Shown one piece after another: positions 1 to 64,000 of a DNA stretch of 64,000 nucleotides; position 1 is the stretch's first letter, and every line of letters starts with the position of its first letter. Below the pieces are notes generated by a model. It did no database searches, was not told the origin of the DNA, and was given only the letters and a program-made list of their open reading frames with translations. Source of the stretch: Diphasiastrum complanatum (lineage: Eukaryota > Streptophyta > Lycopodiopsida > Lycopodiales > Lycopodiaceae); assembly GCA_029204225.1 (NCBI GenBank), contig CM055097.1, positions 186,001-250,000 of the forward strand, read 5' to 3'. Made by a program: the position numbers and the translations under genes.

Positions 1-2575
1 CGGATGGCATAAGACAACAAAGTTCCTTCGATCGGAGCTTCGGGGAAGATCAGAATGATCATCGTAGCTGGATTCTAGGGAGAATTCACGGAGAAATCTT
101 GTAGTTCTAATGATTTCGGGGAGATCATCGATGATGGCTAAGTAAGTGACTATGTAGGCAGCCGATTGAAGCAATTGGATTTGCAGCAGAGCTGTAAAGA
201 ACAGTGTTACACAGCCAGGGCAGCTTATAGGGTGTAATTGGGTGGAAATCGGTGAAAATTTTAGAAATTTCTGGTTTCATGGGGTGTTGACGGTTTGGTG
301 AAAAAATCAGCCTATTTGGAGTCAATAGTGCACCAATTTTAGAGCGATAAATTGCCTCAGAGATGCCTTGAGGTAGGGCGACCTCAGCTAGGCAGGTAAC
401 TACAAGAGAAAGCTCAGTAAAAGTCTGAGCAAAGCCCAAGTATTTTCTATTCTTCTCTAGCTAGGGTTTACAGGTGAAAATTCTTGGATTTCTCTTTGTA
501 CAAAACTGTTTGTCATGATGTGAGAAGCCAAGGAAGGGCACAATTGATGGGCGCTATAGGCTGTAGACAGCCGTGGACAGCCACGATGTATCTGAGGAGC
601 TGGATCAGATCTATGGGGGCGTCAGAAAACCTTGGTATTAGCCATAGCTGGGAGCTATGAAGAAAGAGGTCAGAAGAGGAGGAGGGAACTCGCGCGCGGT
701 GAGACGGGCCAGGCGCGTAGCACTTCGGAGGGTCCAGCGGCTGCAGGAGCATTGTTCATCGCGCAGGTGCAAGCAAAACCGTAGGATGGGGTCCTACGAA
801 GATCGACGGCCAAGGTGAATTGTTTGGGAAATGATCTGGACCACAAGATGGAAGGTGGCCGTTGGATGGAAGGTGAAGGGACTTGAAGGGCAAAGGCACC
901 CTTCTCTTCATAAAAAATTTGCAATGTGAAATTCGTTGAAGGGACCCGAAGTCCAGAATGGACTTCACTTCATTAAAAATCTTCATCATGAAGAAATAGC
1001 TCAAATTTGCAAGTCATTCTTTGGAAAGGGATAACTTTGCCAAAATGACCCCTGAAACTGGCTGCTAAGAGCCAGCAGATAGATCGACGTCATAGATAGG
1101 GAGAAACATGTTTTGGGGAGTTTTCATTACCATTCTATCGAGCGGAGTGCAGGTGACCTAGTGATGGGCTACATTTGCTATTTGGGTACCGTAGGGCCAA
1201 ATTTGAGAAAATTTTGGCTGCTACAAGGCGGTACAATGAGGCATTATCGCTTTAGAATCATTATTACTTACTTTTGACAAGGTAACAAGGTGTTTAGAAG
1301 CAGTAAATGCAGTATGGGAGCGAATGGTAGCGGAATCGTGTGGAGAAAGCTAGTTTTGGCGACGGAAGTGCAGTTTGGCGTCGTGACTACTCATCATTGG
1401 CGACAATTTTGAGAGGGCAAGCAATCACAAGTGAGAGGTAGGCATGGTATGCCAGTTACAAGTGAAAAATTCTTGTGATCAGGTTCAACTTTTGGGGTTC
1501 GAACCAACCAATGTCAAGTGGCATTTTGGGGAACGCTCTCACAGGTATGATCGGCAGTGGCATTGTCGAGTCAGGTGATAGCTGCATTGACACACGCATC
1601 TGTAGCTTGGAAATTTCTCGTTCGGAGGGAAATATGGGCTAGCTTGGAGGTACACACATATCGGCAGTCACAGGTGATGGAAGTGCAAGGTGGTGCCAAT
1701 TGAAAGCCATTGGGCAAGATAGCGGACTTGCATTGGACGAGCTGTGTGTGGGACACGTAGAGGATGAAGAACGGTTCAATAATCACACTTTGGATGCTCT
1801 TGGTGATTGGTGAGAGTAATGATTTTGCGGTTTTGCAGTCGGTAAGTCAATTTTAGATCAAGCCATTGTAGCTGTGGAGCATTGTATCAGGTTTGTCATC
1901 GAAGAGATACACGTGTGCAGATCGTTTGGTTTGGGCCAGGGAAGATCTCACAGGTTCACTTGGAGGGATATTGGCATGCACAATCATGTGAGGGACTTGA
2001 TGGTGGCTTTGGAGTTCACATCTCAGTGTATTCTCAGGGAGGTGTTTGGAACCATTCACAAGAGTAGCTAGGAGCTAGCTTGGGGGAATACAGGTGAGCA
2101 CTACAGGGTAGATGCTCAGATCTTTGTGATCAGAGATGGCATTGGAATACCAAGTAGGGATAGCACTGCATGATGACATGGGATGATCACCAGGGGGCAA
2201 CTATTTCATATTGAAATTGAGTCATTGGCATGGACAAGACTTACAGGTGGGATTCATGATGGAATCAGAACACTGCAAACGCAAATGGTCAAAGCGTGAA
2301 GCTTTGAGAGCTAGCTCTAGGTTGGAGAGCTGATGGAGATCGCACGGGGTGTGATCAGAGGGCAAACACTATGATGAGTGTTTTGCTAGCGATCTACTAC
2401 AGGGGACACTGATGGTGAGGACTTCATGGTGTGCTCATTTGGGAGTACAGGATGACATTACAACAGGGGGCCAGTTTTGGACATTGGCATCGATGGGGAG
2501 GCATCTACCATCACGGGCGTGGATAAGCTACTTATAGCTTTCATGCATTTGGCTGTATTTGCAGGAGTCAATAAC
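1..2575. other. Repeat-like non-coding region, no gene recognised
   Basis: No frame has recognisable protein motifs. The sequence is G-rich on the plus strand and repeatedly uses short phrases such as acaggtga, giving it the look of an LTR or untranslated part of a large retroelement. I could not find a matching second copy, a primer-binding site or clear LTR ends, so its nature is open. Confidence 0.3.
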
Positions 2576-2639
2576 AAAATTAGTGATTATGAATGAATAA
2601 AAAAGTTCAAGCAATATTCAATACCAAATAAGCTATAGC

Positions 2640-3117
2640 TTACTTGAATGCACAGATTCGTTTTTTTCTATGACCTCCTTTGGATGATAGATCACATATA
2701 TCCTTGTTTACCAGTCTTTTCCTCTTTTTGCTTCGGACCTTTCTGTTGAGCACATCCATATCTTTAACAAGAGACAGATATGAGATACACATGGATTGAA
2801 ATGCAATTTTTATCTCATCATTACTAGTTGTATAATGATGCAAAGAAGATTTCAATCTTTGGATCTCCTCCTTGAGCATCTCATTTTCATCCAAACAAGT
2901 TTTCATCTTTGTAAAAAAAAATTTCGCACTCCTTTGATATTTTCCTTGATTCTTCTTCCAAATAATGTATTCTTTGCATCGAATGTGCATTCCCACAGAG
3001 CATCAAATTCTCACAGTAACCCAAAAGGCCATTTTTACCATGACACATATATATTATTAATTGACTCACCGAATGAAAATCTGGATGTTGCAATGAACAT
3101 GGATCAATAGGATACAA
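2640..3117 (-). pseudogene. Coiled-coil protein fragment, frameshifted
   Basis: Two overlapping minus-strand frames join into one plausible protein. The upstream frame (3117 to about 2925) ends in HYLEEESRKISKECE. The downstream frame (about 2925 to 2640) continues as a charged heptad-like coiled coil (KTCLDENEMLKEEIQRLK) followed by a basic, NLS-like KKRKR stretch. The frame change lies at a run of nine A at 2913-2921, a typical slippage site. I do not recognise the family. No intron or start context was resolved. It is probably a decayed gene fragment, or one exon of a gene with a sequence error. Confidence 0.4.
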
Positions 3118-4500
3118 TGTTCATGATGATCATAAATCTACATGTTTTAGCTTTTTCTCTCTGTATCGGACCATATCAGAAGCTGACAATTTGGGTTGCT
3201 TTGAATAAATATGCTCCACATGAAGATGATAAAGCTTTGTCATCAGTACAGTAGTATAGTAACAAACAACACAATGACAATAACAAAATTGGAGATGGCA
3301 CTAACGACTCTGCTGGAGATAGAGATGGCATAGGCTTTTTTCAGAAATGTCACTCCTAATTCAAATTTTTGAGTGTTCTTAACTATTGGGAGGGAATATT
3401 TCAGCATTTGAAAAATTATATTTTAACTGTGGTTAAACACCAGTGAAGTTTGATGTAACTAGGCTAAGGTGCATTCATTTACATGGAAAGTAGTGCGGGC
3501 AGATGCGTAAAGAAGTTAAAAATGATATCATAATTACTTTATAGTTATTTTTCTCTCTCCTACATGGCATTTCTTATAGGGCCCTCTTTGGGCCCATATT
3601 TTCTCTAATGTTAGCCACTCTACCAGTGCTCCAGGCAAAGCCATCATGTTCGTTGAGGTTGGAACATCACGCAAAATGTCGTTCGAGATGAAGCAAAGGT
3701 GTTGCATTCAGTAGAAGACATCTTGGCAAGAAAAGACAAGGTAAGATAAGCAGAAAAGACAATCAGAGAGCTTGGGAGAGTATTAGAAGGCTAGTTAGAA
3801 GTTTTGGGGGTCGCAAAAAAAAGTCACAAGAGCTTCGCTAGCATTGTATTCGAAATGGGCCATTTTATAGGCTAATTTGGAGGATCTATTAGACAAAGTC
3901 CTAGTTTGGCTATTCAATTTTGGACCATAATTTACAGGCATGTTCAGTACTGTGAAAATAGCTTCCAGAATTTTCAGCGAAGGTTCCTAACCAATGGGGT
4001 AGCTCGACGAAGGTTCTGAAGGTTTGCAACCCTTGCCTAAGTGCATCATTCACCTAGGTACTGCATTTTATGACAATATATAGGATTTCAACCTTTGTCC
4101 AACCTAATTTTGATGTTCTGAATCCATCTGTCAGGTCGACGAATGTTCATAATGAGTGCATCATGCTTGGCGAAGGTTCTCAATGTGACAAAGAGCTTAA
4201 CTCTCGCCTAGCTGAAAAATAGACACTTCTTGTACAAACTAACCTTCGCCCAACTCAGTATAGGTAGATTTGAGCTAGACTAATCATCTAGCAAATTGGT
4301 GAAGGTTAATATGATAGTTTGAATCAAAATCTGACCATGATAGTTTCCTATGCTAGTGCATGAACTACCATCAATCTGGTTTCACAAAGTTTGTGCAAAG
4401 CCTCATGACAGAGTTGTAAGGATTTAGCATCATCCAAGAGTTCCACTATGCTTAGAGATGAAACTAAAAATTTAATTGACATAATTGCAATAAACTAGTT
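3118..4500. other. Intergenic, no gene seen
   Basis: No supported reading frame. Between 3,960 and 4,330 the phrase cgaaggtt recurs several times at irregular spacing (about 3,978, 4,011, 4,168, 4,308), suggesting degenerate repeat DNA, possibly the 3' LTR side of the adjoining minus-strand gypsy element. No second LTR copy was identified. Confidence 0.3.
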
Positions 4501-4510
4501 GAGATGGCGT

Positions 4511-4870
4511 CTAATTTGTACTAACTTTATAGGTTGTTCTAAATGGCCATAACGCTACATGAAATTTATATTCCCAACTAGAACGACTAGCCTCCATTGT
4601 CTTAGTCATAATACTGCAAAGAATGTTGTTTGAATATTCCGCTTGTTCGTAACCCCTCGGATAATATGGCGTACTAAACCGACGAATAACAAAAAATTCC
4701 TCCAATAAGCACTTGATGTGTTCCTTGATAAGTAGCAATCTCAATTGGATAGCTAAATCGAGCAATAATGTTCTCATATAAAAACTTGGCCATAGTTTTT
4801 GCATCAGCAACATGAACTGCCCTTGCTTTAACCCATTTGGTCATATACTTCATTGCTACGATAATATGTC
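4511..4870 (-). pseudogene. Gypsy integrase core remnant
   Basis: The minus frame reads AKTMAKFLYENIIARF, then a line ending in YHPRGYEQAEYSNN and SSWEYKFHVALWPFRTTYK. These match the region around the catalytic Glu of the gypsy integrase DD35E core (usual form YHPQANGQAEVSN followed by W...L..ALWAYRT). Near 4,847 an upstream piece codes for the VTKWVKARAV-like segment of the same domain. Internal stops show it is inactive. Confidence 0.7.
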
Positions 4871-5243
4871 TAGCTTGAGTACCTCATGCCACAGGATGAA
4901 TAGGACCAACATAAACAAGTCCTCATTTTTCACGGTACTTGTGCTAAAACTGGATGTAACGGCTTGTAATTCTGATTCGTAGGACGACGTGCATGTTGAC
5001 AAACATCACAAGACTGAATATACTTTCAATATCTTTATGAAGCGTAGGTCACCAACATCCTGATTGTAAAATTTTTTGAACATTGGTATCAGATGAAAAA
5101 TGTCCTCCTCCCATTCCATCATGTGAAAACATAATTAGATCGGGTACTTCATATCATAAAACACATCTTCTAAGAATATCATCAGCTCCACATCGATACA
5201 ATTGACCAACAATCAATTGATAAGGTTGTGCTTTTAAAATTCA

Positions 5244-6400
5244 TCACCTTTGTTGAACTTTTGACAAAGATTCATTAGGTTGACCCATCATCAGATATTC
5301 AACAATGTCTGCTGCCCACTCAGGTACTGCTTCAACATAAAATAGTGCAGCATCTCGTAGCTCATCATCAACTTCAATACTAACTAGTGTTTTTTGTATT
5401 CTAGAAATGTGATTGGCAAGATAATGTTGTTTTCCCTTTTGAATCACAACTTGAAAGTCAAATTCAGATATTAAAAGTATGTCATGTATTGCATGTCTTA
5501 TTTACTAAATAAAGCAATAGTTGATGATCAATGTAAAAAACAAAATGTGTGGCCATCAAATAATGATGATCAATGTGTGGTCATCAAATAATGTCGAAAC
5601 TTTTTAACTGAAAAAACCATAGCCAATGCTTCTCGCTCAATGGTAGAATAGTTCACTTCAGCATCATTAAGTTGTCAGCTAGAAAATTTGATCAGAAAGT
5701 CTTTCTTATGTTTACCCAGTTGTGTTGGCACAGATCCAATAACATATTTTGATGCATCAGTATGCACATGGAATTTGATTTTTCAATTAGGAGCTCGTAA
5801 TATCGGTGCAGAAGCTAAGGCTTTCTTCAATTTTTCAAATGCTTCCAATGCCTCAACTGTCCAAATTGGTACGACAGTCAATTTGTATAGGTCGTGCGAG
5901 GTTTGCAAAAAATAAGATGAATATTCGATAATAGTTTGCATGGCCCATAAAAATGTAAACTCCTCTGATTGATCTTGGTGGAGGTAATTCCACAATAATA
6001 TTGATTTTTGAGTAATCCATAGCAATACCATGCCTTGAGATTACATGTCCAAGCACAACCCCGTGAGTAATCCAAATCTGACATTTTTTTAGATTCAAGA
6101 AAATCTAGTCTTTTTTACAACATTCAAACACTTTTAATGTTCCAAATAGCCTTTTTGCAAGTACTCCTTGAAAGCAAACTGCATAATCCATTGAAAAATA
6201 CTCGGTGCATTACAAAGTCCAAATGGCATAACCTTATAAGCATAGGTCCCCTATTATGCTGCAAAAGTCATTTTATGCTAGTCAGCAGGTGCAATTTGAC
6301 TTGTAAGAACAAGCAAAACAATCCTGATACTTAACCAACAACTTTCTCAATGCACTAGACTAGTCTTTTAAAAGTTGCGCTCCAACTTGCATTATTTTTT
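5244..6400 (-). pseudogene. Gypsy reverse transcriptase and RNase H remnant
   Basis: On the minus strand the fragments read AYKVMPFGLCNAPSIFQ (RT motif), LNLKKCQIW and VVLGHVISRHGI (RT thumb), EALEAFEKLKKALASAP (RT-RNase H connection) and HVHTDASKYVIGSV followed by [13 protein letters not shown] (RNase H, with the catalytic Asp of TDAS). Downstream, AAVPEWAADIVEYL and NESLSKVQQR belong to the linker before integrase. The stretch that should hold the YxDD active site is deleted between about 6,130 and 6,200, so RT is catalytically dead independently of its frameshifts. Confidence 0.75.
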
Positions 6401-6805
6401 CATCTTCCCCTGGTTCAGCTAGATTCATAGGTTGCGTCCTAGTTGGTCCATCATAAACTTCTTGTGTTTCTGGCAATTGGTCCTTAGGTTCACGATTCTC
6501 TTGTTCAAAAGGGCTAACCTTTGTTTTCCATTTAGCTTCTTGCTGAAGTCCCTAGAAAGGGCGATGACTTCCTAGAGTTTTGACTTGATGAATCATCTTC
6601 AATCTTTCCTTTACCTTTATCCAATAAAGGTGGTACATCAACATGGTTGCTAATTTTTGGATCAACCATAGAAACTGCCTCATTTGGTGGGTTTTTCCAT
6701 TTCAGAACCATGTTATAGTGTTGTTTGGCTTTCTTTTTTGTCATCAGTCCTGTAGACTTCTCTTTCTTCATAATGACTGCTTTTGGCGGTGTCATTGGCG
6801 GATCA

Positions 6806-7483
6806 TCAAAGAATATGTCGGACTCCAAATGTTGTAGGATCCATATGGCTTAAGATTTTCTCATCAGTAAGTTCTGCATTCTCATCATAAGATAAAACAT
6901 GACTAAGGGGAATAAGTTCATCTTCAATGAGATCTAGAATTGGTTCGGTAATAATCCATGCTACGTTAATCATATTGATTGGAAATGTGATGAGTGTATC
7001 AAGAGTGTGATTCTCCATAGAAATGTCACTTGATTCTATTTTGTCATCACATCGACAAATGTAGCCCTCTGTATGATCAACAGTTGCAAATGCTTGATTC
7101 CAATTAGCATTATCAGTTTGAGAATGATCATGGACTCCCAAAGGTTTTTCTGATCGGTCACAAGTATGATCCATTGTGGAAGAATCATCATCTCCCTTTT
7201 GAATTGCTAGCTTAATCGTCCAAGTCAATGGATCAACTTTGACTACTCGCTCGCGGTTTTTAAATGTGATTTTGCAGGTACCCCAATTATGAATTACTTG
7301 CGCAACTCGTAGCCATGGGCATCCCAATAAAATCTGATAAACTGATGGTGCTTCCGGTAAGTCCATTACTACAAAAGTAATGAAGAACTGGATACCAACA
7401 ACAATAAGAGAGACCAAACCTAGATCAAACCTAGGTCTAGCCCCCAAGCCATGCCATGTGATAGCAAGAGGAGAAGAGCTCAA
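6806..7483 (-). pseudogene. Gypsy protease region (gag-pol linker)
   Basis: Open for 225 codons on the minus strand. The N-terminal third contains TFVVMDLPEAPSVYQILLG followed by CPWLRVAQVIHNWG, the retropepsin C-terminal signature of plant gypsy elements (usual form ILLGRPWL). The remainder is a non-conserved acidic spacer. The first codons probably belong to the inserted DNA upstream rather than to the element. The catalytic D-S/T-G triad was not found in the open part. Confidence 0.6.
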
Positions 7484-7780
7484 CTGGTAACCTAAACCAG
7501 GTCATCGACGGGATAATCTCTACCTCCATATATAGATAGTAGAGTCCTATGCATGAACCCATGCAGTCCCCATGCAAGTCAACTATAAATAGGTCACAGC
7601 TCTTCATGCATTCCTCCTGCCTATATCTGTCACACGTACATGCACTACTTCATATGTCTCAATTAGTGTGTCTGGGTTTTCTCAAGGTCATTAGTCACAA
7701 ACATGCCTCAACGTGGAATTGAATCTCGGTGTGACCAATAGTCTAGAACACTAGAGGGCCGGTCTACCATATTAGAACTA
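7420..7780 (+). other. Insertion with TATA box between gypsy gag and protease
   Basis: The minus-strand gypsy coding similarity stops near 7,420 and resumes near 7,780. The intervening DNA has no coding potential but holds a good core promoter motif, ctataaatagg, at about 7,583 on the plus strand, preceded by repeated catgca words. This would fit a solo LTR or TRIM of another element. Ends and target-site duplication could not be defined. Confidence 0.35.
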
Positions 7781-8650
7781 TTCTATGTCCTTAACTGAAT
7801 ATGGCCATAACAGAGGCGCCTCTGGTTCTGTCATCTTAAAGGGTTCTTCACAATGATGCAATTGGGTACTAACCTCAGTACATTGATGTGATCTATGCAA
7901 ATGATTAGGTAATTCCATTGATGGCACAAGTATAGAATGAACTTCTGCTGCAACTCTGCCATTTTCCAAGGCTTTTTCCTCTTGTAAGTCCTTGAGTGTA
8001 ACAGAACTAACTGTTGATCTTGGTTTGACTTTAATAATGTTCAATGGAGCAGTTACTAATGGTGGTTTTGGTTTCGTTGGACAATCTTTGTAGTGATGTC
8101 CATATTCGCATTCTCGACAAAAAAGATTAAATTTGTCTTTATTTGGACATTCTACAATTCTATGATTTTCTCCGCATCCAAAGCAACCAAGTGGTGCTCT
8201 AGCCCATTGTCTAGACTGTTGTGGATGCATAGCAGCATAGATAGCATATTGCTCTAGAGGTCTAGTGTCTTGTTCTGTATTATAATTCCAAGGCTCGTGA
8301 CTACTTGAGGCTTCTGGGTCCTTCAAATTTGCATGAGGAGCTTGTTGTATTGGAGGAGCAGGTAAAACTAACGGTTCAGAAAATCCAAGGCCATGGACCT
8401 TACCATCTGGTACTTTCCATCTAGGACTTTCTTGATAACCATACTTAGAATATCATTGTTTGATAAATCGAGAATTAAACGAACAAAAAGTATTCTTTTG
8501 TCCGTTTGAATTGCACAAATGACAATAGGTATCCACCATACGTCTCTTCATTGTTGGCCATTCGTTCATGGTGTGATTTCTGACATAGATTGCACAACAA
8601 ACATTTTCTCTGCTAGGAAACATTTTGTTGGATTATTCTCCTTCTTACTA
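7778..8650 (-). pseudogene. Gypsy gag with zinc knuckle
   Basis: The minus frame 8326-7778 contains CFGCGENHRIVECPNKDKF followed by LFCRECEYGHHYKDCP, two CCHC-type knuckles typical of gag nucleocapsid. Further gag sequence extends to about 8,650 with stops (MKRRMVDTYCHLCNSNGQ is a Cys-containing piece). It is truncated where plus-strand copia DNA begins, so the N-terminal capsid part is missing. Confidence 0.65.
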
Positions 8651-8654
8651 ATCG

Positions 8655-9330
8655 AGCGCATTTTTGGATGATTCATGGTTTCTGGATTCTGGAACAACTC
8701 AACACATGACCAATCAACGTGAGATATTGCAAATGGATTTTCAAAGTCAAGTACAATGCAGATGGAAGCATCAACAAAGAAAGACACAACTTGTTGCCAG
8801 AGGATTTTCTCCGGTATACAACGTCGATTACACTGAGACCTTCAGTCCAGTAGTCAAGCATTCTTCTATTCGACTTTTGCTATCATTTGCCGCTGCAGCA
8901 GATTTGGAAATACATCAAATGGATGTCCAGACATCATATCTCAATGGAGTTATTGAAGAAGACATTTACATGGTGCGACCCGAAGGTTATATTATCGAGG
9001 GTAACACAATCATGTGTGTAAACTCCATAAGGGCAATATGTTCGAGCATGGTTTCAAAGGCTCAATATTTTCCTTATTGATCACGGATACACACCTAGCT
9101 CTTCAGATTCAAATGTTTACTTCAAAGCAGTGCAACAGTCTTTTATCATTATCACTTTATACGTGGATGATACATTGCTTTTCAGCAACAGTACCGATTT
9201 GATAAAAGAGGTCTGGCAGGTGAAGGAAATAAACCACAACAGGTTGAAGAAAAAGAAATCAAACATTGTTAATGTTGAAGCAAACAACCCAGATAAGCCA
9301 GAATTTTTAAATGTCAATCGACCTAGATAA
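8655..9330 (+). mobile_element. Ty1/copia fragment: protease fused to RT
   Basis: The plus frame from 8664 starts with DDSWFLDSGTTQHMT, the copia protease active-site region. Within about 30 codons it runs into TQLVARGFSPVYNVDY, TFSPVVKHSSIRLLLS and EIHQMDVQTSYLNG, which are RT motifs. Integrase is absent, so a large internal deletion joined protease to RT while keeping the frame. After a frameshift near 9,050, the frame from 9130 reads SFIIITLYVDDTLLFSN, the YVDD active site. RNase H is absent. Dead fragment, opposite in orientation to the gypsy remnant it abuts. Confidence 0.8.
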
Positions 9331-9552
9331 CATGGTGGTAGACAAATTAATTTCTCCAATGTGGAGCCTGCTGTCCATGTGGAAACAAATTATGATGATG
9401 AAACCATTGTTTTTTTTTGGGCAAAATTTCGGTAAACAGTAAAATTTTTACTATTTGGGGACGAATTTTAGTTATTTTTTCTCAAAATTCTAAAGAAAAA
9501 TAGCCCCTCCTTAGAAAAAACTCTAATTTTTTTTATTTGATTTGCCATTTAT

Positions 9553-9573
9553 CCCCCCCCCCCTTCCTCGCGT

Positions 9574-9654
<81 letters not shown>
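9553..9654. repeat. Poly-C and (CT)40 microsatellite
   Basis: Eleven C at 9553-9563, then 40 uninterrupted CT units at 9575-9654. Just downstream the phrase ctcagctcggggcttgctcc occurs twice (9659 and 9717), a small duplication. Confidence 0.95.
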
Positions 9655-9658
<4 letters not shown>

Positions 9659-10148
9659 CTCAGCTCGGGGCTTGCTCCTCTCTCTCTCTCACTCGGGCGC
9701 TCCTCAGACTTCAGTCCTCAGCTCGGGGCTTGCTCCTTAGTCCTCACGATGGTCAGACCCTCCCTCTCTCACGGTCTCGCGACTGACTCCACTCCCTCTC
9801 AGATTTCCTCTCAGTTGTGGTGGAGTAGCTACTAGCTATATTTAATGTGCCTCCTGAGTTCTCAGTGTGGGTCAATGCTCATTATGCTCATGGCTGAGAG
9901 TTTTAATAGATTGAAGAAATGGCAGCGTCAATCAATGCCAAGTTTCTGTTCAATGTGCAATGCTAGCAATGCATTTCTTGGTGTAGCCCATTGGAGCGGC
10001 TCTCATTACAGAGCGCACCACAGATGCACCTGCAATGCATATGATGCACAGGTCCCACCCCATCCAAGTGGGGAGAAATCGTTTTCCTCCCTTAGGCCCA
10101 TTCATTACCATTGGATGAAGTGGGGCCAGCACTGCAGGTCACACTGCG

Positions 10149-10349
10149 GTGCACTCCTTAAGTAGAACCCTGTTGTGGTAGTGCGGAATACACTTATAGG
10201 GAAGTCATATGCACTCGTCATTGGCATGCTATGGACTAGGTAGCGGGCGTGCACTCCTTAAGTAGAACCCTGTTGTGGTAGTGCGGAATACACTTATAGG
10301 GAAGTCATATGCACTCGTCATTGGCATGCTATGGACTAGGTAGCGGGCG
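10149..10349. repeat. Perfect 100-bp tandem duplication
   Basis: The unit starting gtgcactccttaagtagaac at 10149 is repeated starting at 10249 with period exactly 100. I see no mismatch over the two copies. The right copy ends in the first arm of a hairpin. Confidence 0.95.
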
Positions 10350-10434
10350 TGAGCAGGCCCGCTACCGGCTGTAGCATGCAGCCTTCATGCATTGAGCCGC
10401 CCTGCGGCGAGGTGCATTGAAGGCTGCTTGCTAC
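10339..10434. repeat. Two adjacent hairpin-forming inverted repeats
   Basis: Hairpin A: ggtagcgggc at 10339-10348 against gcccgctacc at 10357-10366, 10 of 10 pairs, loop 8. Hairpin B: an arm at 10371-10391 against one at 10413-10434, about 20 of 22 pairs with one mismatch and one indel, loop about 21 and itself GC-rich. Such structure is common in nonautonomous transposon ends, or could be transcribed. Confidence 0.75.
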
Positions 10435-10536
10435 TAGGTAGCAGGGCTGCTGAAGCCTGCTAACAGGCATAATTGAAGTTGTGAGTTTAAACATTTGTGG
10501 TCAGATCCAATTAAAATCTGCCACCTGTCCACTATG

Positions 10537-10690
10537 AGCCCAAACATCAATTATGGTGCTAAATATGATGATCCATGACTTTCCACTCTTTTAAAGTTGG
10601 CCCGCCATGGCCCATTATTGGTGTAGGGTTTGAGTATTAGGGTTTATGCGGAGCGCTAGGAATATAAGAGCAGCCAAGGCAAGAAGCTTT
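10537..10690 (+). promoter_or_regulatory. Site II + telo-box + TATA promoter of snoRNA cluster
   Basis: Two site II elements on the reverse strand (AGCCCA at 10537, GGCCCA at 10609) are followed by a telo-box (ttagggttta at 10637-10646, with a partial one at 10623) and a TATA-like aatataaga at about 10661. Site II with telo-box is the established signature of plant snoRNA and ribosomal-protein gene promoters. Transcription would start near 10690 on the plus strand. The two C/D snoRNA candidates downstream fit this. The first ATG after it opens a frame of only six codons, so the transcript appears non-coding. Confidence 0.6.
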
Positions 10691-11313
10691 CAGGCTTCGG
10701 CCGCCGAGGTAGATCGATCATGGCGAGCTTGCAGCTGTAACGCTGTTGCTGCAGTGGATGTTCGTCTCATGGTGGGCGGCAGATAACAGACGAGATGATG
10801 CCAGAAACAGGGTTGCCCTCCCTTCGTTCCTTTGGCTTGTAGATCTCCATCCAAGGCATATTTAATTTACCTGTTATGCTTTTTTCTGCGTCAGTGGAGA
10901 ATCCGCTTTTCAGCTGCAGTAGTTTCCATTGAAGCCGTGCATCGAGGCCGAGTGAATGGTTTTGCTATTTGGGTGTTGTGTTCCGTGTGCACCAGAGTTT
11001 GAATGTTTCATTCTTAGATTGTCAATCAGCTAGCGCTTGTTGCTCGCTGGCTAAGCTTCACATCGGATTTGCTGCCTAAGCTTTTGTCGATTTCCTTTAG
11101 AGTTTTGGATCTTTTAATTGAAATAGGAACAATTACGCCTAATGAAATCTTGAAGATTCAGTATCATTAACTGAATACATGCAACACAAATTTTCAATCA
11201 TGTTTTAAGTTGAGAAACAAATGATGTGATCACGCAGCTGTGATTTCAGTTTTGGCTACATTATTTTGTTTATGTTTTTTTGAGTCTAGTTGCTCTGAGA
11301 ATTAGTTATTAGG

Positions 11314-11403
11314 CGATGCAATGATGAGTTAAATAGATCAAGCTCAACAGTCCGATTTGGCTTTGCCATGAGGACAAGACAATTCTCCAGAATCTGAGCA
11401 TCC
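11314..11403 (+). ncRNA. Candidate box C/D snoRNA 1
   Basis: Box C ATGATGA at 11321-11327 and box D CTGA at 11394-11397 are enclosed by a perfect 5-bp terminal stem (gatgc at 11315-11319 with gcatc at 11398-11402). About 90 nt in all, normal for the class. C/D snoRNAs guide 2'-O-methylation of rRNA or snRNA by fibrillarin complexes in the nucleolus. The guide before box D would be the bases just upstream of 11394. I could not assign its target from memory. The internal C'/D' boxes are weak. Confidence 0.6.
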
Positions 11404-11587
11404 GACCACCATAGTAATCATTTCCTGGGATGTATTGCTTATAAGACTTGTTTGGTTATTTTGTTGGCAATCTTAGACACAGCCGTCTACAATGAGAACT
11501 TTTTTTTTTTCTCGAATTCGTGTGAAAAATATACCCTATGCGGCATTCCTTTCTACTAATCTTTCAAATATGTGTGCTTTTGAATAA

Positions 11588-11677
11588 GTGTGCCATGATG
11601 ACAATCTTCGATTTCTGACACCTCTTGTACGAGAGCATTGCTATTGCTCGCTGAACGGATCGTATGTCTGAGCACAT
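11588..11677 (+). ncRNA. Candidate box C/D snoRNA 2
   Basis: Box C ATGATGA at 11595-11601, a possible D' CTGA at 11615-11618, and box D CTGA at 11668-11671. The ends pair as tgtgc (11589-11593) with gcaca (11672-11676). The bases before box D, gaacggatcgtatgt, would be the guide; the target is not assigned. It lies 185 nt after candidate 1 on the same strand and downstream of the same promoter, as expected for a polycistronic plant snoRNA cluster. Confidence 0.6.
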
Positions 11678-12487
11678 GTACTTACAGGCAAGTATCCCTT
11701 TATAACAGAAAAGTTTGTCATCCACCATGAAACCCGAAAGTATTTGTTTTTCCCTCGCAGTGACGGTTCATATTTGTGGGTTTCGCTATCAAAGTCGCTC
11801 CTTCCAAGTAAATCATTATAATCTCTCTATACATTTCATCCAGTGATGTGTTAGATCAAGCTTCTATTTTTTTTTTCCGCATCTATGAAAGCGATTTAAC
11901 AAATTACTCCACATCGTTCATAAGTTTCAGAGCGAGTTAAATTCAATATACATGTAAAGCTGCATAGGTGGTTATTTTTAGGGCATCATGTAAAGATTGT
12001 GTTGTCATTGAGTTTGTATTTTGTGGCGTTCAATCTTACGCTTTGTTAATGAGTTTTTTTGCAAGGTCGCTCTGTCGAGATGATTATCCTCACATCCCGA
12101 CGTATTTTTTCCTTGCTAGAGAAATATCCGACTCACTCACCCACTTGGATTCTGTGAAAATGTGGGCCTTTCAGTGTGTGGATACATTTTTATCTGAAGT
12201 CAATTTCTACCAGAATTTATCTCCTTTTTTGTACTCGATAGCCATATGTAATGCAGCTTTGTTCTAAGTTGCATCGCAATGGCATTCTGTAGGCATAGGG
12301 TTTGGGAATGAGAGTTCCAACCCGAAGAATAAGAACTTAAAAACTTCCTGCATTGTTTAAGTGCATGCTATTCTTATGCCTGGTTCCCTCTTACAATTAT
12401 GGTGCTGTTCTGTGAGTTCTATTGAAAATTTTGCTAAAAGTATGAATCTGTTTTGGAAATCTAGCTCATAAATGTTACTGGTTTGCT

Positions 12488-12686
12488 AAAATTTGTGGGA
12501 GGAGCGTATTCCTCACCACCACTGACATTAGAGTGGTGGGCTCCAATGCATCAAAGGGTGAGGAGTGCGGGATGCACCCTGGTGGGACTTGGGTTGGATG
12601 ATGACATCCCACCTTTTCACCCTTGGATCGTCTCTTCATCATGATTGTCATGCCAGACTTGGTGAAAAATACGCTCCTCCAAATTT
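12488..12686. mobile_element. MITE-like element with terminal inverted repeats
   Basis: About 199 bp. The left end (aaatttgtgggaggagcgta from 12489) is the imperfect reverse complement of the right end (tacgctcctccaaattt, ending 12686), and the match extends inward to tcacca/tggtga, giving TIRs of about 27 bp with one indel and two mismatches. There is no coding capacity. The superfamily is not assigned because the target-site duplication is ambiguous. Confidence 0.6.
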
Positions 12687-12689
12687 GTG

Positions 12690-14550
12690 CGCGGTAAATA
12701 GAATTGCTTAAAATTTTTGTAATTATATGTTTAAGTGATTAGGATATTTATGATTTTATCATCTTGCTTTTGCACATCCATATAGTATTTATTGTCGGTA
12801 AAATTAAAGTTTTTAACATGTTTTTACATCTTGATTCTTGATACAAGGTATTTACATGTTTTGAATGCCTTTTTATAGCTTTTTCTTTTTCAAGACACCA
12901 AAAAAAATTTACGAAATAAAACCCCAAAATTGAAAATGTTTTGGGATGTAACATTTTGAAATTTTCCGACCGTGATCTAAACTCTACATTTCACATTCCG
13001 GAATGCAATGCATCTATGCTTAGTTGTATCTTAGCCCAGATGTGATATTTTACAGGTTTTGTCTAAATCCCCTGAATGTGGAAACATAAATGAGAACTTT
13101 CATGATTTAAAATCTGATCATTTACTCTTGGGTGAGTTTCGCACAGCTTGTGGAAAGTATTTAGTATGTTTTAACTTTAATCGCTGGGCAAATGTGCTAA
13201 ATAAATAAATAAATACCTTATTTTGTGGCTGTATCTAAACTTTAAGTCTTTAAAGCTTCAGAAATTCTAGCCTTTTGGCTACATTACGATAGAATTTAGC
13301 ACGCCTGCTCGTGTTATAGTTATCCTATTAAACTCTTTCCCAAGTTTGGCAATAAATGACACCAAATAGAAATGATATTATCAAATAGTGTTATGTAGGT
13401 AATGTACTCTAGGTAGGTTATAAGTTCATATGCAGTCCAAATTAGATAAAGTCAAAAGTAACATCTAGTGGGATCCAAACTCATCCATAAAGCTAAAATA
13501 TTTATTCTCATTACCAAAATATATTGAATCTTGTGCAATGAGAGTTTTAACGTTAAAACTTGCTTTTATACAAATCTACATTTACAATAATGAAGTTGGT
13601 GACGATAATAAGATGTCAATATTGACAAGTGAACTTATTATCAGCACCATGCAAGGTCACAAAGCAAAGGACCATTGGTTATGTATGGACATGGGTGAAG
13701 TGATTTAAATGGAGACAAGATGGATTGCTTTTGTGTTGGAAAAAGAGGTGGACATGGGGGAAACATGGATTGCTTTTGTGTTAGAAAAAGAGGTGGGTAA
13801 TCATTTGTGGGGCAACACTTGTCTATGGAGAATTGGGCCTTGTATCGAATAGAGAATGTATAATCATCCTAGGTGCTTTAATTTGTCGTAAAAACCAACT
13901 TGTCGTACAACCTCAATTTTGTAAGTGATGTAATCAAATAAAAGTCATTACCGCATAAAGTTGCACTTGTACTATGCAAAGCTATTGAGTCATTGCATAA
14001 AGTTGCACTTGTACTGTGCAAAGCTTCAATAGCTGCAAATATGCCATGAAGTGTTGGAAAGAATAAGTGTTTAATTTTACGTTGGTGAATCTCTTAAATG
14101 TGTGGCGATGTGAACCATTCGGTGTCACTACCCAAGGAGGGAATGAAAAAACATAGGGTAGGAAAGATAAGAAAAAGGAGAATGGCATAAAAAACAGAGA
14201 ACATAATACTCAGATTGGAGGGAGAAAAAAAAATGGAATTAAATATGACAAAAGATTATTGTACAAAAAAGATGAAATAATAAAAGAAAAATTTAATAAA
14301 TAGATAATAAATAAAAATATTCAAAAAAATAAATAAAAAATACCCATTTTCGTTATTTTTGATTAACTTAGTTCCTTTTTTTTTTCATTATTTTTTTTGT
14401 CTTGTTGAACATGGACAAGCTATTATCAACAAGCACACTATTGAGAGATTTTATCCATACTATGGTGATCAATAGTAGCTTGTTAGTTTAGAAAGATGGA
14501 TATATCATTGGGATTCTACTTGTAAGGGTTCTATTTGATCTGTTTATCTT
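12690..14550. repeat. Non-coding stretch with two small tandem duplications
   Basis: No gene seen. A 45-bp unit containing tggattgcttttgtgtt is present at 13721 and 13766. A 42-bp unit containing gcataaagttgcacttgtac is present at 13953 and 13995. The stretch at 14,220-14,400 is extremely AT-rich. Confidence 0.7.
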
Positions 14551-14558
14551 TTGCATCT

Positions 14559-15582
14559 TCAGCGTCGTGATTTTGCTTGTGGTGCAAGGTAAGAAGCTTG
14601 ACAAATCGGGAACACAAAGAGTTGCATGTGAGTGATTGCGAGGGGATTAGACAAAATGTCGTATGCATGTTGCCAACAATATCCATCGTATATCATTGTT
14701 CCACACCCACAATATTGGAAAATGAAATAGTTGAGAGGCGATGGTAGATCTTGTATAGTGGGATTTGATCTTTGACCAATATTGATTTGAAAGGTTTTTT
14801 TGGATTGAAGTATTTCTTGCCAAAATAGCGGTCCCAACGGGTTAAAACCTTGATAGTTATAAAAAAAGACTCCACATTGAAATAGGCTTCCAGAATGATA
14901 GGATCTAGAGAAAATTAGCTGCACCGTCCAAGAAGTGATTCAAGGCGTATGTGAAGTCGATGAAGTTAGCCCAATTGTTTGTTGAGTGGATCTTGGATGA
15001 CATTGGGACTCTTTAGGGCTTGCCACGTGCATATTCTTGGTAGAAGATAATATGTTGAATCTACGTGAATGGTAGCTGGAGTAGTGAGGTACTCTTTGAG
15101 GAGCTTTGGTTGTCGATGAAGATTGTCTTGTGCCATTCTGGATCAGCTTGGCTGGTTTCAATTTTTCTAGATCCTCGATATTTTATGGTAAACTATAGCT
15201 ACCTTTAGTTTTCAAATCCAAGTTATTGCTCAATGACTAGGGCCATCTGTTTTGATGATGGCACATGTATAATGTGTTGGTACCAACATTGATGTACTTT
15301 CAACAAGTTTGCCAAAGTAGTCATCTTTGGCGTGGTGTAAGGGTGGAAGTGGTAGTAGGTATGTAGTCAAGTTGGTGGAAGTGGTGAATGGTGCTCAAGA
15401 GCAGGCATGGAAGGGGATTGCTGCAAGGTTTGTTTCGAGAGGAACATCAACTTAGGAGGTGTATTTGGCATTTTGGTAGATGGTTCGGTCTTCACTAGTT
15501 TGTAGATCGAAGAGGATGAAAGTAAACAAGAGTTGTTGATAGTGATCGATGGTGGTGGTGGATTGGATGAAGGAGAAATCAA
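14559..15582 (-). other. Minus-strand open frames of unknown nature
   Basis: Three consecutive minus-strand frames (15582-15367, 15161-14940, 14924-14559) are Ser/Pro/Thr-rich upstream and aromatic-rich downstream (LNYFIFQYCGCG). They are separated by stops and show no family I recognise. The composition could reflect a decayed retroelement polyprotein, or chance in GT-rich DNA. Not called as a gene. Confidence 0.2.
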
Positions 15583-15599
15583 AGATGGTGTAGGAGCAG

Positions 15600-18500
15600 C
15601 GGATGGAAGGATCTTTTAATAACAAGGTTGTAATGGGCCATCACACCATTGTGGCATTGGATGAGGGTGACGGAAAAGTATTGATGGTGATTTGCATAGA
15701 CGGCTTGCAGGTAGGTGTAGGCTTGATGGAGTTTTTTGGGGAGATTGGCGAGTGGTGCGACAATGCTTAATGTGCTCCACCAACGTGTCCAATATTGGCT
15801 ATATTGTCGTTAATTGGCGGTACTTCAACTCAAATTTGGCATGTGTTATTTGTGAAGGTGAAGGGAGGAATGGGGGTGGAACGAAGAGAGCAGAACCTTG
15901 CATATGATCTGATTATAAGATGATTTTTTTTTCCCTCGAAAAATTAGCGATGGCACAAAGGCCTACAATGAAATGAAAGCGAGGGCTAGCCAAAATGTCA
16001 TAGAAATAGCCAAAGTCCTTACTTTGTACAAAACCAATAAGGACGACAAATTTTTATTTTTATATTCTCGAAGGTGATTTAATAAACATAAAAAATGTCA
16101 AAATGCAAGAGGGAGGGAGCCAAGAATGCAGAGAACAATTATAAAAAGCTAGTCTAATAAGATAGTGAGAAATTCTAGAATGATGTTGAATCATTTCTTA
16201 AAAAATACGAAGCTTAGTTCTTATCTCCTTCAACTGTTACTCTTCTTCTTGGAGTGTGGCAGAAAGGGTAGCCACCTCTATGTGCCAAATTACAAGGGCT
16301 ACTTCATGATAGGTTCAGAGGTTCTTCGCCAATGGAATGGATTGAGTAGATAGGCCCTTGTAGTGTTTTGTCCACTTGTGTTGAAATGTAAACTCGAAGG
16401 TAAAGGCCTGTCCTAAGCTCTTAAAGGCCAATCGATTTATTGACTTATTCATTCACATAAAGCAAGTCTTGAATCAACTTAAATGAAATCAAAGTAGACT
16501 TGAGAATTAAAACTCGAAAATAATGAATCACATAAATTCATTCACATACAGTGGAAGCACGAGATGTGCAACCAAAGGGTCTTTTTCTTCCACGGATATG
16601 ATATGATCAAGGAGCACTATGAGACTTGAGACTTGAGTCTAGCTTGTTGAATTGTTGTATTCCAAACAACTTCTTTGGCATTGAACACTTCATGTTGTCT
16701 AGTTGTAGTGACTTTGGCTTGTGTAGCTTCCCTTTCCAGATGATGGACTCGATCCTCGAAGGATCATTCATTTGTAAGCAGAGCTTTATGCTCAACTTTC
16801 AACTATTGGGATTTTAGTGAGAGGTACTGACTATTCACTTAATAGTTCTTGCGTGTCTACTTCTCTGTGTCTAGTGTGGACCATGCCAACTAGCTATTGG
16901 TTTATTCGAATAGTAGTCTCTATTTTTTGAGCTAGATTTGAAGGGCTTGTACCTATGCTTGCCTCTCATATCTTTCTCTCTTAAATTCCTCAATTGATTA
17001 GGCAATGCCTACACCTATTGTTGCTAGTTGGTAGCTATCTGATCCTTGGTTTGTTCGGTTGCTTGGTGAATGAGCATTTGATGGAGTTGTTGTTGGAGGC
17101 TTTTTTAGGGTAGTCCACCAATCCAAAGCTTGATCATTCCAAGTGGCTCTAGTGATTGTAGTACAAAAATTGGCATCGATTGTAGTGTGGTTGAGGGGAT
17201 GGTAGTAATAGTTGGATGGTGGAGTTGTTGGAAGAAGAAAAGGATGTTTGATAGAATGACTGCATTCAATAGATGCACTATCGGGCTCTGCAAAATAATC
17301 CTTATTCTAATGTATGACTACACCCATCAAATTTGAAGAAAACTATCACAACTATTGCCATATTCGATTCTAATTGTTTCTAACTTTGAAATCATCAAAA
17401 TTTGTTAGATTCATTTTGTAGACAAAAACATAACAGAGTAAACATTGCTATATCGATATAGCTTCTATATCGAAGTATTCGATAGTTTAGACAAAACTAT
17501 AAGAGAATGTAATCAGATTACAATAGAACATAGAAGCATTTGATTATTTTGACACAATACAACGCGATACAAATGTATGATCAATTCAGTAAGTTGCATG
17601 TACAAATCAAAAGAATCGTGAGCACAAAACAATAGTGGATGCAACCACGTACTCAAAACTATCTCTGAGTATCTGATTGACTCTGCCAGACACTTCTACT
17701 TATAAGCAATAAGTGTTTCCAGAAATGCACTATATTAATCTCTAGGATCAATATGCCAAAAAGTTGTTAACCTAGATAATGATCAACTATTTATACTAGT
17801 TATGAATGCCATTTAGAATAATCCAAATGATAGTTGAAGATAGCTATTTGGATAGCCAAATTGTGCTATCACTTATCTAGTTAGGCTTCCCGAAAACTAG
17901 CAAAACTCGTTAGGGGAAGTTGTTAGCTTCAAAAGAAGTTCTGTTAACATTCAATAGTTTAAGCACCTTCGATACTCTTTGTCGTTGTTCAGCATGGTAG
18001 TTTAAACACCTTTGATACTCGACTGTTAGCCACCCCTGTGTATTTCTGCAGACTATGAAAAGCATAAGTAAAATTGTAGAACTGGATAGATGAATGGATA
18101 TAGATTAAAGGTTGATTATTTGTATAAATCCAACAAGAGTATTACGTGGATTTTTGATGGAGGATCAAGTCTGAAACATTGGCATAACATGGATATCTCA
18201 CCACGATTCTATCATGTCATGTCATTACGAGGATGGGTGGACATTTTCGCTAACTAAGGGTAGTTGAACAGTCCTAAGGATGTTTCATCAGCCAAATCGT
18301 ACTCCCTGACCAATAAAATTTTTTCACACCTGTAGAAGCATGGCCTTGGGAGACTGTATCTCTAGTTTAGAATCAATCGATCTTAATTTACTCTGTATGA
18401 TTTTAAAAAGTCCACATAGACATCGATAACTCACCAGATACCAATAAAGCTTGTCTCTACTCGATATCATGCACTCATTTGTATCTACGAGTCAGTATTC

Positions 18501-20100
18501 TCAAAGATCCATCAAGGCAATTAAAGATCCAAAGTCTCATCTCTTATAACTCGAAAGAGAGTATTTCGTTCAAAGCAAAAAGGATTTAACTTTGATCAAG
18601 GCTTTAGAAGATTGATATCAATTCTAACATCTAATAAATAGTCGTAGAGAAACCCCATGTAGGTTTAGGTGAGCACCCAAACTCATAGATTGTGTACTTA
18701 TTTGACGAGAAGACTCTAGAAGAATGTATCCCTTCTTTCAGATCGTGGGTATCTCTAGATATCTTTGGATCTGTTGAGCTCTAGAATAGGTAAGATACAT
18801 GGCTCAAGAGAACCCAAAATCTGCTCCATTCACACAGCGCCAAGAATAGAAATAATTCATTGTCGGTGCATGATCTTCAGTCCAATCAGTATTACAATAT
18901 TCAGATACGAGATATCAACGAAGGAGATATCAGGTTTAAAGGGAGGTTAGGACAAAACATCCTTATGATATTGACATTTTTGAGAATCTTAGTTGAATTC
19001 TTATAGGGACATGAGCAGGTTAGACAACCCGCAGACCACCTCGATAATGTCTCAAGATGTTTTTTTTGTCTCATATCATACTCATAGAAAATCTCACATA
19101 AGTTGTTTTTAATCTTTTACATCAATGAGCATTCTCACTATGGTAGTTGGATCTCTTTCTCATCTCCAACATTTATGATAAAAAGGCATATGACATATGG
19201 GCCTTGTCACTTAGATTTTACACTATCTCCTAGATCTCACTTAGACATCTTAGGACCAAGATATAAGTGTCTTGAATCTCCATTAGTCAAAAATGGGTAG
19301 GATGCATGGCTTTAAAGATCTCATAATTACTTCTAATCAAGTAATTCCAATTATAAAGATTGTCCTTTGTGATACATTACCTTTAACCTAATCAATATTC
19401 CAATATTCAAATATGATGTATAACATAAGTTATGTCAGATCCCAATGGAAGGTTGAGATGAAACATCACTCATAATGACCTAGAATCTAAAAGGATTATT
19501 CGATTTACTCTAAGTATTCACCAGTTTAATAAATCTCTCAACCACTCAAACACTTATTATGATGATTTTGAACTCCTTTTCTTTCACTTTTCTCTTACTG
19601 AACAAGCTGAGCACCAAACTCTCAAAATTTTCACATTAATTCCAATAGTCTTATCAAATGTAACCAGGTGATAGGATCAGAGGAACAACATATGGTTATT
19701 ACAATTATTGTCAAACTATGACCTAAACTAGTGTAGTTATTAGTTTTGCATTATATTATCTAGTATAGTTAAGTATTGTAACTTGAGATATTGTCGTTGG
19801 ATAGATTAGCATGTTTAAGGCAAGCAAAGCCAACCAATAGAATGCTTCCATGCTGCCAGATGGCAATTTCAAAATTTGTTTCTATTTGTTAATTTAAATG
19901 AGCTATGTTACATAGATTTCAAACATGTGCATTTTAATATGGCCACATGTTGAATGAAAAAAAATAAAATCTTTACAGAGGGTAGTGAAGTAAAAATATT
20001 CATGTAAAAAGTTCCTCTAATTGACATTGTCTTCATTCGCCTGCACAAATTAAAATACACCAATTCAATCATTCATTTGGAACTAGTTGCACCTTCCTAT
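15600..20100. other. Intergenic, no gene; diverged repeats
   Basis: No supported coding region. The segment 18,780-18,960 has a diverged relative about 490 bp downstream at 19,270-19,460 (shared order: ggtaagatacatggct, a Gln/Asn-codon-like stretch, aatattcagatac, gggaggttaggac), suggesting an old large tandem or a degenerate element. The stretch 17,440-17,500 has short atatcga repeats. Confidence 0.35.
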
Positions 20101-20110
20101 TAAGCTTCTC

Positions 20111-20574
20111 TCAATGCCGCTTCCCAAGTATACACCCCTTATGAATGGATTCTTCGTTATTGTCCAAGGTAGGTGGACCAATTACCATCTTGGATATGTG
20201 AAGTAATCTCAAGCTCTTGAAGTTGAAATGTCCCAAATGCCTATGCCACAACTCACTTTGGGATAATGAAGTTGCTGCTAGTCCACAGTACTTTATAACC
20301 ATAGCATGTAACTTGCGAAGCCACAAGTTTTATCGTGAAATTCATTAACGACCATTTTGGTACTGTATTTCACATCCTTAACTTGACACCTTTTGTCATC
20401 GAGTTGAGCTTTCAACTTATGATTCATCATTGCTCCATTAGTTACCAATAGTAGACTACTGATGGGGTATGAATAGGGAGTGGTACATTCCATTTGTAGA
20501 ACTCTTGTACATACAACCTTTTTTCTATTGAATTGCCAATATATCTTTATCAAAGTCCTCGTAATATCTCTCAA
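20111..20574 (-). pseudogene. Copia GAG-pre-integrase domain remnant
   Basis: The minus frame 20326-20111 contains ELWHRHLGHFNFKSLRLL followed by KGCILGKRH, the zinc-binding GAG-pre-integrase signature that precedes integrase in Ty1/copia polyproteins (usual form LWHRRLGHL and C..C..GK). The overlapping upstream frame 20574-20293 gives the preceding linker (KCQVKD/TCGFASYML). It is broken and isolated. Confidence 0.6.
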
Positions 20575-21523
20575 CTAATTTCTTCTAGTAATTTCATCCA
20601 ATCTTGAGATCAAGTAGAAGTATTTCTAAAGCTTTTCTCTAATTTCTTTTATGTAGAGCCACTATCTCCAACTTGATCAGTAGTGGCTTTATCCACTATA
20701 GAATGTTGTACAATGGTTCCATGAATTCTTGACATGCTATGTTTGAGACTTCTTATGGTAGGATTTTTTGGAATGACATTGGACATGTCCAATCTTCTAT
20801 TGAATTATTGACATCCATCTCTCTAGAAGTGCTTCCTTATGGCCTTGATTTTCTTTCAATGAAAAGGGTTTTTGCTGTCTTCTTTTTTCTTTCTCCTTGA
20901 GATCAACATTTTGAGTAATTTTTAAAAAAAAATTTAGAATCTAGTATTATGCTCTATAGAAACCCTAGATAAACCTAATAAGCATTGGCATGAGGTGAAA
21001 GTTGGATGTCCAAAATTGTCCTAAATCATATATGAGTGCTTGTAGAATTTTCTTGATTTTGGATGGAAAAAAGTGTAAATGGATCCAAGCTAGTATAGAA
21101 ATCCTAGAAATGTACTCGGTGGAGGGGACCAGCATATTGCATCACTATCACAAGGTGGATATGAACTTGTATGGTCTAAAGACAAAAGATAGATATGAAT
21201 GCTCTTAGAAAACTAGTTCTTGTGGGCGAGGTCTTTATGAAATAAGCTAAAATTATATAGTCGATGTTGAAAATGTGTCAAGTAATATTTCATTTTTTTT
21301 CTTGAGATAGTGAGTTGTGTGTTAATGTAATGCTTCTCATTCTCGTGAACCTCTACAACCTTTCAAGTGACCTTTCTACAACAATTCCCTACTATGATTG
21401 GAGAGATATTATCCTTTAATGTGCTAGGAGAGTTGGAAGGGATTTTCTCTAGAATACTCCAACATAGCTAATAAGTGGAATGCACATCTTCTTAGGGCCA
21501 ATAGATTGCACCCTAATTGTGCC

Positions 21524-21540
21524 CAAGGGGGGTGTTGTTA
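21524..21540 (+). promoter_or_regulatory. Possible polypurine tract and 3' LTR start
   Basis: The string aagggggg is followed directly by tgttgttaggac, the arrangement seen at the 3' end of copia elements (purine tract, then LTR starting TG). No paired LTR was found in the window, so this is a candidate only. Confidence 0.3.
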
Positions 21541-22488
21541 GGACTAGTAGGAAAAGATAGGAAGTTTAATGTCTCCTTGTTTGAATAGTTGTCAAGTTTA
21601 CTTGTGAGTAGAGTGGTTTCTCAATGTTCAAGTCTTTTCTTTGCATCTTGGGACTCTTAAGCTTGAAAATTGGTGCTTTTTGGACATACAATTGTGGTTG
21701 AGAGTGAGACTTTTCATTTTAGCATTTTACTTGTTGTTTCTATGGAGGTTCTCTCAATTTCCACACTCATTGGCCTTTGTCACAACTATGTATAATGTTG
21801 ATGGTGACCTCTCTTCTTACTGCTACCAACCCTCATACGTTGCTAATATTCACCTTTCTCAGTAGCTTACTCTTCATTATTATTGCGGCTATCATTGATA
21901 ATGACTACCACACCTCCCTTGCCATTACTGCCCACACTCTTCTATTAGTGCTTATCTCTTTCCTCATTTCTCAAAATTCTTGATTTTATTTTATATAGCA
22001 TTCAAACTCATGTTGAATATTTTGTAGATGGGTTGATGAAACTATAAAATCTTAGACATGGCCTTGTGATTCCAACATATTTGTTGTTTGAGTTTTTGAC
22101 AGATGAGTTAAGTTGACCAAGTAAATATTATTCCAATATTCTTCTCATGAAATATCACATAGTCATTAATATCTTCAACTTCTCATCTTTGGATTATGTT
22201 GGTCCTTCAATCATGGCTTACCTAAATAGAATAACCATCATTCTTATATCATGGCTTAGTTGAATATAATAACCATCTTGGTTGTAGAACCCGTATTCAT
22301 GACCAATGGACATCCGCAAGTTAACTCAAAGTGAATTATACAAGATATGTTTGTTAAATATTTCATAGCTTAAATGTCATGCATGTTTATTTCTTCCATG
22401 TTTGCACAAATAAAAAAATATCCCTTTTCAATAGATGCATAATAATATCAATGAATAACCATATTCAAGTTATGCACCCATGCACTCA

Positions 22489-22605
22489 AGTGCGCACACA
22501 CACAAACACACACAATGTGTGTGTGTGATCGCAAGCGCACATGCATGCATGATTGTGCTTGTGAGCATGCACGCGTGTGCTCATGCACGCATGTGCGCGT
22601 AGTTG
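22489..22605. repeat. Alternating purine-pyrimidine tract
   Basis: A run of cacacaca, gtgtgtgtgt, gcgcacatgcatgcatg and gtgcgcgt words, partly palindromic around 22,510-22,525. Such DNA is prone to Z-form and cruciform structures and to recombination. Confidence 0.8.
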
Positions 22606-22754
22606 TATCTTGTTTACGATTTTAGCCTATGCCAATAGCAAAGTTTATTGATTGTTTTTACATATACCTTATTATGGAGGCCTTATGGAAGAAAGCCTAT
22701 TTTCAATAGAACTTTTCTTTTGTAACATTCTCATAATAATTATGTATATTAAGG

Positions 22755-22900
22755 TTGTGAGGTCAAATTCAAAGATGTAAGCAAGCTTAAGAAAAGTATA
22801 TCAAATGTTTACACAAGCTTCAGAAAAGTATATAGAATGTTTACTTGGTCAAATTCAAGGATGTAAGCAAGCTTAATAAAAGTATATAGAATGTTGACCG
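22755..22900. repeat. Imperfect short tandem repeat
   Basis: The phrase gatgtaagcaagcttaa...aaaagtatat...aatgtt occurs at about 22,772 and 22,860 with a shortened copy between at about 22,814. Confidence 0.7.
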
Positions 22901-25900
22901 TATAACATGGGGGCTTACTTTGACAATCTTATCACAATCATTACTAGATCTAAGGTAGACGCTTCATCTCAAAGTGTAGCCAAGTGGGATAAGAGTGAGA
23001 CATGTGGAAGTAGAGGCCTAGGCTCATATCATGGTTTGCACATGGAGAAAGGGACACACCTGAGCTTATGCTCCTGTAACTAAAGATGTTATTGGTTTTT
23101 TCTTATCTCATATGTAGTTATCTTTCAAATTGTGAGGTTGTTGACATCATCTTGGGTGTGAATATTTGTAGATTGTTGTGCATAGTTCTAGCCTCTTGCC
23201 TTTTGGTGGTAAGATTTAAAAAATCATAGAATTCAACACAAGACACATCATAAAGATCATGTTTATAGGATAATTTTTTTTTCCTTGAGTTTATAAGATA
23301 AATTTTGTACCATTCTCCGATAGCTTTAATGCCACAACCAAAATGAAAATGTTTATTTTAAGCTTTAATATGATAAAATAGTACATCTAAGTATTGCACT
23401 AGAGTTATTTTCCCACTTTATGCACCTCATCCAATAATATCAATTATGCTCTATAGAATCCAAGCATGTGATGATCCAAAAGTCTGGACACACAACCCTC
23501 TTTGGGATACACCCTAAAAGTCATCATGTTTACTAGTAGTCTAATGGTGCTAGTACTTTCTTATTCGTTATAATCAAGAAGTCATCTGATGTTGATATTT
23601 GGAATTGTGGGTGGCGTAATATGATCAAGATGTGACTAGTGGAAGCATATTTTGGCTGAAGTGAAGTACCACACTCAAAGAGAATATTGCCATGTTATGC
23701 AATCCACTATTGCAACAAACATTTCACCAATTTGTGAACTGGATGGATGAAATGCTACCAACAAGATATGATAAGTAGCTTTTAGAATATAACAATTATG
23801 ATAATTAATTTAACATATATAAAGCTATATTATTGTGCACTTCATGAAGATGTAGTCCAATCCACATTCATGTTACATCTTCCATGTCATGCAATATGTT
23901 GTTTCAAGCTTAATATTCATGTAAGAGTACTTTATTTTACTTTATGTGAGTTTGTCCATTTAACATAAGTCTAGGTTAAGGCTATAGTTACAAGTTATTT
24001 TATACCAATGCCATATCATATGCATGATGAACATATGCTCTTGACTAGAAAATAATGTTTGTCATCCAACAAGCAAATATTATTGGAATTAATAAAGACC
24101 CATTCAATAACATGGCTACAATAATGAATGAAATGCAATATCGATGTATAACAACCTAAGAGTGATGGGTGTGCAACAAAGGTTAGCAAATGCCCCCTCA
24201 CATACATTTCTCAATCTATGTGTTCAATTGAGAGAAGTATTGGTGACAATAAATTGACATAAACTTGTATCTCATGAGTTTGTTCATCTAAGATAACTCC
24301 AAGCTACACCATAATGACAATCTTTTGAGTTGGTGGCATTTTGTATGCATGTTGAAGCTATGCCCATGATTAGAAAATATTGTTTGTGAACAAACAAAAC
24401 AATATCATTTGTGTAAACAAAAACTAATAGATAATGTGCTTATAGTACAATGAATAAAAAAATTCAATATAGGAGTAAAAGAGGAGTATTGAGGCATGCA
24501 TTTAAAATAGCAAATTTTCCACGTCAATTATCAATTGATCACTTTAATGAAAATAATATTTGAGATAATAAAACTAACAAAAGTCAATGAAGGAACATCT
24601 ACATTATCTAGCTTTCATTTGGAAAGCAACCATGTGCGCATAAGTAGAAGGAGCTCAACAATTGGCTCTAATGAAACAAACATTCAAACATTTAGTTAAA
24701 GAGCAACAAAACATCACCCTTGCATGAGGAGCAAGTTGGAACAAGGACTCATCCATTTACGAGCCCATTATGTTGGTAGGACTTGGCACGAGCCATCTAG
24801 TTCATCCTCCTATCTCTCCATTTGTGTTCTCTTCACAGTGTGTTGAGAGAGGTGAGCTAGTTTAACAAGTAGACATTCAATCAAGTTTAAAGAGTTCTCA
24901 AGTGACAGTAAGATCATCTCTAAATCCGAATAAATCCATTTGAAAAAGAAGAATAAAATTCTTAATGAAATTATAGAGTTGTTGCAAGACTTCTTAGACA
25001 CTAGAGATGATGGACTTATATTACAAACATATGGGTATAGCTCTGATGTCACATTTCATTGCATCATGAATATTTCGATGGTGGTCTTCTTGGTTAATAA
25101 GCACCACTACAAACTAAGTACAATGGTTTTGTTTTAGAAGTTGAAAAGCATTAAAGTGTAAAACTATTAGAATAAATGACTTGGAAATATTGTGTTTTTC
25201 TTAGAAACTATGATATACACAACAAAATCTAATTACTTACTATAAAATGCATACAAAATAGTTCTAATGATCACACAATACTTAGTGTCTTACAATAGAA
25301 TAATCAGTGTGGACTTGCACAGTATCAGAAAAATGCTCAATACAAATGTTGTGAACTTCATGACATGTTGTCTGACCAATTGCTCTCTAATTTGTAGTCT
25401 CAAGCGTACATTCTAAACATCGTATTTATATGATAATTTAATCTCTATTACGAATTGGTTCATAGGCTTAAACAATCGTGAAATAAAGAAGAACAAAATA
25501 CTAACATAGTTTTGAAAAAGATATAGGATTGAAACAATCAAAATCAGTGGGGTGGAATTTTGATTCGACCCAAGGGATTGATTTAGTCTTTGATTCGATT
25601 TGACCCAACTGAAGGTCAACTTCCATCAAATTTGACCCAACTTAAGGTCGATATCTTCGATGATTTGACTCGATCGAAGGTTGATATAGAGTTTGATCAT
25701 ATTCGATTTGACCCAAGCTCAATATCTTTCATTCAATTCGATCCAATCCAAAGTAGATGTAGATTTTGATATTGACTTGATAAATTTCTATTTTTTGTAG
25801 CTCCTTGTTGGAATTTCAACCTGTTTAATATTCTTGGGAGTAAACCTTCAAAATGTGTGTTCCGGTAAAGAAAAAGATCAGATAACATATATAGAAATTC
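22900..25900. other. AT-rich intergenic, no gene seen
   Basis: No supported coding frame. Between 25,545 and 25,750 the words tttgacccaa and aaggtcgatat recur in a degenerate 45-60 bp rhythm, a decayed satellite-like patch. Confidence 0.4.
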
Positions 25901-25916
25901 TTGGAAAGGAAGGATA

Positions 25917-26335
25917 ATGGATTTCAAAGTTTCAGCTATTGGTCAAACTATCACAGATATTTTAGTTCAGCACGTTTATCTTCACAAAGAACTCAACATT
26001 CAGGATTTGAATCCTCATGATAGAAAGAAATGCAATTGTAAGTATTTGATTTATATTTATGCACTCTGATTAATTTTCTTATTTGAAAAATAAACTATTT
26101 TTTGGTTGGTTTTGCAGATTTTTATCTATTGAATATCGTTAAATGGCTATCAGTTCAATCTATTGCAAGAATTGATGTCATACATTCTGATATCGGTTTA
26201 CTCCAATACAAGGGACGTTCTCCAAAATGTCTCTTGGAGTCGGGAGTATCTTTTTATGACTCCATCTATTTTCCAAATAAAAATAGTTTAGCGGGAAGAT
26301 TAGAGCCATACCCACTACCAAAATTTCTTCAGTGA
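25917..26335 (+). CDS. Two-exon gene, 112 aa, unknown function
   Basis: Exon 1 (25917-26037) begins ATGGATTTC and ends at a consensus donor, GTAAGT. Intron 80 bp. Exon 2 begins at 26118 after tttttggttggttttgcag and ends with TGA at 26333-26335. Phases match (1 and 1), and the spliced product is 112 residues: MDFKVSAIGQTITDILVQH at the N-terminus, a middle with KWLSVQSIARIDVIHSD and a C-terminus AGRLEPYPLPKFLQ. I do not recognise the family. It may be the N-terminal part of a larger gene whose next exon is the fragment at 26527. The good splice sites argue for a once-expressed gene rather than chance. Confidence 0.45.
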
Positions 26336-26526
26336 GAAATGGATTTCTCAAATTCAACAATTTCAGAATTTTGATCGAGACTATATATGGATATCCAGAG
26401 TATATTAAAATGTAGCACTGGATCAAAGAATAATAAATTAAGTTGGTATCTTCCTTTTACTATTTTTGTTGATTTTTTTTTCTAAATGTAAATGTTCGAC
26501 AAACGAAAACAATGTTTATTTGTAAG

Positions 26527-26868
26527 GTCTTGAGTGATGAGATGCTTGCCGAGTTGTTTGATGATCATTGGGATAGAAAACAAAATGGACAAGTTGAGTG
26601 CAGAGTTTGTAAGTCGTCAATGACATTTAGATATGACAGAGAAAAATAGATGCTCACTTTGCTAATGTATTATAGAAGATGGATAAAATGCAATAATGAG
26701 TGGAAGCCAGTAGATCAAGATTTTTTGCTACACAACAAAGAGCAACTACAAATAACAGTGAGAAGAAATGACAACATTCTTGTTGAGATCGAGGTCGAAG
26801 AAGATTGGAGTCTAAATCACATTCGAACAGAACTTGACATGTTGCAATTTGATCTTCCTCAGTATTAA
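26527..26868 (+). pseudogene. Possible further exon: CxxC motif and ubiquitin-like fold
   Basis: The frame reads VLSDEMLAELFDDHWDRK, then GQVECRVCKSS (a CxxC metal-binding-like motif), a TAG stop at 26648, and continues openly as MLTLLMYYRRWIKCN and LQITVRRNDNILVEIEVEE to a stop at 26868. The tail has a beta-rich, ubiquitin-like look, but this is weak. The internal stop suggests decay, unless an intron is missed. Relation to the gene at 25917 is inferred from strand and proximity only. Confidence 0.35.
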
Positions 26869-27020
26869 CAATTTTGATTGGACGGTACACATTTTGGTTT
26901 TTGATTAGTGACGATGTTTTAAAATACAAATTCATACACTGATCATGATTTTTTTGGTGCAGATAAGAGCAAGGCAACATTTGAAATACAAATTGGCTCA
27001 ACCACATGAAGGGAGACCAT

Positions 27021-28460
27021 TTATTTTTGTGTATCATCTTTCTTTTGATCTATGATTTCCAAATGTAGTTCTCCAAATGGAAGAACCTTTGGTGGACTAC
27101 TGTATGGAATATCAACAACGTAGGAATTTTCCACCACAATCTTTAATGCTTCATGCCAAAAATACATGATCTCTTGTGGCGTGACTAGCGTGCATAAAAA
27201 CTGAGAAAACAAAGTTAATAGGGACTTGTATTAGAAACATATATCAAGAATATACCAAGGACTAATTTCAGAGACATACCTCACATGAATGACCATAATA
27301 AATTCATAAAAACTTTCTAAATAAATATTATACCTTTCGTAAATCTGGAAGAGAGTCATGTTGAGCCCACATAAAAAATGATTTTTGCGTTGAAGAGTGT
27401 GTACCACCGCAACTACCACAATCTGTTTGTTGGGAGGACTACACAAACAAACATTACAGAGAAAAATGTTTTAATGAACTAGAATATAATGAGATATCAT
27501 TTCAGCATGCGAGATGATGAACGAAATTCTACAAACGTTGCAAATGCGCATTGAATCGATATTAGAAATCGTAAAAAAAAAACAATGAGATATGGTTTCA
27601 ACGCGCACCGTGAAAGTCAATTATTTATGAAACATAAAAACGCGCATTGAATCGATATCCCAGGTTTAAAATTCTTCATCTCCACTTTCTTGTATGCCAT
27701 TGGACCTGGCATTGGAAAGATTTCTACTAACTTCTGTACAAGTTCTTTTGCATCCCTATGTGTGTGCGTGATCGAATTTCTTTTTATCTGGGTTGCATAT
27801 ACCATCATTATTTACATATAATGACAAAACATATAAACTCCAATGACCATTGCAATGACAAATTGGCAGGTGAGTCAGGATAAAAGTCTATACTTGATAT
27901 CTCAAGAAATATAGCATTAGCTAATTTGTGAAAAAAAGCTCACTTGTATATATATGGCACCATAATCAATGGTGCTTTCATTCTCACATTTTTCATGTAT
28001 CCATCAAGATAAGTGTCTTGAAAGACGAGATAATAAATACTATTTAGAAAATGGATAGGCAACAGTTCTAAATCAATAAAAAATGGTGTATGATGATATT
28101 CTAGAAAAAACAGAATAATCTCCACTCCAACATCGTCCCCTAACAATTTATCTTTATTCTCTAATTCCTCTGTGTCTGCGAAGTTAGGGTATGATTCATT
28201 TTTTTACGGGGAGATTGAAAATTGTAATGGGGACCAAAAGATTTTAGATGAGAGGAAAGTAATTGATCGTACTGTACATATTTATTAGAATCTACAAAAG
28301 TTACTGAAGGAGGGGCGAGAAGAGATACAAAAACACGACTCAATGTATCGTCTGGAAAAAAAAATATTGCTCTGCACATTAAGAAAATAACAAAGGATAC
28401 TGACTTGTCAACCCTAAATTTGAAGGGCAGAAGGCATGTTGCTCTCTTTTCGAATAGCAA
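27021..28460 (-). pseudogene. Ulp1/C48 cysteine-peptidase-like gene, broken
   Basis: On the minus strand five pieces line up. 28460-28161 is the N-terminal linker. 28146-27940 contains LGDDVGVEIILFFLEYH and LLPIHFLNSIYYLVFQ, as before the His site of Ulp1-type domains. About 27850 reads GHWSLYVLSL, the His-Trp signature. 27800-27650 contains ITHTHRDAKELVQKLVEI. About 27430 reads QQTDCGSCG, matching the oxyanion Gln and catalytic Cys neighbourhood. C48 peptidases cleave SUMO-like modifiers and also occur in some plant transposons. Frame changes between pieces may be introns (one donor-like GTGAGC near 27,944) or decay. Host gene or transposon cargo cannot be decided here. Confidence 0.5.
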
Positions 28461-28741
28461 AGCGAGAATGATCCCAACACGCTAGTAGCTTGAAAGGCCT
28501 TGAAGGGCACAACTCTCTTCTGAAATGAATTGTGCTATTCTAAAAATCATGTATGTGTAGAGATGTGCCGAAATGAAACTTATGGTAACTTGTTGAAAAG
28601 CTCATTTTGCAAGGAAAACTCATGGCACAATGCCTTTGCATGAGATTGATAGAGAGAACTAGAGATCATGTGAAGTAAATCATATTCCTTATAAAGTTGG
28701 AGTGTACATTATTATTTTTGGATGTGGTGTAGAGATCAAAT

Positions 28742-28743
<2 letters not shown>

Positions 28744-28793
<50 letters not shown>
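28744..28793. repeat. (GA)25 microsatellite
   Basis: Uninterrupted GA repeat. Frames through it give meaningless Arg-Glu repeats. Confidence 0.95.
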
Positions 28794-28795
<2 letters not shown>

Positions 28796-29198
28796 ACTCA
28801 CCTACCTTCGAGGCACCCACCCTCGTGCCTTCAAAATCAATTATATGGCAATACTCATGTTTTTTGCATGTCTCTCCATGTGGCCACTTGACAACACACA
28901 TGCTTTTTGCACACATTCACTACTTGGGATGTAATCTTAGTGTTGGGATGTAGTCTTAGTGTAGAGCTCCTATTAGCCTAGTTACGTTTTTTAAAAAATT
29001 TAAGAAAATAATGCACATTTTCTCAAGCTGTCATTAATGTCTTGAGAACAAATTTTTTAAAGAGGCTTCAACTTTCAACCCCCCTGTTTTTTTTTTAAGA
29101 TCTTCCCCATCATTTTGTAAGCTTTAAGGGAGCTAGCTTTTCAGACATTTTGAAAGGCAAAGAGAGGCCTGCCGCCTACCAAAAGAAAAAACGAGAGC

Positions 29199-29225
29199 GA
29201 GAGAGAGAGAGAGAGAGAGAGAGAG
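29199..29225. repeat. (GA)13 microsatellite
   Basis: Short GA run flanked by further GA-rich sequence, about 1.5 kb upstream of the POLAR-like start. Confidence 0.9.
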
Positions 29226-29587
29226 GAAGGAGACATCAATAATAAGAGCGAAAATGATCGTAACAGGCATGAGTGATGAGGGGAAGAAAGAAAGGAGACG
29301 AAGGCAGACATTTCGTTTCTGATTTTGATGCTCCAGCAAACCTTATCATATTTCGATGATCGTTCATAGAAAATTAATGGCAAGTATTCCCACATTCAAT
29401 CGGAATTGCTTTGCTGCCCCACCAACAATGTAGCTTATAAATCTGAGGACGATTTTGTATCTTATTTGCAAGTTTTTATGGGAGTTTATATAGTTTTGGT
29501 ATGGTAGTTTTCTGAGTGTCGATTCTTGGAATTGGAATTGTTTTGCCGGGAATCAATGATATGTTGGAGATTAATGTCCAAGCTGCT

Positions 29588-29916
29588 GCTTGCGCTAGAT
29601 TCTGGCTTATAATAGAGCTTGGTTTACATCTGCCACCAGTTTCTTGGGAAAATTTCTGATTATTGAATACTTCACAGGGAGCTACATCCTCTCAACACTA
29701 CTGAATATTTGTGGAGTGATGATGCGTGAAGATTTTCTGCCGGGACGTATTCACGAAATGTAGCAGATTCGTGTTGAAGTTGCAATGCTTGCTATAGATT
29801 CTGGCATGTAGTAGAGCTCTGTTCTTATCTGCCACCAGATTGCTGCGAAAATCTCTCATTATTAGATACGTACTAGGGAGCTGCGTCCTCTAAACATTAT
29901 TGCTATTTTTGTACAT
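29588..29916 (+). repeat. Diverged tandem duplication in the 5' leader region
   Basis: About 130 bp starting near 29588 recurs near 29786 (period 198). Shared landmarks in the same order are tagattctggc, agagct, atctgccaccag, gaaaat, gggagct and cctct. It lies 0.8-1.1 kb upstream of the POLAR-like ATG, so it could be in the promoter, 5' UTR or a leader intron. Confidence 0.65.
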
Positions 29917-30722
29917 ATTTTACCGTATATTCGGAGGAATGTGAGCTATTCTTATCTCGTCTTCTCGAAAAAATTCTATGTTCATGCATGCTAAATTGCG
30001 ATCAACTTGGCATCATCTACAGCAGCGTTCAGTTTTTAAGATAATATACCTCTGAATTAATCGTTTTGGCACGGCTACAATTTTGGTGAGAATCGTGATG
30101 TTCATAGATTCGATAATGGCGGTAATGAACGCTATTCGTCGGTGAGACAATATATTGAGAACTAGCCAGAATATCATAGCAGATTAAGCTATGGTGTTAT
30201 GATATGTCGCACCTCTGGAGATTGCTGCACGAAAAAAAGGGAGCAGATGCCCCATTGCGGATGATGATAGTGCCTTGCGACTTGCTTTCAAATTCCGCAG
30301 GATAAATCATAGATAGTGTTGTTTTGAATTGCTTTCGGTGCTTTAAATTTCACTTATCGATCTGCACGTGACACCTTTGGCACGACAAATCTTTCCTTGA
30401 CACCGAGTAAATATAAAAGTTCGAACGATGTTGTTTCTGAACCTGATTTTGACGAGCATTACCAATGAACTAGAATTCACACCGAAAGATTGGTGAGCTT
30501 CTCATTATATAGTGATCCTTTACGGGTGCGATAAATTTTGAGAAGCTAATGTTTCAGAATGGACTTTGTCTTCTTTGATTTGTGAAGTTATGATATCAAA
30601 TTCATGTATACGATTTGGAATGGCAAATAGAACGACAACTTCCCCGTGTATTTGGTATATTCACTTGCATGCCCAATGACCATACGGCCTCAAACATTTT
30701 GCGTTCATCAAAGACTTGACAG

Positions 30723-32442
30723 ATGTACTCTGTTCATATGTGGCTACTTCTGGTAGCAGCAGGCTCTGGATATTTGGTAAGGTGTTGGCAAAGAGTTCAA
30801 CGTGCTAAGTCCTCTGATTGTGGAGCACATGTTAGTGATGACAAATTCCGAGAATTATCTAGCGATATACCTTGCCCTTTTCAATCAGAATCAAGTCAGT
30901 GCTTGTCTTCTACAGAGTCTGAAACTGTTGAAAGAATTGGTCGATGTGATAATGAGTCTTTACATGGTGATGCGGCGATTGTTTATGAGATTGTTGCCGA
31001 ACGAAAACATAACTTGAGCAACAAAGATAAGGCGAGGAAGAAATATCATGATCATAACTCTTTCCTTCGTTGGTCTCTTGGAAAGAATTTAAGATATTCG
31101 GGTGGAAATTTCAAACTAGCATGGAGAGGGAAAAACGGGGGGCAAAATTGCGACAAGGATTTCCAAAAGGACAATAGAGAGAAGGGATGGAAAGCCCTTA
31201 GACAAACAACAGAAAGGATTCAAAATGTCAGCAAGGAGCCTTCAATATCAGCAAATACTCCACTTTCAAGTGATTTTTTGAATGGAGGCAACCAAGGAGA
31301 GTTTCGATCATGTGCAAGTCTACAAGCTTCAAACATTAAACTTTTGAAAATTTCGGATGTTTCTGGGAGCAAATGTTTCAAAGAGACTTCGGAGACTGAA
31401 AGCCACGAGAAGTACGTTAAAGATAGTCCAAGTCAGATTTTTACTATTGAAAGAAACCTATCATCACAGACAGCTGTGACAAGTGCTGACGATCAGAATG
31501 AGGAGGTGTTCTTATGCAGCATTGCTTTGCCAAATGCAAGGGCTGTTAACGAAATTAAAGGTATGACAAAAGATGAGCATCATTTACGTTTTTCTGCAAA
31601 AAGTGAGCCTTTGGATCGTTTGTCAAGTACACTTACTCAAGAAATATTGCATGCTACAAAAGAAAGCGAGTTGATAGTGGCTGGAGAAGATCGACTGCAA
31701 CTCCCATTTTTTCCTGCCAGAAGTAGCACGAATGTGACTACACTGAACTTTCAGAAAGATATCTATGGTGATGGCTTCAACTGGAAGAAAAGGAAAAGTC
31801 TGTCCCAGATAAATGTGGACATTTTACGAAGAGAGGCTTTTGCAATGGAATCCAATATGGGATACTTCCCTAAATTCAAATGTTTGGAAGGAATAGGCTC
31901 TTTTCCGTTTCATTCAGAATCTATCAGGATGGATAGTTGTAGAAAAAGTTCTTCAAGAAATGCAAGAAGTTTTAGCAAATCTTCCAGATCTCAACAGTTT
32001 ATTCGTAGAAGTTCTTCTCCGTGCATATCTTCGAAGCCCTTCTCGTCCTCAGAAAAAATCTGCAGAGCACATAGCTCTGTTCAATTATTTCACCATAAAG
32101 CGAGGATACCTGGTTTTTTGAATTTACATGCTGACCCAGAGCATCAATGTCAATACGCATATTGTGATGAGCTCAGAAACACGATCCGTGTCAGTAATGC
32201 AGTGTTTACGAGCATGAACAATATTTTGGGAAGTGTTTGGCCAAGGAACGGATCAACGATTACAGATTTAGCTGGAAATTTGAGACCTTTTTGTCAACCC
32301 TGCAGCTCCTCTGCAGCAAATGTAGAATTGCAGAGAGTCGGCACACACAGTTTTCTAGTTACGAACAAGAAGAGGAAGATATCTAAGGGTATTGCAAGGT
32401 CTGCGTCCAGGGATTTTCAAGAAGTCGAAGATAATGTTGAAG
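30723..32442 (+). CDS. POLAR-like exon 1
   Basis: 573 codons plus one base. It opens with a hydrophobic N-terminus ([10 protein letters not shown] after it resembles the family start). The rest is Ser-rich, low in recognisable domains and probably disordered, with basic patches such as [17 protein letters not shown] and [15 protein letters not shown]. The donor is GAAG|GTACCT at 32443. The frame stays open for 35 bp into the intron, to the TAG at 32475. The sequence cttgacag directly before the ATG could be a 3' splice site of a leader intron. Confidence 0.7.
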
Positions 32443-32631
32443 GTACCTTGCTAACTCGATCCATCATTCCATCCTAGAGGCTATCTGTGATTCATCATTA
32501 CCCCTTGGAAAGAATTGTTCTTTCTTGTTTTGTTTATAAACTTATTGTCTAAATATATTGCTATGATGTTAATGTGCAAGGGCTACTGTAATGAACAGAA
32601 TCAAAAAAAGAAGACGTGTCATAGATTCTTC

Positions 32632-32696
<65 letters not shown>

Positions 32697-35600
32697 ATTT
32701 ATCCTTGTCTTTGAAGTTTCAAAAGGTATAGAAACTAAAGAGTGTGAAAACAGCTCTATTAGAAATTTGTAAATTTTTTTAGCAATGTACTTAGAAAAAA
32801 TGATTCTATCTAGTTCGATAGTAATTCAAGAGCTTTGATGAATCACCTAGTTAGATATTTATCATACTATCTGGATTCTGCAGTAATACAAACAGATATT
32901 ATATTGAGATAAGAATTTGAAGGGCGCCGTGATGGTGGATGAAGATCATGGTGCCATAGGATCTATTGGGCATACATGCTTCCGTGGAGGATGCTGTATA
33001 CGCTTGAGGCTGTAGGTCTCTGGCCTTAGTGACTAAAGGGGATAGTCCTCTCGCTGTGTTACTCAGACTCTGTATCTATACAAGGATGTTTGGAAAAGGA
33101 GGAGGTAATATGAGGTTATGTGTCTTTTGAGAAGTATTGCCACAAATATCCCTCCTTTGATGAAAAATTTCCCCATTGATTAAGGTTACACATCTCTGAT
33201 CATCAGATGACATCAGAGAATGAAGCGTGATTGGGTGATCAGGAAAAAGACAGTTATATCTCGTTCCGATTGTATAATCAATTGGGCATTGAAAGGCAAA
33301 ATGCTCCTCTGTCTGAACTTCACCCATAGCTTTTCTATCAACCTAATCACAACGTATTGTAGAGCAAATTGAACCTAATTTTGAAATTGGTGGCTGTGAT
33401 ATGAAATTGGTCCAAGCCTATGGATATAGGTCAATTGCAATGATTCTTGGGTTTTTGCAATTTTTATAGTAGATTCATTAAGGATTATAGTAAGGTAGCT
33501 TCTCCTTTGATAGAACAATTACGTGACACTAATTCCTTGGTAAGTTGGGGGGACTATAGTAGAACACAACTTCTGAAGGAGACAATGGTCATTGCATTTG
33601 TGTTCAAAATTGTTGAGACCCCCAAAAACTGTTTAATGTAGAAATCAATCTTGATGGCAATTCTCACCTAGGAGGGAAGACCAACGAATTTTGAGAGTAA
33701 GAGTCCTTGTCAGGTGAATAAGCGTGAGAGAGTAAGCCCTCTAGGTTTACTTCGTTCACAAGAGACTTTCCACGCTAGATGAGAGAGTATCCATATGGAC
33801 TACATTGTAGGATTACCTAATACTCAGACTAAGCAAGATGCCATTTGGGTAATTGTAGCCTGGTTGCTTGAAATGGCTCACTTCATCCCAACTAAGTTGC
33901 TGATGATGTTGGAAAAAAAAAAGGGAATAGAAATTCAACTTAAGGGAATAGGTAGTCAAATGAACCAGAAACATTTAGGTGTTTCTTTGTGGAATTGCTC
34001 CTAGGTAGCATGGTCTTCGATTGACCAATAAGTTAAGTGCGGCACCTAGTCGAACAGTAATCAAGTAGTTATGAGGTTGAACATCTTTTCTGTACCTGAT
34101 TTGATGGATCTTCTCATGATTGAAACTGTTGGGAAACACTTCGGTTAACAGACAGTTGAGAAATCTGAGATAGTTTATAGAGTTAGCATTGGAATAAGCA
34201 GTATCTGCTAAACCAAGTTTGAGATGAGATTGAAAGCAGAATCAGAAGTCAGCCTTTGGAGACTAATTCTATTTCTTTTCCCTATATTAAACTAGAATTT
34301 CGAGGAATTGACAGTTCAAAGGGAAGAAGCCAATGAGACAATAGAACAATATTTTAGCTAAGGAACTGTTTTTTTGCAAGTGGATTAGGAATAAATTTTT
34401 GGGAATTTGCAGAAAACCCAGTTTTAATTATGTTTCATATAGGGATGCTTTTGCTAAGATTCTTTGTGAGAGATTATAAAGTTGGTGAATAAATAGCAAT
34501 AGTGGATAATTCGCTTTTAGATTCATTGTTCACTTGGTATTGATGGTAAGCTGATAAGATTTTCATCAAGGGTGAAAGTTATGAGTTTTTGTAAAGTCAT
34601 TCTTCTTGCCGGTTCTGAAATGGACTTTAGATATCTATTACATAGTTGCTATTGTATGACAAAAAGTTGTCTCTTGGAATTGGTTGTAAAACGAGTCTTG
34701 TATCCGATATAGGACAGCGAGTTGAATTATTCTGAATCTCTAGTAAACATATCTAGAAGCAGAGAATCTTCTTCGAGAGAAAGTTGTTGGTATGGGACAT
34801 TAGTAATTCCAAAGGGAACTTCTTTTGTGAGAATGATCTGAAGACCGATGGTTAGTATTTACTATAAAAATAAATTTAACGACGGAATCCATTGGTCATA
34901 TATCTTCAGGGTTGCGATATTATGAGATATTGAACTGGATCCCAAAAGGTATCTCATTATTTACAAAATCCAGAAGCCTTAAATCTATTTCTCACTTATT
35001 GGAACCCTTACTTTCTAGAAATTTCTTGAATATAGTTTCAAAAGTGATCATCACATTCCTAACTTGATGTACATGTAAGATGGCCAAAACTAACAGCATA
35101 GGCACTGTTGTAGGTAGGAAGAAAACAATCTAGCATCTTATGACATGTCAATCGGATTTCTATAGCTCAATTTACAAAATAGGGCTTAAAAAGTCATGAA
35201 AAGCGAGCATGACATTCATAACTCGACATAGTCTTGCATCTTACAGTGTGTCAATCGGATCCCTATAACTCAATTTACAAAATAGGGCTAAAAAAGTCAC
35301 TATAAGCAAGCATGGCATTCATAACTTGATATACGTGCCATAATGTCAAAAAGCAATAGCATAGACCTATAGGCATGAAGTAACATAGTCTACCATTGTA
35401 CGACACATCAATGGAATCGGTACAACTTGTTCTTTACATTTATCAAAAATCCTACATGCTTACCCAAAATCAACTTCCAATAGTTTCTTGCTCCATGTTC
35501 GCTTGTTGTGCCCGACACTGTGCCCACCATGTCTGTTACGAGACCGTAACAGTACCGACCCAACAATACTTCTAGGTGTAGCTAACCATCGGAGGCAGAG

Positions 35601-38600
35601 GACAGTGTGACTTAGAGGCATGCATGCATACTATGCAGTAGGTAATATGTATGAGGGCCAATAATGCCCATGCAGATACATGTAGACACATGAATGACAG
35701 TAGGGGGCCATGCAGTCCTTCAGTGATGGGATGGGACCCCGCATGCATCACTAACCCATGCATGCAGCATGAACGATGGGTGTCAGCAGCAACTACCACC
35801 TACTGCATCCAAGCTAACTCACACTGGGCTAGGAGGGGCATTCTATAAGAGAGTGCATTGGCTGGGTGGTTCAGCCTAGATTTGCTTTCTACGTGGTTAC
35901 TCTGTTACTAACATTGGTATCAAAGCAGGCAATTTTGGAGATTAGAGGGAGGAGGATTAGTGCACTCTTTCGGCTTCTTGTAGCGGCCATCTGGAGGAGT
36001 ATTTTTGAGCAGTTTTTGGGAGCCTGGAGGGCGCATCTGTTTCCTCCTCTCCAGCGCACATCACACATTGATTTTGGGCGCATATAGATCTGTTTTCCAG
36101 CACCCTCTTTGGGGTTCTCCAGCGCATTCTGAGAGGGAAATTGACACTATTTTCAGCAATTGAACTCCTGTTTTTCAGTGCTCTCTACACCTGTTTTTCA
36201 GCTCTTGAACTTCTGTTTTTCAGCTCCCTATCCACTTGTGATTCCAGTGCATTTATTTGGGATTCCAGTAAGGACATTCAGGGATTTCCCGTGCATTCAG
36301 AGACAAGTTTTCTAGCGCTTTCTAGTAATCAGATTGGGCGCAGTTCTAACAGCCCCACCAGCACACCTTCAGTGCTTAGTTCAGACCTGTCCAGTGCTGA
36401 TTTTCCAGGATTAAATCATTTGTTCTGAGCAAAGTTTTGGAGACTTTTCCAACGGCCTCCATTCTGGATTTTTGGGCATTTTTCCAGCGCATGCAAGACT
36501 GATTTTCTAGCGCACTAGAACTGAATTTTCGGCAACTTCTATGGCAGCAGTTTCAGCGCACCTTCTAATGCAACTTTGGGCCTCAAATGGTGACAATTTT
36601 TCCATGCATGCACTGTCCTTTTCCAGTCAGCAATAGGTTGCATGCGGTTCGAAGCTACGGTAGGCCGGAGTGAAAGATTGAAGTTCTAAATTCACAACCG
36701 TTTGAAGGCTGAGGGGATACTCTTGCAATTTCGTCGACGAGTGGGCTTCAATCTTCTTTCTATTTGTTTTTGGTTTTGCTTTCCTCTTCGAACTTTGACG
36801 TTACGACTCCCGAGGAAACTCCTATTTCCCCAGGAAAAGCCATAGACGAGCTCGAAGAAGAGGCCATTCGCTTTCAAGCAGAAAAGGCAGCAATGAACGT
36901 AGATGAGGAGTCAGTTCCCAGTGCATCTCAGTTACTTGTACCTCCTGCAATTCTTACTCATTTGGGAGACACCAGAACAAACCCCAGTATCTTTAAAGAT
37001 TTAAAACCGCCAACTTTTAATGGGGAAGGAAAAGACAGAAACATACTTCAGACCTTCTTTAGCAAGTGGAAAAACATACACGCACTGAAACAGACACCCG
37101 ACCACTTGCAAGCCTTAGAAGCTAGCCTATCCCTGGGTCCCATGGCCTACAAGTGGTGGCTGAACCTCCAGGAGACTGGGCTTTCGAGGAAGCTTTCCTA
37201 CGAGAGTTCTTGCCTGCCAACGAACTTGATAGAGCTTGGGAAGCCTGGGAAAGGTTAGTCATGGACAAGTCCCTTACCGAATATATCTCTCAGTATAGGG
37301 AATCTATCCTCACGCTGAAAAATGTTGATGACTATTAGAAAGTCAGGGTCTTTGTCCATGGGCTCCGAGATGAGTATAAGGTGGAAGTTCAATGAAACTC
37401 ACCTACTACTCTTCAACATTTTTCATACAAGAAAAAGTTAGATGTTCTGTTAAGTAAGTATGGTGATGCTTTTTTTGATGATTTACCCAGTGGTTTGCCA
37501 CCCATTAGGGAAGTAGATCATGCCATTAATTTAGTACTTGGTACAACATCCATAGCTAAGCCACCTTAGTCAGTCAGAAGATAGGGAAATAACTAAACAA
37601 TTAACATAATATCTAAATAAGGGATAGATACAACCAAGCAGTTCCCCTTGGGAAGCACCTGTCCTTTTAGTTAGAAAGAAAGAAGGGTCTGTGCGTTTAT
37701 GCGTAGACTACAGAGCATTTCACAATTAAGAATAAGTACCCAATCCCTCGAGTAGACGAGTTAATTGTTCAGGTCGACGGGGGCCAAATATTTTAGTAAG
37801 ATAGATCTACGTTCAAGGTATCATTAAGTCCGTACTAAGGCAGAAGATGTCCCAACAACAGCTTTCAGAACTCGTCACAAAGTGATGCCGTTTGGGCTCA
37901 CCAATGCTCCGACAACTTTTATGACCTTGATGAACAGTGTTTTTCGGCCATATTTAGGAAAATTTGTGATAGTTTTTCTAGATGATATCTTAGTTTACAA
38001 CAAAACTAAAAAAGAGCATTTGGCTCACCTCAGAAAGATGTTCCATTTGCTCAAAAAGCATAAGCTATTCGCAAAGAAACCTAAATGTGAGTTTGTTACT
38101 AAAGAAATAGCATATTTGGGCCATATCATCTCGAAAGATGGGATTAACACAGACGATTTGTTAGGGATTATGCTCATATAGCAGTTCCATGACAAATCTT
38201 CTTAATGGGTGTTATAGAATTGAAAATGGAGATAGAAAGGATCGTTAAATCGAGGTTTACCAACCTAGGAATCCTTGATGGTCTTCTACAACTCAAAATA
38301 GATCAAAATCAGCAACATGCAATCAACATGCAAGCAAATACAGTGACATGCAATCAACATGCAAGCAAATATGGCTACATGCAAGCAATCTGAAAAATTC
38401 TAGATGCATGCATGCAACATGCATGGACTAGTACTTGCACATGCAAACGGAAATTGCTAGCAAATTGTATTTTTGTCGACATGCAATGAATAGATCAAAC
38501 TTTCGAAGTAATCGGATCTGCTGGCTATGGAGGGCAGCGAGCAAGACGAAGAGGATGCGAGCATAAATTTGCATGAAACTCATGTCAGAGACTTGCTACA

Positions 38601-41600
38601 CAAACTAAAATGATAGTATATGCTGTAAGGAGCATTCTACCATCATTAATCTTGGAAATTGCTCCTCCAATTGGGTCGATTGGATCACGAATGCTTGCTG
38701 TCCATGAATTTCCAGCAAGAAGAACTTTACATTAGCAAGAATACAAAGCAATAAATCAGATCCAACAAGACACCAATCTAGGATAGCATTACACTAGCAT
38801 TAATTAGCAAGAGATTATATCACAAAAACAAATCACAAGAGCATATGTGAGAAGAAATCTCTCTCTCTCTCTCTCTCTCTCATAGTGCGCCCATCTAGGA
38901 GGAGGAGGAGGAGGTATCATTTACAGATTTGATGAAGTGCAATGGTGCCTTTCACCCTGTCATGATGAATTTGAATTCCAAGGCAAAATTTTGCCTCTCC
39001 AAGGTCCGAAACATCAAAGATAGAGCCAATTAACTTTTTACAATGATTGTTGAAAGGAGTAGAATTTCCTATCAACAATGAATCATCAACATAGACCGTC
39101 AACAATACATAATACTCATTCACCCTTTTGAAATAAACATTACCATTAGGAATGAATGGTATGAACCCCAATGCTTTGAGGACTTGATCTATCTTCTTAT
39201 TCCATTGCCTAGCGGATTGCTTTAAACCATATATCTTTTTAAAAGTAAGCAAACCCAACTAGGATGATGTCTACTCACATAGCCTGATGGCTGCTTCATA
39301 AAAATAGTTTCATCAAGTGTGCCATATAAATATGCTATTTTCTCATCTATTTGATGCATTTCCAGATCATAATAAGCGGCCAAAGCAACTAACAAACGTA
39401 TGCTAGCTTGCTTTACAACGGGAGAAAAGGTATCAAAATAGTCAACTCCAAACTTTTGAGAATAACCCTTTGCTACAAGGCGAGCCTTGAAGCGGGTAAT
39501 ATCACCTTCGGGTGAAAATTTAAGTTTGTAGAGCCATTTGCAAGCTATGGCCTTTCTTCCTGGTGGTAAAGGCTGCAACTTCCAAACTTGGTGTCGATAC
39601 ATGGACTCCATCTCTTCATCCATAGCTTTGCGCCATTGATCTTGTTTGTTACTTTTCATTGCTTCTTCATAAGTTGATGGAGCTTTCACAAAATATCCAA
39701 ATTCTCTTTGGAAGTGAACTGGCTCTCGTCTTCCTCTCCTTGGCCGTGATGTAGCAGCTTCCTCATCTTCAAATTCTTCTTCTTCCTCACCTGCATGTTC
39801 AATAATTTCTTCTTCTTCTTCTTCATCAAGAAGAGGTTCATGCATAGTTGGAACAATAGGCTGCCCTTTTGGAGTAGCATGAAACAGTTTGGAAACATCA
39901 TATCCTAGAACATTTGCTTCTTCCTTTTTCTGGAATATAAGATCATCTATGAACTTTGATTCATCAAAGCATACATCTCTAGAAAAATGAAATTTCTTTG
40001 TAGTTGGAATGTAAATCTTATAATAATTTGAGATTGCATCATATCCAACTAGAATTCCTGGCATAGCAGTATTGTCTAGCTTGTTGCGTTTAACTTTAGG
40101 AACAAATAAATATGCTAGACATCCAAAAATTCTAACATGTGTTAACTTTTTCCTAGTCCAACATTCATAAGGAGTTTTATCCTTATCTAGAGATTGTAAA
40201 GCGCGATTCTGCAAGTAATTGGCAGTATTAACTGCTTCCGCCCAAAATTTAGCAGGTAACTTTGCATGAATCATCATGCAGCTTGCTACCTCAACAAGAG
40301 TTCGATTCCGCCATTCTGCAACACCATTGTGCTGAGGGGTGTACACAGCCGTAAACTGATGTAGAATGTTATTGCTGGTACAAAACTCCTGAAATTCTCC
40401 AGAAATATATTCACCACCACTATCTGAACGTAGTTGTCTAACTCTCTTTGAAGTCTTAGAGTGCACAAAACTGAGAAATTCTTTAAATTTCGAAAGAACG
40501 TCACTTTTATTAGCAATAAAATAGACCATTGCTAATAAATGCCAATAGAGTTAACATGCAAAGGTCCACAAACATTTGTATGAACTAATTCAAGAAGTTC
40601 TTTAGATCTATGGCCCTCTTTATTGAATGGAGAGCGAGACATCTTGCCCAGCATGCAAGAGTCACATGGATGATATGAAGTGGGAATATTGATGTTAAAA
40701 TCAACCCCTTCAAACAACTTTTTCTTTGCTGCATCTAAAATGCTGCGCATACTCATGTGATAGAGATATGCCATAATGCATGCATTTTGTCTTCGACGGC
40801 TGAAACTTCGTCACATGCAATAAGAACTTTTGCATGATACAGGTTCTCCCTCAAGCCTGTTGTAAGCTATCTTCCACTTCTTATGTCCATTAGCCTGCAA
40901 TCATTGTCAAGAAACAAAACTTTGATGCCCACATCTTTCATGCGGGCCACTAACAATAAGTCCTTTTGCATGGTTGGTACATGCAATACATTTCGAAGAA
41001 CTTTAGAACCTTCAATTGTGAGTACTCAAGGCTTCCTATTCCTGAAACATCATGTTGACTACCATCTCCTAAAATGACATATCTCTAAGTGTAACTAGGA
41101 GAACTAGACAACATAGCTCTATAAGAGATGATATGAGCAGTAGCTCCAGAATCTATCACAGCTTCGGAAGTATTATCAGTCGAATTAAAACAATCTTCTA
41201 CACAAACAAAAGCTGCAGCTAGAGTGTTTTCCTCTTTGCTTGAGTTAGAAGAAAGTTGTTCCTCTTGACAAACATTGGCTTTACTATTGTTAGGCCTAGA
41301 ATAGCATTTAAAAGATGAATGACCAGTTTTGCCACAATGTCTACAAGCTACTCTAGGATTAGCCCAACATTTATCAAGAGTATGTCCTGGCTTTTTACAA
41401 TAGTTGCAAAAAGATTTCTTTGACTTAGGCTCAGATGATTCCACTTTGGAATCTTTATTGTTTGGATCTTGCACGCTTGTAGCTTGAAACTGGTTCTCGC
41501 GTCCTTTTGCCTTGCCCTTTCCTTTCTTCGCATATAAAGCTTTAGCTCCTCCTTGAGAAAGTGAACTGCCTTGCCGCATGAGATACTCCTCTCGAAGGCT

Positions 41601-42701
41601 TTGAATGACATCTTCAAAGGATTTACCTGTAAGAACAGGTCACATGTAGATGTAGGAGGGTGGTAGTGCTCGCAACAGGTACGTAAGTTTCTCCTCCTTG
41701 GGAGTTATTCTACCTGCACTTTGTAGAGCACTAAACAAAGATTGTAACTTGAAAAGAAAAGTATCACAATCTGAAATTCCATCCCACTTTAACTAGTAAG
41801 TTGCTCAAACAAATATAAGATTTGAGTTTGTGATTTGGACTCAAATCTTTGAGCAAGTTCATCCCACATCTCCTTTGATGTAGCAGAATTGGCAACAGTG
41901 AGAAAGATATCTTCTGAAACGGTTTGGGAAATAATTACTTTAGCTTTCGAATCTGCATGCAACTAGGCATTAAGATCTTTTAAATCTTCTTCATAAGCTG
42001 CTGTATTTATTACATCAGGTACATGCGGTTTGGGAATGGTCCCATCAACATAAGGCCACAGCTTCTCAGCTTGCAGGATTAGTCGAGTCTTTGATCTCCA
42101 TGCAAGATAGTTGGATCCATCTAGGATTGTTGTCCTTGCCTGAAAAGTAGAAGTAGAAGCCATAACTCTGATACCACTGTTATAGAATTGAAAATGGATT
42201 GCTAAATTGAGGTTTACCAAATACTAAAATGAAGGAGATTCCACCTAAAATAGTTGTCCATACAATTCCATTAGAGGAGAATGCTAAGCCTATTCGGGCT
42301 AAGCCTACCCGGTTTATCGTGAACGAATTGATGAAGATATTAAGAAACTCCTAGATGTTGGTTTCATTTATGAAGTCTAGCACACAGATTGGGTATCACT
42401 CATCATAGTGGTTCCCAAAAAAAATGGCAAGTTTCGTATCTGTGTTGATCTCAAAAACCTTAACGCGGTTACTATAAAAGACCATTTTCCATTGCCCTTA
42501 ACGACACAAACACTTGAGGAAATGGCAGAAGCTGAAGCTTTCAGCTTCTTAGATGGTTTTAGTGGCTATTTTCTAGTTTAAATAGTCCCAGAGGATAAAC
42601 ACAAGATGACTTTTGCCACGGAAAATGGCGTTTATGCTTATAACATAATGCCTTTTGGCTTATGGACCACAAAAACAAATCACAAGAGCATATGTGAGAA
42701 G

Positions 42702-42754
<53 letters not shown>

Positions 42755-45700
42755 TGCACCCATGTAGGAGGAGGAGGTATCATTTATCGATTAGAAACAA
42801 ATGATATGTGATGTACATGGCTTCCAAGTGTCAAAAGTAGGTGAAATAGGTGTCCCACATGGTAAGCATGCACTTTCCCTCTTCATGCAATGATTTGCCT
42901 TGGTCCACAAGTTTCCTATATAGGAAAAATGCGCCCTCCTACAACATGAGAAAATTCATATAGTTCCAACATATAGTTGGTAGCATGTAAAATTGCCCCT
43001 AGGGCCCCATGTACAACTTATGGGCCTTTACAATAAAATTTTTATAATGTTTACAAACTTGGTAAGCCTATTTAACTTTGAGAGAATACAACGCAAATTA
43101 AAATTGCATGGCGACCATAACAAACGGAAGGGAAAGGAGTTCGTCTGGGGGGGGGGGGGGGGGGGGCAGATCAATAGGAGAGTTTCGATGCTCTCAAAAC
43201 AGCAACAGACTTTTGAACCAGTTCCTAGGCCTGGGGAAGATTCATCCAAGTATATGAGAACTTTCGTTTTGGATGAAGAGTCCAAGCATACGCCATATTC
43301 CGTTGAGGATTTGAGTCTGTAGATCCCAAGCATACCGTTTCGTTTGAGGGATCCAGTTCTCGAGGATTCAAATAGAAACAATATTCCATTTAGGATGAGT
43401 ATCTACTTTATAGAAACAGAATTTGTGTTCCCGACTCAAAGGATTTTAGGCGCCAAGTATTGTATGAATGTCATGACAGCCCTAGTGTGGGACACCCAGG
43501 AATACATAAGACCTATGAGCATCTTCGTAGGCAACTCTTCTGGCCCAATATGAAAAAGGACGTCCAACGTTATGTAACCAATTGCCAGAAGTGTCAGATA
43601 AATAAAGCAGAGCGTCTAAACGCAGGAGGGTTGTTACAGCCATTATAAATACTAGCTGGTAAATGGGAAAGTATTTCGATGGATTTCATAGTAGGCCTGC
43701 CTAAGCAAACTCTCTATCTAAACTTACTAGTCAACCAACAACAACCAGAAGTATACAAAGTAAAAATTTATTGCTCTCTTTTCAACAATACATATAATGC
43801 CCTCATAACACTATAGGAATTGGTTGCAACGTCTTCTCCCAACCTTTGCTGCATAGAAAGTGATAAGGAATGGCTCTCATGGCTCTCATATCCCAATCCT
43901 CAAGCATCCCTTGATCCTGACACATACTATCGTCGACACATGGCAAACTCCATGCACAGCCAACACTTGCCACTTGGCAGTACCCTGACATTTAGGCAAG
44001 CAAATAGCAGGACCATCCATCCATTGAATCAAGTGTCCCAGTGAGCATATGACATGTGTCTTGTTGACCGGTCAACTCTACGTTTCAGGAGGCCAATCTC
44101 ACCAATCCAAATAAATGACCCAATATCCCATGCCAAAGCTCAGCACGAGCCCAACCAACTAGGATCCCACTAGGACTGACAAGATCAGGGTCACATGGCC
44201 AAAGTTATGGCCCCATGACCAATCTCACAGAAGGGCACCCACCAATCGTATGAGGTGTGTCAAAGTCATGATGTAGTGTAGTCGTGCGAGGTGTGTCATG
44301 GTCGCGACGTAGAGTAGCGGCGTACGCTACAAGTATGTGTAGTAGTGCGTAACCATCTGCTGTTGATAGAGCTTGCGTGTGGTTTTATGGGCAGGGCAAT
44401 TGATCGGAGTGGGCAGTCGGAAGCTTACAGTTTAGATGAGCTTACACTTTGGGAGCCTAACAATGACTCTTGAGTTCCAATACAAATTAGTTCTCGCTTA
44501 ACTACAATGGTCACCACGGGCCGATGCCAAGCCATTTCAATAATTACAAATGTACAACTGCCATTTAATTTTGTAAATATTGGGACAGGGAGTAAAAGCT
44601 CTGACACCACCCTTTCCCCTCAAGAGACATCGATGCCACATGACCAAGTACTCATGGACTAGCCGATTGCAGAAACGCCTTTGCAAGAGGTCCACAATGC
44701 CACGTGACCAAGTACTCATGGATTGGCCAACTGCACAAACGCACTTGCCACTGGTCCAATATTCGCGTTGGCCCATGGATCACATCTTCTGGCTCTTGCA
44801 AAGCAAACAAGTCATTTGACAAAAAGTTATTGCCATTATGTAAAACCCTCTTTAATCTTTAATCTAGAAACTTGAAATATAGGATACACTTTACAAGTTT
44901 CAGGCAACGCTAACTTATAAGAAACATCACTTATCTTTTTGACAATTTCTAGGGTCCACAATAATGCAAAGATAACTTATAACATTTGCCATTCTTAAGG
45001 ATCTTAGAGTGCTTCAATACTTGGGGAAATACCATGAACTCTCTTGGTGTACGGTTCTGATCAACATATGTCTTAGGTTGATCCATCTCTTCCTTGACAT
45101 TTCTCTTGGCTAACTCGAGCATTTCACTTATTTGAGCTAGAAAACTAGCTGCACTAGGCACTTTCTAAGGAATGCCTACCGGAGCAGGGTTTGTCAGCCT
45201 AAAACTATAACGAAGCTCGAAAGGACTTACTTTTGTACTTACATTATTTTTATCATTGGAAGCAAACTCCAATAGTGGCACATATCTCTCTCACTGAGTT
45301 TGCTTATCCCCCAACAAACGCTCTCAACATATCCTCCACGTTCTGGTTAACTCTCTCAGTTCAGCCATCCATTTTAGGATGCTCCATATTGCTCATTCTC
45401 AATTGGACCCCAAGTTTGGCCATTACTACAGTCCAAAAGTTAACAATAAATCGAGTATCCCTATCAGACATTACTGATGACGATAGCCCATGAAGTTTGA
45501 ATACATGCTCGATAAAGAAGTTAGGCACTGCAAATGCAATTTTCTTACCTGTTGGAATAGAATTGGCCATCTTTGTGAATTCACGCAACCAAGATAGAAT
45601 CATGCTATAATGAAGTAAGAGGCAAGTTGGAGATAAAGTCCATGGATATACTCTCCCATCTTCCTACAAAAATGCAATTCATTAACATTAAGTTTGACAT

Positions 45701-48700
45701 TTTACCAAATCTTTCAAAAATCATTGTATTGATTGTAACCTCAAATCAATTGGTGTTAGATCCTTGCTTGCCTCTTCACAAAATCTTTATTGAAGTTTTA
45801 TCCAAGAAAGGATGAAATCTGGACGTTTCATAGAAATTATCTTGTAAAATTTATGACTAGAATACTCTATTTTGTTTCTTTAAGTTAAAATTTAATGCTT
45901 CCAAATTTATCTGCAAGCAAATCAGAAAGCAAAATTGGACACTGAATAAGGTAGTCTCTAGTTAAACGTTGTTCCTTTGAAGGTTTGAGTAACTGCAAAA
46001 CTTTGTCAAATCAACATTTAAAATATACATGCCTTTGTTCTTTTAACAATTATTTTAACTCAAACCTGCCTGAGATGATTGTGCAGAGCAATGAGGTTAC
46101 ATGTAAAAGAACAGTATTTAACAAAAGGAAATTCACCAGTGTCCATTTCAGAAGTTTTACATTGTAATCTACTCAATATGATGAATAAACTGTTCAGTTT
46201 ATGGAGGGATTGGTTAGCATTTTGCTGGGTGCTGTCCAAAATTTATGAATTGTTATATGGAGACAAAGTTGCAAGACAAGATGTGTACTTTATTACATGC
46301 ATATGTTGTGGAAAATGTGGTATAGACTTATTTAACTTTAACTATTTGTATTTTTTATAGTTCCTGCACAAGCCTTGATGGAGGCCTTGCTTTTTAGCTT
46401 TGGTGTTGGAGTTGGTGTGCTGCACTTGCTCTGTGCAAACAATGGCAATCATGGTAATTTGGTTCCACAGCAGATCTCACTGATTCAAACAGGAAATGGC
46501 TTTTTGCCTGAAAAGAGTCATCATCTTGAGGGTGCTGAGGAGAACCAGTGCCTAGATTTGCGGGAGAAACAAGATCTGGAAGCAGGACATAGACATGAAT
46601 TTCTTAGGTCCACTGATAGTTTTGCTTGTCCTACCGAAGTCTTTTCTCAACAAGGTGATGGCGGCAAATCTGTTAGTTGTGAATTTGAATTGGAGGCTCA
46701 AACCCAAGGTTGTATGAATGAGCTAGAAGCAGAATTTCAGGCTGAGTTAGACATGATGAAGCAAAGCCTCATTGATATAAGCACATGTATGCAGGCAGGG
46801 GAGTTTTCAGACATCAGCAAGGTAAAATTCTATTTTTCCTTTCATAAAGAATTTGAAGCCAGACCAATGTCATTTTGAATGAGGTAGTGTGTACTTTTCA
46901 GAGCTTTTTGACAGGAATTGACATCCTTTTGTGCAAGCTCTCTTTAAACTCATTGGAAAATTAAGATTTTGACCAAAAATTATGGTCTATACTTAATCCA
47001 ATCACTTTGGGCTTTCATTCAAAATCAGGCATTTTACTGTAAAATGGACTTAGTACTTTTACTACCTTAGCTGAAGTATTTGGCACAATTTGCATATGGG
47101 ACACCAACAAACTAAGGTATACTTGCAATAGTCTGTATGATATCGTATTTTTACCAGCCAATTGAATCGGGGACATCATGGATTTCAGAGGGGTCTCCTT
47201 ACTATGGAGGGGAGCAAATATAAAATTGGTCCAGCTGAGTGCCCATCTGAGGGCAGCCTCAGCAGATGGCTAGTGGAACAAATAGCAATTTGGTTGTGAT
47301 TTCACAATACTGGTGATTTTACAAGAAAATTTTCTGTAGATAAGCCTGGAAATATATTACCAGCAAATGAAAGAATGCACAGAACTTCTTGAACAAGCAA
47401 ATTTGGAGGAAATTCGAACATAAGAACTGGTACCATTGGGACAGGAATGCAATATCAAGTCAGTTGACACAACTGCTCCTTTTGGATAATTTCATACTTA
47501 TCAAAGATGAATCTGAGGGGCTATCTTTTGAAGACATGTTTGCCGCTTGGCATTCCTATTTTTAGTCCAAAATGTTTTTGATATGCAAATTTTGTTGCAT
47601 TAATGATATAAAGGTATTGCAAGATAAAGGTGATGACTGTCCTGTTAAAGGTTATCTTGTTAAACAGTTGAAAATGAGTATACTTACACATTGTTCTTAC
47701 CTATTTTTCACTTGCCAAGCTCTTGGTTTGAATCGACAACTGTTGCAGATCACCGGTGGTCACTCAACAATTTCTTAAGATGTTCTTGTCCCATGCATTC
47801 TTACTGCTTATGCTTATATACCAACTTTGTGACAATGCACGTTCTCATCCAAATGAATGCTCCTGTTGCAATATGGCCTAGTCCTCATCCAAATGAATGC
47901 TCCTGTTGCAATATGGCCTAGTCATTTTCAGCCCACTTTTATTTTCACATATGTGCGTCAGATGCCAAGTGGCAAGGGAGTTGATAAGCAACTAAAAGAA
48001 ATGACGAATGGACCTTAGTGGGTATTCATGTATGCAAAGGATATCTAACCCTTGCCTATCACCATTCAGTGGTATGTTAGAGCGGTTTCACATGGAAGAG
48101 GGCCAAGTCCATTCAAAATATGCACTTACCCCTCAATTTGAAAGCACATGTCATTTCATGTTATTCCATGTGAAACCCCCTAAAAGTACATCACATAACC
48201 CATTTTTGTTTTTTATTGGAAGGGAGAGAAATGGCTCATTAGTGGCTCTAGGGCCACTCAAGATGGTTGGGGTATTCCCTTGGTAGCTTGACTTACCCTA
48301 GGTTGACACCTTTAAATGCCACCTAAGAGCAACTCCTCCTTGTGAAATGGGGGGGAGGCCTCTTGAAGTGGCTTCCACCAATCAAGGTGGAGTATTTGGG
48401 CCCTTTGCACTTATCCCCCACTCCATGTGAAATGACCCTTAGGAGTGATGTGTGTAGGTACTTGGCTGGGTGGTGATTGAGCACTCTGCTCCACCCAATG
48501 TTTAATCAGCGACTGCACTTAGTGTTCTATAACAGATTTATAAGTGGTATCAAAGCAAGGGGAGATTTAGTGGCCAAATCTAGTTCTAGTTGTCATGAGA
48601 GAGGCAATATAGCGCATAAGATCTGATCATAGGGAGAAGAACTAATGGGCAAGAAGCAACATTGTAAAATTTGGATTGCGGAAAGCAGATTTCACAAGAT

Positions 48701-51668
48701 CGATGGTAGACCAGGATCGCGGGAAGTAAATCGCGAGACAAGAAAGATCGTGCCACGTGAGAAAAGTGCCTCGTGACTAGGAAACAACCATTAGAAAGCT
48801 ACCGCACAACAGATCAAGGTAGCAAGTTAAAAGGGTTTGTGTGAGATTGTGGGAAATCAAGGCAGTTTTATGAAGAAATCTACGTTATTTCAAAAAGCAA
48901 AAGGAAAATGAATCACTTTTGTAGAGATTTTAGTTCTACCTTTTCAAAATCATCGATGAAGTACAAAATCCACTATCGATTGATTAAACTAGTGGTGATA
49001 CAATCTGAAATGAAAATCAATCTGGTAGACAACGAGATCATACAACAAGAGAGGCAAGTCAGGCCGGATCATCATTTTGAAAGTGATTGGAGACATCTTA
49101 TTAACAAACAGCCAGACTTTTGATTTTGCTAATAAACTTTGTAGAAGATGACCAACGTGCAAACTCTAGAGCAACGTCATAAATGGTGAGCCAACGATCT
49201 ACCCTAGGTGATCGTGACAGGAAAGGGAAACACTTTGATGCATTTACTGAAAGAAAACTTATAAGAACATTGATGAAAAGGAAATATACGTCCTCGAGGG
49301 AAAGTATGAACAAATCTAGGATTTACAAGAGCGGAGCTTGCATTAAAACTAAAATCACAACATGATCTTACTACAAGCAAAAAGAAAAAGCTATGTTGCT
49401 GTCACTAGAACTTTGCCAATGGACTGCAGCAAATTAGAAAAGTGAACCGTTCGCAGGTTAGCTAGTACAGGGAGGTGAGAAGAAGCCAACCCAACCACTT
49501 TTACCCTTTAGTACATCATTGGAGGGTTGATTTTGTTGATGTGTCATGGTGCAAGGATGAATATTGTGAACCTTATAGGGTAAACAGAATGTCAAGAGAT
49601 TATAGCAAGCAATGGATTAACAACAGTTGTTTGTCAATACTACAAGTAGCTTGCAGATTGATTTTTCAAGTGTGCTCACAGGCTTTTCTATGTGCTTGTT
49701 CAGCGAGAGCTACATTGCATGGGTGGCGCAAGGTCTGCAGAGTTGTCCAATGGGCATATAAAAGTGGTCAATGGCGAAACAGGAACAGCTTCTTCTCAAG
49801 TAGCCCAGAGGTATCAAGCTGTCTCTCCAAGAGAACTAGACAGGCGTCTACGGATAGTGCTACAAACAAGGCAAGAAGAACGTATATCAGAGCTTGAAGC
49901 AGAAGTTACTGCATTGAAACAGGAGCTAAATGCAAAAGAGCAAGAGTTTCAGTCATACAAAGATCGTGTTTGCCAACTGACACTTTTATCCACGGCATCC
50001 AATTTAAGCAGAGAGCCAGGTTGATTGCTTTGCTGTCTTTCTTCTTTCAATTAGTGCTTGACATTTTCATACAGATCTATTGTAGTGGATCTGGTTTGTG
50101 CTTTTCCTGATGTATAGTTATTTGGCGGTCTGTCTTATGTGCAGATTTTGTACCTCATCTTTATTTTGCCCAACTGCCTGCCTTTTTCAGTGTAGATTTT
50201 TAATCGAGCAGTCAAAAGTAAAAGATGAAAATTTTAGCATTCAAGCTAGACCTAATATCTCGTTGCACATGCTAACACAAAGCTAATTTATCTTTGAACA
50301 TTCTGCACAGAAGTCAAAAGAACAAAAAATGATCAGCTTTTCTTATGAAGGATATGTTAATTGTCTTATCAGACAATTTCCTTTTATTTTGCAGATTCCA
50401 ATGAAATTATTGTCTGTGAAAAGAAGACTATGGATACACAGCTTAACAGGCCACCTTTCAGCAATCATTTTCACGGAAATATGGCTTTAGGTGTTTTGTC
50501 TGATGAAAGCCAGCTTGTCCATCTCCAGCAAAAGTCCTTGAGCGGGCAGGATTCTATGGAGGACAAAATTAGTAAACATATGAGAATAGCTTTTGGAAAA
50601 AGAGGTGAAGAATTGACCCAAGTGCTTCCAGGAACATTCCAAGGAGAAGACAGCCGTCTTCGCATACATTCTGGAAATCCAGGTAGTTCTATGTCTCTCA
50701 TTCCTGACTCATTGAGTTCTAATGCTGATGAAAGCTATTCTGAAACTGTGGTATCATCTGAGATATGTGTGGGTTATGCAGCAAATGACATCAGAACTGT
50801 CTGTCACTCAAGGTTACAAGAATCAGTAGTTGTTAACATGAAGGCTAATTCAGAAGAAGCAACATCATCTACGTATTGTGTGTTGGACAACAGCAGTAAT
50901 TATTCAAGCAAGTGTGGTTATTCGACTGTTATTTCTGATTCCATCTGTGGTGATAGCCTGCGGGATACAGCCATTTTTCGTGTCTCAGAACAAACTGAAG
51001 TTGACAAGTGCGAGCGACAAGAAACTTACATTCAGATGATGGGAGTGAAAGATAATAGCACAGAGTGGAGATATCTGGAAACATCCAAGAAGAAAATGGT
51101 ATCTGAAACTGACAAGCTTTGTGTACCTATATCTGACATTTATGATAGGAATGATAGGTTCACCATTGTTCGAAAGGGCTCTAAAGCCCTAATTCACCCT
51201 GAAAACTCCCAAGTATACACTGATCACAGTGAAAATGAGAGGGCTACATGCGTTCCTGCAGTATGTGTTGAGGAAGAGTTTTATCAGACAAGAAGAAAAA
51301 ACGGCAAAGCAGATGCACCGGCAAGCACTCCTGTTGGAAGCAGCCATAGAAGTAAGCAGGTTATGTTTGAAGTTTGTAAAGAACTTGGAAAAGAAGATCT
51401 GCCCTTGTACAGTTTGGAAGGTGAGACGGAAAGTTTTCCTGTGATCAGAGAATTTGGGAATTTTCTTGAACCTCTTTCTCAATCTATATGCCATTCAAAA
51501 AGTCATGCATTTGGGGAAGACAACTCAGCTTCAGATTCTGAAGAAAGCCTAGGTGAAGAACTTATCAAACAAATCGTTCAAAAAACAAGAAGCGGTTCTT
51601 CACTTCTGAAAGATGCTCAAATGATTCTCAATATGCTAGAGAATGATGACAGATGTCAATACTACTGA
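30723..51668 (+). CDS. POLAR-like protein gene (four exons, about 21 kb)
   Basis: Predicted exons are 30723-32442, 46361-46821, about 49743-50019 and 50395-51668, giving about 1,243 residues. Splice phases agree (1/1, 0/0, 1/1) and the whole stays open. Family features: N-terminal hydrophobic [14 protein letters not shown], a second hydrophobic segment [15 protein letters not shown] opening exon 2, coiled coil [17 protein letters not shown], the hallmark [11 protein letters not shown] plus [13 protein letters not shown] in exon 3, and a C-terminal [20 protein letters not shown]. In Arabidopsis, POLAR is a polarised cortical scaffold for GSK3-like kinases in stomatal-lineage asymmetric division. 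The relatives are less studied, so this role is inferred by family only. The true start may be the second Met (30738). Exon 3's 5' edge is the least certain part. Intron 1 is 13.9 kb of mostly transposon DNA. Confidence 0.7.
32634..32693. repeat. (GA)30 microsatellite in intron 1
   Basis: Starts 191 bp after the exon 1 donor. About 60 bp of uninterrupted AG. Confidence 0.95.
33076..33345 (-). pseudogene. LINE-type RT C-terminal zinc-finger fragment (copy A)
   Basis: The minus frame reads [14 protein letters not shown] then TRYNCLF and DQRCVTLI. The pattern (EHF.F.CP after an upstream Cys pair) is the zf-RVT-like tail found after reverse transcriptase in non-LTR elements. It is paralogous to the fragment at 51861, with about half the residues shared by eye. 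Isolated fragment in intron 1. Confidence 0.5.
33440..33900 (+). pseudogene. Gypsy RNase H-connection and integrase scraps
   Basis: The frame at 33447 reads [20 protein letters not shown] and [13 protein letters not shown], the RT-RNase H connection of gypsy pol. The frame at 33795 reads [18 protein letters not shown] and AHFIPTK, the start of the integrase core with the first catalytic Asp. The DNA between (RNase H and zinc finger) is missing, so these are deletion remnants. Confidence 0.7.
34010..35120. other. Intron 1 DNA, nothing recognised
   Basis: No coding similarity or structural repeat seen. Every frame has many stops. Confidence 0.4.
35128..35330. repeat. Diverged 101-bp tandem repeat
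   Basis: Two units share gcatctta, gtcaatcggat, ctcaatttacaaaataggg, aaaagtcac/t and gcattcataact in the same order, period about 101. Weaker flanking copies may extend it on both sides. Confidence 0.7.
35534..35913 (+). repeat. 5' LTR of gypsy element (380 bp)
   Basis: Starts TGTTACGAG and ends CTGTTACTAACA, giving inverted TGTTA/TAACA ends. One base later comes the PBS. The 3' LTR is not in the window in recognisable form. Confidence 0.6.
35915..35929 (+). promoter_or_regulatory. Gypsy primer-binding site (initiator tRNA-Met)
   Basis: TGGTATCAAAGCAGG is close to the complement of the initiator tRNA-Met 3' end (usual TGGTATCAGAGC), one base after the LTR. Confidence 0.75.
36764..37400 (+). 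pseudogene. Gypsy gag
   Basis: Contains [20 protein letters not shown] (capsid start), [13 protein letters not shown] (the usual A..WW.....), then a frame switch at about 37,180 to [37 protein letters not shown] and a stop, then [13 protein letters not shown]. The zinc knuckle is missing. At 37,430 the gag frame runs straight into [20 protein letters not shown], which belongs to the RT N-terminus, so protease is gone. Confidence 0.7.
37440..38170 (+). pseudogene. Gypsy reverse transcriptase
   Basis: Fragments: [48 protein letters not shown], then an open frame from 37882: [32 protein letters not shown] (active site FLDD) and [12 protein letters not shown]. Multiple stops between 37560 and 37870. 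RNase H and integrase are absent. Confidence 0.8.
38210..38930 (-). repeat. Left (3') LTR of the copia element
   Basis: Starts tgttatagaattgaaaatgg as the right LTR does, and ends with a (CT)11 tract, catagtgcgcccat, a GGA repeat and tatcattta, all shared with 42668-42785. Contains a 31-bp tandem (acatgcaatcaacatgcaag at 38315 and 38346) and a run of gcatgc words. The right boundary is approximate. Confidence 0.65.
39222..40529 (-). pseudogene. Copia integrase and reverse transcriptase (435-codon open frame)
   Basis: Integrase: [20 protein letters not shown] (second Asp), [20 protein letters not shown] (catalytic Glu region) and [15 protein letters not shown]. After an acidic linker ([17 protein letters not shown]) RT begins: [45 protein letters not shown] and [21 protein letters not shown] frameshift near 39,250 moves RT to 39258-38917: [19 protein letters not shown] and [15 protein letters not shown] (YVDD intact), then [11 protein letters not shown]. 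Open apart from the shift. RNase H absent. Confidence 0.85.
40532..40774 (-). pseudogene. Copia GAG-pre-integrase and integrase start
   Basis: [20 protein letters not shown] (zinc-binding CxxC and GK motif) then [19 protein letters not shown], the first catalytic Asp region in which the usual H-S/T-D is changed to H-T-N, so the first Asp is lost. A stop separates it from the integrase frame downstream. Confidence 0.75.
41085..42220 (-). pseudogene. Copia gag and protease
   Basis: Gag begins at 42160 ([19 protein letters not shown], then [18 protein letters not shown]). It is interrupted between 41960 and 41620 by stops and resumes at 41579 with two zinc knuckles ([14 protein letters not shown] and [14 protein letters not shown]) and the protease motif [12 protein letters not shown]. 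Order and spacing are normal for copia. Confidence 0.8.
42166..42176 (-). promoter_or_regulatory. Copia primer-binding site (minus strand)
   Basis: Read on the minus strand, TGGTATCAGAG lies next to the LTR edge at 42178 and matches the complement of initiator tRNA-Met. Confidence 0.75.
42178..42790. repeat. Right LTR of copia element, chimeric with gypsy RT
   Basis: 42178-42224 matches the left LTR start and 42666-42785 matches its end, including a longer CT tract (42705-42750). Between them, where the left LTR has about 550 bp of its own, the right one has about 440 bp of gypsy reverse transcriptase on the plus strand. Confidence 0.7.
42225..42665 (+). pseudogene. Gypsy RT fragment inside copia LTR
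   Basis: In plus-strand frames: [80 protein letters not shown] and [20 protein letters not shown]. This is the N-terminal half of gypsy RT up to the MPFGL motif. It is a different family from the RT at 37.4-38.2 kb. One internal stop or more. Confidence 0.8.
43147..43166. repeat. Run of 20 G
   Basis: An uninterrupted homopolymer in an otherwise ordinary gypsy-derived frame (WGGGGGG). Likely slippage-grown, and its length in the assembly may be wrong. Confidence 0.85.
43170..43695 (+). pseudogene. Gypsy integrase zinc-binding domain fragment
   Basis: The frame at 43460 reads [20 protein letters not shown] and [19 protein letters not shown], the H2C2 integrase N-terminal domain with His, His, Cys, Cys present. 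After a stop the next codons give [19 protein letters not shown], the start of the catalytic core. The upstream frame at 43000-43320 may be the preceding RNase H tail ([17 protein letters not shown]). Confidence 0.75.
44632..44760. repeat. 64-bp tandem duplication
   Basis: Two copies with about 10 differences share atgccac, gtgaccaagtactcatgga, and aaacgc...ggtcca (period 64). Lies in a stretch (43,700-44,830) with no other feature except a perfect palindrome gttgaccggtcaac at 44063. Confidence 0.8.
44830..45690 (-). pseudogene. Gypsy integrase fragment (minus strand)
   Basis: The minus strand reads [17 protein letters not shown] (first Asp, about 45,650), then [20 protein letters not shown] with DTRFIVNFW (second Asp), then a stop and [18 protein letters not shown], then the C-terminal [20 protein letters not shown] and [15 protein letters not shown]. 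Nearly colinear integrase with a few stops. Orientation is opposite to the other gypsy pieces in this intron. Confidence 0.75.
46361..46821 (+). CDS. POLAR-like exon 2
   Basis: The acceptor is tttttttatag|ttcctg, and phase 1 matches exon 1 (the joined codon gives Val). It encodes a hydrophobic segment [17 protein letters not shown] near its start, then acidic sequence, then [17 protein letters not shown], the conserved coiled-coil helix of the family. The donor is CAAG|GTAAAA at 46822, phase 0. Confidence 0.7.
48084..48177. repeat. Inverted repeat, 14-bp perfect arms
   Basis: ggtttcacatggaa at 48084-48097 and its exact reverse complement at 48164-48177, spacer 66 bp. The related phrase ccatgtgaaat recurs near 48,422. 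It may be the core of a degraded MITE spanning about 48,070-48,440. Confidence 0.6.
48545..48560 (+). promoter_or_regulatory. LTR-retroelement primer-binding site remnant
   Basis: TGGTATCAAAGCAAGG resembles the gypsy PBS at 35915. The preceding sequence (ttggctgggtggt...ctataaca) resembles the end of that LTR, suggesting a related LTR ending just upstream. The following 0.9 kb has no coding similarity. Confidence 0.5.
49743..50019 (+). CDS. POLAR-like exon 3
   Basis: Holds [15 protein letters not shown], then the strongest family block [13 protein letters not shown] and [20 protein letters not shown]. The end is CCAG|GTTGAT at 50020, phase 1, which matches exon 4. The 5' edge is uncertain: ctgcagag|ttg at 49743 gives the required phase 0, whereas the better acceptor cacag at 49681 would need an unseen microexon. 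The frame is open from upstream of 49692. Confidence 0.6.
50395..51668 (+). CDS. POLAR-like exon 4 (C-terminus)
   Basis: The acceptor is ccttttattttgcag|attcc, and the joined codon (g + at) gives Asp. The 424-residue C-terminal part is mostly Ser/Glu-rich and unstructured. It ends with [18 protein letters not shown] and [18 protein letters not shown], matching the conserved C-terminal motif of the family (IVEKT..GS......AQ). Stop TGA at 51666-51668. Confidence 0.7.
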
Positions 51669-51860
51669 ATTTGACAAAATCATGCATGTATGCTCATTTG
51701 AAGGTACAAAGCTGGACCATAAATTCTATTGATGATAGATAACAAGGAGCCTTTTTAAACCTGGATTATGGTTTACGACACTGCCTGAGATTCACATTGA
51801 GATAGATTAGGGTATCTTCACACCACCTTGAAAGTTGAGGTTGCAATTTTATGCTTCTAG

Positions 51861-52253
51861 GGTAACCCCTGTGAGGATAGGATATGTTCGTTGGGAGAGA
51901 TTGAGACTAAAGAGCATTTCATTTTCACATGTCCTACTTACTATGAGATACGTGGTAGATATTACTGCTTATTCAAAGACTCACTACTCCACATTCTCTA
52001 TGAGGATCCTCAATGTGTGGCTCTTGTGATACATAAGATGTCCCTGATACAGAGAAGTTTGTGTTGTGATCTGTCAGATATTCAAGATACACAACCTCAT
52101 ATTACAATTTTCTTCTCTAGGAGGAGAGCTCAAGCGGACTCAGAGTCGGACAATGAGCATATTCCTACCCCTGTGAGAGATCGACATCGTGATCAGAGAC
52201 AAGTACAGCATCTCCTTGTTACTAGAGGGTCCATCTTCCACTCTACCTCCTAA
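51861..52253 (+). pseudogene. LINE-type RT C-terminal zinc-finger fragment (copy B)
   Basis: The plus frame reads GNPCEDRICSLGEIETKEHF then IFTCPTYYEIRGRYYCLFKD, a C-x4-C...H-x4-C metal-binding pattern typical of the tail of non-LTR element RT proteins, followed by a charged tail. It begins about 190 bp after the POLAR-like stop codon. Paralogue of copy A (33076). Confidence 0.5.
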
Positions 52254-53225
52254 CTCCACCCTACCTCATGCCTCTTGCTCCCTTTGGTAGTCCCAAATCG
52301 ATGAGGCTGTAGCAACCTTTTCTAAGTAGCCTCCTTTGTCCTGGAATGTGATTTTCTACTGAATTCTATTGTCATGAATACTTTTGTACCTTTTCATTTG
52401 TTAGCATTATTACTTCTTGTTTACTATGATTCTTGGGATAGGCACATGATGCTTCAGTATTTAGATTCTTTATCAGCATGAGTTATTGCCTTATTCAGCA
52501 TATTTATATTGAAAATGCAGACATTGTCATTTTGAGGACCAAGTTGAGATATAGCCAAGTTATTCGGTGTCCCATCTTAAGATAATTTCAATTCGATTAG
52601 TAATCTCTACCTGCTCTTTCTAAGAAAAATGATATGGTTGTCTAGAGATAAAATAACTACTTGGAATAAGCTCAATTCATTAAATCTTAAAAAGTGATAA
52701 ACCATGAAATAATTCAAAGGGAAAACCATCTTGAAATTCCTTTACGATCTGACCCTTTTTAGTTTATTCTTGATCTACATCCACCGAGTTAAAAATTGTA
52801 GAAAATGCACAACTATTTACATACATTTTAGAGAAATCCAAACTAAGCATTGCAAACAAAGAATAAGCTTTATATTGTAAAACATCAAAAAAATTCATGA
52901 CACTAAGTGTTGAAATCATTTTAACCAACCGTTGAAATCATTTCAAAAAATGTAACTAATTTATCTTTCTTAAATGAAAGCACATGTTTCTTGAAATCTA
53001 TATTAAGAGATAACAACCAAGCCTAGAATTATAGTAGTTCGTGCTAAATCTGAAACACGAAAATCAACTAATTCTTTGTAGTCTTCAATAGCTATTGAGA
53101 GTTTGTATTTAGATGTCTCTTATTACAGCTTCGGAGACGTTTTATATGCTCCCATTGTTATCACATACTTGACATGTACTTCATTAGTCTTATATGCCTT
53201 TTGTCATGGAAAAGACATTAATAAA

Positions 53226-53341
<116 letters not shown>

Positions 53342-53640
53342 AACAAAAAAAGAATATTTTCAAGGGTCTAAAATAGGCTTCTTCGACATAACTTTCAAGT
53401 CAGAGGCATGAAAGTTTTGTATAGTTACAAAAAGCATTTTTTACGAGCTTGAGTCAAGGGCAATACCAATTTAGTAAAGCGAAACCTTGAAATAACAAGA
53501 TAGTTCAGTTGATATAAAGCAAGTCTGTATTCGCATGCTCAAATTAGTTAAGAGTTTTGTGGAGGTGCATGCAAAGGATGTAGTCATAGGCTTTCAAGAA
53601 AATATGATCTAGTGGTCTTGAAGAACAAGTTGAACACTTT

Positions 53641-53820
53641 TCACAATGCGGGATCTAGATTGAAGTACCAATCATTGGCAGAGTTAATGAGGCATAAGTT
53701 GAAATATTTCCTCATCAATTGAGCATTGTTCATCCCACACATCTCGCAGGCTTCTATGTACATTTGGAGAAATCTATTTGGGTCAGCTTGGTTGTTAAAC
53801 TCTATCTTGGGCATACTCAT
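53641..53820 (-). pseudogene. LTR-retrotransposon gag fragment
   Basis: The minus strand reads MSMPKIEFNNQADPNRFLQM, then YIEACEMCGMNN, then NSANDWYFNLDPAL and a stop. This follows the capsid pattern of gypsy-type gag (F.G..DP..FL......C...G....., later A..WY..L). Short and isolated. Confidence 0.5.
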
Positions 53821-54353
53821 GTTGTGAGTGAGCTAATGCATTTTCAATGTTTACCATGATGGGAACTACCACAGAGGGAATTAATTGCGCTGGGTCTACA
53901 ATTTATAACATGCAAGATCCAATAGTTGCTATAGATCTTGGAGGTCAGGGTCTTGTGACTCTTTTTTCCAATTGTAATTGCATTCAGATCTAGGCATACA
54001 AGGTAGGACTATTTTTGTGTTTTTGATATTGTTCAATGCTTATGATTTCAATCTTTTGAGCACTCAATAAAGACTACTTCTGAGGCAAGTTTGGTCGAGT
54101 GCTATATCCTTTTTGGAGTTCTTTCAAACTTTTTTTTTTTTGTTTTTTGTTTTTGGCTTTTCGATTCTTACTAGAGCAATCATTGGAAGCAATATGTGTC
54201 AAGGCATCTATAATAATAGATCCATCCAAGATTGAGAGCTAATTCGAATTTTATTCTACATGACAATATTCGGAGCTATCGTTGTTCAAATATTATTTCT
54301 TGGTCAAAACAAAGAACGATCTGATCAAGAATTTTTCTCTCATCAAGGCCTGA

Positions 54354-55270
54354 TCAAAGATCTATAGATGATATGTTTATCCCTAATAGGAAAAACTCAA
54401 CTAGGCAACAATGAGATCTAACATCAAAGAAAGAATTAACGGTTGAAAGTATAGATGCTAGATCTAAAGAGAATCTAGGTGCTATACTAGATGTCATCAA
54501 TCGATTTGGATCTGATAGTCTACTGCTTGATGTATCAAACTGCTCAACATCCTCATCCTTGTACATTTTAGATTCATCAAAGATAACGTCATGACTAGTA
54601 TACATTTTCCTCTCCAAAGGATCAAAGCATATATAGCCCTTCACATGATCATCATAGCCTAACAAGATATACTTCAATGCTTTTACATCAAGCTCATTCC
54701 TATATTCTCTAGGAATGTGCAGAAAGGCCTTACATCCAAAAATCCACAAATGGATCAATTTCGCTTCTTCTTTGTAAATGCCTCTTCAGGTGTTATCTTT
54801 GGCACTACAATGGTAGGACTCCTATTCTAGAGACATACTCTAGTACTACAGTCTGAAAGCTTCTGACCAAAAGCCCTTTGGTAGTTTCATCTCAGCAAGC
54901 ATAGATCTAGCGCTCTCCGCAATCGTATGACGATGCTTGCGCTCAGCTACACCATTGAGTTATGGAGTGTAATCTTGCATAGATTGTCTCTTGATTCCAC
55001 AATGGTCACAAAAGTATTTAAACTCATTGGATTTATATTCACATCCACTGTCAGATCTTAAGATCTTGATCTTCCTATCTTGATTCCACAATGGTCACAA
55101 AAGTCTTTATACTCATTGGACTTATACTCACATCCACCATCAGATCTTAGGATCTTGATCTTCCTACCTATTTGGTTTTCGACCATTGCCTTGAAGCTCT
55201 TAAAAGTAGCAAAAAAGAAAGAGCCTATCTTGTGCACCCCAGCTTTTGCTTTTCTCAATAGTAAAATCAA
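54354..55270 (-). pseudogene. Copia integrase remnant with 89-bp internal duplication
   Basis: The frame 55270-55058 reads FKSFKAMVENQIGRKIKILR then SDGGCEYKSNEYKDFCDHCG (second Asp region). An 89-bp tandem duplication (54990-55168, about 8 differences) repeats KIKILRSDG...DHCGIK. Downstream, 54758-54354 reads MIHLWIFGCKAFLHIPRE, KYILLGYDDHVKGYICFDP and HDVIFDESKM, the integrase C-terminal region. RT is absent. Confidence 0.75.
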
Positions 55271-55279
55271 GGCTTAGAC

Positions 55280-56660
55280 TTTAACTTGTGAAAGTCAGTT
55301 GAGGTAAAAAAAATGCAAACATAGGGTAAAAAGGGTATTCTGAACACAATGGTGATGCCAAAAACATCAAGATTAGATTTATTCCTAGCTAACTCATATT
55401 AGCTTGTACATATAACGTGTTGTGGCTCAATGAGCAAAAGATACAAGTAGCCTAGAGCAAATTCGTGGGAAATCTAGTTTTGATTTATATAGTATTGTAC
55501 TTGTACCTGTTCAATAGAGGATTGGCCAAGAGCCCTTCTAATCACTAGTTGTAGAGTGATCTAGTTTGACCATGTGATGTATTGTGTATGATCATTCAAT
55601 TTCACCTATTGGTTCTATTTTTTTTCCTTATTTCTTGTAGTAATGATATGATCACTACTGAATGCATGATTGTCTCATACATCTACTAATTTAAAGGATA
55701 CGGTTGTCTTAGGCATATTTTAATCAGACAAATCAAAATTATCAGATTTTGCAAATACTAGATTATTGAAATTTAACAAGAAGTTGTTTTTGTGTTGGGG
55801 TTTAACAATTTATTCTAATCTGCTACATGTTTATTTATTGTCACTATTTTTTTGAATTTCCAATAGCACGACTATTTTGAAAAAGAAATGGTTACATTTG
55901 GTCAAACTTTGAACATTGACCCTACCAAAAAAATATATAGACATTTACAGTTGTGCAATATTTGATGCAATGGCAAATAGACTTTTGTGGGACAACATAA
56001 ATATAGTGGGAACCCATGAACTAGCAATAAAAACACAATTTATTTAACATCAATGATGATGTTGATTGCAAGAATTTTTGTGGCATCTTTGTTACTATTG
56101 CTAGGTTTAAAGGTGGCCATATCAAGGAGAGTCATTTGCTTACTATGGTAAAACTACTTTCAATCACAATTGAAGGAAACATAGATAATGCCACGGTTGC
56201 ATCCATGTCCCAATTCAGAGGACTCGGAAGAATCGTTGACGTGGATATTCGACGCTTCAATGCATGAGTTTATTACTTATGTCTCGTCATTACAAACTAG
56301 GCCATAAATGTAATTGATCTTTTGAAATAGGTCGAAATCCTAAAAAGAGTAACGATTTTTTAATTTTTCAATTTTTGTCCAAAAACATGTTTTTTCACAA
56401 AAAATTCTCGAAAATCACAAAAGATTCTTACAAAAAGTATGCATTTTGGCCAAAAAAATCAATACACCATGTCCAAAAAAATTATTTTTTTTAATAAAAT
56501 ATTAATTTTTTTAATAAAATATTAAAAATTAAAAATGTTCAAAGTGAACAAAATACACAAACATTTATGGTATTTTTTTATAGTCTAAATTGACTTTCAT
56601 GAAATAACTTGCATAATGCATTTGAAGCCAACTACACAAACAATGAGAATAATTTTTTTA
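55280..56660. other. Intergenic, very AT-rich towards the end
   Basis: No gene seen. 56,340-56,660 consists largely of A/T runs with a short attaatttttt duplication (period about 23). Confidence 0.4.
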
Positions 56661-56914
56661 TATATATATTATTTACAATTAATATTTCAAGGAATTCTCA
56701 CTAACTCTTCTCAACTCAGTGCTCAAAATAATATCAAGACTCTCCTTTTCAACTAAAGAAGTTGACAATCCATCTTTTTCATTAGAGTCTATCGGCAAAT
56801 TCTCATCTGAATCAGCATCCAATGTTGAGAGAAAATTGTGTATTGTGGCTTTGCTACATTGAAGCTGAGTCAAAGATGATGGTTGTGCACTTAATCCAAG
56901 ATGATTTTGCAAAG

Positions 56915-57067
56915 ATTTATATTATCGACTCTTCGAGTAGGCCATCATGCATCTGGCTGCTTCCATTAGGGTCATGTTCTTTTGTTCAGCAACACCATTG
57001 TGCTGTAGTGTGTAGGCTGTAGTTCTTCTGTGAATGAAATCAGTGAAGCAATTCGAGATGTATTTGT
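56915..57067 (-). pseudogene. Outer copia integrase, 3' part (left of insertion)
   Basis: The minus frame reads SLISFTEELQPTHYSTMVLL-like sequence with the conserved tail QHNGVAEQKNMTLMEAARCM (Glu region of the integrase core), with frameshifts. It is the continuation of the integrase interrupted at 62551. The frame then degenerates at 56,915. Confidence 0.7.
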
Positions 57068-57721
57068 TGTGAAGGATTTCAGATCATTCAAGATCCAATC
57101 CACGTCTCAAATCTTTGGTTAAAATAAGGAGCAAACCAACAATCCTGCCAATGTAGAAAAATCAGCATCTACATACAAAATGAGATGCAAACTCTAAGAG
57201 ATATTGATCAAACATGAACCAAAACATAAAATATGTTTGCTGTCCATACAATTATAGTACCCTACTGTATTTCACACGTGTGGAACCGAAAATAGCAATA
57301 AATGATCATTCTACACACAAGATTGCAAGATAACACCAAGATAGTGCACCAATGAGTAGTAGAACCCAAAGAGAACCATGTATAATGATGAAATGAGAGA
57401 GAGAAGAGAGAAGATGTGTCTCTCCACGACTTACATCCTTTTATAGAGTTTCCAAACCCTATTTGGCCACTTGGCTTTCCCTCCAAAATGCAAACCCTAT
57501 TATTTTTTGGTCTAGATTCAAAGTACCCAAAGTTCAAATTTAAATCTCTCTCAAACTCAACTACCAACTTTCCTACACTTTCCAAAAGTGTTTATTGAAT
57601 GTATTTTAAACTAATATAACTTCAAAAAGTTTATCTCTAAGTCTAAAATGAGTTTTGGCCTCTTATTGACAATTTACCAAAATGTGACTAAACTAGACTA
57701 AACTAGTTGAAATCTCTCACA
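57068..57721 (-). repeat. Left LTR (3' LTR) of inner copia element
   Basis: 654 bp, TG...CA ends, matches 61897-62550 throughout without an obvious indel. Confidence 0.9.
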
Positions 57722-60042
57722 CTCCCTCTTTCAACTAGTTTTGGCATAGTTTTGACAATAGAACTTTGATCCAACTTTAGAATGATCTCCATCCTAAGTA
57801 TAGATCTTCTTTCTAAGGTTCTAAAGTATCTTTCATAATTGATATAGAGAATAGTGTCCAAATTGGATGCTTCACTATTTCTTACATCAATTTTACACAT
57901 CAAGATATAACTAGAACATGAAGAACCAAATAGAATGTGAATGAAATGATTCCTCCATGTTTCAAACTCTGGAAAATTACAGCAACCAAACAATAAATGT
58001 GAGTGATGACCATTTGCTTGCTTGTCTCCTCCAACTTTGTCCTTTCTTGATATGTCTCCACCATAAAACTCCATGAATGAGCCTCCATCTCCATCTTGCC
58101 ACAAGAAACCATCAAACCTTGGAAATCCATGAATAGGTGAGTACATTAATGATGAAAATCCAGCGCCACATGACTCCATAAACCAAGTAGGTTTCACTAG
58201 TCCATCTTCAAGATCTACTTGACACAAGAAAATGACCATGAATTCACCAAAAATTGACAATCTCCAAGTATTGGCACCAAGTGGCTCAACACTTGAGAAC
58301 TTAATCATGGATGAGTGATATAATGAGCCTCCAATAGCTTCATTTCCATCAGCAAAACCAGTCAAGAATGCTAGTACAACTCCAACAATAAGATATTGCA
58401 AGACAATGTAGCTAGTTTGTCCATATCTTGACAATTTGCACACATTCACATGAAATAGCTCAAACATGAGATAGAACAAGTAAAGTAAACTTGAACAACA
58501 CTTCCTTGCTGCTCCTTTGACCTTACTTGAGTCTTCAATAAGCTGCAAAAACAGATCCATAACATCTTTGCCAATTACCTCTCCTTTGATGCTCTTGACT
58601 AGCTCCAAATTGCCACCTTTCCTTTTGTGTTGTTGAAGCCCTTTGAGACCAACCTCTTGATCTTCCTCTTGACCATCAAAGTCATTGAACAGACTTTGTT
58701 TTCCAGATCCATTACTTGCTTTTCTAGTATGAAAACCATGAGAACCAATATCCACTTGCATAGCATCATCTACACAAGAAAATTCTCCAAAACATGTGAG
58801 TAAAGCAAAGTGTGTCGCTTCCACTTGCTTACCTTTCTCTTGATCATCAAAGATATCAAAGATATGAATATCTTCAGACTTGAACCTCTGAAAATACTCC
58901 CTCTCAAACATATGATGTAGATCCAACAAGAGCTCATCAATGCTTGATCTCGAATTTCCACAAAGGTTAGTGAAAACAATGTCGCCAATGTCATCATCAT
59001 AAATCAAAAGATAGATTCCAAACTTTCCATCCAACATGAAGTAGAGTAGGTGAAGATGAGTATCAAACCTAATAAATCCAGCCCTCTTGAGTCCATAACA
59101 AACCTCAATAATCTCACCAATGAGATCTCCCTTGCCTTGAAGAAATTGCCTCTTGATTTGTTCCATGTAGTCTTCTCCAACCAACTTTTTGCCATCTCGA
59201 TCATGAATGATCAATTCACAATCATAGAATCCTTTGAGTTGATGAGGAGATGTGAGATCCATGCCTTGGATCTTCCCAAGAACCAATCTTCCATTGCTCT
59301 TCCCTTCATAAGACTCCCTCTTAATAATTGCATCATAAGAAGTAGAAACCTCAAAAACAGTAGAAGCCACGAAAAAAATGATTAGTACCTTCAACATAAG
59401 GATGATTGAAGTACTCTCTTTTTTCAAACAAGAACTTCTACTCAATGTTTTAGGTAATGACTCATATGATAATGATTCTTCCTCACTATCATTCACAATG
59501 ACATCATTCAAAGTACATCCTACTTTGAACTCTTCACATACTTCTCTTCTTCTTGACTTGTGACTATCTCCCTCACTAAGTCTCTCGATAGAACCATTTG
59601 ATCTACTCTCTTTATGAAGACATGTGACTCCACTTGCTGGAAAAATGACTTTCTTGGAATCATAACAAAAGAATGTAGAAGAACCATCTCCTTCATGCAT
59701 GCACCTAGCAACATCCTTTTCCATATGATCAAAGAAATCATTAGCAACAATCTTTTCCAAGGAAGAACCTTCACCTCCATTGATGAAGTTAGCTCTTTCC
59801 TTACCTTTTGCATGCTTGCACTTGCCATGAAGAACCATTGAAACACCATCATTATCCTCAAGACTAGCCAAGTTAGCACAAAGATGAACATCTCTAAGAA
59901 GCATATTAGATCTTGACCTAGATCTAGCATAAGGAAGCTTGTTAGACTTTGCATAAGATCCACCAATATTATTGATGCTAAAAGGTAACTTTGGAAAGTT
60001 GAGACCAATCTCCTTTTCCATTCCATCCTTTTTGTTAGCCAT
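57703..60042 (-). CDS. 779-codon ORF replacing copia integrase/RT
   Basis: Longest open frame in the window. The first residues (MANKKDGMEKEIGLN, preceded by LFKLDAFV) continue the copia GAG-pre-integrase linker after a -1 frame change relative to protease. The middle keeps a distorted echo of RT: DYMEQIKRQFLQGKGDLI, EVCYGLKRAGFIRFDTHLHL, YFMLDGKFGIYLLIYDDD and SSIDELLLDLHHMFE, where YVDD would be expected but IYDDD is found. Three hydrophobic segments could span membranes: IILMLKVLIIFFVASTVFEV, SSLLYLFYLMFELF and YIVLQYLIVGVVLAFLTGF. The C-terminal half is otherwise unlike any family I know. It runs through the PPT into the LTR (SVRDFN). Open over 2.3 kb in AT-rich DNA, so probably translated until recently. 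Confidence 0.6.
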   Translation of the reverse strand: MANKKDGMEKEIGLNFPKLPFSINNIGGSYAKSNKLPYARSRSRSNMLLRDVHLCANLASLEDNDGVSMVLHGKCKHAKGKERANFINGGEGSSLEKIVANDFFDHMEKDVARCMHEGDGSSTFFCYDSKKVIFPASGVTCLHKESRSNGSIERLSEGDSHKSRRREVCEEFKVGCTLNDVIVNDSEEESLSYESLPKTLSRSSCLKKESTSIILMLKVLIIFFVASTVFEVSTSYDAIIKRESYEGKSNGRLVLGKIQGMDLTSPHQLKGFYDCELIIHDRDGKKLVGEDYMEQIKRQFLQGKGDLIGEIIEVCYGLKRAGFIRFDTHLHLLYFMLDGKFGIYLLIYDDDIGDIVFTNLCGNSRSSIDELLLDLHHMFEREYFQRFKSEDIHIFDIFDDQEKGKQVEATHFALLTCFGEFSCVDDAMQVDIGSHGFHTRKASNGSGKQSLFNDFDGQEEDQEVGLKGLQQHKRKGGNLELVKSIKGEVIGKDVMDLFLQLIEDSSKVKGAARKCCSSLLYLFYLMFELFHVNVCKLSRYGQTSYIVLQYLIVGVVLAFLTGFADGNEAIGGSLYHSSMIKFSSVEPLGANTWRLSIFGEFMVIFLCQVDLEDGLVKPTWFMESCGAGFSSLMYSPIHGFPRFDGFLWQDGDGGSFMEFYGGDISRKDKVGGDKQANGHHSHLLFGCCNFPEFETWRNHFIHILFGSSCSSYILMCKIDVRNSEASNLDTILYINYERYFRTLERRSILRMEIILKLDQSSIVKTMPKLVERGSVRDFN
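57722..57733 (-). promoter_or_regulatory. Polypurine tract
   Basis: On the minus strand TGAAAGAGGGAG lies directly before the 3' LTR, the expected plus-strand primer site of reverse transcription. Confidence 0.8.
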
Positions 60043-60569
60043 AACAAAAGCATCAAGCTTGAAAAGTTACCTTGTCTATTGCCCCTAGCAACCAATATTT
60101 TTTCCCTTGTAATGAAACAAACATCACCACCAAACTTTACCATGTATCCTTTCTCTATCATTTGACCAACACTTAGCAAATTCTTTGAAAGTGAAGGAAT
60201 GTAAAGAACACCATCAAGTCTTGCTTTCCTATTAGTAGAGAGACAAATAGGAATTGAACCAAGACCTTCGATCACACACTCACCACCATTGGCCATGTGA
60301 ATTGCTTTCTTGGCTCCATCATAAGTGACCAAAGAAGTAAAGAACTCCTTGTGACTAGTCATGTGTGAGCTAGCTCCACTATCAATCCACCATGAATCTT
60401 TGTCACCTTCACTTGATATTGGACTTGATGAACACATCAAAAGAGAACCACCACCACCTAGACCCTCATCATTAGTAGTAATGTTGATTTGCTTGCTACC
60501 TTTATCTCTTTGCTTCTTCAAACATTCATTAGCAAAATGCCCTTTGATTCCACAATAAAAGAATTTCAA
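59520..60569 (-). CDS. Copia nucleocapsid and protease frame
   Basis: Begins with FFYCGIKGHFANEC, a zinc knuckle whose first Cys is replaced by Phe, then SWWIDSGASSHMTSHKEF (protease active site D-S-G), NGGECVIEGLGSIP, LDGVLYIPSLSKNLLSVGQM and KYMV-like sequence up to about 60,060. Beyond that the frame stays open another 540 bp but overlaps the 779-codon frame and is probably meaningless there. The real product is about 170 residues. Confidence 0.7.
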   Translation of the reverse strand: MKFFYCGIKGHFANECLKKQRDKGSKQINITTNDEGLGGGGSLLMCSSSPISSEGDKDSWWIDSGASSHMTSHKEFFTSLVTYDGAKKAIHMANGGECVIEGLGSIPICLSTNRKARLDGVLYIPSLSKNLLSVGQMIEKGYMVKFGGDVCFITREKILVARGNRQGNFSSLMLLLWLTKRMEWKRRLVSTFQSYLLASIILVDLMQSLTSFLMLDLGQDLICFLEMFIFVLTWLVLRIMMVFQWFFMASASMQKVRKELTSSMEVKVLPWKRLLLMISLIIWKRMLLGACMKEMVLLHSFVMIPRKSFFQQVESHVFIKRVDQMVLSRDLVREIVTSQEEEKYVKSSK

Positions 60570-61295
60570 CTTAGACTTATCTTTCTTTTTGCCAAAAGAA
60601 GAAGTCTCACCTTGATCTTGCCCTTTAGACTACTTGCCTTTGCCTTTGCCCTTGAACTTGCCTTTGATGAACATAGCATCCTCTTCATAATGAGATGTGC
60701 GACGTAGATCCACCTCCTCTTGATTGAAGCCTATAATCCTCATTCACCAAGATCTCTTGCAAATCCACAATACTTGGCAAAGTCTTTTGAATAGCAAAAC
60801 TTTGAACAAGATTAGCATGATCATCCAACAAGCCATTAAGTATAACTTGAACAAGTTCTACCTCCTTAATGCTTTCATCAATACATGTTAACTAATCATT
60901 GAATGCTTTAACCCTCAAAACAAAAGCATGAGTACTCTCTTCCTTCTTTTGCAAACTTTGAAAGATTTGCCACCTAAGAGTAAGCACTCTTAATGTAGAC
61001 TTGGATTCATAAAGCTTCTTCAAAGCTTCCCAAGCCTCCAAAGATGATGTGCACTTACCAACTTCCTTGAGAAGTTCATTGGTAACATTCATCTTAATCA
61101 TGTCTCTACTTTCTTTTCTCTCTTGTCGTACCTCACTTGATCTTGAGGTGCTTGAGGTCTCTCCTCCACACCTGCAACAATCTCCATCAACTCATTCATC
61201 TCCAATAAGGACTCCATCCTCACCTTCCAAGTAGAATAGTTGATTGAGGTAAGCCTATCATTGCTCTCCAACATAAATCCACCACTTGTAGCCAT
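60570..61295 (-). pseudogene. Copia gag (UBN2-type), frameshifted
   Basis: Starts MATSGGFMLESNDRL then NYSTWKVRMESLLEMNELME. A frameshift at about 61,100 leads to IKMNVTNELLKEVGKCTSSL with EAWEALKKLYESKS and LRWQIFQSLQKKEE. After a stop it continues as ELVQVILNGLLDDHANLVQS and LVNEDYR. Normal copia gag order and length, with at least two disabling changes. Confidence 0.75.
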
Positions 61296-61879
61296 GTTGA
61301 AGTCACCTGATCATCTCTTTCAAGCTGTTCCAATGCACAAAGCACTCTCTTGAATGTCAAAAAATGAACTCAAGAAGAAATCACAAAGATATGGAACCTG
61401 TCAAATCTCTTCTAGCACTTCTAACTAGAAAATCAACACATAAAATAGTGAAATCTTGATCAACCTATGATCTATCCTCAATATAATGATTCTTGCCACT
61501 TCCTAAGATTGAAACACACTCAAATGAAGTTCAGTAACCTCACAAACTAGAGATCCAATCAAAATTAGGGTTTTGACAAAATCACAAAAAATTGAATATC
61601 TCAAATTCTACATGCAATTTCTGGAAACTTGGTATATCTTCTTGTAGACTCCAATGAGACCATCCTAATGCACCAAAAATCATCTAATTCCAGTAAGCCA
61701 AGTGTGAAATCGGAATTGATCAAGTATATAACCCTATATTGAGTTTTGACCTACAAAAGATCAATTCTACACATGCAAAAATGCTGATTTTTGAGTAGAG
61801 ATCAATCTAGCATGTCTAGCATTGGTAACTCCTCCAAAATCCTTGCTAAATATGGCTGATCCTTTCATAACCTGAAACA

Positions 61880-61896
61880 CAATAGCTTTGATACCA
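61880..61896 (-). promoter_or_regulatory. Primer-binding site
   Basis: On the minus strand TGGTATCAAAGCTATTG lies directly inside the 5' LTR with no spacer. Initiator tRNA-Met type. Confidence 0.8.
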
Positions 61897-62550
61897 TGTG
61901 AAGGATTTCAGATCATTCAAGATCCAATCCAAGTCCCAAATCTTTGGTTACAATAAGGAGCAAACCAACAATCCTGCCAATGTAGAAAAATCAGCATCTA
62001 CATACAAAATGAGATGCAAACTCTAAGAGATATTGATCAAACATGAACCAAAACATAAAATATGTTTGCTGTCCATACAATTACAGTACCCTACTGTATT
62101 TCACACTTGTGGAACCGAAAATAGCAATAAATGATCATTCTACACACAAGATTGCAAGATAACACCAAGATAGTGCACCAATGAGTAGTAGAACCCAAAG
62201 AGAACCATGTATAATGATGAAATGAGAGAGAGAAGAGAGAATATGTGTCTCTCCATGACTTACATCCTTTTATAGAGTTTCCAAACCCTATTTGGCCACT
62301 TGGCTTTCCCTCCAAAATGCAAACCCTACTATTTTTGGGTCTAGATTTAATGTACCCAAAGTTCAAATTTGAATCTCTCTCAAACTCAACTACCAACTTT
62401 CCCACACTTTCCAAAAGTGTTTATTGAATGTATTTTAAACTAATATAACTTCAAAAAGTTTATCTCTAAGTCTAAAATGAGTTTTGGCCTCTTATTGACA
62501 ATCTACCAAAATGTGACTAAACTAGACTAAACTAGTTGAAATCTCTCACA
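61897..62550 (-). repeat. Right LTR (5' LTR) of inner copia element
   Basis: 654 bp, same ends as the left copy, directly next to the PBS on its inner side. Confidence 0.9.
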
Positions 62551-64000
62551 TTTGCCACCTCGATCTGTTCTAATCTGCCTCACTTTGTTGTCTGTGCATC
62601 TTTCTACCCAATTCACATATTTTGTGAATTTATCAAGTGCTTCAGATTTATTCTGATTTACACTCTGGCAAATTTGCTATAATCATCAATGAAGGTTATG
62701 TGATACTTTGAACCTCCTATTGAGATCACGTTGAATGGTCCGCAGATGTCAGAGTGCACTAGCTCCAGAATCTTTGTCGTTCAGTAGGAGTCTTTGATGA
62801 ATGGTGTGCGTGACATCTTGCCCTTCAAACATGCATCACAGGTGGTCGAACTGGTTGCATTCGAGATGCTGACCTCTGTTATCACTCCATGATGGCTTGT
62901 CTGGTAAAGTGCCATTGAGTTTATGTGGCAGAGTCTTCTGTGCCACAGAGTGTCTGGCGAGTCGTCATGAGTCTAATGCACCTAATCTGCAGGTAGGCGT
63001 ACCTTTAGATGATATAGGTTCCCTTTCCTTCTGCCTTGAGCGAGGGGAGTACTGGTACTGGCATCAATCACGTTGCATGTTTCGTTAGAAAACGTCACAC
63101 GCATCCCTACATCTGCTATTCTTGCTATAGAGAGCAAGTCTTATTGCAGAGTAGGCACGAACAGAACGTCTTTGAGTCGTCTATCTCTGCCATTGGTGTT
63201 GAGCCATAGTGAACCCATACCATTCACTTGATGTCTAGATCCATCTCCAAGAACTATGAATCTTGAGGGATCGCACTTCTGAGATCAGACATGATTTGTC
63301 TTGATGTCACAAAGTGTGAGGTGGCTCCTGAATCAAGGATCACCTCATGTGTGTCAGATGTTGATGTTGCACACACGTCTTCACAGATATAGGTAGTCGA
63401 ACAGTTTCTGTTTGTTCTTTCTTCACCCATTTTTGAGCTCTCGGGCTCCTCGACATAGGATGAACTATTGTTGCTCTCCTGTCTGTTCTGTGCTGACTTG
63501 TTTCTTGGGTTCTGGCAGCAATCCATGGCTACATGACCCTTCTTGTGGCAATGGATACACTCAATCTTGGGATTGAGCCAACAGGTATCTACTATATGCT
63601 CGTCTCTTCTACATCTCACACAAGTCTTCTTGTCTGCACCTTGTTGTTTTGACCTCCCTTTGGTCTTCCAGTTGCTTTTGCTTGTTCCCTCTGCTTGCTG
63701 ATCACGATCCTGCCTCTGATTGGACTCTCTCTTAGGCTTAAATTGTTTCTTTGATTTTTCTTTGTTGCCGTAAAGGGCCTGGTCAGATCCATCTTTGTGA
63801 TCAAGATGTTCTCTGGCCTGACTTCCTCTCCAATCTCGACAATTGCCTTTTCGAGGTTCATGGCGGGATCTTTCGCGAGGAAGGTCCTTGTCATCTAGAA
63901 TGATATGGGTAACGCTCTCAACAGGTACGTGAGCTGCCTCTTAGTTGACACAACGTTCTCTGCTCCAGAGTTATGTAGGGACAGAAGAAGATCCTTCATC
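62551..64000 (-). mobile_element. Outer Ty1/copia element, 5' part (runs off the window)
   Basis: From the right edge on the minus strand: gag end (63999-63616; ENILITKMDLTRPF is in another frame), zinc knuckle IECIHCHKKGHVAMDCCQNP, protease HEVILDSGATSHFVTSRQIM (63619-63254), GAG-pre-integrase, and integrase start (CDACLKGKMSRTPFIKDSY, LVHSDICGPFNV with the first Asp, about 62,850-62,740) up to the insertion point in the core. A few stops. The 5' LTR would lie beyond 64,000. Confidence 0.8.

Follow-up and report, generated by a model that had tools for sequence, protein, structure and literature searches.

An abundant non-autonomous copia family in Diphasiastrum complanatum whose gag-protease frame continues into a long open tail

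An LTR retrotransposon of the lycopod Diphasiastrum complanatum carries one long open frame at the place where a copia element has integrase, reverse transcriptase (RT) and RNase H. Where does this frame, here called X, come from, and is it maintained as a protein? The window, i.e. the whole stretch of DNA analysed, comprises 64,000 nucleotides (GenBank assembly GCA_029204225.1, contig CM055097.1, positions 186,001 to 250,000 of the forward strand). We consider it probable that the element belongs to a recently active, semi-autonomous copia family of the Gag-protease kind, in which the pol tail has decayed yet stays open and RT and integrase come from another element.

The element and its reading frame

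The element has the end features of a copia LTR retrotransposon, namely TG..CA LTR ends, a primer-binding site (PBS), a polypurine tract (PPT) and a short target site duplication (TSD):

57068-62550, minus strand: whole element in the D. complanatum window
57068..57721, minus strand: 3' LTR, 654 bp, LTR-versus-LTR identity 640/654
61897..62550, minus strand: 5' LTR, 654 bp, pairing with the 3' LTR at 640/654
57722..57732, minus strand: PPT, the purine tract preceding the 3' LTR
61885..61896, minus strand: PBS, TGGTATCAAAGC
57063..57067, no strand: TSD copy adjoining the 3' LTR, 4/5 bases matched
62551..62555, no strand: TSD copy adjoining the 5' LTR, 4/5 bases matched

The original prediction, made from the window alone, of 654 bp LTRs about 2% apart with PBS, PPT and a nearly matched TSD thus agrees with the measured values; the TSD reads GCAAA/ACAAA in element orientation. 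The PBS, which we take to be of the initiator-methionine tRNA type, was found as TGGTATCAGAG in all 20 copies fetched from the genome. Reading frames on both flanks were judged by eye to be copia integrase pieces, so the element appears to be inserted within another, decayed copia element.

Between the LTRs, a gag-protease region is followed by X:

60067..61295, minus strand: gag-protease coding region, broken in the window copy, open in copies L046 and L050
60522..60560, minus strand: gag CCHC zinc knuckle, Pfam E 0.012, below cut-off
60144..60392, minus strand: Pol_BBD domain (PF22936, protease side), E 1.1e-24, above cut-off, beginning at DSGAS
57703..60066, minus strand: X as a stop-to-stop frame of 787 codons, occupying the integrase/RT/RNase H place
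57703-60042, minus strand: X in its ATG form of 779 codons, from frame analysis

A copia-type gag with zinc knuckle plus protease is present according to Pfam, with Retrotran_gag_2 above cut-off upstream of X (E 1.3e-08) and a weak zinc knuckle; the DSGAS at the start of Pol_BBD is presumably a protease-type motif. The length of X is not a chance product, as had been argued from the window, since the longest frames in Markov-generated sequences of like composition reached 170, 182 and 204 codons (three sets of 200 each).

In the window the gag-protease region is damaged by two in-frame stops and frame-shifting indels, and for this reason X only resembles a separate 779-codon gene there. In L046 and L050 (two of the 20 fetched copies) gag, protease and an X of 785 codons form a single frame of 1203 codons. 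X is thus the carboxy-terminal part of a Gag-protease-X protein in intact copies. The predicted 779-codon frame in place of pol is real, but it is no gene of its own and continues gag-protease in frame; its suggested linkage to gag is what L046 and L050 display.

A high-copy family and the search for an autonomous relative

When the X DNA was compared with the host genome (1.74 Gb), the best 40 of 6553 candidates were 96-100% identical over nearly the full query; they consist of the window and its duplicate contig (L001 and L002) and 38 others at 96-97%. The element is therefore a member of a family and not a one-off rearrangement. Exact 26-mers occurred 2514 times for the LTR start, 1154 for the protease, 1270 for the first part of X and 1153 for its last part, with zero matches for reversed controls. 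All 20 fetched copies have the layout LTR, gag-protease, X, LTR, some with partial LTRs; they were picked by X similarity, so that the presence of X is expected, while the common layout is still informative. Three of them repeat an already counted insertion site, leaving 17 independent sites. An exact 5-base TSD flanks 14 of the 20 copies (11 of the 17 independent sites), L038 and L039 have a near match, and in L040, L041, L043 and L047 the TSD is absent or not assessable. Near-full LTR pairs differ at 1/654 to 18/639 positions and the partial pair of L043 at 9/267; the mean corrected LTR distance is 0.019 for 17 elements including the window (L033, L035, L036 and L043 left out).

A search with the X of L046 gave 57 scored places, 20 of which cluster at 99-100% identity, and the next place follows at 94%. 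Two of the 20 are situated on small contigs, possibly as duplicates. In this youngest cluster (at least 99%) X is stop-free in 19 of 20 places and the 1203-codon frame uninterrupted in 18 of 20, i.e. the youngest copies are mostly intact. This bears out the proposal that a non-autonomous copia family was amplified with the frame open. Stops scattered through the family had been named as evidence to the contrary; with the window protein as query, 25 of 57 scored places do contain stops and 32 are stop-free, but in the youngest cluster 19 of 20 places are free of them.

An autonomous sibling was sought on contig C1 through the spacing of 100 of the 2514 LTR starts. Among them were 19 non-tandem pairs with a spacing of 3.7-4.9 kb, a tandem run in which a spacing of 3089 bases occurs four times, and four gaps measuring 16-19 kb. 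No spacing fell between 5 and 16 kb, so that none of the 19 non-tandem pairs is of autonomous size. The main class of pairs spans 4.78-4.88 kb and 7 of the 19 are shorter; in one of these seven, L051, X is rearranged and shortened. The same stretch has 49 protease sites. For 22 of these a linked LTR start is found at 0.8-2.6 kb, and in no case near 4 kb; for 21, both an LTR start and a last-third X word are absent within 20 kb. Two sites are separated from such a word by 5.9 and 8.1 kb. Over all of C1 an exact X word stands at the expected distance from 43 of 66 protease sites. The other 23 lack one there, which counts against our main reading; mutated words or another neighbour may be the cause.

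Copies with a normal integrase and RT, which would have pointed to a one-off rearrangement in the window, were thus not encountered among the 19 pairs, and all 20 fetched copies carry X, although copies selected by X cannot by themselves show that the whole population is without RT and integrase. The suggested parasitism on an autonomous copia is likely by logic, given that neither RT nor integrase can be recognised as working in the family, but no partner sharing its LTR ends was found among these C1 pairs. RT-bearing copia sequences are abundant in the host genome (150 scored of 119351 candidates), which makes a supply of enzymes in trans plausible.

Origin of X

One segment of X resembles RT:

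58903..59238, minus strand: putative decayed copia RT segment, residues 277-388 of X, from pairwise alignment and BLASTP; a broader profile was not significant

These residues align collinearly with residues 71-194 of the RT of L052, a copia RT from the same genome. With standard gap costs the alignment has a z of 7.5 and none of 1000 shuffles scored as well; under three cheaper gap settings z was 5.6, 3.7 and 5.1, with 0, 1 and 0 of 1000 shuffles, and the single shuffle that reached the pairwise score, at the cheapest gap extension tried, speaks against an RT origin. BLASTP of X against copia RT gave 6.5e-4. The profile-profile comparison proposed earlier is mixed, as hhalign returned a p of 0.0024 but a probability of just 12%. 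Of 11 RT rows, which represent 10 distinct sequences because one occurs twice, two exceeded a z of 4 at residues 277-388 (L052 with 7.4, another with 4.4), three reached 2.5 to 3.3 (two being the same sequence), one 1.9, and five gave no convincing alignment there. When four near-identical RTs were combined into a profile, 6 of the 7 X rows beat all 500 shuffles while staying under the inclusion threshold; with the broader RT profile X ranked below at least 13 of 1000 shuffles, which is not significant. The window's other copia (442 residues) gave no signal, its RT core was equalled or bettered by 15 of 500 shuffles, and the comparison with its RT N-part was negative.

Integrase pieces and RNase H pieces likewise produced no signal with X. 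The absence of integrase signatures noted earlier thus holds in these comparisons. Instead of the copia order, integrase before RT-RNase H, an RT-like segment alone is seen in X, and the element is a non-autonomous derivative, not a complete copia element. YVDD is replaced in X, as had been observed, and the stretch following YGLK is missing; the loss is incomplete in that the window copy has Y-D-D-D, still a literal Y-x-D-D, at the catalytic site where L046 and L051 have Y-D-G-D. Likewise, the RT echo described earlier is supported at about residues 277-388, in decayed form, but not by the broader profile. Taken together, these comparisons support an RT-derived segment within X, which in its middle is most probably decayed RT. 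The support for pol descent is limited to about 112 of 785 residues, and the rest of X would likewise be decayed pol.

A codon-usage model trained on the element's gag and another copia's RT and RNase H gives, in bits per 100 codons, 13.0 for the first third of X, 7.1 for the second and -3.0 for the last (gag itself 14.6). The first two thirds are thus gag-like and the last is negative. X is the top forward frame in all thirds, but in the second and third it is outscored by some reverse frames. For X, Pfam returned no family at its curated cut-off; I-HmuI_NUMOD-like (E 0.057 and 0.013) and LDL lectin (E 0.15) matches fell below it and were taken as chance. A PDB sequence search gave none, and among viral contigs neither X nor the window's other copia had a relative.

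A capture of host or foreign sequence as the source of X or of its last third, in place of decayed pol, appears very improbable. The narrow extent of the RT similarity (~112 residues) would fit a capture, as would a last third that shows no RNase H and whose codon usage, at -3.0 bits per 100 codons, is unlike that of gag. In copia, however, pol runs unbroken from protease to PPT, and X does the same. Nor did a foreign source appear above cut-off in Pfam, in PDB or in viral contigs, a search that covered, of host genes, the family itself only.

Selection on X and the place of the family among known systems

Replacement (N) and silent (S) changes were counted where common to at least two of 21 independent insertions, the expectation being the same base changes at random sites. 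The 21 derive from 28 pooled rows after L033, L035, L036, L030, L049, L021 and the tandem partner L028 were dropped; L022, which is independent but near-identical to L046 (5 differences in 3585), was left out by the filter. In X the shared changes are 123N:38S against 118.2:39.0 expected (ratio 1.07, p 0.79), and the same changes read in two wrong frames give 0.99 and 0.98. Ratios for the thirds of X are 0.70, 0.90 and 2.08, none significant, and the branch to the young cluster has 19N:7S against 18.1:7.1. Replacement in X is neutral, with no sign of amino-acid constraint; the comparison of frames across copies that had been proposed for X thus speaks against a protein under selection. In gag-protease the shared changes are 34N:20S against 37.9:12.6 expected (ratio 0.56, p 0.057), which leans towards constraint short of proof, and the contrast with X is suggestive at most (Fisher p 0.075). 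A gag signal that looked stronger (0.34, first 700 bases) was superseded, because duplicated insertions had been counted separately in it. An excess of changes in X over gag on the young-cluster branch (26 vs 1; 32 vs 5 with a looser cut-off) is probably a matter of sampling, since the copies were selected by similarity to the window's X; the low indel counts in X have the same source.

In the 21 insertions gag-protease has 12 actual stop positions, none shared, and X has 13, three of which are each common to two insertions; a stop listed relative to the window in 8 of 28 copies was a context artefact and disappeared in codon-by-codon counts. Neutral drift from RT would give ~38 stops across X and ~5.5 within its RT-like segment. 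These are rough figures, derived from 26% identity with half of the change placed on this lineage, and the ~38 also presupposes a pol origin for the whole of X. Zero are present in intact copies, so the frame was kept open by something that the main reading leaves unexplained. There are two possibilities: X was under constraint until not long ago, or selection acts against stops and nothing else.

The three hydrophobic segments described earlier reduce to two strong ones with a 19-residue mean above 2, the remaining peaks lying at about 1.4-1.5:

59347..59412, minus strand: hydrophobic segment 1 of X (219-240 in L046 numbering)
58348..58416, minus strand: hydrophobic segment 2 of X (551-573 in L046 numbering)

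Segment 1 was also compared with an RT helix, without significance (best 14/1000, for one of five sequences). These segments, together with 785 codons open in the youngest copies and zero stops despite deep divergence from RT, are what a genuine accessory protein advantageous to the family, e.g. membrane or Gag-tethered, would lead one to expect. Neutral replacement overall and on the young-cluster branch points the other way, as does a last third that tends to excess replacement (46:8, p 0.063). Three stops recur among independent insertions, copies with a shortened X are present, and X matches no Pfam family above cut-off and no PDB sequence. We hold such a protein quite unlikely; in view of the neutral replacement, the recurrent stops and the shortened copies, neither the accessory function originally suggested nor a functional membrane protein is supported. 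X also differs from an envelope-like or membrane accessory frame beside a functional pol in that it sits at the place of pol, in frame with the protease. The other way to account for the missing stops is that X is kept open but not in sequence, an early stop leaving a long 3' untranslated tail that would destabilise the RNA (nonsense-mediated decay) or lower the yield of Gag-protease. The frame did stay open through the decay of RT, and stop-making changes in X number 18 against 28.5 expected in the 21 insertions (Poisson p 0.024) while replacements are neutral. Yet the deficit is weaker at 24 copies (23 vs 29.3) and at 28 copies in the window frame over the first 2088 bases (21 vs 26.9; singletons alone 13 vs 12.4), the three shared stops suggest that stop-bearing copies may have spread, and the copies were selected by similarity to the window's X. 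Selection against stops in this form seems unlikely to us, and we give equally little weight to its wider formulation, that the family has uncoupled keeping a frame from keeping a protein, its pol-derived tail remaining translatable and drifting freely with only stops harmful.

The reading we prefer remains a semi-autonomous Gag-protease copia family. It encodes what would be a single Gag-protease-X polyprotein, from which Gag and protease would supply particles. X may be what catalytic loss, deletions and replacement have left of the integrase/RT/RNase H part, carried as an open, functionally unconstrained tail. Reverse transcription and integration would be supplied in trans by an autonomous copia element. 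The data show the architecture, the single frame of intact copies, the high copy number, recent insertion and the neutral replacement in X, whereas we infer the trans supply, the particle formation and the role of X as a passenger.

TR-GAG elements are non-autonomous LTR elements that retain gag. The present family resembles them in being non-autonomous with gag kept, and differs in that gag is not kept alone, the protease region and a long in-frame tail, X, being present as well. TR-GAG and BARE-2 are given as named non-autonomous classes in PMC6696364. The closest parallels are the wheat gypsy elements RLG_Sabrina_SA and RLG_WHAM, which the relevant sections of PMC9744471 describe as semi-autonomous GAG-Pro elements of high copy number, with Gag-protease intact and without RT or integrase, RLG_Wilma being the proposed autonomous partner; shorter Sabrina variants carry unrelated coding segments (PMC9744471, same sections). 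The present family is similarly abundant and has an intact Gag-protease frame in some copies, as a semi-autonomous GAG-Pro element does; in the copies covered here, RT and integrase are not recognisable as working enzymes. Unlike them, its gag is of the copia type (Pfam Retrotran_gag_2) and its protease frame is extended by an open tail of 785 codons, part of which is RT-like. According to the same source sections, BARE2 is gag-defective with its other genes intact, and in non-autonomous RLC_Angela the entire coding sequence has degenerated (PMC9744471). On these descriptions the present family shares with both the ability to spread without a full protein set, and BARE-2 is its reverse, gag being defective there and kept here. 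No copia case with an in-frame open pol remnant was found in the literature covered, most subscription journals lying outside that coverage.

The family would add a copia-type case and a graded intermediate, in which a protease is fused in frame to a 785-codon tail with RT just recognisable. With more than 1000 protease and X sites in one genome and a very young cluster, it provides a testable system for the loss of pol with gag kept, and it is also suited to asking whether stops alone are selected against. If the latter were true, the family would offer a natural example in which nonsense alone is selected against across hundreds of codons.

Tandem copies of the Gag-protease-X family

On contig C1 of the host genome, outside the window, the region 25522963-25535344 is a tandem array of shortened elements of the family. 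It contains five family LTR starts at four spacings of exactly 3089 bases each, and exact 26-mers from the protease region and from the first third of X, the open frame that stands in place of integrase, RT and RNase H, are present in 4/4 units. Two further family copies, L027 and L028, lie on contig C15 (26728094-26735296) with an offset of 4831 bases. Because a PBS-like sequence opens the 3' flank of one of them, this pair seems, judging from sequence, to be arranged in tandem with one LTR common to both.

Probable duplicate of the window ORF

A match to the window's ORF of 100%, and of 99% at the protein level, was found on the small contig C1911 (47636-49999). This copy is probably an unplaced duplicate of the window region and was excluded from the selection counts.

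Other features of the window

Retroelement-like sequence was annotated at several further positions:
7778-8452, minus strand, open frame for a CCHC-rich retroelement-like protein, with a further open frame at 6806-7501
38900-41639, minus strand, a further copia element, its reading frame broken, in which pieces of integrase and RT can be recognised
54989-55166, direct duplication of 89 bases, copies 92% identical

The surroundings of the duplication look like older copia remains. The remaining features are:
11591-11674, snoR1-family snoRNA of the C/D-box class (Rfam RF00345; score 50.4 bits, cut-off 49)
30720-32477, plus strand, long open frame of 585 codons
50361-51668, plus strand, long open frame of 435 codons

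Judged by eye, both long frames look unlike retroelement proteins; they are perhaps exons of host genes.
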